NCBI RefSeq assembly: GCF_030679875.1
Contig: NZ_JAUXSP010000006.1
Span: forward strand, 62,001 to 126,000
Direction: 5' to 3'
Length of the DNA: 64,000 bases
Source of the DNA: Phenylobacterium sp.
GTDB taxonomy: Bacteria; Pseudomonadota; Alphaproteobacteria; Caulobacterales; Caulobacteraceae
Shown: in pieces, positions 1 to 64,000 of the stretch
How positions within the stretch are numbered: position 1 is the stretch's first letter
Layout: each line of letters starts with the position of its first letter
Position numbers and translations under genes: made by a program
Notes under the pieces: generated by a model
Database searches by the model: none
Seen by the model: only the letters and a program-made list of their open reading frames with translations
What the model was told of the DNA's origin: nothing

Positions 1-512
1 AGGTCTTCTATCATCTGGACGTGCCGCTCGTGTCCCTGTGGCAGATCCGCGGGACCAAGCGCGTCTGGGTCTATCCGCCCAAGGCCCCCTATGTGGGGGA
101 AGAGGCGCTGGAGAAGATCGTCCTGCGGGAGAGCGCCGAGCAGTTCGCCTTCGACCCGGCCTGGGACACCGGCGCCCAGGAGGTTGAGCTCACCCCCGGC
201 AAGATGGTGACCTGGGCCCAGAACGCGCCGCACCGGATCGAGAACGGGGCGATGCTCAATGTCTCCCTGTCCATGGAGTTCATGACGCCCCAGGCCCTGC
301 TGCGGGCCAATGTCATCTATGCCAACGGCGTCATGCGCCGCCGCGCGGGCCTGCGGCCGCGCCTGAGCGACGGGGTCAGTCCGGCCAATCTGGGCAAGCT
401 GGTTCTCGCCCGTGGCGCCAAGGCCCTGAAACTGCAAAAGGCCCATGAGCGGATCCTGCCGGCCACCTTCCGCCTGGACCCTGGGCAGCCTGGGGCCGTC
501 CTTCCGATCTGA
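1..512 (+). CDS. Cupin-like (JmjC/cupin_8 type) protein, C-terminal part
   Basis: The reading frame is open from base 3 and runs off the left edge, so only the last ~169 residues are visible. A GTG at 21 is in frame, but coding sequence before it looks continuous (VFYHLD), so the real start lies outside the window. The segment YHLDVPLVSLWQIRGTKRVW followed by YPP resembles the beta strand of cupin_8/JmjC-like proteins carrying an H-x-D iron ligand pair. A second His sits in NAPHRIEN about 60 residues later, which would complete a 2-His-1-Asp site. This suggests an Fe(II)/2-oxoglutarate-type hydroxylase or a cupin regulator. The substrate is unknown. The family assignment is inferred from the fold pattern only. 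Confidence 0.6.
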   Translation, partial: VFYHLDVPLVSLWQIRGTKRVWVYPPKAPYVGEEALEKIVLRESAEQFAFDPAWDTGAQEVELTPGKMVTWAQNAPHRIENGAMLNVSLSMEFMTPQALLRANVIYANGVMRRRAGLRPRLSDGVSPANLGKLVLARGAKALKLQKAHERILPATFRLDPGQPGAVLPI

Positions 513-676
513 GCGAAAACCGCCCCAAAACGCCCGGTTGGCTTACCTCGCGGCGCCTGAATAGACTTGTTTTCGACGCGCCAGAGGGCGCGCGGCAAGC
601 TTTAGAAGATCGATCCGTCGCCCGGCGCAGATGACACCATCTGGCCAGGCCAGGGTCCAGGCAAGGGAGCGGAACA

Positions 677-1849
677 ATGGGCGAAGCCTATATCGTCGCA
701 GCCACACGCACGGCCGGCGGCCGCAAGGGCGGCAAGCTGAAAGACTGGCATCCGGTGGATCTGGGCGCCGTGGTTCTGAATGAACTGGTCGACCGTACCG
801 GCATGGACCCGGCCCGGGTCGAGGACGTGATCATGGGCTGCGTCATGCAGGTGGGCGAGCAGGCCATCAATGTGGCGCGCAACGCCGTCATGGCCTCCAA
901 GCTGCCGGAAAGCGTGCCGGGCACCAGCGTCGACCGCCAGTGCGGATCTTCCCAGCAGGCCCTGCAGTTCGCCGCCCAGGCGGTGATGAGCGGCACGCAG
1001 GACGTGGTGATCGCCGCCGGCGTCGAAAGCATGACCCGCGTGCCCATGGGCTCCTCGGCCGCGCTGGCCGCCAAGGCCGGCATGGGCCAGTACAAGAGCC
1101 CGCGGATGGAGGAGCGCTATCCCAACATCCAGTTCTCCCAGTTCATGGGCGCTGAGATGATGGCCAAGAAGTATGGCCTGACCAAGGATCAGCTGGACGA
1201 GTTCGCCTATCACAGCCACCAGCGGGCCATCGCCGCCACCCAGGCCGGCGCTTTCAAGGACGAGATCGTCGCCCTGACGATCAAGGACGAGGCCGGCGCC
1301 GAGAGCGCGCATACGGTCGATGAGGGCATCCGTTTTGACGCGAGCCTCGACGGCATCCGCGGCGTGAAACTGCTGGTCGAGGGCGGAGCCATCACGGCGG
1401 CCACCTCCAGCCAGATCTGTGATGGCGCCTCGGGCGTGATGATCGTGTCGGAAAAGGCGCTGAAGGAATTCGGCCTGACGCCCCTGGCCCGCATTCACCA
1501 TCTGTCGGTCATGGGCCATGACCCGGTCATCATGCTGGAAGCCCCGCTGCCCGCCACCCAGCGGGCCCTGGAAAAGGCCGGCATGAAGATCGACGACATC
1601 GATCTGTTCGAGGTCAACGAGGCCTTCGCCTCTGTGCCCGTGGCCTGGCTCAAGGCGACCGGCGCCAATCCGGAAAACATGAACATCAACGGCGGCGCCA
1701 TCGCGCTCGGCCACCCGCTGGGCGCATCGGGCACCAAGCTGATGACCACCCTGGTCCACGGTCTCAAGGCCAAGAACAAGCGCTATGGCCTGCAGACCAT
1801 GTGCGAAGGCGGCGGCATGGCCAATGTGACAATCATCGAGCGGCTCTGA
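677..1849 (+). CDS. Acetyl-CoA C-acyltransferase (thiolase), steroid/fatty-acid type
   Basis: This 390-residue thiolase catalyses CoA-dependent cleavage of 3-ketoacyl-CoA, or the reverse condensation, in the cytoplasm. The nucleophile Cys89 lies in VDRQCGSSQQA. His346 is in GGAIALGHPLGASG, and the second Cys, Cys376, is in TMCEGGGMAN. Length and motif spacing are normal for the family. The start ATG at 677 has AAGGGAG upstream. An SDR gene follows 13 nt after the stop in the same direction, so the two probably work together in beta-oxidation or degradation of a cyclic acid. A degradative role is favoured over acetoacetyl-CoA synthesis because two acyl-CoA dehydrogenases and this SDR are nearby, but the substrate cannot be read from sequence. 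Confidence 0.9.
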   Translation: MGEAYIVAATRTAGGRKGGKLKDWHPVDLGAVVLNELVDRTGMDPARVEDVIMGCVMQVGEQAINVARNAVMASKLPESVPGTSVDRQCGSSQQALQFAAQAVMSGTQDVVIAAGVESMTRVPMGSSAALAAKAGMGQYKSPRMEERYPNIQFSQFMGAEMMAKKYGLTKDQLDEFAYHSHQRAIAATQAGAFKDEIVALTIKDEAGAESAHTVDEGIRFDASLDGIRGVKLLVEGGAITAATSSQICDGASGVMIVSEKALKEFGLTPLARIHHLSVMGHDPVIMLEAPLPATQRALEKAGMKIDDIDLFEVNEAFASVPVAWLKATGANPENMNINGGAIALGHPLGASGTKLMTTLVHGLKAKNKRYGLQTMCEGGGMANVTIIERL

Positions 1850-1862
1850 TAAGCTTGGGCGC

Positions 1863-2561
1863 ATGAGCCCGCGCATCATAGCCGTCACCGGCGCCTTCGG
1901 GGTCCTGGGGGAGGTGGTCGCCACGGCCGCCGCCCTCCAGGGCGCCCGACTGGCGCTGATCGATCACAGCATGGTCCCGCCTGACGGACTGGTCGAGGCC
2001 TGCGGCCTCGACGCCCTGGTCCTGACCGGGGTCGACCTGGCTGATCCCGCAGGCGCGGAGGCCGCCATGGCGGCGGTGAAGGCCCGGTTCGGTCAGCTGG
2101 ACGTCCTGATCAACATTGCAGGCGGCTTCCGCTGGCAGACCCTGGCGCAGGGCGACCCGGCGGTGTGGGATCTGCTCTACGCCACCAATGTAAAGACCGC
2201 CGCCAACACAAGTCGCGCAGCGCTGGACCTGCTGAAGGCCAGCCCAGCAGGCCGCATCGTCAATGTCGGGGCGGCGGGGGCGGTGAAGGCCGGCGCTGGC
2301 ATGGGCGCCTATGCCGCCGCCAAGGCCGGCGTCCACCGGCTGACCGAGAGTCTGGCCGAGGAGCTCAAGGCTGACGGGGTCACCGTCAACGCGGTCCTGC
2401 CATCGATTATTGATACCCCGGCCAACCGTGCGGACATGCCAGAGGCCGATTTTTCCGCCTGGGTCGCGCCGGCCGACCTGGCGCAGGTGATCCTCTTCCT
2501 GGCGTCGGTCGAGGCGCGCGCGGTCACCGGCGCCCTGATCCCGGTGACAGGCCGGACCTAA
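1863..2561 (+). CDS. SDR-family NAD(P)-dependent oxidoreductase lacking the usual catalytic Ser
   Basis: This is a 232-residue classical short-chain dehydrogenase. The N-terminal nucleotide-binding motif is TGAFGVLGE (variant of TGxxxGxG), followed by NIAGG in place of NNAG and the active-site YAAAK. In classical SDRs a Ser lies about 13 residues before the Tyr. Here the corresponding stretch is NVGAAGAVKAGAGMGAY, with no Ser. Either the protein uses another residue or it has weak or altered catalysis. It starts 13 nt after the thiolase stop, so the two are probably co-transcribed. Family membership is clear; the reaction is not. Confidence 0.8.
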   Translation: MSPRIIAVTGAFGVLGEVVATAAALQGARLALIDHSMVPPDGLVEACGLDALVLTGVDLADPAGAEAAMAAVKARFGQLDVLINIAGGFRWQTLAQGDPAVWDLLYATNVKTAANTSRAALDLLKASPAGRIVNVGAAGAVKAGAGMGAYAAAKAGVHRLTESLAEELKADGVTVNAVLPSIIDTPANRADMPEADFSAWVAPADLAQVILFLASVEARAVTGALIPVTGRT

Positions 2562-2567
2562 GGGCTT

Positions 2568-2583
2568 TTCGGAACGTTCCGAA
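2568..2583. repeat. 16-bp perfect palindrome downstream of the SDR gene
   Basis: TTCGGAACGTTCCGAA is a perfect inverted repeat directly after the SDR stop codon and ~80 nt before the 85-residue orphan. It could be an operator for the downstream gene or the stem of a terminator. No T-tract follows it, so an operator or processing hairpin is as likely as a terminator. Confidence 0.45.
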
Positions 2584-2663
2584 GGGCTGCGCGTTCCCAT
2601 TGACCGCACGTCGCCGGCCAGATCCTGGCCCAGGCGCGGCAAGGCCCTGGAGACCCTGTCCTG

Positions 2664-2921
2664 ATGAAGCTTTCCCGAACCAGCGCCGACGATGGCGTCC
2701 TGATGTACGCCGGCGTCATCGAGAAGGTGGGCTACGAGATCCAGAGCGACGAGAAGATGAAGATCGGCAAGGGCGAACTGATCGGCGCCCCGGAACTGAT
2801 GCGCGACGCCTTCCGTCACGGCCGCCTGACACTGAAGCTGGCCGAGGGGTCCGACCTCCGCATCCTGATGGTCGCCCATACCGAAGGTGGCGACCGGGCC
2901 TATTTCGAGATCGAGACCTAG
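2664..2921 (+). CDS. Conserved-looking small protein of unknown function (85 aa)
   Basis: I do not recognise this protein. It is an 85-residue, mostly beta-rich sequence (MKLSRTSADDGVLMYAGVIE... DRAYFEIET) with no signal peptide, Cys or membrane segment, so it is presumably cytoplasmic. ATG at 2664 has GGAGA about 10 nt upstream. Codon use matches its neighbours (third positions rich in G/C), which supports a real gene. It stands alone between a palindrome at 2568-2583 and a TonB receptor gene. It may be a small single-domain protein from a lineage-specific family. Confidence 0.6.
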   Translation: MKLSRTSADDGVLMYAGVIEKVGYEIQSDEKMKIGKGELIGAPELMRDAFRHGRLTLKLAEGSDLRILMVAHTEGGDRAYFEIET

Positions 2922-3017
2922 CAGACCGAAATCAGGGGCTGAGCCCCCTTCTCCTGCCGGCCATTTCCCGCCAAGCTGTCAAAAAACCAGAACACGACAG
3001 CTCCGGGGAGGAGCGGG

Positions 3018-5057
3018 ATGATCCTCACAATCCTGGCCGCAGGCGCGGCCAGCCTCGTCGTCGCGCAGGCAGAGCCTGCGCCGGCGCCCGACCCTGAGCG
3101 CCCGCCCGCCGAGCAGGGCGTGATCTCCTATCCCCCCAGCGCCTTTGCGGAGGCTGCGCCGGACACCGCCTATGACATGGTGCTGCGCCTGCCGGGGTTC
3201 GCCTTCGACAAGGGCGCGGTGGTGCGTGGGCTGGCCGGGTCTGGCGGCAATGTGCTGATCGATGGCCAGCCGCCAGTCTCCAAGAACGACGCCCTGGACG
3301 AACTGCTCAAGCGAATCCCCGCCTCGGCGGTGGCGCGAATCGAGTTGATCCGAGGCGGCGCGCCGGGGGTCGATATGCAGGGGCGCTCGGTGATCGCCAA
3401 CGTGGTGCGCGCCCGAACAGGCGGCGCCCAGGGCGCGGTCATGTCCTCGGTCCATTTCATCAATGACGGACGGGTGCTCACCAGCCTGCGGGCCGAGGGC
3501 CAGGCCGAGTGGGCTGGCCGTCGGTTCGAGGGCTCCCTGGTTTATGGCAAGGGCCCCGATGACACCTTGGGCGACGGTCCGCGGATCAGGTTTGGCCCCA
3601 ATGGCGAGGTGTTGATCGAGTCGGTGGTGGACGGTGACGCTGGGGGCCTGCGGGCCTGGACGACCGGCGCTATGGAGAGCCCCCTGGCGGGGGGCCGACT
3701 GCGGGTGAACGGCGCCTATATGCGGACGCCCGCCAGCGGCGAGATCACCGACCGGCTGACGGGCGGGGGCAAGGAGTACGAATACTACACCAATGTCCGA
3801 CTTCAGCGGGAGCTGGGGGGCCGTTACAGCCGCAGCCTAGGGGCGCGGACCACCCTTGAGGCCGTGGCCTTCCAGCAGTGGAACGACGTGGAGACCCGGG
3901 CCGATTTTGAGGCTCCGGGTCTGCGCCGCGACTTCGACCTGGACAAGGCGGTGACCGAAACCGTGGGGCGCGTCACGTTGCGGCGACCCCTCAGCCCAAC
4001 CCTGAGCCTGGAGTTCGGTGGAGAAGGGGCGCTCAATCGTCTGGAGAGCCACACCGCCTTCACCCTCAATGGGCGCGCGGTTCCGATCCCCGCCGCTCAG
4101 GTGCAGGTGGAGGAAACCCGCAGCGAGGCCTTCGGCACGGTCACCTGGCGCGGGGGGCCGGGGCTGACCCTGGAGGGCGGGATACGCCACGAGACCTCGT
4201 CCATCGCCTCGACGGGTGACGTGACGCTGGAAAAATCTCTGGCCTTCACCAAGCCGCGGCTGTCGCTGGCCTGGTCGGCCGGCGGCGGGCGACAGTTGCG
4301 CCTGCGGCTCGAGCGCGAGGTGGGCCAGCTCAATTTTGATGACTTCGTCGCCTCCTCCTCGGCGGTCAGCACCGGAGCAGTGCTCGCGGGCAATCCCGAC
4401 CTCCGCCCCCAGCAAGCCTGGGTGAGCGAGGCTGCGTTCGAGCAGCGGTTCGAGGGCGGGACCGTGCTGGTGGCCACCCTGCGGGCGTCTGACCTCACCG
4501 ACGTCATCGACCGCGCGCCAATCTTCGTTCGTGGGGTCGCCGTGGCCGACGCCCCTGGGAACCTGGGAGACGGGATCCGGCGCGAGGCGATCATCAACCT
4601 GACCCTGCCCCTGGACCGCCTGGGTGTCCGCGGCGGGCAGCTGAGAGGGCAGGGAACTTGGCGGCGCACGGAGGTCGATGACCCCCTGACCGGCCAGCCG
4701 CGGGAGATTTCCGGCCTGCGCCCGGTCGAATGGGAGGCCCATTTCACTCAGGATCTCCCGGCCCTGCGGACCAATTGGGGCGTCGACGTCCTGGGCGGCT
4801 ATCGGGAACGCTACTTCCGCCTGAGCGAGGTGGAGACGCGCAAGGTTGGAACCTGGGTGGTGGTCTTCGCCGAGTACAAGCCGCGCCGCGATGTCATTCT
4901 CCGGCTGGAGTTGCAGAACCTGGGCGAGCGGAACGTGCAGCGGATCCGTGAGATCTATGTGGGGCCAAGGTCCGACGGCCGACTGGCCTATGTGGATGTC
5001 CGCGACCTGGAGTACGGGCGCGCGGTCTTCGTGCGACTGCGCAAGACCTTCGGGTAA
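3018..5057 (+). CDS. TonB-dependent outer-membrane receptor
   Basis: This 679-residue protein has a signal peptide (MILTILAAGAASLVVAQA), then a plug domain over roughly residues 45-140 (YDMVLRLPGFAF, VLIDGQPPVSK, IPASAVARIELIRGGAPGVD). A 22-strand-type beta barrel fills the rest and ends in the amphipathic strand GRAVFVRLRKTFG. The plug motifs are those of TonB-dependent transporters that pull large or scarce ligands across the outer membrane with energy from TonB-ExbBD. GGGGAGGAG just before ATG 3018 is a strong ribosome binding site. The protein is at the short end for the family. The ligand is unknown and no transport partner lies beside it. A second, out-of-frame receptor-like C-terminus follows the stop (see 5108-5217). 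Confidence 0.85.
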   Translation: MILTILAAGAASLVVAQAEPAPAPDPERPPAEQGVISYPPSAFAEAAPDTAYDMVLRLPGFAFDKGAVVRGLAGSGGNVLIDGQPPVSKNDALDELLKRIPASAVARIELIRGGAPGVDMQGRSVIANVVRARTGGAQGAVMSSVHFINDGRVLTSLRAEGQAEWAGRRFEGSLVYGKGPDDTLGDGPRIRFGPNGEVLIESVVDGDAGGLRAWTTGAMESPLAGGRLRVNGAYMRTPASGEITDRLTGGGKEYEYYTNVRLQRELGGRYSRSLGARTTLEAVAFQQWNDVETRADFEAPGLRRDFDLDKAVTETVGRVTLRRPLSPTLSLEFGGEGALNRLESHTAFTLNGRAVPIPAAQVQVEETRSEAFGTVTWRGGPGLTLEGGIRHETSSIASTGDVTLEKSLAFTKPRLSLAWSAGGGRQLRLRLEREVGQLNFDDFVASSSAVSTGAVLAGNPDLRPQQAWVSEAAFEQRFEGGTVLVATLRASDLTDVIDRAPIFVRGVAVADAPGNLGDGIRREAIINLTLPLDRLGVRGGQLRGQGTWRRTEVDDPLTGQPREISGLRPVEWEAHFTQDLPALRTNWGVDVLGGYRERYFRLSEVETRKVGTWVVVFAEYKPRRDVILRLELQNLGERNVQRIREIYVGPRSDGRLAYVDVRDLEYGRAVFVRLRKTFG

Positions 5058-5107
5058 CGCAGGTCCACGACGCCGGCGTCAGGCCGCGGCCAGACAGCAA
5101 CAGGTCC

Positions 5108-5217
5108 GAGGGTTGTACGCCCGAAATCTCCCGTTGCGGCCGAGCTTCACAGAGTTGTCTTGCAACCCGGGCAGGGGGCGCATGTGGGGTCTGGGCGTGA
5201 CCTATCGCTTCAACTAG
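5108..5217 (+). pseudogene. Relic C-terminus of a second TonB-dependent receptor
   Basis: In a different frame from the upstream receptor, and after its stop, the DNA reads LYARNL ... FTELSCNPGRGRMWGLGVTY RFN followed by TAG. A Cys-x-Pro-Gly segment before an Arg-x-(W/Y)-Gly-Val-x-x-x-Tyr-Arg-Phe terminal strand is the usual ending of Caulobacterales TonB-dependent receptors. There is no start codon or body attached. The simplest reading is a leftover of a tandem receptor gene lost by deletion. The alternative is that a frameshift separates this end from the upstream receptor, but that receptor already has its own terminal beta strand. Confidence 0.5.
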
Positions 5218-5233
5218 GTCGACAGCGGATCGA

Positions 5234-5261
5234 CGCTCATCCCGGCTGTCTGGGATGGGCG
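5234..5261 (+). terminator. Possible terminator hairpin after the receptor relic
   Basis: CGCTCATCCC (5234-5243) pairs with GGGATGGGCG (5252-5261) over 10 bp with one G-U and an 8-nt loop. No U-tract follows, so termination is uncertain, but the position just after the receptor region fits. Confidence 0.35.
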
Positions 5262-5290
5262 TCTGACACTGCGTCAATCCGCCACCTCCG

Positions 5291-5335
5291 GACGAGCGCT
5301 CGTCTACTGGCACAGTTAAGCTCTCGTTAGCTGTG
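5291..5335. repeat. Two inverted repeats upstream of the globin-coupled chemoreceptor
   Basis: GACGAGCGCTCGTC (5291-5304) is a perfect 14-bp palindrome. Seven bases later, CACAGTTA ... TTAGCTGTG (5311-5335) forms an imperfect inverted repeat. Both lie 75-120 nt before the chemoreceptor ATG at 5410, where operators would be expected. No regulator is identified. Confidence 0.4.
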
Positions 5336-5409
5336 CCCGCGCATCTACTGCCCAACTGGCCGGCTACCTGAACAGGTATACCGGCGCTATGTAGAATTCG
5401 GACCTCACC

Positions 5410-6894
5410 ATGAAGAAGCCTGCCGATATCCAAGAGCGGCTGGATTTCATCGGCCTGGACTCGACGTCGATCGAGAAGCTCCGCGGCCTCCGCGGCCTCG
5501 TCGCCCAGGCGATTGGACCAGCCCTGGACATCTTCTACGGCAAGGTCCGCAAGACCCCCCAGGTCCAGAAATTCTTTAAAGGCGACAGCCACATGTCGGG
5601 CGCCCAGTCCCGGCAGGCCAACCACTGGCGGATCATCGCCGAGGGACAGTTTGGCGAGGAGTACGCCAGCGGCGTCCGCGCCATTGGCGAGACCCATGCC
5701 CGCCTCGGCCTGGAGCCCCAGTGGTACATCGGCGGCTACGCCCTGGTCCTGGAGCAGCTGATTCACGCGGCCCTGGCGAAGAACTGGCCGACCCTGACCC
5801 GCCGTACCAAGCCAGATGACGTAGCCGCGACCGTCTCGGTTCTGGTGAAGGCCACGCTCCTGGACATGGACCTGGCGATCTCGATTTTTCTTGATGTCCA
5901 GGAAGCCGAACGCATCAAAGCCGAAACCGCCAGGCTGCAGGTCGAAGAGCAGCAGGACGCCGCCATGGGCGCCCTGACGACAGCCCTGCGCAAACTGGCC
6001 GCCGGCGATCTGACCAGCCGGCTGGACGCCCCCCTGGCCCCCCAATTCGCCAGCATGCAGGATGACTTCAACGCCGCGGTCAGCAAGCTCTATGACGCCA
6101 TGCGCCTGGTGTCGGAGTCGTCTGGAAGCATCCGCGTGGGCGCCGACGAGATCGGCTCCGCCTCTGATGATCTGTCGCGCCGCACCGAGCAGCAGGCCGC
6201 CAGTCTGGAAGAGACCGCTGCGGCCCTCCATGAGCTGACCGAAAGCGTGCGCAGGGCCGCCTCCGGCGCGCGTGAGGCGTCCGGCATGGTCGGCGCTGCA
6301 AAGAGCGAGGCGGTTCATTCAGGTGAGGTTGTCGACCGTGCCGTCGCGGCCATGGGCCAGATCGATGGCTCCTCCAAGGAGATCGGACAGATCATCGGCG
6401 TGATCGACGAGATCGCGTTCCAGACCAACCTGCTGGCGTTGAACGCCGGGGTGGAGGCTGCCCGCGCCGGCGAGGCGGGCCGTGGCTTCGCCGTTGTCGC
6501 CTCAGAGGTCCGGGCCCTGGCGCAGCGGTCCTCGGAGGCCGCCAAGCAGATCCGCAACCTGATCACCCAGAGCGCCACCCAGGTGGAGTCCGGCGTCAAT
6601 CTGGTCGCCGAGACCGGTGACGCCCTGCGGCGCATCGTCGAGCGGGTGGTCGAAATTGATCGCAGCGTCGCGGAGATCGCCGGCTCGGCCGAAGAGCAGG
6701 CCCGGGCGCTTGGCGAGGTCAACGCCGCCGTCAACCAAATGGATCATGTGACCCAGCAGAACGCCGCCATGGTGGAGGAGGCCACCGCCGCGGCCCACTC
6801 CCTGCGGCGGGAAACCGATCAGCTGAACGGACTGGTGGGTCGATTTGTTCTCGACGCCACCACGGGATCGGGGCGCTACCGTTCGGCGGCCTGA
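5410..6894 (+). CDS. Globin-coupled methyl-accepting chemotaxis protein (soluble, HemAT-like)
   Basis: This 494-residue cytoplasmic chemoreceptor has no transmembrane segments. Residues ~1-165 form a protoglobin sensor domain, with His96 in ETHARLG as the likely proximal haem ligand and a following QWYIGGY helix. A linker and HAMP-like helix (~180-240) precede the coiled-coil MCP signalling domain. Its hairpin tip is readable as IIGVIDEIAFQTNLLALNAG. The domain should bind O2 (or CO/NO) and steer swimming through CheA/CheW, i.e. aerotaxis. The C-terminus (GRYRSAA) lacks a CheR/CheB tethering pentapeptide. The last 19 nt overlap the end of the convergent dehydrogenase gene. Confidence 0.92.
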   Translation: MKKPADIQERLDFIGLDSTSIEKLRGLRGLVAQAIGPALDIFYGKVRKTPQVQKFFKGDSHMSGAQSRQANHWRIIAEGQFGEEYASGVRAIGETHARLGLEPQWYIGGYALVLEQLIHAALAKNWPTLTRRTKPDDVAATVSVLVKATLLDMDLAISIFLDVQEAERIKAETARLQVEEQQDAAMGALTTALRKLAAGDLTSRLDAPLAPQFASMQDDFNAAVSKLYDAMRLVSESSGSIRVGADEIGSASDDLSRRTEQQAASLEETAAALHELTESVRRAASGAREASGMVGAAKSEAVHSGEVVDRAVAAMGQIDGSSKEIGQIIGVIDEIAFQTNLLALNAGVEAARAGEAGRGFAVVASEVRALAQRSSEAAKQIRNLITQSATQVESGVNLVAETGDALRRIVERVVEIDRSVAEIAGSAEEQARALGEVNAAVNQMDHVTQQNAAMVEEATAAAHSLRRETDQLNGLVGRFVLDATTGSGRYRSAA

Positions 6895-8189
6895 GCCGCC
6901 GGCGCCACCCGCCATACGGCGCCGCCGGCGTCGTCAGTGACCAGCAGGGCGCCGCGACGGTCGACGGCCACGTCGACAGGGCGGCCCATGGCCTGATCCC
7001 GGTCATTGAGGAAGCCGGTCAGGAAGGCCTCGGGCTCGCCCCGTGGAACGCCGCCTGCGAAGGGGATGAAGACCACGCGGTAGCCGCTGAGGGGTTTACG
7101 GTTCCATGAGCCGTGCTGGCCCACAAAGACCCCGCCCTGGTAGCGGTCGGGAAAGGCCTGCGCCGTGTAGAAGGTGAGGCCCAGCGAGGCGGTATGGGGG
7201 CCAAGCGCGTAGTCCGGGCGGATAGACTCCGCCACAAGATCAGGGCGTTGCGGCTCCACCCGCGTATCGATCGTGTCGCCGAAATAGGCGTAGGGCCATC
7301 CATAAAAGCCGCCCTCCTGCACCGTTGTCATATAGTCGGGGACCAGGTCGTCGCCGAGCATGTCGCGCTCGTTGACGGCGGTCCACAGGGCGCCGGTCAC
7401 GGGCTCATAGGCCATGCCGTTGGGGTTGCGCAGGCCTGACGCATAGAGCCGCAGGGTGCGGGCCGCAGGGTCCACCTCCAGGATCGCGGCGCGGTTCTCC
7501 TCGGCCGCGAGACCATTCTCGGCGATGTTGGAATTGGAGCCGGAGGTGACGAACAGCCGCTGGCCGTCTGGAGAGGCGATGACGTTCTTGACCCAGTGGT
7601 GATTGATCGGACCGGCGGGGAGGTCGACGATCTTTTCCGGGATCCCCTCCATACGCAGCTGACCCTCGCGATAGGGGGTGGCCACCAGGGCGTCGGTGTT
7701 GGCGATGTAAAGGGTCTCGCCCACCAAGGCCATGCCCTGCGGGCGGTTCAGGCCTGAGGCGAAGACCTCCCGCACCTCGGCAAGCCCGTCGCCGTCGGCG
7801 TCCCGCAGCAGCATGATCCGGTTGGGGCTAGGCTTGAGGGCTCCGGCATAGGCCTGAATCCGTTGGGCGATGCGGTCCATGAGGCCTTCCGGCGGCTTAG
7901 GTTCCGAACTGGCCTCGGACACCAGCACGTCTCCGTTGGGCAAGACGAGCAGCCAGCGTGGATGGATCAGGTCCCCAGCGAAACGGGTGACGACAAATCC
8001 GTCAGGCGCGGTGGGCGCGGCCCCTTTTGACCATCCGACCGCCTTGGCCGGATTGACCCTTGGCAGAAGACTGTCCTCAGGCGCGGGAATGTTCGGTTCG
8101 GCGCCGAAACCGACGAACGGCTCCTCCGAGCCCGCCTGGCAGCTGGAGAGCAGGACGGCGCCAAGGGTGAGGACGAGGACGGGGCGCAT
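6876..8189 (-). CDS. Lipoprotein PQQ-type sugar dehydrogenase (sorbosone dehydrogenase family)
   Basis: The 437-residue product begins at the ATG complementary to 8187-8189. It has a lipoprotein signal peptide with lipobox LLSSC (Cys17), so it is probably anchored in the envelope facing the periplasm. The body is a six-bladed beta-propeller with family segments such as HPRWLLVLPNGDVLVSE, GLNRPQGMAL, HHWVKNVIASPDG, GLRNPNGMAYEP, GFYGWPYAYFG and GVFVGQHGSWNRKP. Soluble aldose/sorbosone dehydrogenases of this family oxidise sugars with PQQ. Several paralogues bind no cofactor, so activity is not certain. Longer open frames upstream of 8189 overlap sigF and are not credible. It is convergent with the chemoreceptor and divergent from sigF. 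Confidence 0.85.
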   Translation of the reverse strand: MRPVLVLTLGAVLLSSCQAGSEEPFVGFGAEPNIPAPEDSLLPRVNPAKAVGWSKGAAPTAPDGFVVTRFAGDLIHPRWLLVLPNGDVLVSEASSEPKPPEGLMDRIAQRIQAYAGALKPSPNRIMLLRDADGDGLAEVREVFASGLNRPQGMALVGETLYIANTDALVATPYREGQLRMEGIPEKIVDLPAGPINHHWVKNVIASPDGQRLFVTSGSNSNIAENGLAAEENRAAILEVDPAARTLRLYASGLRNPNGMAYEPVTGALWTAVNERDMLGDDLVPDYMTTVQEGGFYGWPYAYFGDTIDTRVEPQRPDLVAESIRPDYALGPHTASLGLTFYTAQAFPDRYQGGVFVGQHGSWNRKPLSGYRVVFIPFAGGVPRGEPEAFLTGFLNDRDQAMGRPVDVAVDRRGALLVTDDAGGAVWRVAPAAQAAER

Positions 8190-8324
8190 GAGCGGCTCCA
8201 GTTTGCGGACGGACGGCGAACCTTGACCTTTGAATCTCCCCGGGTCCAGGTCGCATTCCAGCGGGCGGCGCACGCCCGTTCCGGGCGCGCCGCCATCCGT
8301 GTGTCGGCGCCAGCCGTAGGGTTT

Positions 8325-8350
8325 GTAACCCTGGGGGACAGGGACGCGAA
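8325..8350 (+). promoter_or_regulatory. SigF-type ECF promoter in front of sigF
   Basis: GTAACC at 8325-8330 and CGAA at 8347-8350 are separated by exactly 16 nt. This is the promoter reported for Caulobacter SigF (GTAACC-N16-CGAA). It lies just before the sigF-nrsF pair, so the sigma factor probably drives its own operon. Transcription would begin near 8356-8360, a few bases before the GTG start at 8367. Confidence 0.75.
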
Positions 8351-8366
8351 CCTGGGGTCGAATGGC

Positions 8367-8906
8367 GTGGAAGACATCGATCTGCAGATACAGAGCCTCA
8401 TTGCGCTCAGCCTGGCCGGCGATGGGGCGGCCTATGCACGGCTGCTGGCCTTGCTGGCGCCGCGCCTGCGGGCCTATTTCAGCCGGCGTCTGCCTGACCC
8501 CGCCGATGCGGAGGATCTCGTGCAGGAGACCTTGATCGCCATCCATACCAAGCGCGCGACCTATGACTCGAGGCTGGCCTTTGCGCCCTGGGTCTATGGG
8601 ATCGCCCGCTACAAGCTTATCGACCATTTCCGCCGTCGTGGTGTCCGACGTCACGTGCCCCTGGAGGCGGCGGGCGTGCTGCTCGCCGTATCCGACACCG
8701 AGGCGGGCGCGACCCGCGCCGACCTCCACCGCCTGCTGGCCAAGCTCCCAGCCCGGCAGCGTGGCCTGCTGGAGGACGTCCGGCTGCGCGGCCTGACCAT
8801 CGCCGAAGCCGCCGCGCGATACGGCTATACGGAGGGCGCGGCCAAGGTCGCCCTGCACCGAACCATGAAGTCCCTGTCCGCCAGCGTGGCCATCGATGAA
8901 GACTGA
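8367..8906 (+). CDS. sigF: ECF RNA polymerase sigma factor, SigF type
   Basis: The protein is 179 residues from GTG 8367. The open frame extends further upstream, but that part contains the sigma promoter and reads unlike protein. Region 2 includes DAEDLVQETLIAIHTKR and FAPWVYGIARYKLIDHFRRR (core binding and -10 recognition). Region 4 includes LPARQRGLLEDVRLRGLTIA and AARYGYTEGAAKVALHR (helix-turn-helix for -35). It overlaps the anti-sigma gene by 11 nt. In Caulobacter, SigF is held by the membrane protein NrsF and responds to heavy metal stress (chromate, cadmium). The same role is inferred here from the partner and promoter. Confidence 0.88.
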   Translation: MEDIDLQIQSLIALSLAGDGAAYARLLALLAPRLRAYFSRRLPDPADAEDLVQETLIAIHTKRATYDSRLAFAPWVYGIARYKLIDHFRRRGVRRHVPLEAAGVLLAVSDTEAGATRADLHRLLAKLPARQRGLLEDVRLRGLTIAEAAARYGYTEGAAKVALHRTMKSLSASVAIDED

Positions 8907-9537
8907 TGACCTGATCGCGGTCCTCGCCCTGGAGTCCCGCGGGCCGGGCCCTGGACGCCTGCGCCGCCAGATCGCGCTTTGGAGCGGCCTGGGCGCCCTG
9001 GCCGCCGCCGGGGTTGTTGTGGTCGCCATGGGTGCGCGCGCCGACCTGATGCAGGGGCCCGGCCTGGCGAATTTCATCGGCAAGGCAGGCTATACCTTGG
9101 CCCTGGCGGTCGTGGGGCTGTGGTTGCTTGATCGTCTGGGGCGACCGGGGGCGAGGGCTCGACGCGCCTGGATGGCGTTCATCCTCCTGACCGTGGGGGG
9201 CCTGGCGGCCGCGGGAGTGGACCTGGCGCTCACGCCCGCCGGGGCGCGGTACGCGCAGCTGATGGGGCAATCGGCCCTGATCTGCCCTTTGGCGATACTG
9301 ATTCTGAGCCTCTTTACGCTCGCCCCAGCCATGCTGGCCGCCAGGGGTTTTGCGCCGCTGAAGCCCGCCGCCGCCGGCGCCGCAACAGGCCTGTTGGCAG
9401 GGGGGCTCGCGGCCACCGCCTATGGCTTGCATTGCTCGGAGACCGCCGTGAGCTTCCTGGTGGTCTGGTATGGCCTGGGGGTGCTGGCGACGGGCGCCTT
9501 GGGTGCGATGATCGGCGCGCGCCTGCTGCGCTGGTGA
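8896..9537 (+). CDS. nrsF: NrsF family membrane anti-sigma factor (DUF1109)
   Basis: This 213-residue inner-membrane protein has a short cytoplasmic N-terminus (MKTDDLIAVLALES) and six hydrophobic segments. Cys130 (ALICPLA) and Cys180 (YGLHCSET) match the two conserved Cys that Caulobacter NrsF needs to sense its signal. The N-terminal helix is expected to bind SigF and keep it inactive until the signal arrives. The ATG overlaps the sigF end, so the two are translationally coupled. Its stop is immediately followed by the stop of the convergent ccoS. Confidence 0.88.
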   Translation: MKTDDLIAVLALESRGPGPGRLRRQIALWSGLGALAAAGVVVVAMGARADLMQGPGLANFIGKAGYTLALAVVGLWLLDRLGRPGARARRAWMAFILLTVGGLAAAGVDLALTPAGARYAQLMGQSALICPLAILILSLFTLAPAMLAARGFAPLKPAAAGAATGLLAGGLAATAYGLHCSETAVSFLVVWYGLGVLATGALGAMIGARLLRW

Positions 9538-9693
9538 TCAGCCGATCTTGTTGTCGGAGTCGTCCATCAGGATGCGCGCGGCGTCGCCGTCCGGGTCATC
9601 GTACTGGCCGCTGCGCAGGGTCCACCAGAAGGCGCCAAGGCCCGCCAGGCCTATGGCGACCGAAATGGGGGCGAGGATCAGGATGATACCCAT
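9538..9693 (-). CDS. ccoS: cbb3-type cytochrome oxidase assembly protein CcoS
   Basis: This 51-residue protein (MGIILILAPISVAIGLAGLG ... DDPDGDAARILMDDSDNKIG) has a single N-terminal membrane helix, then FWWTLRSGQYDD and a short acidic tail. That is the usual CcoS pattern. CcoS is needed to insert haem and copper into the cbb3 catalytic subunit. Its ATG overlaps the ccoI stop codon (TGATG), which supports translational coupling and this start. Confidence 0.9.
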   Translation of the reverse strand: MGIILILAPISVAIGLAGLGAFWWTLRSGQYDDPDGDAARILMDDSDNKIG

Positions 9694-11873
9694 CAGGCTT
9701 TCCCGGCTCCCTGCATGCGCAGGGCGTTGAGGGTCACCACCAGGGACGAGCCGGACATGGCCAGGGCCGCGATCAACGGATTGACGAAGCCAAGCATGGC
9801 CAGCGGGATGGCGCCCAGATTGTAGAGGGCCGAGAAGCCAAAGTTCTCCAGGGCCCGGCTGCGGGCGGCGCGGGCCACCCGAATGGAGTCGGACACAGCG
9901 CCCAGCGATTCACCGGAGAAGACCAGGTCGGCGGCGTTCTGGCTGGCGTCGAGGGCGCCGCCAGGCGCCATGGCGGCATGGGCCTTGGCCAGGGCGGCGG
10001 TGTCATTGAGGCCGTCGCCCACCATCAGCACCTTGCGGCCCTGGGCGGCGAGGGCGTCGATGGCGGCCGCCTTGTCCTGCGGCGTCAGGCCAGACCGCCA
10101 GTGATCGATGTCGAGGGTCTGGGCGGCCCGCGCCACCGGACCCTCCAGGTCCCCGGACAGGATTTCGACGCTGAGGCCCAGGGCCCGCAGCTCGGCGATG
10201 GTCTGCGCCGCGTCGGGACGTAGCTGATCTGAGAAGCGGAATCGGACGCAGGTGTCGCCCTCATAGGCGAACCAGAGCTCGGTCTCACCGGCGCGGACGG
10301 CCTCAAGCCCGACAAAGCTGGCCCGGCCCAGGCGGGCCCGGCGGCCGTTGATAATGCCCGTGACGCCCTGTCCAGGGGTCTCGAGCACATCGGTCGCGCG
10401 GGGACCGGGGCCCGCTTCGGCCGCCAGGGCCCGGGCCAGGGGGTGGGCCGATGCGCGGGCGAGCGGCGCGGCCAGGGCCAGGGCCTGGGCAGGCGCGTCG
10501 ATCAGGCTGGGACGGCCCTCAGTCAGAACGCCGGTCTTGTCGAACACCACATGATCCACCTCCGCCAGGCGCTCAAGGGCTGCGCCGGACTTGACCAGCA
10601 CCCCCTTGCGGAACAGCCGCGCCGAGGCGGTGATCTGCACCGCGGGTACGGCCAGGCCGAGCGCGCAGGGACAGGTGATGATCAGCAGGGCCACGGCCCG
10701 CAGCAGGGCCTCGCGGGGGCCAAGACCGAAGGCCAGGCCGCCCAGGAAGGTGATGGCGGCGACCGAGTGGATTACGGGCACGTAGACTGCGGCGGCCTTG
10801 TCGGCGAGGCGGACATAGAGGGACTTGTTCTGGGCGCCGGCCTCCACCAGACGGGCGATGGCCGCCACGGCGGAGTCCTCAGACCGGGCGATGGCCAGGA
10901 TGCGCAGCTGCCCGGTCAGATTGACCGAGCCCGCCCGGCAGGTGTCGCCAGGGCGCACGTCCACTGGCGCGGTTTCACCGGTCAGCAGGGCATTGTCCAG
11001 TTCGGAGACCCCGTCCTCGACAAAGCCGTCGACGGGGATGCGCTCGCCGGGGCGGACCAGGATCCGCTCGCCGACCGCGACCTCGCCCAGCGGCTTGACC
11101 CGCTCAAGGCCGTCCTGACCCAGCACGGTGGCGGCGGGCGCCTGAAGGGCCAGAAGGTCGGCGGCCGCGCTGCGGGCCCGGGCCCGCAGGCGATGATCCA
11201 GCCAGCGACCGATCAGCAGGAGGAACAGCAGCGAGACAGCGGCGTCGAAATAGGCGTCCCGGCCGTTCAGGAAGGTCTCAACGAAGCTGATGAACAGGGT
11301 GAGGATGACCCCGACCGAGATCGGCACGTCCATATTGGCCTTGCCAGCCTTCAGCGAGCGCCAGGCGGACTCGAAGAAGGGCAGGCCCGCATAGATGGCG
11401 CACGGAGTGGCGACGATGGCCGACAGCCATAGCATCACGCTGCGGGTTGCGGGGCCCAGCTCCTGGCCAAACAGGCCCGCCCAGACGGGCACGGAGAACA
11501 TCATGGCGTTGCCCGCCCCAAAGCCCGCGACGGCCAGGGCCAGGATCAGCCGCCGGCTCTCCTTGTCATGGGCCTCCACGGCCTTGGCCGGGTCGAACGG
11601 GGTGGCGGGATAGCCGAGCTTGTCCAGGGTGGCGATAACGCGGCCAGCGTCGCCCTTTGACGAGGCAAAGCGCACTGAAAGCCGCCCTTCAGTGAGGTTC
11701 AATCGTGCGGCGGCGACATCGGGAAGGGCGGCGACGCCGGCTTCGATCTTGGACATGCAGGCCGCGCATCGGGCCCCCTTGACCAACAGTTCAAGGTTGG
11801 CGGTCCCGTCCTTGTCCTGGCGCAGAAAGGCCGAGAGGTCAGGGGCGCGCGCCAGATCGTAGGTCAGGGCCAT
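9693..11873 (-). CDS. ccoI: Copper-translocating P-type ATPase CcoI (FixI)
   Basis: The protein has 726 residues. An N-terminal metal-binding domain carries CAAC (Cys36, Cys39). Eight membrane segments follow, with the transmembrane CPC of TCPCALGLAVP near residue 400. The phosphorylation motif DKTGVLTEG is near 444 and the hinge motif GDGLNDTAAL near 620. CcoI exports copper to the periplasm for delivery to the CuB centre of cbb3 oxidase, not for detoxification. The ccoGHIS setting supports this over CopA. It starts within the last 10 nt of ccoH. Confidence 0.93.
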   Translation of the reverse strand: MALTYDLARAPDLSAFLRQDKDGTANLELLVKGARCAACMSKIEAGVAALPDVAAARLNLTEGRLSVRFASSKGDAGRVIATLDKLGYPATPFDPAKAVEAHDKESRRLILALAVAGFGAGNAMMFSVPVWAGLFGQELGPATRSVMLWLSAIVATPCAIYAGLPFFESAWRSLKAGKANMDVPISVGVILTLFISFVETFLNGRDAYFDAAVSLLFLLLIGRWLDHRLRARARSAAADLLALQAPAATVLGQDGLERVKPLGEVAVGERILVRPGERIPVDGFVEDGVSELDNALLTGETAPVDVRPGDTCRAGSVNLTGQLRILAIARSEDSAVAAIARLVEAGAQNKSLYVRLADKAAAVYVPVIHSVAAITFLGGLAFGLGPREALLRAVALLIITCPCALGLAVPAVQITASARLFRKGVLVKSGAALERLAEVDHVVFDKTGVLTEGRPSLIDAPAQALALAAPLARASAHPLARALAAEAGPGPRATDVLETPGQGVTGIINGRRARLGRASFVGLEAVRAGETELWFAYEGDTCVRFRFSDQLRPDAAQTIAELRALGLSVEILSGDLEGPVARAAQTLDIDHWRSGLTPQDKAAAIDALAAQGRKVLMVGDGLNDTAALAKAHAAMAPGGALDASQNAADLVFSGESLGAVSDSIRVARAARSRALENFGFSALYNLGAIPLAMLGFVNPLIAALAMSGSSLVVTLNALRMQGAGKA

Positions 11874-12364
11874 GTCAGTCGACGCTCGGCTTCAAACAGC
11901 TGGCCTTTGGCGTCCTGGGCCTGGAAGGTGAGGTCCCAGGCCCCGGTGACGCCGCCCAGGCGGGCGACGTAGAGGCCAGGCTCGGTCTCACGAAACCGCG
12001 GCGTAAGGGCGCCTGCGCCGGTGGCGGGCCGTTGCAGCTTTCCAACCAGGGACAGGCCACGCAGCGGGGCGCCCTCGGCGTCCAGGAGACGCACGGCCAC
12101 GGCGTCGGGCTCCGCACCGGCGGCGGCGCGCCAGCCGAGCTTCGCCTGAGCCGCCTGGCGGGCGAGCTTGGCGTTGTGGGCGAGGCCATCCTCATAGGGA
12201 GTGACGGAGACTTCTCCGGGAAAGGTGCGCAGGGCGGCGGTGATGAACACCGCATTGACCGCCGTGATGACCCCGAAGAACATGATCATGGCGACCAGCA
12301 CGTGCCAGCCGCGGATGCGAAACCCATCCGTGCGATCTGCGTCTGTGGTTTCCATGAGGCTCAT
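11864..12364 (-). CDS. ccoH: cbb3 oxidase assembly protein CcoH (FixH)
   Basis: The protein has 166 residues: a cytoplasmic N-terminus, one membrane helix (HVLVAMIMFFGVITAVNAVF) and a periplasmic domain beginning TFPGEVSVTPYEDGLAHN. The motif around the YEDGLxHN segment (usually Y..GLxYN) is typical of FixH. CcoH associates with CcoP and stabilises the cbb3 complex. Its start overlaps the ccoG stop by 4 nt and its end overlaps ccoI, so it is part of one tightly coupled operon. Confidence 0.9.
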   Translation of the reverse strand: MSLMETTDADRTDGFRIRGWHVLVAMIMFFGVITAVNAVFITAALRTFPGEVSVTPYEDGLAHNAKLARQAAQAKLGWRAAAGAEPDAVAVRLLDAEGAPLRGLSLVGKLQRPATGAGALTPRFRETEPGLYVARLGGVTGAWDLTFQAQDAKGQLFEAERRLTWP

Positions 12365-13869
12365 CGCGCGTTCGCGGCTCCAGAGAGGAAGGTGGTCGTC
12401 ACGGCCTGGGTGGCCCCGGCGGCCTGGACGGTGAAGGTGGCGGGCATGTTGGTCTGGGGCAGAGCCTCGGGCGAGGCCGTCACAAAGACCCGGACCGCGC
12501 GGACCTGATTGGGCTCGACGCTCAGGGCCACGGGGCCCTGGGTGACGTCGGCGCCAGGTGTCTTGATCTGCGCCCCGGCCACGCCGCTGAACGCCACCTG
12601 GGCGGTGACCGGCTCAAAGGTCCGGTTGGCGATCTTCAGGGTGTAGCTGTTGCGGACGTCGCCATCCTGCATCCGCACGAAGGTGGGGTTGCGGTCGCGA
12701 AGAACGTGGACGTCCAGCGGGCTGCGGGTGGCCAGGCCCCAGAGGGTCAGTCCCCCCACCAGGGCGAGAGCGCCGGCATAGTAGAGGGTGCGGGGGCGGA
12801 TCAGCTTGTAGACCGGCTTTTCCCCGCAGGACCGGGCGGCGACGGCCGCATCGGTGTCATAGGCGATGAGGCCTTTGGGCCGGCCGACCTTGACCATGAT
12901 CTCGTCGCAGGCGTCGACGCACAGGCCGCAGTTGATGCACTCCAGCTGGGAACCGTTGCGGATGTCGATGCCCATGGGACAGACCACCACACAGGCGTTG
13001 CAGTCGATGCAGTCGCCCCGACCTTCCCAGGATGCGCCCTTCTTGTGCGGCGCCCGGGGCTCGCCACGATCAGAGAGGTAGGTGACCTGGAGGGAGTGCT
13101 GGTCGAGCATGGCCCCCTGGATGCGGGGCCAGGGACACATATAGATGCAGACCTGCTCGCGCATGGCCCCGGCCAGGGCGTAGGTGGTGAAGGTCAGGAT
13201 GGCGCAGGAGACATAGGCGGTCATCGGCGCCTGGCCGACCCAGAAGTCCCGCAGCAGGCTGGGCGCATCGTGGAAGTAGAAAATCCACGCCCCGCCGGTG
13301 CCAAACGCCACGGCCAGCCAGGTGGCGTGCTTGCCGCTCTTGCGCCAGGCCTTGTTGATCGACCAGGGGGAGGCATCGAGCTTCATCCGGGCGTTACGGT
13401 CGCCCTCGAACATCCGCTCGATATAGATGTAGAGGTCAGTCCAGACGGTCTGGGGACAGGCGTAGCCGCACCACAGGCGGCCAAACAGGGCCGAGGTTAG
13501 GAACAGGGCCAGGGCGGCGATGACCAGCAGCCCGGTGATGAAGTACACCTCCTGGGGCCAGAGCTGGATGAAGAAGAAGTAGAAACGCCGGCCGGCGAAG
13601 TCCACGAGCACCGCCTGGTCCGGCAGGTCGCCGGGGCGATCCCAGCGGATCCAGGGGGTGACGTAATAGACGGCCAGGGTGAGGACCAGCAGGATCCACT
13701 TGATGTTCCGCCAGCGACCCTGGACCAGCTTGGGATAGATCGGCGTGCGCGGCTTGTAGAGCCCGCCCCCGGCGTCACCCTTTCCCCGCGCCCGCGCGGC
13801 GGCCGACCGCGGCCCCTTGGGGGCCGGGTCGCCCTCGGGGGGCTTGGTGCGGTCGATGACGACGGTCAT
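12361..13869 (-). CDS. ccoG: cbb3 maturation cupric reductase CcoG (FixG-like ferredoxin)
   Basis: This 502-residue membrane protein has five or so helices and a cytoplasmic ferredoxin-like part with two 4Fe-4S cluster motifs, CIDCNACVVVCPMGIDIRNG and LECINCGLCVDACDEIM. The membrane domain carries the Cys-containing segments YACPQTVWTD and YMCPWPRIQG. The C-terminal Ig-like domain (NSYTLKIANRTFEPVTAQVA) is periplasmic. CcoG reduces Cu(II) to Cu(I) for insertion into cbb3 oxidase. It starts 9 nt after ccoP ends. Confidence 0.93.
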   Translation of the reverse strand: MTVVIDRTKPPEGDPAPKGPRSAAARARGKGDAGGGLYKPRTPIYPKLVQGRWRNIKWILLVLTLAVYYVTPWIRWDRPGDLPDQAVLVDFAGRRFYFFFIQLWPQEVYFITGLLVIAALALFLTSALFGRLWCGYACPQTVWTDLYIYIERMFEGDRNARMKLDASPWSINKAWRKSGKHATWLAVAFGTGGAWIFYFHDAPSLLRDFWVGQAPMTAYVSCAILTFTTYALAGAMREQVCIYMCPWPRIQGAMLDQHSLQVTYLSDRGEPRAPHKKGASWEGRGDCIDCNACVVVCPMGIDIRNGSQLECINCGLCVDACDEIMVKVGRPKGLIAYDTDAAVAARSCGEKPVYKLIRPRTLYYAGALALVGGLTLWGLATRSPLDVHVLRDRNPTFVRMQDGDVRNSYTLKIANRTFEPVTAQVAFSGVAGAQIKTPGADVTQGPVALSVEPNQVRAVRVFVTASPEALPQTNMPATFTVQAAGATQAVTTTFLSGAANAR

Positions 13870-13878
13870 GGCTCAGTC

Positions 13879-14745
13879 CTATCGCCCGCCGGCGTTGGCG
13901 TGGACGTACACGGCCAGGGCCTTCAGGGTTTCATCGTCGAAGCGTCCAGCCCAGGCTGGCATGACGCCGTTGCGGCCCGACCAGATCTGGGTGCGGATCT
14001 CTTCGCGCGAGGCGCCGTAGAGCCACTCCGCGTCGGTGAGGTTTGGCGCGCCCTGCGTGTGATCGCCCAGGCCCGCCGCTCCATGACAGGAGGCGCATTG
14101 CTCCGCGTAGATCGGACGGGCGCGACCCACGGCCTCCTGGTCGGCCTCGCGGCGGGACAGGACCATGACCAGTTCGGTCAGGTCGTTGATCTGCGCCGAG
14201 GTCAGCAGCTGGTCACGGCCAAAGGCCGGCATCTGCGAGAACCGGGCGCCCTCCGCCCCGGAGCGGATGCCCACCTGGAGGGTCTGATGGATGCCGTCCA
14301 GCGTGCCGTCCCAGAGCCAGATGTCGTCCAGCAGGTTGGGGTAGCCCTTGGCGCCGGCGCCGCCCACCCCATGACAGGTGGCGCAGTTGTCGCCAAACAC
14401 CGACTGGCCGACGGCCAGGGCGTACTGTTGGAGGTCGGGGTCGGCCTCGATCTCCTGCAGGGTGGCGTTGGTCAGGCGCGCGGCGCCTTCGCCGCGAACC
14501 TCCCGCAGGGTCTCAAGCTCCCGGGCCACCTGGGCGCGGTCGGAGTGGCCCATGACGCCCTTGGTGTAGCCATTGATGCCCGGCCAGGCAGGCATCAGGA
14601 TCCAGTAGACAATGGCGTAGGCGACGCAGGCCCAGAACACCCACAGCCACCAGCGGGGCAGGGGATTGTCCAGTTCCTTGATGCCGTCCCACTCGTGACC
14701 CGTGGTCTCGACGCCGGTGACCTCGTCGGTCTCACGCTTGGACAT
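13879..14745 (-). CDS. ccoP: cbb3-type cytochrome c oxidase subunit III (dihaem cytochrome c)
   Basis: I chose the ATG at 14745 (MSKRETDEV, 288 residues) because GAGGA lies 7-8 nt upstream. An earlier ATG at 14757 has poor spacing. The N-terminus is cytoplasmic, followed by a membrane helix (RWWLWVFWACVAYAIVYWIL) and a periplasmic part with two haem c sites, CATCH and CASCH. It passes electrons from cytochrome c to CcoO and CcoN. Start and ccoQ end overlap by 14 nt. Confidence 0.93.
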   Translation of the reverse strand: MSKRETDEVTGVETTGHEWDGIKELDNPLPRWWLWVFWACVAYAIVYWILMPAWPGINGYTKGVMGHSDRAQVARELETLREVRGEGAARLTNATLQEIEADPDLQQYALAVGQSVFGDNCATCHGVGGAGAKGYPNLLDDIWLWDGTLDGIHQTLQVGIRSGAEGARFSQMPAFGRDQLLTSAQINDLTELVMVLSRREADQEAVGRARPIYAEQCASCHGAAGLGDHTQGAPNLTDAEWLYGASREEIRTQIWSGRNGVMPAWAGRFDDETLKALAVYVHANAGGR

Positions 14746-14911
14746 TGTCGTCCTCATCCTTCTCGAGGGGCAGCATGGAGGCGCGGCGGAAGGCCTCGCC
14801 GTTTTTGGGCCAGAGGGCGTAGGCCACGCCCGCGGCGAAGATGGCGGCGAAGTAGAGGGTGCCGCCCTGCTGGGCGAACATCGCCACGGTTTCGTAGGTC
14901 AGGCCGCTCAT
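14732..14911 (-). CDS. ccoQ: cbb3-type oxidase subunit IV CcoQ
   Basis: This is a 59-residue protein: [20 protein letters not shown], a membrane helix ([14 protein letters not shown]), then the typical [20 protein letters not shown] tail. CcoQ is a small accessory subunit that stabilises the cbb3 complex. Its ATG overlaps the ccoO stop (ATGA), which fixes the start. The gene lies in the expected place between ccoO and ccoP. Confidence 0.9.
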
Positions 14912-15651
14912 CGCAGGTTCTCCGGGGCTTCGGCCTCGTAGGTGGAGAAGTCGACCAGGGTGCCGAGCATCTGCATGTAGGCGATCAGGGCGTCCATCTC
15001 GGTCAGACGGGCCGGGTCGCCGTCGAAGTCCCGCTGCAGCACCGCCTCGCCATAGCGTCCCTTGAAGTCGCGGGCCGGAGCGAACGGGTCGGCCTGGGTC
15101 ATCAGGTCGGCCTTGGCGTTGTCGATCATGTCCTGGGTGTAGGGCACGCCGACCTTGGTCATGGCGGCCAGCTTGGCCTGGACGTCCTTGAGCTCAAGCT
15201 CACGCCCCGAGAGGAAGGCGTAGGGCGGCATCACCGACTCCGGCACCACCGAGCGGGGATCGATCAGGTGGTCGCGGTGCCAGTCGTCGGAATACTTGCC
15301 GCCGACCCGGGCCAGATCGGGGCCTGTACGCTTGGACCCCCACTGGAAGGGGTGGTCGTACATGCTCTCGGCCGCCAGGCTGTAGTGGCCGTAGCGCTCC
15401 ACCTCGTCGCGGAGCGGGCGGATCATCTGTGAGTGACAGTTGTAGCAGCCCTCGCGGATGTAGATGTCGCGACCCGCCAGCTCGAGGGGGGTGTAGGGGC
15501 GAACCCCCTTCACCTTCTCGATCGTGCTCTCCAGGTAGAAGAGCGGGGCGATCTCCACCAGGCCTCCGACCGAGACCACCACCAGGATGGCGACGGTCAG
15601 GAGGATGGAGCGGCGTTCCAGAACGCCGTGCTTTTTCCAGATATTTTTCAT
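14908..15651 (-). CDS. ccoO: cbb3-type cytochrome c oxidase subunit II (monohaem cytochrome c)
   Basis: The protein has 247 residues with an N-terminal membrane anchor ([20 protein letters not shown]) and the haem c site [15 protein letters not shown]. The conserved segments [11 protein letters not shown] and VMPPYAFL provide the surroundings and the Met ligand. It relays electrons to the CcoN active site on the periplasmic side. It begins 11 nt after the ccoN stop. Confidence 0.95.
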
Positions 15652-15661
15652 CAGAGCCCCC

Positions 15662-17311
<1,650 letters not shown>

Positions 17312-17372
17312 GTTCCCCAGCGACTCGGTGCGAAAGACCGATCACCTCTGACGCGCTGCAACACCGGGGGCT

Positions 17373-17386
17373 TTGATCCATCTCAA
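17373..17386 (-). promoter_or_regulatory. FNR/FixK-type anaerobox between ccoN and a divergent gene
   Basis: TTGATCCATCTCAA matches the FNR/FixK consensus TTGAT-N4-ATCAA at 9 of 10 fixed bases. Its centre is 68 nt from the ccoN start and ~56 nt from the divergent ATG at 17436, so it could control both. FixK activates fixNOQP/ccoNOQP in alphaproteobacteria under low oxygen. The regulator itself is not in this window. Confidence 0.7.
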
Positions 17387-17435
17387 GGCCAGGCTTGGCG
17401 GCTATGGCGAACAAGGGCCAAAGAGGAGTCAGTTC

Positions 17436-17690
17436 ATGCGCGCGTTGTTTCTGCACGATCGGGATTCGCGGATCATTGCCGGGGTCGCGGCCTGGGTCGG
17501 CGCTGCGCTCAGCGCGGAGTACGCCTGGCTGCACGCCCGCTCGACCGCGGCGCTCTACGGCGCGATCTGCGGCGAAGGGCCGCTCGTCCACTGCGCCGCC
17601 TGCTACGCCGCCCCGATGCTCGCCCTGGCCGGGATCGCCCTGCTGGCCCCGGTGGGGCTGCAGGCGCTACGGGTGAGAGCGGGGCGGTAG
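17436..17690 (+). CDS. Small Cys-containing membrane protein of unknown function
   Basis: I do not recognise this 84-residue protein. It has two predicted membrane segments (residues ~12-30 and ~58-78), with a loop holding Cys45 and a CxxC pair, Cys53 and Cys56 (VHCAACYAAP). AAGAGGAG lies 7 nt before ATG 17436, a strong ribosome binding site; longer in-frame starts upstream lack one. It is transcribed away from ccoN and shares its FNR-type box, so a low-oxygen role is plausible, such as redox or metal handling linked to cbb3 oxidase. This is inference from position and Cys pattern. Confidence 0.65.
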   Translation: MRALFLHDRDSRIIAGVAAWVGAALSAEYAWLHARSTAALYGAICGEGPLVHCAACYAAPMLALAGIALLAPVGLQALRVRAGR

Positions 17691-17791
17691 GCCAGTCCCG
17701 CCGGGGGCAGGAGGGCCGTAGGGGTCAGTGGTCGAAAGGTGGAACGGTCCGGTGTATAGGGCGCTCAAACCCCACCGGACTTTAAGAGCCC

Positions 17792-18796
17792 TTGACCCTC
17801 ACAAAGCCCTTCCAACCCCATCGTCTGTCCGTCGCCCCCATGATGGACTGGACGGACCGGCATTGCCGGAGCCTGCACCGGGTGCTGTCGCGGCGGGCGC
17901 TGCTCTATACCGAGATGGTCACCACCGGCGCGGTGCTGCATGGGGATCGGGCGCGGTTGCTGGGCTACGACGCGGGCGAACATCCCGTGGCCCTGCAGCT
18001 GGGCGGATCTGTTCCGGCTGACCTTGTGGCGGCCGCCAAGATCGGCGCGGACCTGGGCTATGACGAGATCAACCTCAATGTCGGCTGTCCCTCCGACCGG
18101 GTGCAGAGCGGGCGGTTCGGCGCCTGCCTGATGCGCGAGCCGGCCCTGGTGGCCGAGTGCATGGCCGCCATCGGGGCCGCCGTGGACGTGCCGGCCACTG
18201 TCAAATGCCGCATCGGGGTGGATGACCAGGACCCGGAAGAGAGCCTGTTCACCCTGGTCGACCTCTGCGCTCAGGCCGGGGTGCGCAGCTTTGTCGTCCA
18301 TGCCCGCAAGGCCTGGCTGAAGGGCCTTTCGCCCAAGGAGAACCGGGATGTCCCGCCCCTGGACTACGACCTGGTCTACCAGCTGAAGCGCGAGCGCCCT
18401 GACCTGACCATCGTCCTCAATGGCGGCGTTCCCGACCTGGCGGCGACCGTCACGCATCTGGCGCAGGTGGACGGGGTGATGCTGGGCCGGGCGGCCTATC
18501 ACACGCCGGAAATCCTGGGCGCCGTGGATGCTGAGGTGTTCGGCGAGGGCGAGGTGATCGATTCCGCCGCCGCCGTGGAGCTCTATCGCCCCTATCTCGC
18601 CGCCCGCCTCCAGGAGGGAACGTCGCTCGCGGCCATGAGCCGGCATATGCTGGGTCTGTTCCACGGCCGTCCCGGCGCCCGGGCCTGGCGGCGCATTCTG
18701 ACGGTGGAGGGCGTGAAGCCTGGGGCCGGGCTTGAGGTGGTGGACGCCGCCCTGGCCGCCGTGACCCAGGCGCGGGAGTCGCGGGACGCCGCCTAG
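17792..18796 (+). CDS. dusA: tRNA-dihydrouridine(20/20a) synthase DusA
   Basis: This 334-residue FMN enzyme reduces uridine to dihydrouridine in the tRNA D-loop with NADPH. The TIM-barrel motifs are APMMDWTDRHCR, GYDEINLNVGCPSDRVQ and GRFGACLM (the likely catalytic Cys112), then VKCRIGVDD, FVVHARKAWLKGLSPKENR and VMLGRAAYHTPEIL. The start used is TTG at 17792 with AAGAG close upstream; the first ATG (17840) would remove the first barrel strand. The KGLSPKENR segment marks the DusA subgroup. It is convergent with the GNAT gene and overlaps its end by 4 nt. Confidence 0.93.
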   Translation: MTLTKPFQPHRLSVAPMMDWTDRHCRSLHRVLSRRALLYTEMVTTGAVLHGDRARLLGYDAGEHPVALQLGGSVPADLVAAAKIGADLGYDEINLNVGCPSDRVQSGRFGACLMREPALVAECMAAIGAAVDVPATVKCRIGVDDQDPEESLFTLVDLCAQAGVRSFVVHARKAWLKGLSPKENRDVPPLDYDLVYQLKRERPDLTIVLNGGVPDLAATVTHLAQVDGVMLGRAAYHTPEILGAVDAEVFGEGEVIDSAAAVELYRPYLAARLQEGTSLAAMSRHMLGLFHGRPGARAWRRILTVEGVKPGAGLEVVDAALAAVTQARESRDAA

Positions 18797-19308
18797 AGGG
18801 TCACCAGCTCCTCGCGGGTCATGAAGGCGGCGGATGGCCCATAGGCGGCCGCCTTGGCCGCCAGCGCCGGTGCGACAGCTTTCGGCGCGCGCCAGCCGTG
18901 CCGCGACCAGAAGGGGGCGGCGCCCTCTACGGCGATCAGTTCGGCGCGCGACAGGCCCAAGGCGTGTGCTGCGTCTCGGCCAGCGACCAGCAGGGTGCGG
19001 GCCAGGCCCAGGCCGCGGGCGCCCTCGGCCACCGAAAGGTCATGCACATACCAGCACTCAGCGGGCGTTCCGGGCGCCAGCAGGGCGTCCACCGGCGGCG
19101 GGTCGCCAGCGGCCCAGGGATGGCTGACCAGGTAGCCTACCAGGGCTGCGTCCCGCCAGGCGGTCAGGTTCAGGCTTGGCGCCAGGGCCATCCGGCTGAG
19201 AAAGGCGGCCGCGGAATCGTGCAGGGCCGGGGGATAGCCCCTGGCCTGGAGCGCCAGGACGTCGGCCAGGTCCTGCGGCGCCATGGGGCGCAGGACGAGG
19301 TCTGCCAT
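18793..19308 (-). CDS. GNAT-family N-acetyltransferase
   Basis: The protein has 171 residues with a GNAT fold. The acetyl-CoA binding motif A reads VHDLSVAEGARGLGLARTLL, close to the family pattern V-x-x-x-x-R/Q-G-x-G/A. LSRAELIAVEGAAPFWSRHGW is motif B. The acceptor is unknown. Its ATG overlaps the stop of the upstream retropepsin-like gene (TGATG), so the two are co-translated. Assignment to the superfamily is firm; specificity cannot be given. Confidence 0.85.
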   Translation of the reverse strand: MADLVLRPMAPQDLADVLALQARGYPPALHDSAAAFLSRMALAPSLNLTAWRDAALVGYLVSHPWAAGDPPPVDALLAPGTPAECWYVHDLSVAEGARGLGLARTLLVAGRDAAHALGLSRAELIAVEGAAPFWSRHGWRAPKAVAPALAAKAAAYGPSAAFMTREELVTL

Positions 19309-19817
19309 CAGGGCCGCAGGATCAGCGAGGTCCGGGTGGCCTCGAAGCGGGTCAGCCGACCGAGATAGCTCATGCCCAGCAGGGAGTTTTCCAGCCCCTT
19401 TTCGATGACCAGGGCGTCGACATTGGTCACCCGGGCGCCGGCCACGGAGACGGCCGCCAGTTGCACGACGGCGGCGCGCGTCTCGCCAGAGGCGGTCATC
19501 ACCTTTTGCCGGTAGTCGAGCTGGTCAGGGTCGAACCCCAGGCGCTGGGCGTCCTCCAGAGTCAGGGCCACCGCCGTGGCGCCGGTGTCCACCAGGAAGC
19601 GCACCCGGGCGCCGTTGACATCGCCCTCGGCCCAATAGTGACCATCACTGGCCTTGCTGATCGCCGTCGCGTGTCCCGCGGCCACCGGCGCCGGGCCCTC
19701 GCGCAGGGTGGCCACAAGGGCCGAGGCCCCCCGGGACGGATCAAGGGCGACGACCGCCTGGGCCGCCCCCACGGCGGAGACGGCGGCCACAAGGGTCATC
19801 AAAGCAAACTTGAACAT
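19308..19817 (-). CDS. Retropepsin-like aspartic protease (TIGR02281 type), exported
   Basis: This 169-residue protein has an N-terminal signal or anchor (MFKFALMTLVAAVSAVGAAQ) and a single retropepsin domain. The catalytic triplet is in FLVDTGATAVAL (Asp77-Thr78-Gly79), with a conserved downstream segment ENSLLGMSYLGRL. One DTG per chain means it must act as a homodimer, as retroviral proteases do. Members of this bacterial family are membrane-anchored and face the periplasm. Substrates are unknown. It precedes the GNAT gene in a two-gene unit. Confidence 0.85.
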   Translation of the reverse strand: MFKFALMTLVAAVSAVGAAQAVVALDPSRGASALVATLREGPAPVAAGHATAISKASDGHYWAEGDVNGARVRFLVDTGATAVALTLEDAQRLGFDPDQLDYRQKVMTASGETRAAVVQLAAVSVAGARVTNVDALVIEKGLENSLLGMSYLGRLTRFEATRTSLILRP

Positions 19818-19924
19818 GTCGACACCCGCCTCACCAAAGGCAAACGGCCGTTTCGGCCTTGTTGTGAGGCCACCCTAGGGCGTGCGGGTTTGCATCCGGT
19901 GAATCAGGCGAGGATCCGGCGGGC

Positions 19925-20134
19925 TCAGAACATGGCGAGCTTTTCCGGGGCGATCTGGCTGCGCCGGTCTGGCAGCTCGGCGATCACCGACTCGCGGGTT
20001 TCGGCGCTCAGCCGCCCCCATCCGGCGACCTCGGCCAGGGTCCGATAGCATCCCAGGCACAGGCCGCTGGTCCCGTCGATCACGCAGACCTTGATGCAGG
20101 GCGTCTTGATGGGGGGCGGAGGCTTATCGGTCAT
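19925..20134 (-). CDS. DUF1289 domain protein
   Basis: This 69-residue cytoplasmic protein carries the DUF1289 Cys pattern: PCIKVCVIDGTSGLCLGCYR (C-x3-C ... C-x2-C), then TLAEVAGWGRLSAETRESVI. The four Cys probably bind zinc or an Fe-S cluster. The biochemical role of the family is not established. It stands alone, 50-200 nt from its neighbours. Confidence 0.88.
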   Translation of the reverse strand: MTDKPPPPIKTPCIKVCVIDGTSGLCLGCYRTLAEVAGWGRLSAETRESVIAELPDRRSQIAPEKLAMF

Positions 20135-20222
20135 CAGCCCAGAATAGGGCCGAACCGGGCCTCCCGCCAGCCCAGGTCGGTCACCGGGCTGACCGAACGT
20201 TGTTCATGAAATCTATGTAATG

Positions 20223-20276
20223 AATGAACCTTACGGCACCGTAATATTGGTGTGAAATCATTTCCAAAGGTTCATT
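20223..20276. promoter_or_regulatory. Nested inverted repeats in an AT-rich promoter region
   Basis: An outer pair, AATGAACCTT (20223-20232) and AAGGTTCATT (20267-20276), are perfect 10-base complements. Just inside the left arm, TTACGGCACCGTAA (20231-20244) is a second perfect inverted repeat. The region is much richer in A/T than its surroundings and lies 58-110 nt before the small secreted protein at 20334. It looks like an operator or a structured 5' leader. No regulator can be named. Confidence 0.55.
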
Positions 20277-20333
20277 TGAGCTTAGGCGCAACATCTACCA
20301 GTGTGTGTCCATCGATTTCGAGGGAGAAACGCC

Positions 20334-20699
20334 ATGAAGTTCATCGCCATTATTTCTGCTGTCGCCGCCATCGCCGCCGCTGGTTCCGCCAGCGCGCTGG
20401 AAATCAAGGATATAGAGTATCTGCAGGCTGTCCGCTGCCATGCCCTGGCCGGGTCGTCCCTGATCCAGGCTGACACCAACGCCATCGACGCCCTGGTGCG
20501 CGACCAGCGCTATGGTCGCAGCCCCCATGTCCAGGAGCGGGCCAAGACCGAGCGCAGCCGGGCCGCCCGGCAGGCGCGGTCAGGGGATGAGGCCGTCCAG
20601 ACGTCTGTACGAAACGAGGTGGCCGGCGCCTGTCAGGTCTGGCTGGGCGGGGAAGAGAGCGTCAAAGCCGCCCGCGCCAACACCCCTTCGGCCGACTGA
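20334..20699 (+). CDS. Small exported protein of unknown function
   Basis: The 121-residue product has a clean signal peptide (MKFIAIISAVAAIAAAGSAS, cleavage near ASA-LE). The mature part has two Cys (RCHALAG and ACQVWLGG), which may form a disulfide in the periplasm. AGGGAGA lies 7 nt before the ATG. An AT-rich region with nested inverted repeats is upstream and a strong Rho-independent terminator follows, so it is a single-gene unit, probably well expressed. I do not recognise a family. Confidence 0.7.
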   Translation: MKFIAIISAVAAIAAAGSASALEIKDIEYLQAVRCHALAGSSLIQADTNAIDALVRDQRYGRSPHVQERAKTERSRAARQARSGDEAVQTSVRNEVAGACQVWLGGEESVKAARANTPSAD

Positions 20700-20726
20700 T
20701 CCACCATCGAGCCGCCGCCGCATTGC

Positions 20727-20761
20727 GGGCGCGCCTTCCTGGGCGCGCCCGTCAATTTTTT
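20727..20761 (+). terminator. Rho-independent terminator
   Basis: GGGCGCGCC (20727-20735) pairs perfectly with GGCGCGCCC (20742-20750), and a T-rich run (GTCAATTTTTT) follows at once. It lies 28 nt after the stop of the small exported protein. Confidence 0.85.
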
Positions 20762-20837
20762 AGGGCCACGGAGGGAACCGGGGCAAGGGACAGGCCTTAT
20801 TGCCGTGGTGAGCTTGGCCGTGCATGACCTATAGGCG

Positions 20838-22346
20838 ATGACTATTCTGACCCCAGGCGACACCTGCTGGCGGCGTGAGCCGGCGACGCGCGCGGCCTTT
20901 CTCGTCGACACCGAGGCCTATTTCAACGCCTTGGCCGAGATCCTCCCGAAGGCGCAGAAGTCGATCTATCTCCTGGGCTGGGGGTTCGACCCGCGGACCC
21001 GTCTGGCGCCCGACGGGGTCGATGGTCCCGATGATCCCGATGAGATCGGGCGCATTCTGGTCGAGCTCTCCCGCCGACGGCCGGAGCTGGATATCCGCCT
21101 GCTGATCTGGAAGTCGGCTCTGCCGATCAGCGCCAGCCAGAACTTCTTTCCGCACCGGGGCCGGCGCTGGTTCCGGGGCACGACGGTCCAGCTGCGGCTG
21201 GACGAGTCTGTCCCCCTGGGCGCCTGCCATCATCAGAAAGTGCTGATCGTCGATGACGCCGTGGCCATCTGCGGCGGCGGGGACATCTCCGTGGACCGCT
21301 GGGACACGGCTGGGCATCTGGATGATGACGAGCGGCGGATCATGCCCGACCAGGCGTATCACCCGCCCCGTCACGAAGTGATGATGATGGTGGACGGCGC
21401 GGCCGCCAGCGCGCTGGGGGATCTGTTCCGCGCGCGCTGGCGTCGCTCGGCCGACGAAGTCGTGCCAAAGGCGACGCCCTCAACGGTCGATCCGTGGCCG
21501 ACGCGGGTCCCGGCCCACATGCAGAATGTCCAGATCGGGATTTCCCGCACCGAGCCCGCTTGGAAACGCGAGGGGATGGTCGAGGAAATCCGCCGCCTCA
21601 CCCTGACCTCCATCCTTGAGGCCAAGGAGCTGATCTACCTGGAGAACCAGTACTTCACCTCGCCGATCTACGCCGAGGCCCTGGCCACCCGCCTGACCGA
21701 GCCGGACGGACCCGAGGTCGTGCTGATCTCCACGGGCTACAGCCCCAGCTGGTTTGATCAGCTGACCATGGACGAGGCGCGGAACAACATGCTCTGGCGA
21801 CTTCAGGCCGCCGACATTTTCGGGCGCCTGCACGCCTATTGGCCCGTCACCCGTTCGGGTCAGGAGGTGATTGTCCACTCCAAGGTCACGATCATTGACG
21901 ACCGCCTTGCGCGGGTCGGCTCGGCCAATCTGAACAACCGGTCGGGCGGCTTCGACACTGAATGTGAGATCGCCGTTGAGGCCCAGGACGACGACGATCG
22001 GCTGGCTATCGCCGCCTTGCGTGATCGTCTGGTCGGCCACTTCATCGGCTATACGGGTGACGCCGTGGCCAAGGCCCGTCTTGAACGCGGCGGACTGGGC
22101 GCGGCGATCTCCGTTCTCAACCAAGACCGACGCCTGCGTCCCCTGGGTCCGCGAAAGATGACCCATCTGGGCAAGGTGATCGCCGCCTTCCATATCGGCG
22201 ATCCCGCCGACGTGGCCGATTCCTGGCGAATTTTCAAAAGACGAGACCGGCTCTACGCCGCCTCTCGGCGTCTCAGCCAGACGATATCCGAAGGTCGGGC
22301 CCAGGCCCTTCAGTCCAGCTCGAAATCCATCACCAGCGGCAAGTGA
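20838..22346 (+). CDS. Phospholipase D / cardiolipin synthase-like protein
   Basis: This 502-residue PLD-superfamily enzyme has two HKD motifs: HQKVLIVDD (His132, Lys134, Asp139) and HSKVTIIDDRLARVGSANLN (His347, Lys349, Asp354). Both are needed for a phosphatidyl-His intermediate, so it should be active as a phospholipase D or phosphatidyl transferase. There are no N-terminal membrane helices, unlike classical Cls, so it is likely soluble or peripheral. The gene overlaps the convergent endonuclease-family gene by 37 nt. PLD and EEP genes are often neighbours, which hints at a shared lipid substrate. Confidence 0.87.
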   Translation: MTILTPGDTCWRREPATRAAFLVDTEAYFNALAEILPKAQKSIYLLGWGFDPRTRLAPDGVDGPDDPDEIGRILVELSRRRPELDIRLLIWKSALPISASQNFFPHRGRRWFRGTTVQLRLDESVPLGACHHQKVLIVDDAVAICGGGDISVDRWDTAGHLDDDERRIMPDQAYHPPRHEVMMMVDGAAASALGDLFRARWRRSADEVVPKATPSTVDPWPTRVPAHMQNVQIGISRTEPAWKREGMVEEIRRLTLTSILEAKELIYLENQYFTSPIYAEALATRLTEPDGPEVVLISTGYSPSWFDQLTMDEARNNMLWRLQAADIFGRLHAYWPVTRSGQEVIVHSKVTIIDDRLARVGSANLNNRSGGFDTECEIAVEAQDDDDRLAIAALRDRLVGHFIGYTGDAVAKARLERGGLGAAISVLNQDRRLRPLGPRKMTHLGKVIAAFHIGDPADVADSWRIFKRRDRLYAASRRLSQTISEGRAQALQSSSKSITSGK

Positions 22347-23041
22347 TCTGACGCAATCCGGGTCAGCGGGTCATAGGGGGCGAAAACATCGAGAACCCGG
22401 ACCTCGTCGCTGACGAACAGGTGGTCGATCCGCAGGACCGGCAGGACTGAGGGAAAGGTCGCCGAGGGGGATTTCTTCTGGGCATGGCGGCGGGCCGGCC
22501 GCAGCTTTTCACTCAGGATCCTGTAGACCTGGGAGGCCGAGGTGACGTTGAAGTCACCGAGCAGGATGGTCGGGCCTTTGCTGTCCGGGTGACCCAACCA
22601 CTGGGGGCCCGCCAGGGCGGCGGCCTGGTTCTGCTGCTCACGGGGCACCAGTCCCAGATGGGTGTTGAAGATCTGCAGGTCCCGCCCTTCCAGGTCGACC
22701 GAGACCCAGAGCGCGCCCCGCGGCTCCAGCTGAGAAACCCGCTCATGGCCGGGGAGGGCGGCCGATTTGATCTTGCGCTCCGGGTGGCGGGTCAGAATGG
22801 CGTCGCCGTAAAGTTCCTCCTCCACCTTCATGGCCGGGTGGAAATGGAAGGCCATTTCCAGGCGCTGAGCGATCTCGTGCGCCTGGTCGACGCCATTGGT
22901 GCGCATCCGGCCGACATCCAGCTCCTGGAGGGCCACGATGTCGGGCTCCAGGGCGGCGATAACGTCGGCGACGCGAGAGACGTCCAGCCGACGGTCGGTC
23001 CCGACGCAACGATGAACATTGTAGGTGAGGATACGGGGCAT
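22310..23041 (-). CDS. Endonuclease/exonuclease/phosphatase (EEP) family hydrolase
   Basis: This 243-residue Mg-dependent phosphodiesterase fold has the usual motifs: LTYNVHRCVG near the N-terminus, VALQELDVGRMR (metal-binding Glu), IFNTHLGL, LLGDFNVTSAS and SDHLPLVMDF (catalytic His at the end). The family includes nucleases, sphingomyelinases and lipid phosphatases. With no signal peptide it is cytoplasmic. Location next to a PLD-type enzyme favours a phospholipid or phosphodiester substrate over DNA, but this is inference. Confidence 0.87.
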   Translation of the reverse strand: MPRILTYNVHRCVGTDRRLDVSRVADVIAALEPDIVALQELDVGRMRTNGVDQAHEIAQRLEMAFHFHPAMKVEEELYGDAILTRHPERKIKSAALPGHERVSQLEPRGALWVSVDLEGRDLQIFNTHLGLVPREQQNQAAALAGPQWLGHPDSKGPTILLGDFNVTSASQVYRILSEKLRPARRHAQKKSPSATFPSVLPVLRIDHLFVSDEVRVLDVFAPYDPLTRIASDHLPLVMDFELD

Positions 23042-23115
23042 TGGCCGCGTGTTCTGCGCGCCTGTGGCCGGTCAGGCAAGGCCGGGACGCCGTCGAAAAG
23101 CGATGTTAGTTACGT

Positions 23116-23129
23116 TGACGTTAGCGTCA
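23116..23129. promoter_or_regulatory. Palindromic operator candidate before the acyl-CoA dehydrogenase genes
   Basis: TGACGTTAGCGTCA is an inverted repeat (TGACG-N4-CGTCA) in the AT-richer stretch GTTAGTTACGTTGACG TTAG. It lies ~90 nt before the acyl-CoA dehydrogenase ATG and ~75 nt from the divergent EEP gene start. Regulators of fatty-acid and branched-chain amino-acid catabolism (LiuR- or FadR-like) bind similar palindromes, but which one acts here is unknown. Confidence 0.45.
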
Positions 23130-23217
23130 TCTTTTCTCTCGCCCCCGGTGCGCCTATTGTTCGGCTCCGAGCGTCGGCGACAGTCTCACCGACCCAGGAG
23201 CAGCCAGGGAGCGCCCC

Positions 23218-24420
23218 ATGAATCTTGATTTCTCCGCCGAGGACGTCGCCTTCCGCGAGGAAGTGCGGACCTTCATCGCCGAGAACTATCCCAAGGACCT
23301 GCGCGCCAAGCAGGACAGCGGCGAGCCGCTGGGCAAGGACGACTATCTGGCCTGGCACAAGGTGCTGGCCAAGAAGGGCTGGGTCGCGCCCTCCTGGCCG
23401 AAGGAGTTCGGCGGGACCGACTGGACGCCGACTCAGAAATATATCTGGTCTGAAGAACAGGCCCGGGCCGACACCATCGCGGTGCTGCCCTTCGGCGTCA
23501 GCATGCTGGCACCGGTGATCTACACCTTCGGCACCGAGGAGCAGAAGAAAGAGTTCCTGCCCGGCATCTACAACGGCGAAGTCTGGTGGTGCCAGGGCTA
23601 CTCAGAGCCGGGGGCCGGGTCTGATCTGGCCTCGCTCAAGACCAAGGCTGAGCGGATGACCGGCGACGATGGCAAGGAATACTACATCGTCAATGGCCAG
23701 AAGACCTGGACGACCCTGGGTCAGTTCGCCGACTGGGGCTTCTTCCTGGTGAAGACCGATCCGGACGTGAAGCCGCAGGCGGGCATCAGCTTCCTGCTGA
23801 TCGACATGAAGAGCCCCGGCATCGAGGTCCGCCCGATCATCACCCTGGAGGGCGGCCATGAGGTCAATGACGTCTTCCTCGATAATGTGAAGGTGCCGGT
23901 GGAGAACCGGATCTTCCACGAGAACCAGGGCTGGACCTGCGCCAAGGCCCTGCTGGCCCATGAGCGTTCAGGCATCGCCGGGGTCGCGCGTTCCAAGCGC
24001 GGCCTGGAGCGTCTGCGGGAGATGGCGACCACGGAGATGAGCGACCTGGGTGGTCCGCTGCTGTCGGACACCTTCTTCAAGCGCAAGGTCGCCGAACTGG
24101 AGATCGACCTGACGGCGCTGGAGTTCACCGAGCTTCGCACCCTGGCCGGAGAATCCAGCGGTAAGGGGCCTGGCCCGGAATCCTCGATCCTCAAGATCAA
24201 GGGCACGGAGATTCAGCAGCGCCTGCAAGAACTCGCCCTGGAGGCCGCCGGCCACTACGGCGCGCCCTTCCTGAGGGATCTGGGCCACAACGCCAATATC
24301 GGCCCCAGCTATGCCGACGGCGTGGCCGGAGATTATTTCAACGGCCGCAAGACCTCGATCTATGGCGGCTCCAACGAAATCCAGCGCAACATCATCGCCA
24401 AGATGGTTCTCGGTCTGTGA
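23218..24420 (+). CDS. Acyl-CoA dehydrogenase, catalytic-type subunit
   Basis: This is a 400-residue acyl-CoA dehydrogenase. The FAD/substrate segment WWCQGYSEPGAGSDLASLKT is intact, and the likely catalytic base is Glu387 in YGGSNEIQRNII. It oxidises an acyl-CoA to the 2-enoyl-CoA, giving electrons to ETF. AGGGAGCGCC precedes the ATG. The next gene encodes a second dehydrogenase-like chain lacking both these motifs, so the pair probably forms a mixed oligomer, as in pimeloyl-CoA or steroid side-chain dehydrogenases. Likely substrates are dicarboxylic, cyclic or steroid acyl-CoAs, not simple fatty acids (inference). Confidence 0.9.
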   Translation: MNLDFSAEDVAFREEVRTFIAENYPKDLRAKQDSGEPLGKDDYLAWHKVLAKKGWVAPSWPKEFGGTDWTPTQKYIWSEEQARADTIAVLPFGVSMLAPVIYTFGTEEQKKEFLPGIYNGEVWWCQGYSEPGAGSDLASLKTKAERMTGDDGKEYYIVNGQKTWTTLGQFADWGFFLVKTDPDVKPQAGISFLLIDMKSPGIEVRPIITLEGGHEVNDVFLDNVKVPVENRIFHENQGWTCAKALLAHERSGIAGVARSKRGLERLREMATTEMSDLGGPLLSDTFFKRKVAELEIDLTALEFTELRTLAGESSGKGPGPESSILKIKGTEIQQRLQELALEAAGHYGAPFLRDLGHNANIGPSYADGVAGDYFNGRKTSIYGGSNEIQRNIIAKMVLGL

Positions 24421-24432
24421 CGCCCGAAGACA

Positions 24433-24455
24433 CCCCTCCCTCTGGCGGGGAGGGG
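24433..24455 (+). other. Hairpin between the two dehydrogenase genes
   Basis: CCCCTCCC (24433-24440) pairs perfectly with GGGAGGGG (24448-24455), loop 7 nt, 13 nt after the first stop codon. There is no T-tract. It may moderate transcription or protect the upstream mRNA, setting a ratio between the two subunits. Confidence 0.4.
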
Positions 24456-24527
24456 GCGCTCTTCTCTGCCCCATATCCAAGTTTCCAAGCCTGCCGCCGC
24501 GCGGACAGGTTCTGAAGAGGACCACCC

Positions 24528-25673
24528 ATGGACTTCAGCTTCACAGACGAACAGTCGATGCTCCGCGACACGGTCGCGAGCTATCTGGCTGACAACTACG
24601 CCTTCGACGCCCGTCGTACCGCGATCAAGAGCGAGGCCGGCTGGCGCCCTGAGGTCTGGAAGGCCTTCGCCGAGGAACTCGGCATTCTCGGCGCGCCCTT
24701 TTCCGAGGAACTGGGCGGTCTGGGCGGCGGCCCGGTCGACAACATGGTCGTCATGGAGGAGTTCGGCAAAGCCCTGGTCGTCGAGCCCTATATGGGCACG
24801 GTGGTGATCGGCGGCGGCTTCCTCAAGCATTCCGGCCACGCCGGGGCCCCCGACCTGATCGAAAAGATCATCGCCGGCGACGCCATCTTCGCCTTCGCCT
24901 ATGCCGAGCCCCAGGCCCGCTACACCTGGCAGGACCTGAAGACCACGGCGACCAAGGATGGCACGGGCTATCTGATCAACGGCCAGAAGGCGGTTGTCGT
25001 CGGCGCGCCTTGGGCCACCCATCTGATCGTCACCGCCCGCACTGGCGGCGGCCAGCGCGACGCCCAAGGGGTCTCGGTGTTTCTGGTGGACAAGTCCGCC
25101 CCGGGCGTCACCACCCGCGACTATCCCACCGTGGACGGTCAGCGCGCCTCGGAGGTCACCTTCGAAAATGTCTCCGTCGGCGTTGACGCCCTGATCGGCG
25201 CCGAAGGTCACGGCCTGCCGCTCGTCGAAAAGGTCATGGACGAGGCGATCGCCGCCACCTGCGCCGAGGCCTGCGGCGTCCTGCGCAGGCTGCAGGAAGG
25301 GACGGTGGAGTACACCCGCACGCGCAAGCAGTTCGGGGTTCCGATCTCGTCCTTCCAGGTGCTGCAGCATCGGATGGTCGATATGTTCATCCAGCTCGAG
25401 CAGTCGATCTCGATGACCTACATGGCCACGATCCGGCTGTCGGATGAGGCCCACGAGCGCGCCCAGGCGATCTCGGCGGCCAAGGTCCAGATCGGCAAGG
25501 CCTGCCGTTTCGTCGGCCAGAACGCCGTCCAGTTGCATGGGGGCATGGCGATCACCGACGAAATGGCCATTGGCCACTACTTCAAGCGCGCCACCATGAT
25601 CGAGGGGGTCTTTGGCTCCACCGACCATCACCTGGCCCGCTATGAGGCCCTGTCCTTCGGCAAGGCGGCCTGA
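24528..25673 (+). CDS. Acyl-CoA dehydrogenase-like partner subunit lacking catalytic motifs
   Basis: This 381-residue protein has the acyl-CoA dehydrogenase fold (MDFSFTDEQSMLRDTVASYL; RKQFGVPISSFQVLQHRMVD; CRFVGQNAVQLHGGMAITDE), but the FAD-site SEPGAGSD is replaced by AEPQARYTW. The C-terminal x-G-T/S-x-E-I carries Asp366 in GSTDHH instead of Glu. This pattern is seen in the second chain of heteromeric acyl-CoA dehydrogenases (small subunit of pimeloyl-CoA dehydrogenase, ChsE-type). It probably has a structural or substrate-pocket role with the upstream subunit. Confidence 0.85.
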   Translation: MDFSFTDEQSMLRDTVASYLADNYAFDARRTAIKSEAGWRPEVWKAFAEELGILGAPFSEELGGLGGGPVDNMVVMEEFGKALVVEPYMGTVVIGGGFLKHSGHAGAPDLIEKIIAGDAIFAFAYAEPQARYTWQDLKTTATKDGTGYLINGQKAVVVGAPWATHLIVTARTGGGQRDAQGVSVFLVDKSAPGVTTRDYPTVDGQRASEVTFENVSVGVDALIGAEGHGLPLVEKVMDEAIAATCAEACGVLRRLQEGTVEYTRTRKQFGVPISSFQVLQHRMVDMFIQLEQSISMTYMATIRLSDEAHERAQAISAAKVQIGKACRFVGQNAVQLHGGMAITDEMAIGHYFKRATMIEGVFGSTDHHLARYEALSFGKAA

Positions 25674-25685
25674 GGTTGAACGGCC

Positions 25686-25718
25686 GCGCGCCGCCCGGTT
25701 CGCCCCCGGGCGGCGCGC
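25686..25718 (+). other. Strong GC hairpin after the dehydrogenase pair
   Basis: GCGCGCCGCCCGG (25686-25698) and CCGGGCGGCGCGC (25706-25718) are perfect 13-base complements with a 7-nt loop, 12 nt after the stop codon. No T-run follows. It likely ends or stabilises the dehydrogenase transcript. Confidence 0.5.
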
Positions 25719-25762
25719 ATTCGCCTTGCCTTGCGCCTGCGAAGCGCGCTTAAGGCCACCGC

Positions 25763-26656
25763 ATGGCCCTGCGCGACTTCGCCCTGATCGTCCTCGTCTG
25801 TCTGATCTGGGCGACCAACAACATCATCTCGAAATATGTGGTGGCCGATCTGGCTGTGCCGCCGCTGTTCTACGCCGCCGTGCGCTTCGCCCTTGTGGCG
25901 CTGATCACCCTGCCCTGGCTGCTGCCCATGCCGCGCCCCCGCTGGAGGCTGCTGGTGGTGGCCCTGCTGATGGGCGGCGGCAACTTCGCCCTGCTGTTCA
26001 TCGGCCTGCAGACCGCCACCGCCTCGGCTGCGGCTGTGGTCATCCAGCTCGGCGTGCCGATCACCACCGTTCTGTCGATGGTCATGCTGGGGGAGCAGGT
26101 GCGCTGGCGCCGGGGCATCGGCATTTCGCTGACCCTGGCCGGCGCCCTTCTGGTCATGTGGGATCCCGGCGGCTTCGTGGTTTCCACCGGCCTGCTGTTT
26201 GTGGTCGCAGCCGCCTTCCTGGGGTCGCTTGGCGCGGTGATGATGAAGCAGATGGGCGGGGTTCGGCCTCTCCAGTTTCAGGCCTGGGTTGGCTTCGCCT
26301 CCTTCTGGCCCCTGGCGGTGTTGTCCCTGTGGCTGGAGCCTGGCCAGGTCGCCGCGGGCCTCGCCGCTGGCTGGCCGTTCCTGGTGGCGGTGGTGTTTTC
26401 GGCCGTGGTGGTCTCGGTGGCCGCCCACACCGCCTATTACGGCCTCATCCAGCGCTACGAGGCCAATCTGATCTCGCCGCTGACCCTGATGACGCCCCTC
26501 GCCACCATCGCGCTCGGGGTGGCGATCATGAGCGACCCCTTTGGCCCGCGCATGGCGATCGGTACGGCTGTGGCCCTGGCGGGGGTGCTGATCATCGCCC
26601 TGCGACCCAATCAGGTCGCCCCCCTCTTGCTCGCTTGGCGAAATCGCGCCGAATAG
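25763..26656 (+). CDS. EamA-family (DMT) membrane transporter
   Basis: The protein has 297 residues and ten predicted helices made of two EamA repeats (e.g. LIVLVCLIWATNNIISKYVV and GLLFVVAAAFLGSLGAVMMK). This family exports small metabolites such as amino acids or drugs; the substrate is not evident. The next gene, an amidase, begins 4 nt after the stop, so the two share an mRNA. Coupling with peptidoglycan amidase could hint at muropeptide or amino-acid traffic, but this is speculative. Confidence 0.88.
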   Translation: MALRDFALIVLVCLIWATNNIISKYVVADLAVPPLFYAAVRFALVALITLPWLLPMPRPRWRLLVVALLMGGGNFALLFIGLQTATASAAAVVIQLGVPITTVLSMVMLGEQVRWRRGIGISLTLAGALLVMWDPGGFVVSTGLLFVVAAAFLGSLGAVMMKQMGGVRPLQFQAWVGFASFWPLAVLSLWLEPGQVAAGLAAGWPFLVAVVFSAVVVSVAAHTAYYGLIQRYEANLISPLTLMTPLATIALGVAIMSDPFGPRMAIGTAVALAGVLIIALRPNQVAPLLLAWRNRAE

Positions 26657-26660
26657 GGTC

Positions 26661-27380
26661 ATGGACATCATTCCCGCCCCCTCGCCGAACTTCAACGAAC
26701 GGACTGGCCCGCCCGAGATTCTCGTGATGCACTATACGGGGATGGAGAGCGGCGAGGCCGCCGTCGCCCGCCTGCGCGACCCCGAGGCCAAGGTCAGCTC
26801 CCACTATGTGGTGGAAGAGGACGGCCGCATCTTCACCCTGGTGGCTGAAGAACGGCGGGCCTGGCACGCCGGGGTTTCGTTCTGGAAGGGGGAACGCGAC
26901 ATCAACGGCCGCTCCATCGGGATCGAGATCGTCAATCCCGGTCAAGAGTTTGGCTACCGACCCTTTCCCGACGCGCAGATCGCCGCGGTGATCGCGCTCA
27001 CCGCCGATATCCGCACCCGCTGGATGATCGCTGACGGCGACATCATCGCCCATTCCGATGTGGCGCCTGGCCGCAAGATCGACCCCGGCGAACTCTTCCC
27101 CTGGAAGACCCTGGCCGAGGCTGGCCACGGCCTGTGGGTCGAGCCGCCCCCCGTGCCGGGCGCGCCGTTGGCGGAAGGGGAGGAGGGGGCGGGAGTGTTC
27201 GCCTTCCAGGCCGGGCTGACGCGGCTGGGCTATGAGTGCCCGCCTTCGGGGAACTTCGACAGCGTGACGACGACCGTGGTCAGCGCGTTCCAGCGCCACT
27301 GGCGGCCACATCAGGTGGACGGGATCGCCGACGGCGAGACCCGCGCGCGGTTGATCGCCCTCCTGCGGGCCCAGGCCTGA
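26661..27380 (+). CDS. N-acetylmuramoyl-L-alanine amidase with peptidoglycan-binding domain
   Basis: In this 239-residue protein, residues ~17-165 form an Amidase_2 (AmpD-type) zinc domain: ILVMHYTGM (zinc His), AWHAGVSFWKG, NGRSIGIEIVNPG (catalytic Glu) and AHSDVAPGRKIDPG (zinc His and Asp). A PG_binding_1 domain follows (GVFAFQAGLTRLGYECPPSG). It cuts the amide bond between MurNAc and the stem peptide. No signal peptide is visible, so it may act in the cytoplasm on recycled muropeptides like AmpD; AmiD-type enzymes with the same domains are exported. Its stop overlaps the next start (TGATG). Confidence 0.9.
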   Translation: MDIIPAPSPNFNERTGPPEILVMHYTGMESGEAAVARLRDPEAKVSSHYVVEEDGRIFTLVAEERRAWHAGVSFWKGERDINGRSIGIEIVNPGQEFGYRPFPDAQIAAVIALTADIRTRWMIADGDIIAHSDVAPGRKIDPGELFPWKTLAEAGHGLWVEPPPVPGAPLAEGEEGAGVFAFQAGLTRLGYECPPSGNFDSVTTTVVSAFQRHWRPHQVDGIADGETRARLIALLRAQA

Positions 27381-27988
27381 TGCATCCGGCTGCGCCCTTC
27401 CGGGCGGCCGACCCCGAGGCGGTTCTTGCGCACCTCGCGGCCTATCCGTTCGTGGCCCTGTTCGCCGTCTGTGAGGCCGGGCTTCGGGTGGCCCACGCGC
27501 CGGTCGTGGCGCGCCGGGATCGGGAGGACATCGTGCTGGACTTTCACCTGTCGCGGAACAACGCCCTGACAGCGGCCTTCGACAGGGGCGCAGCGGCGCT
27601 TGCGGTGTCCCAGGGACCGGACGCCTATGTCAGCCCCGACTGGTATGCCGCAGCCGACCAGGTCCCCACCTGGAACTACCTCACCATTGAGGCTGAAGGT
27701 GAGGTGACGCCTCTCGATGAGCCGGGGCTTGTCGCCCTACTGGAGGATCTGTCGGCCCAGGAAGAAGCGAGGCTCGCGCCCAAGCCTCCCTGGACGCGCC
27801 AGAAGATGTCGCCCGGGCGCTTTGAAGCCATGCTCGCAGGCATCCAGGGCTTCCGTCTGCGACCCCATCGCTTGGAAGGCACGTTCAAGCTCTCGCAGAA
27901 CAAGGCGGCCGATGAGCGGGCTCGGGTCGCCACCGCGCTTGGCGACCATCCCATCGCGCAGCGAATGGGACGCAATCCCACCGACTGA
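27380..27988 (+). CDS. PaiB-like FMN-binding protein
   Basis: This 202-residue protein starts at the ATG overlapping the amidase stop. It has a split-barrel flavin-binding fold with the PaiB-type segments LDFHLSRNNALTAAF, DAYVSPDWYAAADQVPTWNY and KLSQNKAADERARVATAL. Members are annotated as negative regulators of sporulation or degradative enzymes in Bacillus, but most proteobacterial versions are likely flavin- or haem-binding enzymes. The role here is unknown. It ends the transporter-amidase-PaiB unit, just before rnpB. Confidence 0.88.
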   Translation: MHPAAPFRAADPEAVLAHLAAYPFVALFAVCEAGLRVAHAPVVARRDREDIVLDFHLSRNNALTAAFDRGAAALAVSQGPDAYVSPDWYAAADQVPTWNYLTIEAEGEVTPLDEPGLVALLEDLSAQEEARLAPKPPWTRQKMSPGRFEAMLAGIQGFRLRPHRLEGTFKLSQNKAADERARVATALGDHPIAQRMGRNPTD

Positions 27989-28027
27989 CACCCTTGACCA
28001 CCGGCGCCTTGGGCCTCACTGATCGCC

Positions 28028-28429
<402 letters not shown>

Positions 28430-28473
28430 CGCCGCCCTTTCGACACAAACCGTCCGGAGCGTTCGACCCCCAC

Positions 28474-28500
28474 TATACTTAACATGTTCCGTGTATGTTC
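28474..28500 (+). promoter_or_regulatory. LexA-type SOS box on the mraZ/dcw promoter
   Basis: TATACT (28474-28479) is a good -10 element, although no clear -35 is seen. GTTC at 28486-28489 and GTTC at 28497-28500, exactly 7 nt apart, match the alphaproteobacterial LexA site GTTC-N7-GTTC. The box would cover the transcription start, the classic place for repression. This suggests LexA control of the promoter ahead of mraZ. No other GTTC-N7-GTTC was found in the intergenic regions I scanned. Confidence 0.65.
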
Positions 28501-28705
28501 TGTGGAGTGTTTACGTGCGTTAACCATAAGTCTCATGCGACATCTTTGTATTCTGGGGATTATGGGCTTCAGAGTCATTGCGACCCAATCCATCCCATGT
28601 TAACCCATTTCCTGTTCGCTGGGGGTTGGCGGACTCCGTTGGCGAGCCGACGGGATGGTTGGGGCGGCGGCCTGTGGGGGTCGCAGATGAGGGCGTCGGG
28701 CGCGA
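28501..28705 (+). promoter_or_regulatory. Long mraZ 5' leader with CcrM sites
   Basis: About 200 nt separate the SOS box from mraZ. It holds two GANTC methylation sites (GAGTC 28572-28576 and GACTC 28632-28636) and the half-sites GTTAACC at 28519-28525 and 28599-28605, which resemble CtrA half-sites. No full TTAA-N7-TTAA CtrA box is visible. The stretch is AT-richer than surrounding coding DNA. Cell-cycle control through CcrM/GcrA is plausible but unproven. Confidence 0.4.
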
Positions 28706-29173
28706 ATGTTTGTCTCGACCTTCGAGAAGCAGCTGGATGCGAAGCGGCGCCTCGTGGTGCCGCAGGAGTTCCGCGCCCTCGTGTCGGGTCCCTTCGACGG
28801 CGTCGTCTGCTTCCCTTCGATTGAGGCCGACTGCATCGAGGGGGGCGGCAAGGCCCTGCTCGACCGCTATACGGGCGTGATCGGGGAGTTGGAGTTCGGC
28901 GACCCGCTGCGCTCAGCCCTGGAAGTCTCCGTCCTCGGGGGCATGGCGCGCCTATCCTTTGACACCGCGGGCCGTGTGACCCTGCCCGAAACCCTCTGCG
29001 ACCTGTTTGGCCTCAGCGACTGGGTGGTCATTGTCGGCCTCGGTGACCGGTTCCAGATCTGGGCCCGCGAAGCCTTCCAGGCCCATCGCGCCGCCCAACG
29101 CGAACTGGCCCGTGAGGGCCTGGCCCAGATGCGCGCCGATCAGCGCGCCGCCCGCCTGGGGGCCAGTTCATGA
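28706..29173 (+). CDS. mraZ: Transcriptional regulator MraZ
   Basis: The protein has 155 residues and two tandem SpoVT/AbrB-like MraZ domains: [20 protein letters not shown] with FRALV, then [20 protein letters not shown]. MraZ forms a ring and binds repeats near its own promoter, repressing the dcw cluster in bacteria studied. It is the first gene of the cluster, and the rsmH start overlaps its last 4 nt. I could not pick out a convincing triple GTGGG-type MraZ repeat in the leader by eye. Confidence 0.95.
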
Positions 29174-30102
29174 GCGCGCCCCATCTTCCCGTCCTCTTGA
29201 GCGAAGTTGTCGAGGCCCTGGTGATCGCGCCGGGCGACGTCGTCGTCGACGGCACCTTTGGCGCCGGCGGCTATGCCCGCGCCTTCCTGACAGCGGGCGC
29301 GAAGGTCACCGCCTTTGACCGCGACCCCACCGCGGCGCGCTTCGCCGCTGATCTGCCGACGGATCGTTTCACCCTGGTCTGCGCCCGCTTCTCCGAGATG
29401 GACGAGGTTCTGGGGGAGGGCGGCGCCGACGGCGTGGCCCTCGATCTCGGCGTATCGTCCATGCAGCTGGACGAGCCCGACCGCGGCTTTTCCTTCCTGC
29501 GCGACGGTCCCCTCGACATGCGCATGGGCGACGAGGGCGAAACAGCCGCCGATCTGGTCAACACCGCCGAACCGGGAGATCTCGCCCGGATCCTCTGGGT
29601 CTATGGCGAGGAAAAGAAGTCCCGTCGGATCGCCGGCGCCATCGCCCGGCGTCGCGTCCAGCAACCCTTCACCCGCACGGCCGAGCTGGCCGACTTCATT
29701 GAGGGCGTGCTGGGCGGCCGTCGCGGCGCCAAGGCCCACCCCGCCACCCGGTCCTTCCAGGCCCTGCGCATCGCGGTGAACGACGAACTCGCCGAACTTG
29801 AGGCGGGCCTCGCTGCGGCAGAGCGCGTCCTGAAGCCCGGCGGCCGCCTGGCCGTGGTCACTTTCCACTCTCTGGAAGACCGGATCGTGAAGGCCTTCCT
29901 CACTGAGCGCGCTGGGCGCACGCCATCGGGCTCGCGCCATCTGCCCCCCGTCGAGGACGCCCGCGCCCCCAGCTTCGCCCTGAGCTTCAACGGCGCCCGC
30001 ACCTCGGGCCAGGCCGAGCTGGACGCCAACCCCCGGGCGCGTTCAGCCAAGCTGCGGGCCGCCGTGCGCACCGAGGCGCCCGTCTGGAGGACCGCGGCAT
30101 GA
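29170..30102 (+). CDS. rsmH: 16S rRNA (cytosine(1402)-N4)-methyltransferase RsmH
   Basis: This 310-residue SAM-dependent methyltransferase modifies C1402 in the ribosomal P site. Motifs are [27 protein letters not shown] (SAM loop), [42 protein letters not shown] and [15 protein letters not shown]. It overlaps mraZ and ftsL by 4 nt each. Presence between mraZ and ftsL is the standard dcw order. Confidence 0.97.
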
Positions 30103-30458
30103 GCGTGCTCAATCGCCGCATTCGCGGGTTCCGCCTCGTCGATGTGATCGCCCTGGGCCTGCTGGTCCTGCTGATCATGAGCGTCTATCTGGCCAAGACC
30201 ATCGCCAGCCGGGAGCGGGCTGAAATCGCCTCTGTGGAACGTCAGATCGCCGCTGAGCGCGCGCAGATCCGCCTCCTTGAAGCCGAGGTCGCCCACCTCG
30301 AACAGCCATCCCGCATTGAGCGCCTTTCGACCCTCTATCTGGAGATGGGCCCTGTAGATGTGACGCGGGAGACGACGGCCGACTCCCTGGCCGCCCTGGC
30401 GCCGCCCAAGGCCCCTTCGGCTCGGGCTCCGGCCCCGAAGCTGGAGGTCGTCCCGTGA
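30099..30458 (+). CDS. ftsL: Cell division protein FtsL
   Basis: This 119-residue bitopic protein has a short cytoplasmic N-terminus, one membrane helix ([18 protein letters not shown]) and a periplasmic leucine-rich coiled coil ([20 protein letters not shown], with [11 protein letters not shown]). The C-terminal tail is rich in Ala and Pro. FtsL sequence is poorly conserved; topology, size and place before ftsI identify it. It joins FtsB and FtsQ and helps activate FtsWI. Confidence 0.88.
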
Positions 30459-32215
30459 GCCTTGCCGGCGTCGTCACCCGCAGGTTTCCCTTCGGCCTTC
30501 GCTGGCTGGGCGCCGCCCTCTGGCGTCTGGAACATGCCTTTGAGCGCGCCCGGGCGGCTGGCCGCGTCGAGGATGACGCCCGCATCCGAATCTTCATGGT
30601 CATGCTGTTCTTCGGCCTGGGCTTTGGCGCCCTGGCCATGGGCGCGACCCAGGCCGCGCTGTTCTCCGGCTCAGGCGGCGGCGGCGGCGCAGGCTGGCTT
30701 CCGCCCCAGGCTCGGGCCGACATTGTCGACCGGGAGGGCCGCCTTCTGGCCGCCGACCTCCTGCACTATGGCCTCTATGTGGATCCCGCTGAGGTGTGGG
30801 ACGCCGCCTCCACCCGTCAGGCCTTGGCCAAGGCGCTGCCGACCGTATCGGCTGAGCGTCTGGACCGCGCCCTGAAGTCTGAGCGCCGTACGTTCCTGGC
30901 GGGGGGCATGACGCCGGTCCAGAAGTCGGCCATCCATCAACTGGGCCTGCCTGGGATTTCCTTCGAGCCCGAGCAGAAGCGCGTCTATCCCCTCAACCAT
31001 ACCGCTTCGCATCTGATTGGCTTCTCGGACACGGGCGGCGAGGGGCTGGCGGGGGCTGAGCTGGCCCTGAATGATGAGCTTCGGGCCCTGGCGCGGGAGT
31101 CCGGCGAGTTGGCCCTCTCGATCGACCTGCGGGTCCAGGGGGCGCTCGAAGACGAGCTGCGAAAGGCGGCCGAAACCTATGGCCCCAAGGGGGCGGTGGG
31201 CCTCGTCGCCCATGTCCACACCGGCGAAATTCTCGGTCTCGCCAGCTATCCGGATTTCGACCCCAACACCGCTAGCGCCGCCAGCGCCGATGCGCGGCTC
31301 AACCGTGCGGCCTCGTCTGTGTTTGAGATGGGCTCGACCTTCAAGGCCTTCACGGTCGCCATCGGCCTCGATACCGGCGTAGCGACCATGGCGTCGACCT
31401 TCGACGCCCGCGAGCCCTATAAGCTCGGCTACAGGACCATCAGCGACTACCACGCCTCTCGCAAGGTGCTGAGCCTCGTGGAGGTGTTCCAGCATTCCTC
31501 CAATATCGGCACCGCCAGGCTTGCCGTTGGGGTGGGCCCTGAGCGCCTCAGCCGCTATTTCGACGACCTGGGACTGACCACGGCGGCCAAGGTCGAGCTG
31601 AAGGAATCGGCCTCGCCCCTGACGCCCAAGGTATGGAATGAGGATGCGGTCGCCTCCACTTCCTTTGGCCATGGCATGAACATCTCGCCGTTGGCGCTCA
31701 CCCGCGCCATGCTGCCCCTGTTGAATGGCGGCAAGCTGGTCCCCCTGACGATCCGTCGCCAGGCGCCCGGCTTCCGGCCGGAGGCCAAGCGGGTGCTGTC
31801 GGAAACCACCTCGACTCAGATGTTGCAGATCATGCGCGCCAATGTGACCGGCGGCAGCGGCGGCAAGGCCGACGCGCCAGGGCTCAGCGTCGGCGGCAAG
31901 ACCGGCACCGGCGAGAAGTATGATCCAGAGATCCGACGCTACAACGGCAAGCGTCAGGTCTCCTCTTTCGCGGCCGTCTTTCCCACTGATGGCCCCCTTG
32001 AGAACGATCGCTATTTTGTTCTGATCCTGCTGGATGAGCCGCACGGGACTCCGCAGACCTTTGGCTATTCCACGGGCGGCTGGGTCGCTGCGCCCGCCAC
32101 CGGTCAGCTCATCGCCCGGATCGCGCCCTTCCTGGGGATTTCGCGCCACATCGGCCCGATGGAGCACCAGCCTCGTCTGGCTTCGACCCCGACCGTGCTG
32201 GCGGAGGCCCGCTGA
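30455..32215 (+). CDS. ftsI: Peptidoglycan transpeptidase FtsI (PBP3)
   Basis: The protein has 586 residues: a cytoplasmic N-terminus, a membrane anchor (IFMVMLFFGLGFGALAMGAT), a dimerisation domain, then a transpeptidase domain. Active-site motifs are STFK with Ser294 and Lys297, SSN at 348-350 and KTG at 482-484. It cross-links septal peptidoglycan together with FtsW. The start overlaps ftsL by 4 nt and the stop touches murE. Confidence 0.96.
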   Translation: MSLAGVVTRRFPFGLRWLGAALWRLEHAFERARAAGRVEDDARIRIFMVMLFFGLGFGALAMGATQAALFSGSGGGGGAGWLPPQARADIVDREGRLLAADLLHYGLYVDPAEVWDAASTRQALAKALPTVSAERLDRALKSERRTFLAGGMTPVQKSAIHQLGLPGISFEPEQKRVYPLNHTASHLIGFSDTGGEGLAGAELALNDELRALARESGELALSIDLRVQGALEDELRKAAETYGPKGAVGLVAHVHTGEILGLASYPDFDPNTASAASADARLNRAASSVFEMGSTFKAFTVAIGLDTGVATMASTFDAREPYKLGYRTISDYHASRKVLSLVEVFQHSSNIGTARLAVGVGPERLSRYFDDLGLTTAAKVELKESASPLTPKVWNEDAVASTSFGHGMNISPLALTRAMLPLLNGGKLVPLTIRRQAPGFRPEAKRVLSETTSTQMLQIMRANVTGGSGGKADAPGLSVGGKTGTGEKYDPEIRRYNGKRQVSSFAAVFPTDGPLENDRYFVLILLDEPHGTPQTFGYSTGGWVAAPATGQLIARIAPFLGISRHIGPMEHQPRLASTPTVLAEAR

Positions 32216-33666
32216 TGCCGCGTCTTTCCAGCCTTCTCTTCCAAGACCTCGACCAGGACCCGGAGATCACAGGGGTCACCGCTGACAGCCGCAAGGTCCA
32301 GCCGGGCTTCCTGTTCGCCGCCCTGCCGGGGGTGCAGGCCAATGGGGCTGCCTATGCCGAACAGGCGGTCAGGGCCGGGGCCGCCGCGGTGATCGCCGGT
32401 GAGGCGCTGGGAACCCTTGATGCGCCCGTGGTCACGGTCGCCGATCCACGCCGGGCCTACGCCCTGGCCGCCGCCGCCTTCTGGGGGACGCAGCCGCCGG
32501 TCTGCGTGGCGGTGACGGGCACCAACGGCAAGACCTCTGTGGCCACCTTCTGCCGGCAGATATTCGCCAGCGCCGGGCGGCGGGCCGCCAGCATGGGCAC
32601 CCTCGGCGTCCTGGCCTCGGGCCCTGACCTCAACGAACAGCTCACCCCACCTGGCCTCACCACCCCCGACGCCGGGGATATGGCGGAGCTGATGGCGCGC
32701 CTTGCAGAGCTGGGGGTCACGCATCTGGCCCTGGAGGCCTCCTCCCACGGGATCGACCAGCGCCGCCTGGACGGCGTGAAGCTGAAGGCCGCGGGCTTCC
32801 TGAACCTGACCCAGGACCACCTCGACTATCACGGCGACATGGACGCCTACCGGGCGGCCAAGCTGCGCCTGTTTGAGGCCCTGCTGCCCCGGGGCGGGAC
32901 GGCCGTGCTCAATGCCGATTCCGACGCCTTCGCCCCCTTCGCAGCGGCCGCGATCCAGGCCGGCCACGCCATCCTGTCGGTGGGCGAGGCCGGACAGAGC
33001 CTGCGGCTGAACCGCCGGGAGCTGACGCCAGATGGCCAGCGCATGAGCCTGTCCCACGACGGGCGAACCTTCGATCTGCGTCTGCCCCTGGCCGGCGCCT
33101 TCCAGGCCGCCAATGCGCTGGCCGCCGCCGGCCTCTGTCTGGCTGCGGGCGAGAGCATCGAGACCGTCCTGGCCGCCCTGGAGCGCCTGGAGGGCGCCCC
33201 TGGCCGGATGCAGCGGATCGGGTCCGGACCCCGGGGTGGGGAGGCCTATGTCGACTATGCCCATACCCCCGACGGCCTGAAGACCGCTCTTTCGGCCCTG
33301 CGCCCGCACACCCGCGGGCGTCTGATCGTCGTGTTCGGCGCCGGCGGCGACCGGGACCCCACCAAGCGGTCGTTGATGGGGGAGGCTGCAGCCGAACACG
33401 CCGACATCGCCATCGTCACCGACGACAATCCCCGCAGCGAGGATCCCGCCCAGATCCGCGCCCAGGTCCGCGCTGGCGCGCCTGAGGCCCAGGACATCGG
33501 CGATCGCCGCGCTGCCATCGCCGCGGCCGTCGCCCTCATGCGTGAAGGCGATGTCCTGGTGGTCGCGGGCAAGGGCCATGAGCAGACCCAGACCATCGCC
33601 GGCGCCGCCCATCATTTCGACGACGTGGCGGTGACCGCCCAGGCTCTGGAGGCGGTCCATGTCTGA
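32215..33666 (+). CDS. murE: UDP-MurNAc-L-Ala-D-Glu:meso-diaminopimelate ligase
   Basis: This 483-residue Mur ligase has the ATP loop TGTNGKTSVA (~100-108), the carbamylated Lys region, and DDNPR (404-407), the motif that selects meso-diaminopimelate rather than lysine. It adds the third residue of the stem peptide in the cytoplasm. It overlaps murF by 8 nt. The C-terminal GKGHEQTQ is also typical. Confidence 0.97.
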   Translation: MPRLSSLLFQDLDQDPEITGVTADSRKVQPGFLFAALPGVQANGAAYAEQAVRAGAAAVIAGEALGTLDAPVVTVADPRRAYALAAAAFWGTQPPVCVAVTGTNGKTSVATFCRQIFASAGRRAASMGTLGVLASGPDLNEQLTPPGLTTPDAGDMAELMARLAELGVTHLALEASSHGIDQRRLDGVKLKAAGFLNLTQDHLDYHGDMDAYRAAKLRLFEALLPRGGTAVLNADSDAFAPFAAAAIQAGHAILSVGEAGQSLRLNRRELTPDGQRMSLSHDGRTFDLRLPLAGAFQAANALAAAGLCLAAGESIETVLAALERLEGAPGRMQRIGSGPRGGEAYVDYAHTPDGLKTALSALRPHTRGRLIVVFGAGGDRDPTKRSLMGEAAAEHADIAIVTDDNPRSEDPAQIRAQVRAGAPEAQDIGDRRAAIAAAVALMREGDVLVVAGKGHEQTQTIAGAAHHFDDVAVTAQALEAVHV

Positions 33667-35056
33667 GCCCCTCTGGACCGCGGCCGAGATCGCCCAGGCT
33701 GTCGGGGGCGAGGTCGTCGGCGGCGACTTCGCGGTGAGCGGCCTGTCCATCGACAGCCGCTCCGTAGACTCTGGCGACCTGTTCATCGCCCTGGCGGGCG
33801 TACGCGATGGCCATGAATTTGTCTCCCAGGCCCTCGGGCAGGGCGCCGCCGGATCGCTGGTCTCGCGCCCTCAAGGCGGCCCAGCCGTGGTGGTGGCCGA
33901 CACCTTCAAGGCCCTGGAGGCCCTGGGCGAGGCGGCGCGCGACCGGGCGACCAAGGTCCGCCGTGGCGCGGTCACCGGCTCGGTCGGCAAGACCAGCGTC
34001 ACTCAGGCGGTTCGCGTTGGCCTTGCCCTGGCCGGCAAGGCGCATTCGTCGGTCAAGTCCTACAACAACCATATCGGCGTGCCGCTCACCCTGGCCCGGA
34101 TGCCCCGGGACACGGAGCGTGCGGTGTTCGAGATCGGCATGAACCACGCCGATGAAGTCACGCCCCTCTCCAGGATGGTCCGCCCCCACGCGGCCCTGAT
34201 CACCACAGTCGGCCCCGTACATGTGGAGAACTTCCCGGACGGCGAGGCCGGCGTGGCCCGCGCCAAGGCGGAAATTTTCGACGGCCTGGAGCCGGGCGGC
34301 GTGGCGATCCTCAACGCTGACAATGTCTGGTTCGGCGACCTGGCCACCGCAGCCAAGGCCGCTGGCGCCAGGGTGGCCACCTTCGGGACGGGCGAGGGCG
34401 TCGACGCCCGCCTCCTCGGATTCAATCCTGGTCCCGGTCAGGCGATTGTCCGGGCCCGACTGCGGGGACAGGCCCTGGACTTCCCAATCCTTCAGACAGG
34501 GTTCCACTGGGGGTTGAACAGCATGGCGGTCCTGCTGATGCTCCAGGCTCTCGACGTCACCCTCGAGGACGGCCTGATCGCCCTGGGCGCCTTTGAGCCT
34601 CTGGCCGGGCGCGGCGCCGAGCGGCAGGTGGCCTTGGCCGGCGGCGACTTCACCCTGATCGACGAAAGCTACAACGCCAATCCGATCTCCATGGCCGCAG
34701 CCATCTCTAGCCTCGGGGCGCGCAAGACCTCGGGGCGGCGGATCGTCGCGCTGACCGACATGCTGGAACTCGGCGGCGAGGCCGAAGCCTTCCATCGCGC
34801 CCTTGCAGAGCCCCTGGACGCAGCCGGGGTGGACCTGGTGTTCTGCGCCGGGCCGCTGATGAAATCCCTCTGGGACGCCCTTCCTTCGACTCGTCGGGGC
34901 GGCTACGCCGAAAGCGCAGCTCAAATTGGGCCGCAGGTCGCCCAGGCCGTAGAGCCTGGCGATCTGGTGATGGTTAAAGGTTCGAACGGCTCTCGGGCCG
35001 GGGTGGTCGCGGCCGCCCTGGGAGAGCTCGGGCGTGCGCAAGGGGGGCAGGGCTGA
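33659..35056 (+). CDS. murF: UDP-MurNAc-tripeptide--D-alanyl-D-alanine ligase
   Basis: The protein has 465 residues with the substrate-binding N-domain ([19 protein letters not shown]), the P-loop [11 protein letters not shown] and the central motif [14 protein letters not shown]. The C-domain holds [15 protein letters not shown]. It adds D-Ala-D-Ala to the tripeptide precursor, completing the pentapeptide. Note Ser-Val in place of the more common Ser-x-Gly in the P-loop, still within family range. Its stop overlaps the mraY start. Confidence 0.96.
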
Positions 35057-36165
35057 TGTTCTACTGGCTCTACACGCAGATGGCGGCCGAGGGACATGTC
35101 CCTTTTCTCAACCTGCTGAAATACCTGACTTTCCGGACGGGCATGGCGCTGTTCACCGCCCAGTTGGTGGTGATCCTCATGGGATCGCGCTTCATCCGCT
35201 GGATGCAGGCCAAGCAGGGCAAGGGCCAGCCGATCCGCGCCGACGGCATCGAGCGCCACATCGTCGAAAAGGCCGGCACACCGACCATGGGCGGGGTGAT
35301 GATCCTGGCCGGCCTGATCATCGGCACCCTGCTCTGGGCGGACCTGTCCAACATCTATGTCTGGGTCGTCCTGTTCGTCACCGCCAGCTATGGCGTGCTG
35401 GGGTTCACCGACGACTACGCCAAGGTGACCAAGCAGAGCACCGCCGGCGTCTCAAGCCGGGTGCGCCTGGTTCTTGAGGTGGTAGTGGCCCTGGCTGCGG
35501 TCGCCGTCCTGATCATCTATGGCGCGCGCACAGCGGAATCGCCGGACCTGAACACCTCCCTGGCCTTCCCGATCTTCAAGCATTTTCTGCTGGATCTCGG
35601 CTGGCTCTACCTGGTGTTCGGCGCCCTGGTGATCGTCGGCGCGGCCAATGCGGTGAACTTCACAGACGGCCTTGATGGCCTGGCCACCGTGCCGGTGATG
35701 ATCGCCGCGGCCGCCTTTGGTCTGATCGCCTACCTCGTCGGCAACTATCTGTTCGCCAACTATCTACAGCTGCATTTCGTGCCCGGTGTGGGCGAGGTGG
35801 CGGTGCTTTGCGGGGCCATCATCGGGGCGGGCCTGGGCTTCCTCTGGTACAACGCCCCGCCGGCCAAGATCTTCATGGGCGACACCGGCTCGCTGGCCCT
35901 GGGCGGCGCCCTGGGCGCCGTGGCTGTGGCCACCAAGCACGAGATCGTCCTGGCCATCGTCGGCGGCCTGTTCGTGTTGGAGACCCTGTCAGTGATGATC
36001 CAGGTGGTCTCCTTCAAGCTCACGGGCCGCCGCGTCTTCCGCATGGCGCCGATCCACCACCACTTCGAGAAGCTCGGCTGGTCGGAATCCACGGTGGTGA
36101 TCCGCTTCTGGATTGTCGCGGTGATGCTCGCCCTCCTGGGTCTCGCGACCCTGAAGCTGCGATAG
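35056..36165 (+). CDS. mraY: Phospho-MurNAc-pentapeptide transferase MraY
   Basis: This 369-residue protein has ten membrane helices. It transfers phospho-MurNAc-pentapeptide to undecaprenyl phosphate, giving lipid I. Diagnostic segments are [18 protein letters not shown] (Asp pair), [25 protein letters not shown] and [14 protein letters not shown]. All key Asp and His residues are present. Confidence 0.97.
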
Positions 36166-36184
36166 GGAGGCTGGCGCTCACACC

Positions 36185-37600
36185 ATGATCCCCGTCCGTG
36201 GTTTCGAAGGCAAGACAGTGGCGGTGTTCGGCCTGGCCCGTACGGGGCTTGCGGCGGCGCGCGCCCTGCAGGCTGGCGGAGCCAATGTGGCCCTGTGGGA
36301 TGAGCGTCCCGCCGCCCGCGAGGCGGCCATGGCCGAAGGCTTCGAACTGACCGACCTGTCGTCAGCCGACTGGTGGAGCTTCTCAGCCCTGCTACTGTCG
36401 CCCGGCGTGCCGCTCACCCATCCCACGCCCCACTGGACCGTCGACCGGGCCAAGGCGGCCGGGGTCGAGATCCTCGGCGACATCGAGCTCTTCGCCCGGG
36501 CGGTCAACGCTGCGCCAGAGCACAAGCGGCCCAAGGTCGTGGCCATCACGGGCACCAATGGCAAGTCCACCACCACCGCCCTGATCGCCCACATCTGCGC
36601 CAGCGCCGGCCGCGACACCCGCATCGGCGGCAATTTCGGCTTCGGTGTTCTGGGGCTGGAGGACATGCATGGCGGTGCGGTCTACGTGCTGGAGATGTCG
36701 TCCTATCAGCTCGACCTGACCACCAGCCTCAAGCCTGACGTCTCGATCCTGCTGAACATCACCCCTGATCATCTGGATCGTCACGGCGGCATGGACGGCT
36801 ATGTGGCCGCCAAGCGCCGGGTGCTGCTGAACCAGGGCAAGGGGGACACCGCCGTCATCGGCGTCGATGACCCCTATGGCCAACGGATCTGCACCGAGGT
36901 GGTGGCCGCCAATCGCCGGACCATCGTGCCGATCTCCTCGTCCAAGGCCATCGGGCGCGGGGTCTATGTGCTGCAGGGCCTGCTCTATGACGCCACCGGC
37001 GAGCGGGCCGTGGAGATCGCTGACCTGCTGCGCGCCAGATCCCTGCCGGGTCGGCACAATTGGCAAAACGCCGCCGCCGCCTACAGCGCCGCCCGTGGCC
37101 TCGGCCTGACGCCAGAAGAAGCCGCCGAGGGGTTGATGACCTTCCCGGGGCTCGCCCACCGGATGGAGACCGTCGGCCAGTTGGGTCGGGTTCGCTTCGT
37201 CAACGACTCCAAGGCCACCAACGCCGACGCCGCCCGCCAGGCGATGTCCAGCTATCCCAAGTTCTTCTGGATCGCCGGCGGTCAGGCCAAGACCGGTGGC
37301 ATCGAGAGTCTCAGCGACCTCTTTCCCCGCATCGAGAAGGCCTATCTGATCGGCGAGGCCGCGCCGGTGTTCGCCGACGCGCTGGCCGGCAAGGCGCCCG
37401 TCGCCGAGTGCGGCGACCTGGAGCGTGCGGTGCAGCGGGCCTATGCTGACGCCGCCGCCACCGGACAGGACGCGGTGGTCCTGCTGTCGCCGGCCTGCGC
37501 CTCCTTTGACCAGTTCGCTGACTTCGAGGCCCGCGGGGAGGCTTTTCGGTCCGCCGTGCAGGGGCTTGAGGCGCCGGTCCAGAAGGGCGCGCGGGCATGA
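36185..37600 (+). CDS. murD: UDP-MurNAc-L-alanine--D-glutamate ligase
   Basis: The protein has 471 residues. It has a Rossmann N-domain (VAVFGLARTGLAAARAL), the ATP loop GTNGKSTT near 123-130 and the segments EMSSYQLD and ITPDHLDRHG. FVNDSKATNADAA and VLLSPACASFDQFADFEARG mark the C-domain. It adds D-Glu to UDP-MurNAc-L-Ala. ftsW starts within its last 4 nt. Confidence 0.96.
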   Translation: MIPVRGFEGKTVAVFGLARTGLAAARALQAGGANVALWDERPAAREAAMAEGFELTDLSSADWWSFSALLLSPGVPLTHPTPHWTVDRAKAAGVEILGDIELFARAVNAAPEHKRPKVVAITGTNGKSTTTALIAHICASAGRDTRIGGNFGFGVLGLEDMHGGAVYVLEMSSYQLDLTTSLKPDVSILLNITPDHLDRHGGMDGYVAAKRRVLLNQGKGDTAVIGVDDPYGQRICTEVVAANRRTIVPISSSKAIGRGVYVLQGLLYDATGERAVEIADLLRARSLPGRHNWQNAAAAYSAARGLGLTPEEAAEGLMTFPGLAHRMETVGQLGRVRFVNDSKATNADAARQAMSSYPKFFWIAGGQAKTGGIESLSDLFPRIEKAYLIGEAAPVFADALAGKAPVAECGDLERAVQRAYADAAATGQDAVVLLSPACASFDQFADFEARGEAFRSAVQGLEAPVQKGARA

Positions 37601-38787
37601 GCGCCGACCATCTGACCAAGCCCAGCCAGGCGCACGCCTTCGCCCGCAGCGATCGCTCGGCCCTGGGGGTCTGGTGGTGGACCATTGACCGCTGGCTACT
37701 GGGCGCTGCGGCGGTGCTCATCGGCCTGGGCATCCTGTTGTCCTTCGCCGCCAGCCCGGCGGCGGCGGCCCGGATGAATGTCGGCGATCCCTTCCACTTC
37801 GCCCTGCGCCAGTGCGTCTTCGCGATGCTGGGCGCCGCGGTGCTGGTGGTCACCTCCATGCTGGAGGTGCGCACGGTGAGGCGCCTGTCCTTCTTCATCT
37901 TTGTCGGCGCGATCGCCCTGATGGTCGCCCTGCCGTTCCTGGGCCACACCGCCAAGGGCGCCACCCGCTGGGTGGAGTTCGCCGGCTTCACCCTGCAGCC
38001 GTCAGAATTCATGAAGCCGGCCCTGATCATCCTGGTGGCCTGGATGTTTTCCGAGGGCCAGAAGGGCGAGGGAGTCCCCGGCGTCACGATCGCCTTTGCG
38101 CTCTACGCCGTTTCCGTCGCGCTGCTGCTCATTCAACCCGATGTAGGTCAGACCGTCCTGATCACAGTGGCCTTTGGGGCCGCCTTCTGGATGGCCGGGG
38201 TGCCGCTCTCCTGGGTCATGCGCCTGGGCGCTGTGGCCGTGGCGGGACTGGTGGCCATCTACTTCGTCTTCTCCCACGTGGCCGACCGGGTGAACCGCTT
38301 CCTGAACCCTGAGACCGCCGACACTCACCAGGTGGACCGCGCCGCCGAAGCGATCGCCGCCGGCGGACTGTTTGGCCGCGGGCCGGGGGAGGGGGTGATG
38401 AAGCGCCACGTCCCCGACCTGCATACCGACTTTGTCTACTCGGTCGCCGCCGAGGAATACGGCCTGGTCTTCAGCCTGATCGTCATCGGGCTCTTCGCCC
38501 TGATCGTCACCCGCGGCCTTCACCGGTCAATGAAGCTCAGCAACACCTTCGAGCAGGTGGCCGCCGCCGGTCTGTTCGTGATCGTCGGGCAGCAGGCCAT
38601 CATCAATATCGCGGTGAACCTCAACATGATCCCCACCAAGGGCATGACCTTGCCGTTCATCTCCTATGGCGGGTCGTCCTTGATCGCGTCTGGCCTCACC
38701 CTTGGCCTGGCCCTGGCCCTGACCCGTCGTCGGCCGGGCGCCTATGCCCCCTCCGAAGGGCTCGCCAAGGCCGGCGCCTTCGCCTAA
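37597..38787 (+). CDS. ftsW: Septal peptidoglycan glycosyltransferase FtsW
   Basis: This 396-residue SEDS-family membrane protein has ten helices. GATRWVEFAGFTLQPSEFMK contains the conserved W and the QPSE motif, followed by QPDVGQT. The segments DTHQVDRAAEAIAAGGLFGR, ADFVY-like HTDFVYSVAAEEYG and KGMTLPFISYGGSSL are typical. It polymerises lipid II at the septum with FtsI. Confidence 0.96.
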   Translation: MSADHLTKPSQAHAFARSDRSALGVWWWTIDRWLLGAAAVLIGLGILLSFAASPAAAARMNVGDPFHFALRQCVFAMLGAAVLVVTSMLEVRTVRRLSFFIFVGAIALMVALPFLGHTAKGATRWVEFAGFTLQPSEFMKPALIILVAWMFSEGQKGEGVPGVTIAFALYAVSVALLLIQPDVGQTVLITVAFGAAFWMAGVPLSWVMRLGAVAVAGLVAIYFVFSHVADRVNRFLNPETADTHQVDRAAEAIAAGGLFGRGPGEGVMKRHVPDLHTDFVYSVAAEEYGLVFSLIVIGLFALIVTRGLHRSMKLSNTFEQVAAAGLFVIVGQQAIINIAVNLNMIPTKGMTLPFISYGGSSLIASGLTLGLALALTRRRPGAYAPSEGLAKAGAFA

Positions 38788-38797
38788 ACGGGCCCCT

Positions 38798-39898
38798 ATG
38801 CGCAAGCTCGCCGTGGTCGCCGCCGGGGGAACCGGAGGCCATCTCTTTCCCGCCCAGGCGCTCGCTGAGACGCTGATCGCCCGTGGCTGGCGTGTGGCGC
38901 TGGCGTCTGACGAGCGGGTCGCGGCCTTCGCCGAGAGCTTCCCCGCCGAGGAGCGCATCGGCCTGTCGGCCAGCACCTTCAAGTCCGGCGACCCCATCGG
39001 CATGGCCAAGGCGGGCCTGGCCATCCTCCAGGGGGTGATGCAGGCCCGCTCGGCCTTCAAGCGCCTGGACCCCGCCGTCGTCGTCGGCTTTGGCGGCTAC
39101 CCGTCGGTGCCGGGCCTGCTGGCCGGGATCACCCAGGGTCGTCCGACGGTGATCCACGAGCAGAACGCGGTCATGGGCCGAGCCAACCGCCGCCTGGCCA
39201 GCCATGTCACCGCCGTCGCCTGCGCCTTTCCGAGCCTGCAGAAGGCGCCGCCCAAGGCCGCCGCCAAGGCCGTGGTCGTCGGCAATCCGGTTCGCCAGGA
39301 AATCCGCGACCTGGCCGACAAGCCCTATCTGCCCCCGGAAGACGGCGGCACCCTGCGCCTGTTGATCACCGGCGGCAGCCAGGGCGCACGGCTGTTGTCG
39401 GAACTGATGCCCGAGGCCATCCGCGCCCTGCCCGAGGACCTCCGCGTCCGCCTGAGGGTGCAGCAGCAGACCCGCAAGGAGTCCATGGACATCGCCCGGC
39501 GCATCTATGCCGACGCCATGGTCGAGGCCGAGATCGCTCCCTTCTTCCGCGACATGGCCACGCGTCTGCGCCAGGCCCACCTGGTGGTCGGTCGCTCCGG
39601 CGCCGGCACAGTGTGCGAGTTCGCCATCGCCGGCCGGCCCTCGATCCTGATCCCGCTGGCCATCGCGCTTGACGACGACCAGGGTCAGAACGCCCAGGTG
39701 ATGGTCGAGGCCGGCGGCGCGGTGATCGCCCGGGAAAACCAGCTGACCGTCGAGTCCATGGCCAACGCCCTGGAAAAGCTGCTGACCAACCCCGAACGCC
39801 TGGCCCGCATGTCGGCCGGCGCCCGCGCCATCGCCCGGCCCGACGCGGCTGAGCGCCTGGCTGATCTCGTCGAACAGACCGCCGCTCAGGGCCGCTAG
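38798..39898 (+). CDS. murG: UDP-GlcNAc:lipid I GlcNAc transferase MurG
   Basis: I chose ATG 38798 (366 residues), because [20 protein letters not shown] puts the G-loop in its normal N-terminal place. A start 54 nt upstream would lie in the end of ftsW. Other marks are [38 protein letters not shown] and the UDP-GlcNAc site [19 protein letters not shown]. It makes lipid II on the inner face of the membrane. Confidence 0.96.
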
Positions 39899-39933
39899 GC
39901 CCCTCGTCCTCCAGCCACAGGCCCCGCCGCCCC

Positions 39934-41358
39934 ATGAACCGCCGTCGCCCCGTCCCCTTCGAACTCGGCCCCGTCCACTTTATCGGGATTGGCGGCATCG
40001 GCATGAGCGGCATCGCCGAGATCATGCTGCGCATCGGCTATACGGTGCAGGGCTCGGACTCCAAGGCCGGCGCCAATACCGAGCGCCTGGAAAAGCTGGG
40101 GGCGAAGATCTTCATCGGCCATGAGGCGAGCCAGGTCGAAGGCGCCTCGGCGGTCGTCTATTCCACCGCAGTCAAGCAGGACAATCCGGAGATGCAGGCG
40201 GCCCGGGAACGGCGCCTGCCCCTGGTCCGCCGGGCTGAGATGTTGGCCGAGCTGATGCGGCTGCAGTTCTCCATCGCCGTCGGCGGCACCCACGGCAAGA
40301 CCACCACCACCTCGATGATCGCCTCACTGCTGGACGCCGGCGGCCTGGACCCCACCGTGGTCAATGGCGGGATCATCAACGCCTATGGCACCAACGCCAA
40401 GGTGGGCGAGGGGGACTGGATCGTCGTCGAGGCCGACGAGAGTGACGGCACCTTCCTGAAGCTGAAGTCCACGGTCGCGGTGGTGACCAATATCGATCCC
40501 GAGCACCTGGACCACTACGGCGACTTCGAAGCGGTCAAGAAGGCCTTCCAGGACTTCATCGAGAACATCCCCTTCTACGGCTTCGCCGCGGTCTGCACGG
40601 ACCATCCCGAGGTCCTGGCCCTCACATCCCGGGTCGAGAACCGCCGGCTGGTCACCTATGGGGTCAATCCCCAGGCCGAGGTTAGGGCCGAGAAGATCTC
40701 CATGGGCCCCGATGGCGCCCATTTCGACGTGGTGATCCGCCCCCTCCAGGGCGAGCCGGTGCGGATGGAGAAGCTGCACATGCCGATGGCCGGCATGCAC
40801 AATGTGCTGAACGCCCTGGCCGCCGTGGCCGTGGCCCGGGAGCTGTCGGTGGGGCCTGAGGCCATCGCCGCCGGCCTGACCGGCTTTGGCGGGGTCAAGC
40901 GGCGCTTCACCACCACCGGGACCTCGGGCGAGGTGCGGATCATCGACGACTATGGCCACCATCCCGTCGAGATCAGCTCGGTGCTGACGGCCGCCCGCGC
41001 GGTGACCAGCGGCCGGGTCGTCGCCGTGGTTCAGCCGCACCGCTATTCGCGCCTGAAGGACCTTTTCGAGGACTTCTGCGCCTGTTTCAGCGACGCTGAC
41101 GTGGTGATCGTCGCCGACATCTACGCCGCCGGCGAAGCCCCCCTGGACGGCGCCAGCCGCGAGGCGCTGGTCGATGGCCTGCGCCGCTATGGCCATCGCC
41201 GCGCCCTGCCGTTGTCTGGGCCTGAGGATCTGGCGAGACTGGTGCTGCAGGAGACACAGGCCGGCGACCTCGTGGTCTGCCTGGGGGCCGGGGACATCAC
41301 CAACTGGGCCTACGCCCTGCCTGAACAGCTGGACGCCCTGCGCAGCCACGCCACATGA
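39934..41358 (+). CDS. murC: UDP-MurNAc--L-alanine ligase
   Basis: The protein has 474 residues. It starts with a nucleotide-binding motif ([20 protein letters not shown]) and has the ATP loop [36 protein letters not shown] and the C-domain [14 protein letters not shown] with [11 protein letters not shown]. It attaches L-Ala to UDP-MurNAc, the first peptide step. It overlaps murB by 4 nt. Confidence 0.97.
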
Positions 41359-42254
41359 CCTGGCGTGATCGCCTGCCGGCGGCCCGGGGCAAGATCCTGC
41401 GGGACGAGCCGCTTTCGCCCTTCACCTGGTTCCGGGTGGGCGGGGCCGCCGACGTCCTCTTCCTGCCGGCCGACGCTGAGGATCTGGCCGACTTCCTGCG
41501 GGGCCTGGACCCGGCCGTCCCTGTCACCGTGCTTGGCGTCGGCTCAAACGTCATTATTCGCGACGGCGGGATCGAGGGCGTGGTGGTGCGCCTGGCCGGC
41601 AAGGCCTTTGGCCAGGTGACCACGGACGGCCTGCGGGTCACCGCTGGCGCTGCGGCCCTGGACGCCATGGTCGCCCGAGCCGCGGCCAAGGCCGGGATCG
41701 CCGGCCTGGAATTCTACGCCGGCATCCCGGGCTCCATCGGCGGCGCCCTGACCATGAACGCCGGCTGCTACGGCGCAGAGACCAAGGACGTGCTGGTCTC
41801 AGCCTGGGGAATCGATCGCACAGGCGCCCGGCGCGACTTCACCCTGGCCGACTTCGGCTACACCTATCGCCACAGTCAGGCGCCCGCCGACATCATCTGG
41901 ATTCAGGCGGTCTATGAGGGGCAGGCCGACGAGCCCGCCGCCATCACCGCCCGGATCAATGAGATCACCGCCCGGCGCGAGACCACCCAGCCGATCCGCG
42001 AAAAGACCGGCGGCTCCACCTTCAAGAACCCGCCGGGCCACTCGGCCTGGAAGCTGGTGGAGGCGGCCGGCTGGCGCGGCAAGCCCCACGGCGGCGCCAT
42101 GTTCTCCCCCCTGCATTCCAACTTCATGATCAACACCGGCGAGGCCACGGCGGCGGACCTGGAGGGCCTCGGCGAAGCGGTGCGGGCTGAGGTGGCGCAG
42201 AAGCTGGGGGTGTCGCTCGACTGGGAAATCAAGCGGATCGGCCGGCCGGGCTGA
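41355..42254 (+). CDS. murB: UDP-N-acetylenolpyruvoylglucosamine reductase
   Basis: This 299-residue FAD enzyme has [28 protein letters not shown] and [18 protein letters not shown]. The catalytic Ser is in [12 protein letters not shown]. It is a type I/IIb-like short form. It reduces enolpyruvyl-UDP-GlcNAc to UDP-MurNAc with NADPH. It is the last wall gene before the inserted RND pair. Confidence 0.96.
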
Positions 42255-42382
42255 AGGGTCTAGGCCGCGGGAGCGTGGTCGCGCGGCTTTGTATTAGGAC
42301 TTCGCATCCACACCGCCCCCTCATGAAATCAACCCAAAAGCGATCCAGCGAGCTCACTCTCCGTCGAGCATCCTTGCTGTTT

Positions 42383-42402
42383 ACAACGTAAGCTAACGCT
42401 GT
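42383..42402. promoter_or_regulatory. Near-palindromic operator before the RND efflux genes
   Basis: ACAACGTAAGCTAACGCTGT is a 20-bp imperfect palindrome (16 of 20 positions symmetric, core ACA-CGT-AGCT-ACG-TGT). It is 36 nt before the adaptor ATG in a short AT-richer stretch. Operators of TetR-type repressors of RND pumps look like this. No such regulator gene is next to the pump, so the protein must lie elsewhere. Confidence 0.55.
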
Positions 42403-42438
42403 TTAGATTGCCGTTCAGCCGGGGAACGGGGTGGCGTT

Positions 42439-43560
42439 ATGCAGGGTCGCGACGGGCAGCTTAGGCGCACAATCAAGCTTACGGCCATCGCAGGTTTCGC
42501 CTCGGTCCTGGCGGCCTGCGGGGGCGGGGCTGAGCCGCCTGCGGCTCAGGCGCCGGCGCCGGCGGTGGAGGCCGCCGCGGTGCGGGCCGCCAGCGCCCAG
42601 ACCCTGATCACCGCCACCGGGGCGCTCGCTCGCCAGCGGGAGGCGCAGCTGGCCTTCCGGGTTCCTGGCGTCATCACCAGCCTGACCGTGGACGAGGGCG
42701 ATGTGGTCCGCGCCGGCCAGGTGATCGCCCAGCTTGATCCCACCGCCGTCGAGGCGGGCCGCCAGCAGGCCAAGGCCGCCCTGGACCGCGCCCGCCGGGA
42801 CCTGGAGCGGGATCAGGCCCTGTTCGACAAGGGCTTTGTCAGCCGCCAGCGGATCGACGACCGCAAGAGCGCCCTGTCAGCCGCAGAGGCCGCCTATTCC
42901 GCCGCCGCCTTTGATCGCCGCTGGGCGACCCTGACCGCGCCCACCGCCGGCGTGGTGCTGTCGCGCGCCGCAGCGGCCGGGCAGGTGGTTCAGCCGGGCC
43001 AGGCAGTGGTGACCATCGCCGACGCGGGCTCCCCCTTCGTGCTGCGGGTTCCGGTCCCCGACCGGCAGGCGACCCGGATCGCCCAGGGCGCCACAGCCCA
43101 GGTCGAGGTCGGCGACCAGACCCTGCCGGGCCGGGTCATCCTGATCGGTGGGGCCAGCGCGGCCGGCGCCGGCACCGTGGATGTGGAGATCGAGATCGCC
43201 GCGGCCCCTGGCCTGCGCAGTGGTCAGGTGGGCCGGGCGCAGATTGCGGCCTCGGCGCCCCGGACAGCCGATGGCTTTTCCCGCATTCCCGCTGAAGCCA
43301 TCCAGGAGGCGGAGAACGGCCGGGCCTTCGTCCTGCGCCTCGACGGGGATGTGGCGCGGCGCACGGCGGTGACCTTTGGCGGCTTCGACGGCGACGACGC
43401 CCTGGTGGCGGGTCTGGCCCCGGGCGCCCGGGTGATCACCGCCGGCGGCGGCTTCGTCGGCGACGGCGACAAGGTGCAGGTGATCGACCCCGCCGCCCTG
43501 ATCGCCCAGACTTCAGCCGCAACCGCCAAGGGTGCGGTTGCTGAGAGCCCCGCGCCATGA
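42439..43560 (+). CDS. RND efflux periplasmic adaptor (membrane fusion protein), lipoprotein
   Basis: This 373-residue protein has a lipobox LAAC (Cys27) that would anchor it in the inner membrane, then the barrel-sandwich/lipoyl halves (TATGALARQREAQLAFRVPG ... TAPTAGVVLSRAAAAGQVVQ) around a helical hairpin (residues ~110-160). A beta-barrel and a membrane-proximal domain follow (RIPAEAIQEAENGRAFVLRL). It links an RND pump to an outer-membrane channel. The pump gene overlaps its end by 4 nt. No outer-membrane channel gene is nearby. Confidence 0.92.
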   Translation: MQGRDGQLRRTIKLTAIAGFASVLAACGGGAEPPAAQAPAPAVEAAAVRAASAQTLITATGALARQREAQLAFRVPGVITSLTVDEGDVVRAGQVIAQLDPTAVEAGRQQAKAALDRARRDLERDQALFDKGFVSRQRIDDRKSALSAAEAAYSAAAFDRRWATLTAPTAGVVLSRAAAAGQVVQPGQAVVTIADAGSPFVLRVPVPDRQATRIAQGATAQVEVGDQTLPGRVILIGGASAAGAGTVDVEIEIAAAPGLRSGQVGRAQIAASAPRTADGFSRIPAEAIQEAENGRAFVLRLDGDVARRTAVTFGGFDGDDALVAGLAPGARVITAGGGFVGDGDKVQVIDPAALIAQTSAATAKGAVAESPAP

Positions 43561-46500
43561 ACTTTGATCCCGCCGGCTTTGCGGTTCGTCGCTGGCAGTT
43601 CACCCTGGTCGCCTTCGCGCTCCTGACCATGCTGGGTCTGAACGCCTTCGCCAGCATGCCGCGGTCAGAAGACCCGCATTTCCCCATTCCGCTCATGATC
43701 GTCCGCGCCGTGCTGCCTGGCGCAGAGCCGACCGAGATGGAGCAGTTGATCGCCGATCCCCTGGAGGACGTCCTCGACGGCCTCGACGATGTGGATGAGA
43801 TCCGCTCCACCAGCCAGGACGGGGCCGCGGTGGTCCAGGTGCAGTTCAACTGGGATGTGGACACCGACCGCAAGTTTGACGAGGTGGTGCGCGAGGTGAA
43901 CGCCCTGCGCCCCCGGCTGCCGGACGGCCTTGTCCTGCTGGAGGTCAACCGGGCGCGGACCACTGAGGTGGCTGTGGTTCAGGTGGCCCTGGTCAGCGAC
44001 CATCTGCCCATGCGGCGACTGGAAAAGGTGGCCGAGCGACTGCGCGAACGGCTGGCCCGCGCCCCGGGGGTCCGGGAGGCGGAATACTGGGGAGCGCCGG
44101 CGTCCGAGGTTCGGGTCTCCCTGGACCTGCCGCGGCTGGCGGCTCTGCAGCTGCCGCCTACCGCCGTGGCCGACGCCCTGGCGGCGGCTGGCGCAGAGGC
44201 CCCCGTGGGGGCGGTTCACGCCGGAGATCGGCGATTTAACGTCAAGGCCGGCGGCGCCTTCCGCGAACTGGACGACATCGCCCAGACCCCTGTTCGCGCC
44301 GTCGACGGGCGTGTTGTACGAGTGGAGGACGTGGCCACGGTGGCCTGGGCTGAGGCCGAGCCGACTCACCTGACACGGTTCAATGGCGACCGAGCTGTCT
44401 TCGTGACGGTGAAGCAGCGGGACGGCGCCGATGTCGCCACCCTGACCACCGCCGTCAACGCCGCGCTGGATGAGTTTGAAACCAGTCTGCCGCCCGGGGT
44501 CCGCCTGGAGCGGGGTTTCCAGCAGGCGGAGAACGTGAAGTACCGACTGAACCTGCTGTTCCGGGACTTCGGCATCGCCCTGGGGCTGGTTCTGATCACC
44601 CTTCTGCCCCTGGGTATCCGGGCGGGCGTCGTGGTGATGATGTCTATACCGCTGTCCCTGCTGATCGGCCTGTCGGTGATGCAGGGGCTGGGCTTTACCC
44701 TCAACCAGCTGGCCATCGCCGGCTTCGTGCTCAGCCTGGGCCTGCTGGTGGACGACTCTATCGTCGTCACCGAGAACATCGCCCGGCGTCTACGGGCTGG
44801 CGAGGATCGGATATCTGCGGCGGTCAACGGCACGCGCCAGATCTCCTTGGCGGTGATCGGCTGTACAGCGACCCTGATGCTCGCCTTCCTGCCCCTGATG
44901 TTCCTGCCGGAAGGGTCGGGCGCCTATATCCGGTCCCTGCCGGTGGCGGTGCTGACCACAGTGGCGGCGTCCCTGCTCGTGTCGCTGACCATCATCCCTT
45001 TCCTGGCCAGCCGCATCCTCTCACGGCATGAAGACCCCGAGGGCAACGCCCTGCTGCAGGCGATCAATGGGGCGATCCACCGCTTCTATAGCCCGATCCT
45101 GCACCGCGCCCTGGCGAGGCCATGGATTGCGCTGGGCATCACTGTGGCAATCTGCGCCACCACCGTCCCCATGCTGGGCGCCATTGGCTCATCCCTGTTT
45201 CCCCCGGCTGAGACCCCGCAGTTCCTGGTGAAGATTGAGACCCAGCAGGGCTCATCCCTGGAAAAGACCGATCAGGCTCTTCGCTTTGTGGAGGCGCGGC
45301 TGGCCAGGGAGGAGTCCGTGGTCTGGCAGGCGGCCAATCTCGGTCGCGGTAATCCGCAGATCTTCTACAACTCCACCCAGGCCGAACCACAGCCCAACTT
45401 TGCTGAGGTTTACGCCGCCTTCGACTCTTGGGAGCCGGGCGAGAGTCCTGCCTTACTCGACGCCCTGCGTGCAGACTTCGACCGCTATCCTGGCGCGCGC
45501 ATTCGGGTGATCGTGTTCGAGAACGGCCCGCCAATCGAGGCGCCCATCGCCGTTCGTCTCCAGGGGCAGGACCTCAGTGTTCTCAAAGGTCTGGCCGCTC
45601 AGGCTGAAGCGATCTTGAAGGCCACGCCGGGCGCCCGGGACGTGAACAACCCCATCCGCCTGGACCGCACCGACCTGGACCTTGGCCTGGACGAGGCCAA
45701 GGCCGCGACCCTGGGCGTTCCGGCAGGGGCTGGCCGCCGGGTGACGCGACTGGCCCTGTCGGGAGAGTCGGTGGCCCGCTACCGCGATCCCGACGGCGAC
45801 GACTACAGCGTCAATGTCCGCCTGCCCATGGGCGCTCGTAACGAGGTGTCGGCCCTGCAGGAGATCTATCTGCCCTCCACCACCGGTCAGGCCGTGCCCC
45901 TGGCGGCGGTGTCCAATCCGGTCCTGACCTCCAGCCCCGCCCGAATCGACCGGGTCGACCGCCAGCGCACCGTGACCATCACCGCCAATGTGGGCACCGG
46001 CTTCCTGACCTCTGCGGTGACCGCCGACGCGGTGGAGCGCCTGGAGGCGGAGCTTGCCTTGCCGTTGGGCTACACTCTGCAACTGGGCGGCCAAGCCGAG
46101 GCTCAGTCCAGCAGCTTTGCGGGCCTGGGGGCTGCCGTGTTGATCGCGGTGTTCGGCATCCTGGCCGTGCTGGTGCTTGAGTTCGGTAAGTTCAAGACCG
46201 CCCTGGTGGTGGCCGGGATCATTCCGCTCGGCCTGTTCGGGGCCGTGGGCGCCCTGTGGCTGACGGGCAATTCCCTGTCCTTCACCGCCACCATCGGCAT
46301 GATCGCGCTCATCGGCATCGAGATCAAAAACTCGATCCTGCTGGTGGACTTCACCGAACAGCTTCGGCGCACCGGCATGGCCCTGCGTCCGGCCATCGAA
46401 CGGGCCGGTGAGGTGCGCTTCCTGCCGGTGCTCTTGACCTCGGTGACCGCCATCGCCGCCCTGACCCCCCTGGCCCTGGAGAACTCGGGCCTCTACTCCC

Positions 46501-46652
46501 CGCTGGCCATCGCCATCATGGGCGGGCTGGTCACCTCAACCGTCCTCTCGCGGGTGGCGACGCCGGTCATGTACTGGCTGCTCAGCCGCGGGGAGCCCGA
46601 AGGGATGGCCGAAGAGCAGATCGTCGCTCCCGGCGCCGCGCCGATGATCTGA
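43557..46652 (+). CDS. RND-family efflux permease (inner-membrane pump)
   Basis: The protein has 1031 residues with the usual 12 helices and two large periplasmic loops. Typical segments are [40 protein letters not shown] (proton-relay Asp pair in helix 4) and [19 protein letters not shown] in helix 10. It uses the proton gradient to expel hydrophobic compounds. It belongs to the AcrB-like superfamily of smaller substrates. It sits within the cell-wall cluster, downstream of murB and upstream of ddl, in the same direction. Confidence 0.93.
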
Positions 46653-46729
46653 TTGGGCGAGGGTGCTTGACGCGGGGGGGCGGGCCGACGAAGGGGGAGG
46701 CTTGCAGCCCGTCGCAGCCAGAGAGCCCC

Positions 46730-47677
46730 ATGGCCTTTTCCATCGCCGGTCAACATGTCGCCGTCCTGCTGGGGGGCCTGTCTCCAGAGCGCGAGGTGAG
46801 CCTGGTTTCAGGCGCCGCCTGTGCTGACGCCCTTGAGCGCCTGGGCGCGCGCGTCAGCCGCGTCGACGCCGGCCGCGACCTCGCCGCCCGTCTGACTGAA
46901 CTCAAGCCGGACGTCTGCTTCAACGCCCTGCATGGGGAGTGGGGGGAGGATGGCTGCGTCCAGGGGGTGCTGGAGACCCTGGGCCTGCCCTACACCCACT
47001 CCGGCGTCCTGGCCTCGGCGCTCGCCATGGACAAGGCCAAGGCCAAGGCCGTGCTGGCCGCCGCCGGCGTCACCGTACCGGGCGGTGGCCTGTTCAACCG
47101 CTTCGAGGCCGCCGCCGACCACGTCATGGCCCCGCCCTATGTGGTCAAGCCCAACAGCCAGGGGTCTTCGGTGGGAGTCTTCCTGGTCTTTGAGGGGGCG
47201 AATCGACCGCCGCAGGAACTGGTCGCGCCTGGCTGGACCTTTGGCGAAGAGGTGATGATCGAGCCCTATATTCGCGGAAAAGAGCTCGCCTGCGGCGTTA
47301 TGGCCGGCAAGGCCATGACGGTGACCGACATCGTACCCAGGACAGGTTTCTACGACTATGAGGCCAAGTATGGGGAGGGCGGCTCCGACCACGTCATTCC
47401 AGCTCAAATTCCGGCTCATGTCTTTGATAAAGCGATGGAACTTAGCGAGCGGGCGCACGCAGCCCTAGGTTGTCGGGGAGTCACCCGGTCCGACCTTCGT
47501 TATGACGACATTAACGACATTCTGGTCCTCTTGGAGGTCAATACCCAGCCCGGCATGACGCCGACCTCGCTCGTCCCCGAGCAGGCGGCCAAGCTTGGGG
47601 TGGATTTCGACCAATTGGTGCTTTGGATTACGGAGGACGCCTATGCCCGCGGCATTGCGGGGGGGAGCGCGGACTAA
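46730..47677 (+). CDS. ddl: D-alanine--D-alanine ligase
   Basis: The 315-residue protein starts at ATG 46730 ([20 protein letters not shown]). ATP-grasp motifs are [61 protein letters not shown] and [13 protein letters not shown]. It makes the D-Ala-D-Ala dipeptide used by MurF. The part from about 47390 to 47530 is noticeably richer in A/T than the rest, which may mark an internal promoter for ftsQA. Confidence 0.95.
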
Positions 47678-48557
47678 GGCGAAGCCCCGGGCCAAAGCGC
47701 CCTCGAGTCCCCGAAAGTCCCGCGGCCCTTCAAAGGCCCAGGCGGGCTATGCGCCAGGCAAGCTGGGCGCGGCGGGTCGTATCGGCCTGTCCCCGGCCCA
47801 TGCTTTACTCGCCGCCGGCGGCGTGCTCGCCGCCATGGCCGTGGTCGCTCTGGCCACGGGCGACCGGGCTGAGCGGTTGGGGCAGGGCGTGCAGGCCGCG
47901 ATCGGCCAGCAGTTCGCCGCCCTGGGTTTCCGGCTCAACGCCGTCCATCTTCAGGGCGCTTCGCCTGCGGCCACCGCCGACATTCTGAGCGCGGCCGGCG
48001 TCTACAAGGATCAGCCGGTGCTCGGCCTCGACCTTGAGGCTCTGCGCGGACGGGTCGAGGCCGTCGGCTGGGTCGAGGAGGCGCGCATCGTGCGCCTGCT
48101 GCCTGACACCCTGATCATCGCCATTTCCGAACGCCGCCAGCTGGCGGTGTGGCAGCACCACGGAACGAGCCGGGTGATCGACGCCGAGGGTCGGGTCATC
48201 CCCGAAGCCAATCCCTTGGGATCGGCCAACCTGCCCCTCGTGGTGGGCCAGGGCGCTGACCAGCATGCGGCGGCCATCCTGCCTCGGATCGCGGCGCGGC
48301 CTCGCCTGATGAACCGGGTGGAAGCCCTGGTGCGGGTCGACGACCGGCGCTGGGACCTTCGCCTGAAGGACGGGTCTCTCGTCCAACTTCCTGCGGTCGA
48401 CGAAGAAGCGGCCCTGATTCAGCTGGAACAGCTCGACCAGCGCTCACGGATTCTCGAGCTGGGATTTGCACGGATCGATCTGCGCGATCCAACGATGGTG
48501 GCGGTGCGGCCGCGTGATCAGGTCCGCTCCAGCGGTCTGATCGCCGATGGCGCCTAG
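47643..48557 (+). CDS. ftsQ: Cell division protein FtsQ
   Basis: I chose ATG 47643 (304 residues), which overlaps the ddl end by 35 nt. The N-terminal cytoplasmic part is rich in Arg, Lys and Pro. A membrane helix follows ([20 protein letters not shown]), then a POTRA domain ([20 protein letters not shown]) and a beta domain ([20 protein letters not shown]). It links the divisome to FtsL/FtsB. The earlier in-frame start at 47595 would lie within ddl and gives a non-conserved extension. Confidence 0.92.
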
Positions 48558-48575
48558 GTGGTGGAAGGAAGAACC

Positions 48576-49910
48576 GTGCCGTTCGGGACCAAAACGGTCG
48601 ATCGCAACAGCAGTCGCGAAAGCCTGAAGGCCGCCCTGGGTCGTCAGCCCCTGGTGGCTGCGGTGGATCTGGGCGCCTCCAAGGTGTCCTGCTTCATCAT
48701 GAAGCCCGACGGCGTGCGCCGTGGGGATCGCACCCTCACGGCCGCCGGGGTCGGCTATGTCCAGTCCCGGGGGATTCGCGGGGGCTCCATCGTCAATCTG
48801 GACGAGGCCTCTGACGCGATCGCCCAGGCCGTGGAGCGGGCCGAGAATGTGGCCGGCGTCAATGTGCAGGGCGTGACCGTGGCCATGGCCGGCGGCCAGC
48901 TGGCCAGCCACCGCATTTCCGGCCGTGTCAGCCTCGGCGCCCGCCCGATCTCCGACCATGACCTGGTCCGGGCCATCCAATCGGCCCTGACGCCCGTCAA
49001 GCTGCCCGAGCGGCGGCCGGTCCATATTCTGCCCATCGCCTGGCGCGTGGACGGCCAGAGCGGCGTGCGCGATCCCCGGGCCATGTTCGGGCGCAGCCTG
49101 GCGGTCGAACTGCTGGTGGTGTCGGTGAGCGAGACCGCCTTCCAGACCCTGGGGGCCTGCGTCGAGCGCGCCCATCTGCAATTCGAGGGCGTCGTCGCCG
49201 CCCCCTTCGCCTCGGCCCTGGCGGCCCTGGAAGAGGACGAGATGGACCTGGGCGCCGTGTGCATCGACATGGGCGGCGGTTCGACCTCGGCTGCGGTGTT
49301 CACCGCCGGCAGCCTGGTTCATGTGGAGACCCTGCCGGTTGGCGGCCAGCATGTGACCGCCGACATCGCCCGAGGTCTGTCGACCTCCATGGCCGGCGCC
49401 GAGCGCATCAAGACCCTGCACGGCTCGGCCATCGCCTCAGCTAATGAGGACCGCGAGATGATCGAGGCGCCGCCCCGGGGGGACGACGCCGGCGCCGGTC
49501 CGGTGATCGCGCCGCGCTCCCTGCTCAAGGGCATCATCGCGCCGCGGGTCGAGGAGACCCTGGAACTGCTGCGCGACCGGCTCAAGGCTTCGGGTGCGCC
49601 TGTGGAGCCGGGCGCCAGCCTGGTCCTGACCGGCGGCGCGAGCCAGTTGGCCGGGGTGCGGGAAGTGGCGGTGCGGGTGTTTGATCGCCCGGTGCGCCTG
49701 GGCCGGCCTCGGCGGGTGCCGCACCTGGCCGACGCGGCCTCAGGGCCAGCCTTCTGTGCGGCGGCGGGCGTCCTCCATCGAGCGGCCTTCGGCCCGCGTG
49801 AGGCGGTCTCGGCCAAGTCGATGTCCGGGGCCCGAATCCGCCGGGAGAACCTGGACCCCCGGGCCAATCCGGTGACCAAGGCCGCAGCCTGGCTGCGCGA
49901 AAACCTTTAG
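48576..49910 (+). CDS. ftsA: Cell division protein FtsA
   Basis: This 444-residue actin-like ATPase has phosphate loop 1 at LVAAVDLGASKVSCFI, the 1C domain inserted after that, and AVCIDMGGGSTSAAVFTAGS and LVLTGGASQLAGVREVAVRV downstream. The amphipathic C-terminus (NPVTKAAAWLRENL) tethers it and FtsZ to the membrane. GTG 48576 is the start, because AAGGAAG is 5-6 nt upstream; a GTG at 48558 has no such site. It polymerises and recruits later divisome proteins. Confidence 0.95.
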   Translation: MPFGTKTVDRNSSRESLKAALGRQPLVAAVDLGASKVSCFIMKPDGVRRGDRTLTAAGVGYVQSRGIRGGSIVNLDEASDAIAQAVERAENVAGVNVQGVTVAMAGGQLASHRISGRVSLGARPISDHDLVRAIQSALTPVKLPERRPVHILPIAWRVDGQSGVRDPRAMFGRSLAVELLVVSVSETAFQTLGACVERAHLQFEGVVAAPFASALAALEEDEMDLGAVCIDMGGGSTSAAVFTAGSLVHVETLPVGGQHVTADIARGLSTSMAGAERIKTLHGSAIASANEDREMIEAPPRGDDAGAGPVIAPRSLLKGIIAPRVEETLELLRDRLKASGAPVEPGASLVLTGGASQLAGVREVAVRVFDRPVRLGRPRRVPHLADAASGPAFCAAAGVLHRAAFGPREAVSAKSMSGARIRRENLDPRANPVTKAAAWLRENL

Positions 49911-50211
49911 CGCCAAGTCTAGTCGACCTGAGGTCAAGGTTAACCTGCTCCCGGTGTTCTTTCGCCGGGACCTGCGCCATGCCGCCGCAGTTTCAACCGC
50001 GTTCGGGCCTCAACTTTGCCGCAAAATCGCAATTAAGCCTTATGGCGCAACAAAAAAATGCATTCGGCTTGGGTCGACGGACCTCCGACTCAATGTAAGC
50101 GGTTTACGTTCGATTAAGGATGATGGTCGTTAAGTTAACCGCATCCCAATCGGAGCGTGCAGCGGGCGGGTCGCGTGCGCTTCAACAGATTTGCGGAGGA
50201 CGGTGGGTCCT
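49911..50211 (+). promoter_or_regulatory. Long intergenic region: ftsZ promoter with cell-cycle motifs
   Basis: These 301 nt between ftsA and ftsZ contain no convincing gene. The right half is AT-rich. It holds one CcrM site (GACTC, 50087-50091) and TTAA half-sites at 50114-50117, 50130-50133 and 50135-50138 (the last in GTTAACC), resembling CtrA target halves. No full TTAA-N7-TTAA is present. Caulobacter ftsZ has a promoter controlled by CtrA and by GANTC methylation; a similar arrangement is inferred here. Confidence 0.5.
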
Positions 50212-51798
50212 ATGGCTATTGCACTGACGGCGCCGCGCGAGACCGAGCTGAAGCCGCGTATCGTGGTGTTCGGCGTTGGCGGCGCAGGCGGAAACGCTGT
50301 GAACAACATGATCGAGGCGCACCTCGAGGGCGTGGAGTTCGTGGTCGCCAACACTGACGCCCAGCAGCTGGCGTTCTCGAAGACGGATCGGCGTATCCAG
50401 TTGGGCGCAACAGTCACTCAAGGGCTGGGCGCCGGCGCCCATCCTGAAGTCGGCATGAGCGCCGCCGAGGAGTCGATCCCCGAGATCGGCGAGCACCTCG
50501 ACGGCGCCCACATGATCTTCATCACCGCTGGCATGGGCGGCGGCACCGGCACCGGGGCCGCGCCGATCATCGCCAAGTGCGCCCGCGAGCGGGGCATCCT
50601 GACCGTCGGCGTGGTGACCAAGCCCTTCCACTTCGAAGGGCGTCACCGGATGCGTCTGGCGGACTCCGGCATCGCCGAGCTGCAGCGCTATGTGGACACC
50701 CTGATCGTTATTCCGAATCAGAACCTGTTCCGGGTCGCCAATGAGCGCACCACCTTCTCCGAAGCCTTCGGCATGGCCGACCAGGTGCTGCATTCGGGCG
50801 TGCGCTCCATCACCGACCTGATGGTGCTGCCGGGCCTGATCAATCTCGACTTCGCCGACGTCCGCACGGTCATGACCGAGATGGGCAAGGCGATGATGGG
50901 CACCGGCGAAGCTTCCGGCGATGACCGCGCCCTGATGGCCGCCCAGAACGCCATTCAGAACCCGCTGCTGGACGAAGTCTCCCTCAAGGGCGCCAAGGCC
51001 GTGCTGGTGAATGTCACCGGCGGCCTGGACATGACCCTGCTGGAGGTCGACGAGGCCGCCAACGCCATCTCCGAGCAGGTCGATCCCGAGGCCAACATCA
51101 TCTTCGGCGCGGCCTTCGATCCGTCGCTGGACGGCATGATCCGGGTTTCGGTGGTGGCCACCGGCATGGACGGCGCCTCGATCGCCGCCATTGAGCCCAA
51201 GGCCGAGGTTCGACGCCCGCAGGGTCCGGCTCAGCCGGCGCCGCAACCCATGCACACGCCGGTCCGCCAGGCCGAGCCGGTCCGACAGGCCGCGCCTCCG
51301 CCAGCCTATGTCGAGCGCCCCGCGCCGGCGGCCTATGCGCCCGAGCCCGCGGCTCGGGCTCCGGAGCCGGCCCCTCAGGCCTATGCCCCGCCGCCCGCGC
51401 CGCACGTCCAGGCCAGGGCGTCCGAGCCTCAGCCGGCCCCGGCCTTTGAGGCTCAGGCGCCGCAGCCTGATCTCTATGCTCGTCCTGCGCCCGCGCCCGT
51501 TCAGGCGCCAGCCGAACGTCCCATCACCCGCATCGTCGACCCGATGGTCGCCGATGAAGAGGACGAGCCCCTGTTCGGCGACAGCGCCTTTGCTGATGAT
51601 CGTCGCCAACGTGGCGGGTTCCTCAGCCTGTTTGGGGGCCGTCCCCGCTATGACGCGCCGCCCGCTGCGGCCCCGGCGCCAGCCCGGTCATCGGCCCCCA
51701 GTCGCGGCGGCGCCCAGCCGGCGGAGTCGGCCGAGGTCGAACGTGACGGCGGCGAGGATCTTGAAATCCCCTCTTTCCTGCGGCGCCTGGCCAACTAG
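50212..51798 (+). CDS. ftsZ: Cell division protein FtsZ
   Basis: This 528-residue tubulin homologue has [14 protein letters not shown] near the N-terminus and the signature [10 protein letters not shown] near 108-117; the T7 loop reads [11 protein letters not shown]. An unusually long Ala/Pro/Gln-rich disordered linker (about residues 330-510) precedes the C-terminal peptide [13 protein letters not shown], which binds FtsA. GTP-driven rings mark the division site. ATG 50212 ([10 protein letters not shown]) is used with GGAGG upstream; it aligns with Caulobacter FtsZ. A terminator follows. Confidence 0.97.
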
Positions 51799-51840
51799 GC
51801 CGACATTCGGCCACGGGGCGTCCCGTGACATGCGACTGAG

Positions 51841-51870
51841 ACGGCCGGTCCCTCTGGGGCCGGCCGTTTT
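51841..51870 (+). terminator. Rho-independent terminator after ftsZ
   Basis: ACGGCCGG (51841-51848) pairs with CCGGCCGT (51860-51867), loop 11 nt, then TTTT. It lies 42 nt after the ftsZ stop and closes the dcw cluster. Confidence 0.82.
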
Positions 51871-52065
51871 CATGAGCAAACCTTAACGGCCTCGGCCGTA
51901 TAGCCGCCTGAAAAACAACACTAAAGTCGGGCCTGGTTCAGGCGAAACATTCAGAAACAGGACTTGTGTTGCGGCGCCATTGCACAGGTTTTAACCGTGT
52001 CCTGGGGCTGACTGCGGTCGTTCCGCGCCTGCAACCTCGTGTCTCGGTCAACCAAGGTTCTATTC

Positions 52066-52977
52066 GTGCCCGCAGCCAACGCGCCCACCGCCTCCGTCCT
52101 TCAGCACACTGTGCTTGGCCCCGCGATCTTCGCCGGAGTCGGTGTCCATACGGGCGCTCACGTCCGGGTTTCGGTTCGACCGGCTGCGGCGGACACGGGC
52201 ATTGTCTTTGTGCGCACGGACATCACCGAACAGGACAACCGTGTTCCAGCCTCGGCCGAGGCTGTCTGCAAGACGCAGCTCGGAACGGTCATCGGCAACG
52301 CCGCCGGCGTCACGGTTTCGACCATCGAGCATCTGATGGCCGCCTTCGCCACGCTCGGCGTGGATAATGCAGTTGTCGAGCTCGACGGTCCGGAAATGCC
52401 GATCATGGACGGCTCCTCGGAGCCCTTTGTGCAGATTCTGGATCAGGCCGGCCGCCGCGTGCAGGACGCGCCGCGCCGCTATATCGAAATCCTGGCGCCG
52501 ATCGAGGTGGTCGATGGCGACAAGAGCGCCCGTCTGCTGCCCAGCGGCCAGTTCGAGGTGGCCTTCGAGATCGTGTTTGATTCGCCGGTCATTGGCCGTC
52601 AGGCGGTTGACCTGATCATGACTGAGGACGCCTTCCGCACCGAGTTGGCCAACTGCCGCACCTTCGGCTTCGCCCATGAGGTCGAGGCCCTGCGCGCCAT
52701 GGGTCTGGCCCGGGGCGGTTCGCTGGAAAACGCCGTGGTCATCGAGGGCGATCGCATCCTCAATCCGGAGGGCCTGCGCCGGCCTGACGAATTCGTGCGC
52801 CATAAGGCGTTGGACGCCATTGGCGACCTCTATGTCCTGGGCGCGCCGATCCTGGGCCGCTTCGAGGGCCGCCTGGCCGGTCACGGGATCAATAACCAGC
52901 TCGTCCGGGCCCTGGTCGCCCAGCCTGACGCCTGGCGGATCCGCACCTTCGCACCTGAGCTGGCCCTGGCGGTCTGA
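52066..52977 (+). CDS. lpxC: UDP-3-O-acyl-N-acetylglucosamine deacetylase LpxC
   Basis: This zinc enzyme carries out the committed step of lipid A synthesis. From GTG 52066 (303 residues) the zinc ligands are His89 (STIEHLMAAF), His246 and Asp250 (HKALDAIGDLYVLG); the catalytic His273 is in AGHGINNQLV. The substrate loop VELDGPEMPIMDGSS is present. A GTG at 52039 is possible but lacks a ribosome site; AAGG lies 8 nt before 52066. It has its own upstream region of 267 nt. Confidence 0.95.
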   Translation: MPAANAPTASVLQHTVLGPAIFAGVGVHTGAHVRVSVRPAAADTGIVFVRTDITEQDNRVPASAEAVCKTQLGTVIGNAAGVTVSTIEHLMAAFATLGVDNAVVELDGPEMPIMDGSSEPFVQILDQAGRRVQDAPRRYIEILAPIEVVDGDKSARLLPSGQFEVAFEIVFDSPVIGRQAVDLIMTEDAFRTELANCRTFGFAHEVEALRAMGLARGGSLENAVVIEGDRILNPEGLRRPDEFVRHKALDAIGDLYVLGAPILGRFEGRLAGHGINNQLVRALVAQPDAWRIRTFAPELALAV

Positions 52978-53060
52978 GCTTCCGTTTGCGCCGCCGCCCG
53001 CGTGGTGTAGAAGCGGGGGCTCGCGGCGCGGGGGCGCGCGTTGGTCCTTTTGAGGTGAAG

Positions 53061-53969
53061 GTGTCTCTGCTTCACAATTCCCTTCGGGGTCCCGCCCTGG
53101 CGACTTTGGTCGCCGCCCTGGCCTTGACGGCCTGCGCCGGACGCGAAGAGCGTCCCCGGCTGGCCTATGAAGAGCGGCCGGTCGAGCTGCTCTACAACAC
53201 TGGCGCCAATCGGCTGGATCGCGGCCTCTGGAATCAGGCGGTGGATTATTTCGCCGAGGTCGAGCGTCAGCATCCCTATTCGGTCTGGGCCCGTCGTTCG
53301 ATCCTGATGACCGCCTATGCGCAGTATCAGGCCAATGACTATGCCGAGGCCATCGCCAGCGCCGACCGCTTCCTGACCCAGGCGCCCGGCAATCCGGCGG
53401 CGGTCTACGCCTATTATCTCAAGGCGATCTGCTACTTCGAACAGATCGTCGATGTCGGTCGCGACCAGGCCGCCACCGGCCAGGCGCTGAACGCCCTGCA
53501 GGAAGTCGTTCAACGCTATCCCGACAGCGAGTACGCCAAGGATGCGCGGCTGAAGATCGACATGGTCCGTGATCAGCTGGCCGGCAAGGAGATGACCGTC
53601 GGTCGCTATTATCTGCGCAACAACGACATTCTCGCCGGCATTGGCCGGTTCAATACCGTCGTTGAGCGCTACGAGACCACCAGCCACACCCCAGAGGCGC
53701 TCTACCGTCTTGTGGAGGCCTATCTGACCCTCGGTCTGGCGGAAGAGGCCAAGCGCAATGGCGCGGTTCTGGGCTTCAATTATCCGGGCAGCGTCTGGTA
53801 CCGCGACGCCTACGCGCTGCTGAACAGCCGCGGCCTACGGCCGGCCAACGCCCCAGAAGCCCGTTCGGGCGGTGGCTTCCTGTCCCGTCTGCCCTTCGTT
53901 GGCGGACGGAATTCCGATGAGCTGGAACGCGACAAGGGGACAACCCTGCGCCCCCCGGCGAGCGAATAG
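53061..53969 (+). CDS. bamD: Outer-membrane protein assembly lipoprotein BamD
   Basis: The 302-residue protein starts at GTG 53061 with GAGG 5 nt upstream. The lipobox LTAC gives Cys25. TPR-like helical repeats follow (AVDYFAEVERQHPYSVWARR, with LMTAYAQYQANDYAEAIASA). FYYLKA-like YAYYLKAICYFEQIVDVGRD is a BamD signature. It helps BamA fold beta-barrel proteins. Location after lpxC links outer-membrane lipid and protein assembly. Confidence 0.93.
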   Translation: MSLLHNSLRGPALATLVAALALTACAGREERPRLAYEERPVELLYNTGANRLDRGLWNQAVDYFAEVERQHPYSVWARRSILMTAYAQYQANDYAEAIASADRFLTQAPGNPAAVYAYYLKAICYFEQIVDVGRDQAATGQALNALQEVVQRYPDSEYAKDARLKIDMVRDQLAGKEMTVGRYYLRNNDILAGIGRFNTVVERYETTSHTPEALYRLVEAYLTLGLAEEAKRNGAVLGFNYPGSVWYRDAYALLNSRGLRPANAPEARSGGGFLSRLPFVGGRNSDELERDKGTTLRPPASE

Positions 53970-53982
53970 AACCTAAGGCGAA

Positions 53983-54000
53983 CGGGCGGGCTTTCGCCCG
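53983..54000 (+). other. Small hairpin between bamD and recN
   Basis: CGGGCG (53983-53988) pairs with CGCCCG (53995-54000) around GGCTTT. It lies 14 nt after the bamD stop. Without a T-tract it is at best a weak terminator. Confidence 0.3.
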
Positions 54001-54027
54001 AGGTGATTCCAGGCAATCTTGCACCCC

Positions 54028-58072
<4,045 letters not shown>

Positions 58073-58099
58073 GGGCGGCCCGCCTCGGTCCACTCATAT

Positions 58100-58190
58100 C
58101 GTCATGCTCGCCCGCGTCGAACATCCCTGTCGAGGGCGGTCGGGAGCGTCACGAGGGATCCTGGGCACAAGGCCCAGGATGACGGCGTTG
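58100..58190. repeat. Intergenic palindromic repeat element
   Basis: ATCCTGGGC (58158-58166) and GCCCAGGAT (58172-58180) form a perfect 9-bp stem with ACAAG loop, followed by GACGG. A flanking stretch CGTCATGCTCGCCCGCG (58100-58116) precedes it. This looks like the dispersed intergenic palindromes (REP-like) seen in Caulobacterales and Sphingomonadales chromosomes. It lies between convergent ligA and an aminopeptidase gene. Confidence 0.5.
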
Positions 58191-58230
58191 TCGTGGAAAG
58201 AACTGGACGTTCGCCCCGTAGAAGTGGGCC

Positions 58231-60045
58231 CTACAGCGGCGCGCAGACGTCTTCCAACCAGGACCGGACCTCGCCATCCACCAGCGGCCCGATCTCGCGC
58301 AGGACCCGGGCGTGATAGACGTCCATCCAGCGACGTTCCTCATCAGACAGCATCTCGACCACGATCAGGCGGCGGTCGATGGGCGCCAGCGTCAGGGTCT
58401 CGAAGCCAAGCATGGGCCGCTCGCCGCCCCCGATTTCGTCGGCGGCCGTGACGACCTGCAGGTTCTCGATCCGGATGCCATAGGCGCCGGTCTTGTAGTA
58501 GCCGGGCTCGTTCGAGACGATCATGCCGGGCTGCAGGGCCACGTTGTTGGGCGCCTTGGAGATGCGCTGCGGACCTTCGTGGACGCCGAGATAGCTGCCC
58601 ACCCCGTGGCCGGTGCCGTGGTCGTAGTCGAGTCCGGCCATCCACAGGGGCGCACGGGCCAGGACGTCGAGGGCTGAGCCGCTTGTCCCGGTCGGGAAGC
58701 GGACATGGGCCAGGGCCAGATGGCCCTTCAGCACCAGGGTGAAGCGCTCGGCCATCTCCCGGCTGGGGTCGCCGATGGCCACGGTGCGGGTCACATCTGT
58801 GGTGCCGTCCAGATACTGGCCACCGGAATCCACCAGCAGCAGGGACCCCGCCTCGGTACGCTTGTTCAGCCGCTCGGTGGGCCGATAATGGACGATGGCG
58901 CCGTTGGAGGCCGCGCCGGCGATGGTGTCGAAGGACAGGTCCTTCAGCGCGCCAGTGGCTTCGCGGAAGCCCTCCAGGGTCTGCACTACGGTCTTTTCAT
59001 CGGGCAGGCTGGTCTGGGCCTCTGTGGCCAGCCAGTGGAGAAAGCGGGCCAGCGCCCCGCCGTCCCGCACATGAGCCTTTCGGGCGCCCTTGATCTCGAC
59101 GGGGTTCTTGCAGGCCCGGGGAAGGGCGCAGGGATCATCGGCGCGGATCGTCTGGGCCCCGGCGGCCTCGAGCGTGTCGAAATACCAGGCCGAGGACTGG
59201 CCTGGATCGACCAGCACCTTCTGGCCCTTCAGATCGGCAAGGGCGCTGGCCAGGGCCTCGGGGGTCTCCAGGCTGACCTCGTTGCCCAGCCAGGCCGGAA
59301 GGTCTTCGCTGACCTTAGCGGGGTCGAGAAACAGCCGCGCCCGGCCGCTGGCGTCGAGGATCGCCTGGGCCAGCGGCAGGGGGCTGCGGATCACATCGCC
59401 GCCGCGGATGTTGAACAGCCAGGCGATGGAGGCGGGTGCGGTGAGCACCGCGGCCTGGGCGTCCTTGGCGGCCAATGATTGTCCTACCCGCGCCCGTTTG
59501 GCGGCGGAGTCCTCGCCGGCATAGTCCAGGGGATGGGGGACCACCGGGGCCTGGGGCTGGGCCGGGCGCGCCGCGCCCCAGGCCGCATCCAGGGGATTGA
59601 GGCCGACGGCCTTCAGTTCGGCGCCGGCCTTCTCCACGGCGGCGCGGACCCTGGCGAGGGCGTCGGGACTATGCAGGCGCGGGTCATAGCCGATGGCCTG
59701 GCCCTTGGCCGCGGCGGTCTCCAGATAGGCGGGCACCCCACCCTCAACCAGGTCGCGGATCTCGAACAGGCTTTCATCCACCTGGTCGCGGACCTGCAGG
59801 GTGTAGCGGCCGTCGACGAAGACGGCGGCCTTGTCCTTCAGGATCACCGCGGCCCCGGCTGAACCGGTGAAGCCCGTGGCCCAGGCCAGACGGTCATTGG
59901 CCTCGGGCAGGTATTCGTTCTGATGCTCGTCCTCATGGGGGACAAGGAAGCCGTCCAGCTTCTGATCGGCCATGGCCTGGCGGATCAGGGGCAGGTGGCG
60001 GGCGCCAAAGGCGCGCTCGGTGGTCTCATCAAAGGTCTGGCGCAT
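58231..60045 (-). CDS. Xaa-Pro aminopeptidase P (M24B family)
   Basis: This 604-residue metallopeptidase removes N-terminal residues preceding Pro. Two creatinase-like N-domains are followed by the pita-bread domain with metal ligands in LLVDSGGQYLDGTTDVTRT (two Asp), HGTGHGVGSYLGVHEGPQRI (His), SNEPGYYKTGAYGIRIEN (Glu) and a final Glu. Length matches eukaryotic-type APP1, common in alphaproteobacteria. It is cytosolic. It is convergent with ligA. Confidence 0.93.
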   Translation of the reverse strand: MRQTFDETTERAFGARHLPLIRQAMADQKLDGFLVPHEDEHQNEYLPEANDRLAWATGFTGSAGAAVILKDKAAVFVDGRYTLQVRDQVDESLFEIRDLVEGGVPAYLETAAAKGQAIGYDPRLHSPDALARVRAAVEKAGAELKAVGLNPLDAAWGAARPAQPQAPVVPHPLDYAGEDSAAKRARVGQSLAAKDAQAAVLTAPASIAWLFNIRGGDVIRSPLPLAQAILDASGRARLFLDPAKVSEDLPAWLGNEVSLETPEALASALADLKGQKVLVDPGQSSAWYFDTLEAAGAQTIRADDPCALPRACKNPVEIKGARKAHVRDGGALARFLHWLATEAQTSLPDEKTVVQTLEGFREATGALKDLSFDTIAGAASNGAIVHYRPTERLNKRTEAGSLLLVDSGGQYLDGTTDVTRTVAIGDPSREMAERFTLVLKGHLALAHVRFPTGTSGSALDVLARAPLWMAGLDYDHGTGHGVGSYLGVHEGPQRISKAPNNVALQPGMIVSNEPGYYKTGAYGIRIENLQVVTAADEIGGGERPMLGFETLTLAPIDRRLIVVEMLSDEERRWMDVYHARVLREIGPLVDGEVRSWLEDVCAPL

Positions 60046-60096
60046 GGACTAGAAATAGGCCCGGCCGGGCCGGAGCGCCATGGGGATCATGCGGGC

Positions 60097-60570
60097 TCAA
60101 GCGTAGGCGATCAGCCGCCCGAGGGCGCCTACGGTCAGCCAGACGCCCAGCGAGCCCACCGCCATCAGCCGCCCGGCCAGGGGCGGGGACGTTTCCCAGT
60201 CCGCCATGCGTCTGCGCCAAACCCAGTGGAACAGGACCGCGTGGAGCAGGCCCACGACGATCAACGCCACCTTGGCGCGGAAGATGTTGGAACTGACCAT
60301 GGGGCCGGCGTCGGCGGCGAACATTACTGATCCGCTCGCCGCCAGCAGGATGAGGCCGCCCACGGCCCATGGGGTCAGCGCCCGAGACAGGGTCTGGACG
60401 GGAAGTCCGCGCCAAAGTCCCGCCAGCCTGAGATCGACCACCCCGATACCGCCCAACAGGAGCACAAGCCCCAGCAGGTGCGCCACATTGGCGACCGGAT
60501 AGGCCACGGCCGAGCCGCGCGCCCACTGGCCCAGGGCCGAGGCCTCCAGCAGGGCGGCCAGCGCCTCCAC
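60097..60570 (-). CDS. DUF6644-type small membrane protein
   Basis: This 157-residue protein has four membrane helices; conserved His and Arg residues lie in NVAHLLGLVLLLGGIGVVDL and FHWVWRRRM. The His in helices could bind haem or a metal. Family function is unknown. The DUF6152 gene precedes it by 4 nt, so the two are an operon and probably act together. Confidence 0.7.
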   Translation of the reverse strand: MEALAALLEASALGQWARGSAVAYPVANVAHLLGLVLLLGGIGVVDLRLAGLWRGLPVQTLSRALTPWAVGGLILLAASGSVMFAADAGPMVSSNIFRAKVALIVVGLLHAVLFHWVWRRRMADWETSPPLAGRLMAVGSLGVWLTVGALGRLIAYA

Positions 60571-60573
60571 GGC

Positions 60574-60930
60574 CTAGCGCAGCTCGACGGTCTTGCCTCC
60601 GGCCGTGATGCGTTCGAGGCGCAGCTCGGCCGTACCGTCGCGGCGGGCATAGCCTTCAATAGTCACGGTCTGGCCGGGCCCGAGCATGGCGCGGGTCAGG
60701 CCGCGAGCCTCCATCCGCGAGACCGGGGCCAGGATCAAATCCCACGTCTTGCCCGCGTGAGCGACCTTGGCGGTCCCATGGGGATTGCCCCAGGTCACGT
60801 CGCTCAGAGTCGCGGTGACGCTGACGGTCTGGCTGGCGTCATAGGAGCTCCAGCCGTGATGGGCGAGGCTGGCGGCGGGAGCCGCGGCCATCGCGAGGGC
60901 GGCGGCGGCGATCATCAAGGTCTTTCGCAT
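60574..60930 (-). CDS. DUF6152-type exported protein
   Basis: The protein has 118 residues. It has a signal peptide (MRKTLMIAAAALAMAAAPAA ending SLA) and begins mature with HHGWSSYDAS, whose two adjacent His at the new N-terminus are characteristic and could bind metal. The remainder is a small beta barrel (VSVTATLSDVTWGNPHGTAK). It is exported to the periplasm. The DUF6644 membrane protein is next in the operon. No biochemical role is known for the family. Confidence 0.78.
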   Translation of the reverse strand: MRKTLMIAAAALAMAAAPAASLAHHGWSSYDASQTVSVTATLSDVTWGNPHGTAKVAHAGKTWDLILAPVSRMEARGLTRAMLGPGQTVTIEGYARRDGTAELRLERITAGGKTVELR

Positions 60931-61002
60931 GGCATGCTCCGGTTCCGATGAGGGTCAGGTTAAAGCAGTTTTGAACGGCGGCGGATCAAGGCGCCGTGAG
61001 GT

Positions 61003-61665
61003 CTAGATCCGTCGGTAGATCATGGTCGAGCCGTCCTCGAGCTTGCCCCGCAAGCCCGCCCAGGCGCCGGTGGAATCATACCAGTTGTCGATCTCAGCCT
61101 CGCCCCGCAGCGTCCAGCGGGTGGCGGGGACGGACTGGCCGTTGGCGAGCTGGACGCTATCAGCGCCGACCCGCGTCGCGCGGATCCGCATCAGCTTGCC
61201 CAGCTGCGGGTTGAAGAGGGGCCGGGCAAAGGCCGCGGTGTTCCAGTGCGTCAGCGGAGCGGCTGATGCCGGGGCGGCGAGGCGTCCGCCCGGACCTTCG
61301 ATGGCGACCCCCGACGCCGAGGCCTCGGCCTCGACCTGCTCGACCTTGCCGTTGGTTTCGGTACGCGTCGTCAGGCTTGCAAAGCTGTCGCCCCGCCACC
61401 GCTCCGTGGCGGTGTGGGCATAGCGGAAGACGGGAATGGGGCCCAGGCGGACCCGCATCTCGACCTCGGTGCTGACCGTGGTCACGCCGCCGCTGCGGGT
61501 AAACCGCATCAGGTGCTCCCCCACCTTGTCCTTCCCGCGAAACACCGCAAAGGCCAGGCGGCCATTGGAGGGGACCGCGGCCAAGGCGCCCGGCGCGACA
61601 AGGGCGCCAAGACTGGCGCCCAGAAGGCTTCGGCGGCTCAGGAGGATGAGGGCAGGCGGGTTCAC
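61003..61665 (-). CDS. DUF6134-type exported protein
   Basis: This 220-residue protein has a twin-arginine-like signal (SRRSLLGASLGALVAPGALA), so it may be exported folded. The body is a large beta sheet (RLAFAVFRGKDKVGEHLMRF, MRVRLGPIPVFRYAHTATER and WYDSTGAWAGLRGKLEDGS). It resembles the DUF6134 family of uncertain function. It is 73 nt before the DUF6152 gene on the same strand, so all three envelope proteins may form one unit. Confidence 0.78.
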   Translation of the reverse strand: MNPPALILLSRRSLLGASLGALVAPGALAAVPSNGRLAFAVFRGKDKVGEHLMRFTRSGGVTTVSTEVEMRVRLGPIPVFRYAHTATERWRGDSFASLTTRTETNGKVEQVEAEASASGVAIEGPGGRLAAPASAAPLTHWNTAAFARPLFNPQLGKLMRIRATRVGADSVQLANGQSVPATRWTLRGEAEIDNWYDSTGAWAGLRGKLEDGSTMIYRRI

Positions 61666-61776
61666 GACTGGGTCTCCGCAGATGGCGCCGTTCGGCTTCC
61701 TGTCGATGGTACGGATGCGACCACAGGCAGGATGCTTTTATTCGGGCCGCGCCTCGTCGAAGCGGGCCCGCCGCAA

Positions 61777-61808
61777 CAAAAAGGGCGACGCCGGGAGGCG
61801 CCGCCCTT
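61777..61808 (-). terminator. Rho-independent terminator
   Basis: On the minus strand AAGGGCGGCGCC pairs with GGCGTCGCCCTT (one mismatch) around TCCC, then TTTTTG. It lies about 25 nt after the Ala-rich protein gene, so it ends that transcript. Confidence 0.8.
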
Positions 61809-61833
61809 GATGTCGGGGCCGTAGGCTCAGCGC

Positions 61834-62226
61834 CTACATGCCCGCGCGATCGCCAGCTTCGTCAACGGCGTTCGCGGTGTTGGACGCAGCCTCCTCGGTG
61901 GCGGCGGCAGTGCGGTCAGCTGCGGCTTCGGCGCTCTGGGCCACGCTGTCAGCGGCCGCGCGCGAGCTCTCCGCAGCTTCGGAGGCGGCGTTCTGAGCGC
62001 TCGCCGCGGCGTTCTCGACCATGGCTTCGGCGCGACCGGTGTCGCGAGCGGCTTCCAGGTCACCGGTGTTATCGCCGTTGTTGCCGAAGATGAAGAACAT
62101 GCCCACCAGGGCGACGATGGCGACGATGCCGGCCACCCACCAGGCGGCCGAGCCGCCGCTCTTGTGAACGACCTCGCGCTCAACCGGGGGCGGGTCGCGA
62201 CGCTCAGTGTTGGGATCGTAGGTCAT
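61834..62226 (-). CDS. Ala-rich membrane-anchored protein
   Basis: This 130-residue protein has a short charged N-terminus with a Pro run, a single membrane helix (WWVAGIVAIVALVGMFFIFG) and a long Ala/Ser/Glu-rich helix (residues ~60-128), probably a periplasmic or cytoplasmic coiled coil. The repeating heptads resemble LEA-like and phasin-like helices. I do not assign a function. It has its own terminator and follows prmA at 83 nt distance on the same strand. Confidence 0.7.
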   Translation of the reverse strand: MTYDPNTERRDPPPVEREVVHKSGGSAAWWVAGIVAIVALVGMFFIFGNNGDNTGDLEAARDTGRAEAMVENAAASAQNAASEAAESSRAAADSVAQSAEAAADRTAAATEEAASNTANAVDEAGDRAGM

Positions 62227-62308
62227 TGGTTTCTCTCCTCAGTCAGACAGGCTTGACCATGTCTGGGTGCCGAAGAGAACGCCGGTCCATCAGGCCGGTT
62301 CCGCCAGG

Positions 62309-63175
62309 TCAGCTCCGCTTGAGTACGAGAGTCGACCAGGCGTCGCGGTTCAGCCGTCTGACGAGCACGAAACCGCGGGAACGATAGGCCGCCAGGACCC
62401 GACGCGCCTGGGACCGCAACAGCCCCGACAGGATCGCTACGCCCCCCGGTCGAAGCGCGCCCTTGATGTCCTGGGACAGCATGACGAGCGGAGCGGCGAG
62501 GATATTGGCGAAGACCAGGTCATAGGGGGCGTGCGCCCTCACAAGCCGGTGCCCTAGCCCCGAGGCGTGGACGAAACGGGCGCGGGCCTGGTTCAGGATG
62601 GCGTTCTCCCGGGCGATGCGCACCGAGGGTCTGTCAATGTCGGTGCCGACGGCGACCGGCGTTCCCGTCTTGGCCGCGGCGATGGCCAGCACGCCCGTGC
62701 CGGCGCCGACGTCGAGGACCCGGTTGAAGTGCGTCCGCTTCAAGAGCGCGTCATAGGCCTGCAGGCATCCCACGGTGGTGCCGTGGTGGCCGGTGCCGAA
62801 CGCCGCCCCGGCTTCGATCCGCAGGTTGACGGCGTTAGGGGGCGCAAGACCTCGATCATGAGCCCCATAGATGAAAAATCGACCGGCGCGCACCGGCGGA
62901 AGGCCCGACAGGGCCATGGCCAGCCAGTCGGCGTCGGCGAGCACCTCGGTCGAGACCGTGAGGCCGCCATGGCTCTCCAGCAGATCGCGCAGGGCGTCGG
63001 CCTCGGCCTGCTCGGTGGGATAGGCGTCAATCCGCCAGACGTCGTGGTCCTCATCCTCTTCCAGGATGGAGTAGGTCACGGCCTCCAGGCCCGACTGGGC
63101 GTCGATAGCCTCGGCGGCGCCTTCGGCGAGCTTCCGTGGGCCCCGGGCGATGATCTGAACAGGGTCGTGAGTCAT
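62309..63175 (-). CDS. prmA: Ribosomal protein L11 methyltransferase
   Basis: This 288-residue SAM-dependent methyltransferase trimethylates L11. It has a substrate-recognition N-domain, then [20 protein letters not shown], the SAM motif [19 protein letters not shown], and [16 protein letters not shown] (the N-I-L-A motif). Function is cytoplasmic, likely non-essential. Confidence 0.92.
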
Positions 63176-63221
63176 GCGCCTCCTCTAGAGGCGCAAAGCC
63201 CGGATGGCGAGGGGGGAAGGA

Positions 63222-63401
63222 CTAGGGGGCGTCCAGGGCCGCGACCTGCACCGGCGGCGGGGAGGTTGTGACGGGGGCGCTGCTGTAGCTGATCTGCGGG
63301 CCAAGCACCGCCTCGCCATAGGTGATGTCCGGCTTGAACGCCGCACCCAGCAGCAGTCCGCTCGCCGCCGCCAGGGTGATGCCATGAAAAAGTGACTTCA
63401 T
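63222..63401 (-). CDS. Small exported Pro-rich protein (59 aa)
   Basis: The sequence is MKSLFHGITLAAASGLLLGA with the mature part AFKPDITYGEAVLGPQISYS plus a Pro-rich tail. GGAGG lies 6 nt before the ATG. It has a signal peptide and no other known feature. It is too short for most gene callers. It is upstream of prmA on the same strand, 46 nt apart. The function is unknown. Confidence 0.6.
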   Translation of the reverse strand: MKSLFHGITLAAASGLLLGAAFKPDITYGEAVLGPQISYSSAPVTTSPPPVQVAALDAP

Positions 63402-63528
63402 CTGCGCCTCCGTGCCGGGCTTAAGCGCATCAGGGCCCAGAGGGTTTCACGCGTATCCTGCGCCGGCCTAGTCGGCCTGCGCCGTTCGGCGATTTGACGT
63501 GCTAGGCTCCGTCCGAAGGAGGAGTCTG

Positions 63529-63963
63529 ATGAGCAAGTACAAACCCCTGTCCGACCGCCTGTCGCGGCACGAGGCCGACCTGTGGACGGCGAGCTTCGCC
63601 GAGCTTGAGGACGTGCTGGGCTTCCCGCTGCCCAAGAGCGCCCGTGAGCAGAATGCCTGGTGGCGGGGCGGGGATAAGTCCCACCACAGCGCCTGGACCG
63701 AGCCCGGCTGGCGCGTAATGGATATCGATCGGACCGCCCAGACGGTGGTTTTTCAGCGCGATCAGGACATGGCTGCGCCCGCCAGCGCCACAACGCCCCA
63801 GGCCGCGCCTGAGGCGAAGATCGACCCCGAGGTCAAGGCCGCGAAACGCGCGGGGCTGGTCATGCCCACCGCCGTGGTGGGCGGCGCCGCCGCCCTGCTG
63901 GCCGGGGGCGTGGCCGTGCTGGCCGGCTTTCTGGCCCGGCGCAAGGGCGAACCCTGGCGCTGA
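63529..63963 (+). CDS. DUF7662-type protein with C-terminal membrane helix
   Basis: This 144-residue protein starts at ATG 63529 with AAGGAGGAG, a very strong ribosome site, 5-6 nt upstream. Residues 1-85 resemble the DUF7662 domain: YKPLSDRLSRHEADLW, FAELEDVLGFPLPKSAR, NAWWRGGDKSHHSAWTEPGW, and VVFQR. These domains often recur near restriction or phage genes and may bind nucleic acid. An Ala/Pro linker and a membrane helix (PTAVVGGAAALLAGGVAVLA) end the protein. The role is unknown. Confidence 0.75.
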   Translation: MSKYKPLSDRLSRHEADLWTASFAELEDVLGFPLPKSAREQNAWWRGGDKSHHSAWTEPGWRVMDIDRTAQTVVFQRDQDMAAPASATTPQAAPEAKIDPEVKAAKRAGLVMPTAVVGGAAALLAGGVAVLAGFLARRKGEPWR

Positions 63964-63969
63964 GGCTGA

Positions 63970-64000
63970 TCAGGCGGCCGGCGTCTTCTCGACGAAGGAG
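63970..64000 (-). CDS. C-terminal end of a gene continuing past the window
   Basis: A minus-strand frame enters from the right edge and ends SFVEKTPAA with TGA (63970-63972), just after the convergent DUF7662 gene. The ending resembles that of enoyl-CoA hydratase-like proteins, but nine residues are too few to say. Confidence 0.35.
   Translation of the reverse strand, partial: SFVEKTPAA

Follow-up and report, generated by a model that had tools for sequence, protein, structure and literature searches.

The window, by which we mean the whole 64-kb stretch of DNA that was analysed, carries the division and cell wall (dcw) cluster with mraZ at its head and the gene for the RNase P RNA, rnpB, just upstream (Table 1). 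Most of the closest relatives that have a name are Phenylobacterium and other Caulobacteraceae. Between rnpB and mraZ the forward strand reads GTTCCGTGTATGTTC, an exact match to GTTC-N7-GTTC that lies where the original prediction had placed it, and the TATACT hexamer that was said to precede it by 6 nt is likewise present. The distance from box to mraZ had been given as 206 nt; 205 nt separate the end of the box from the mraZ ATG. Six of the frames that follow mraZ have Pfam support; the ftsL-like frame scores below the Pfam cut-off, and murF, mraY, ftsW and murG are named by gene order only. GTTC-N7-GTTC is the LexA box consensus of Caulobacter crescentus, according to the accessible text of PMC12700426.

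Table 1. Features between rnpB and the end of the dcw cluster, in window coordinates.
Feature	Positions	Strand	Basis
rnpB, RNase P RNA class A	28033..28428	+	RF00010, 278 bits; box starts 57 nt past its end
TATACT, -10-like hexamer, 6 nt from box	28474..28479	+	sequence; TAnnnT here in 40/111 family regions
LexA-box motif GTTC-CGTGTAT-GTTC	28486..28500	+	exact match; 111/136 family and 37/88 class regions
Probable MraZ operator: CCCA three times at a 10-bp period (reads TGGG on the - strand)	28584..28607	-	positions; family conservation
mraZ	28706..29173	+	PF02381
Remaining dcw cluster: rsmH, ftsL-like, ftsI, Mur ligases, murF, mraY, ftsW, murG	29170..41358	+	frames, Pfam

Conservation of the box upstream of mraZ

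The family comparison covers 136 distinct mraZ upstream regions, which remained from 176 loci once duplicates and one region that was too short (L115) had been removed; the loci come from 70 of the 143 family genomes with a MraZ match. An exact GTTC-N7-GTTC lies on the mraZ strand, 137-232 nt ahead of mraZ, in 111 of these 136 regions. Close relatives, in which the original prediction had expected the motif to be conserved, thus keep it, and named examples include Phenylobacterium haematophilum DSM 21793 (L121), P. deserti YIM 73061 (L128) and Caulobacter segnis FS (L151). The interior of the box ends in TGTAT in 94 of the 111 cases and is different in the other 17.

Within the family, 25 regions lack the exact box; 21 of them still contain TGTATG, and in the other four nothing of it is left. 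At 12 loci, including those of C. vibrioides T5M6 (L147), C. zeae, C. radicis and C. endophyticus, the reading is GTTGTCTGTATGTTC, so that one half site of the C. vibrioides T5M6 mraZ box is changed. Seventeen Phenylobacterium-type loci retain GTTCNNTGTATG and have lost the second GTTC; the six of them with a listed genome size range from 2.4 to 2.9 million bases. We considered whether lexA had been lost together with the mraZ box, and this was ruled out for the 11 genomes, drawn from both groups, whose lexA locus was retrieved: every one keeps the lexA gene's own box intact. In one genome (G030) no lexA was seen, but that genome is 82% complete.

Beyond the family, the arms and their spacing persist while the interior does not. 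An exact box occurs in five of 20 regions from other families of the order, none of them with the TGTAT interior, and eight further regions are one base off, a count made without a control. For the other alphaproteobacteria we scanned, on both strands, 450 nt of DNA counted upstream from the Pfam match to the mraZ domain, the same length in every genome. Of the 117 genomes with a MraZ match 88 were used; one region that was too short (L343) and one from the same family (L297) were removed before counting. The box was found, on either strand, in 37 of these 88 genomes (85 other families), whereas 200 dinucleotide shuffles averaged 1.4 (sd 1.1) and never exceeded 4. At every gap between 0 and 20 other than 7, GTTC repeats are confined to zero to four class regions. 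When 136 tetramers were ranked at a gap of 7, GTTC/GAAC came first with 37 regions and the overlapping word AACA second with 36.

In 35 of the 37 positive class regions the box falls in an upstream cluster, some 231-355 nt ahead of where mraZ is estimated to start, whereas the matches of L318 and L286 lie only nearer mraZ, outside this cluster. Of 40 class boxes, 29 are reversed and 11 forward. An Rfam search of 20 box-bearing loci located rnpB in 12, each of which has the box between rnpB and mraZ. Two other targets were considered and set aside. A divergent neighbor is rejected because rnpB and mraZ run in the same direction with the box between them at the 12 of 20 loci where rnpB was found. 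A small SOS-induced protein encoded between box and mraZ was set aside more tentatively: open frames exist in the window, and the length from box to mraZ varies from 137 to 232 nt. One locus (L336) has two overlapping LexA boxes upstream of mraZ, with one GTTC common to both.

Judged from these sequence comparisons, the candidate LexA operator very probably has a long history in the class. The present data, in which both orientations occur, may reflect either an ancestral origin of the box or its gain on several occasions.

Association with lexA and with SOS boxes of the home genome

Class genomes were scored for LexA with the LexA protein of the home genome as the query. The box is present in 36 of the 73 genomes with lexA, whereas of the 15 genomes without a clear one a single genome has it (Fisher P = 0.003, in a test that treats genomes as independent). 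The assignment "without a clear lexA" was made by reading the results and comprises genomes with no match, with a C-terminal match only, or with a weak or broken match (G210, G222). The sole box-bearing genome in this category, G204, is 81% complete. Against the LexA reading, 37 of the 73 lexA-bearing genomes are without an exact box.

The home genome encodes LexA itself, and 60 nt ahead of the lexA match there is a box; 27 of 28 lexA loci have a box of their own. GTTC-N7-GTTC also occurs near the starts of recA, uvrA, ruvC and a ChlI-type gene in the home genome, in addition to lexA. In a second genome of the genus (G011, 83% complete) lexA lies in two adjoining pieces in different frames (L255, L256), perhaps through an assembly error.

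Across the whole home genome there are 83 exact matches to GTTC-N7-GTTC and 49 to the reversed control pattern. We asked how the interior of the mraZ box ranks among these sites under matrices built from SOS boxes of the same genome. A nine-box matrix was dropped as too weak, given negative left-out scores for four of its nine training boxes, and as partly wrong, given a darT box situated within the darT frame and an rmuC-like label assigned by eye. The DarT-type gene (PF14487, L020) has GTTCTATTTTTGTTC within its reading frame. The matrix was redone without darT and also with five boxes only, from genes named by lexA search or Pfam. With eight boxes the mraZ interior ranks third of 73 distinct non-training sites (P = 0.003), and with five it ranks fourth of 76 (P = 0.03 against a random interior). 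Matrices derived from the SOS boxes of the home genome are weak.

A predicted LexA operator on the dcw promoter

We propose, with considerable confidence, that the box is a LexA operator on the mraZ-dcw promoter, predicted to repress transcription until DNA damage occurs. The original interpretation is upheld in part. Its reading of the motif as a LexA box on this promoter is well supported by conservation in family and class, by the strict N7 gap, by the co-occurrence with lexA and by the placement between rnpB and mraZ; LexA binding, induction by damage and a slowing of division through induced MraZ are predictions. Of the promoter that it placed at the box, the -10 half has support. A TAnnnT hexamer occurs at most 16 nt ahead of the box in 40 of the 111 family regions, against zero to five of 111 at control offsets, whereas a generic sigma-70 scan of 28380-28760 detected no complete promoter. 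A CCATACTT/ACCATA element lies 30-55 nt past the start of the box in 35 of the 111 regions (a count without a control), and 17 family regions have both elements. From this distribution the box seems to have stayed in place while the promoter moved around it. LexA bound at either promoter position would be expected to block RNA polymerase.

Downstream of the box lies a probable MraZ operator. MraZ operators consist of TGGG-type repeats with a 10-bp period upstream of mraZ, to which MraZ binds, and the repeats listed in Table 1 fit this sequence pattern. A repeat of this type is found in 130 of the 136 family regions, at a median of 82 nt past the box (109 measured). It is preceded by GTCATTG in 112 of the 136 regions (28574-28580 in the window), and in an alignment of L220, L224 and L225 extra GTCA copies run in step with the 10-bp repeat, possibly marking a longer MraZ operator.

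Hypothetically, the switch would work as follows. LexA would grip both GTTC halves, over or beside the promoter. DNA damage would activate RecA and thereby LexA self-cleavage, and once LexA is gone, transcription of mraZ and of the division and wall genes downstream would increase. MraZ would then attach to the conserved threefold repeat, some 80 nt farther downstream, and shut the promoter again. Because the motif is conserved in both the family and the class, DNA damage would likely switch the dcw promoter directly, and because the MraZ-type repeat is conserved after the box, the predicted response to damage is an MraZ-limited pulse. Since ftsI, ftsW and the mur genes would be transcribed from this promoter too, their expression could initially go up when LexA is released; the cluster's own genes would rise before anything else, and only MraZ feedback would turn that rise into a pulse or a hold. 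The sign of the response is the weakest step of this proposal, and we suggest only tentatively, at somewhat below an even chance, that its lasting effect would be a hold on septal wall synthesis exerted via MraZ.

The opposite outcome is also plausible, and we would likewise hesitate to call it probable: LexA may merely tune basal dcw transcription, and its release after damage may raise wall and division proteins so that division can restart, rather than inhibit it. SOS responses usually stop division, which counts against a restart, and the presence of the MraZ-type repeat in nearly all family regions suggests that output is limited. The layout of the cluster, with ftsI downstream in the same direction, would suit a restart. 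So would the situation in R. sphaeroides, where, in the accessible text of PMC5089854, the dcw cluster has a long leader of 268 nt with the sRNA UpsM; the sole promoter found lies about 268 nt before mraZ, with none nearer, and thus near the class boxes (231-355 nt), such that LexA there would act on all dcw transcription. The accessible part of that study makes no mention of LexA or SOS.

A different reading of the family data attributes the conserved block of the Caulobacteraceae, GTTCNNTGTATGTTCTGTGGA, to a core promoter or to a binding site for some other regulator, such as DnaA, whose TGTGGATAA-type box is often the next element, with the likeness to a LexA box secondary. Sequence comparison does indicate that TGTATG is conserved beyond the needs of a LexA spacer: interior positions 6-10 of the box have an identity of 0.84-0.98 among 88 deduplicated windows with the box, and TGTATG outlasts the loss of either GTTC half, as in most family regions that lack the exact box. 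Directly 3' of the box, TGTG[GA]A follows in 63 of the 136 family regions, and the full TGTGGATAA in 20. Such over-conservation implies that the LexA box probably overlaps something with a function of its own, be it a promoter element or the following DnaA-type box. That this function accounts for the block in place of LexA is nevertheless improbable, since across the order and class it is the two GTTC arms, held 7 nt apart, that remain constant while the interior varies and the orientation flips (29 of 40 reversed), a different interior occurs even within the family (17 of 111 boxes), and the box co-occurs with lexA.

Several other motifs lie in the same interval. At 28501-28509, directly after the box, the window reads TGTGGAGTG, a DnaA-box-like TGTGGA(TAA), and we take sequences of this type to resemble the DnaA consensus. 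At 28520-28527 it has TTAACCAT, a word that is present in 56 of the 136 family regions (the reversed control word in none) and that we take to resemble a CtrA half site. Two GANTC sites, presumably CcrM methylation motifs, fall between the box and mraZ at 28572-28576 and 28632-28636.

Taken by itself, the pattern does not exceed chance, with two bare GTTC-N7-GTTC matches in the window against 1.08 expected and at least two in 28 of 100 shuffles; the box is far beyond chance because it is conserved upstream of the same gene in 111 of 136 family and 37 of 88 class regions (against 1.4 shuffled), and a functionless match, rejected by the shuffle, spacing and word controls on the class set, has a negligible probability.

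Known systems and implications for division control

The gammaproteobacterial LexA motif differs from the alphaproteobacterial one. In E. coli, the accessible text of PMC3265435 states from earlier work that LexA regulates dcw, with three SOS boxes and repression at the 5' region of the cluster, as proposed here. SOS control through a LexA site upstream of mraZ is likewise predicted for gut Gram-positives, where the site is bound by B. subtilis LexA in a gel shift; that case concerns the Gram-positive LexA motif and metagenome data, with no alphaproteobacteria in the accessible portion of the paper (PMC3998124). The route from damage-induced MraZ to division control that the original prediction called new is thus new at most for alphaproteobacteria. 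Our literature search for LexA together with mraZ or dcw recognised no alphaproteobacterial report, although one could have been missed. LexA control of dcw is known as a kind, and what appears to be new is the present member with the depth of its conservation.

A close comparison is with the C. crescentus LexA regulon, which likewise has GTTC-N7-GTTC at promoters and, as far as the accessible text goes, includes two genes with GTTCttgttatGTTC, sharing TATGTTC with the box described here (PMC12700426). The accessible main text of that paper does not name mraZ. The C. vibrioides T5M6 mraZ box reads GTTGTCTGTATGTTC, unlike the exact box here, and the changed half site in this lineage may be why the mraZ box was missed in the model organism. 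DNA damage in Caulobacter is known to act on division at FtsW/FtsI/FtsN through SidA and DidA, which, by the accessible text of PMC4211646 and PMC12700426, are small proteins acting on the divisome and not on dcw transcription, DidA being SOS-independent. Two reports count against the LexA reading: in Corynebacterium glutamicum ciprofloxacin lowers mraZ RNA instead of raising it (PMC5055667, accessible part), and mraZ is unnamed among the predicted LexA sites of Dinoroseobacter shibae in the accessible text of PMC6473078.

We can extend the prediction of a LexA operator to a broader evolutionary hypothesis, one that is speculative and that we consider rather unlikely in full. SOS control of the whole dcw cluster via LexA and MraZ would be an ancestral alphaproteobacterial division checkpoint on septal wall transcription, acting beside inputs from the cell cycle (in many relatives the LexA box is directly adjoined by a DnaA-type box). 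In the lineage of the model organism C. vibrioides this checkpoint would have decayed, with SidA and other small inhibitors doing the work there, and hence would have been missed.

To our knowledge, most alphaproteobacteria lack an established explanation for how cells that have no SulA halt or reschedule division once their DNA is damaged. If the proposed operator is real, a conserved LexA site governing ftsI, ftsW and the mur genes would bring the septal wall pathway under SOS control, and MraZ, a widespread regulator of unclear purpose, would gain a physiological input. The changed half site of the C. vibrioides lineage would then serve as a natural control, and C. segnis FS, a Caulobacter with the exact box, makes this reading testable.
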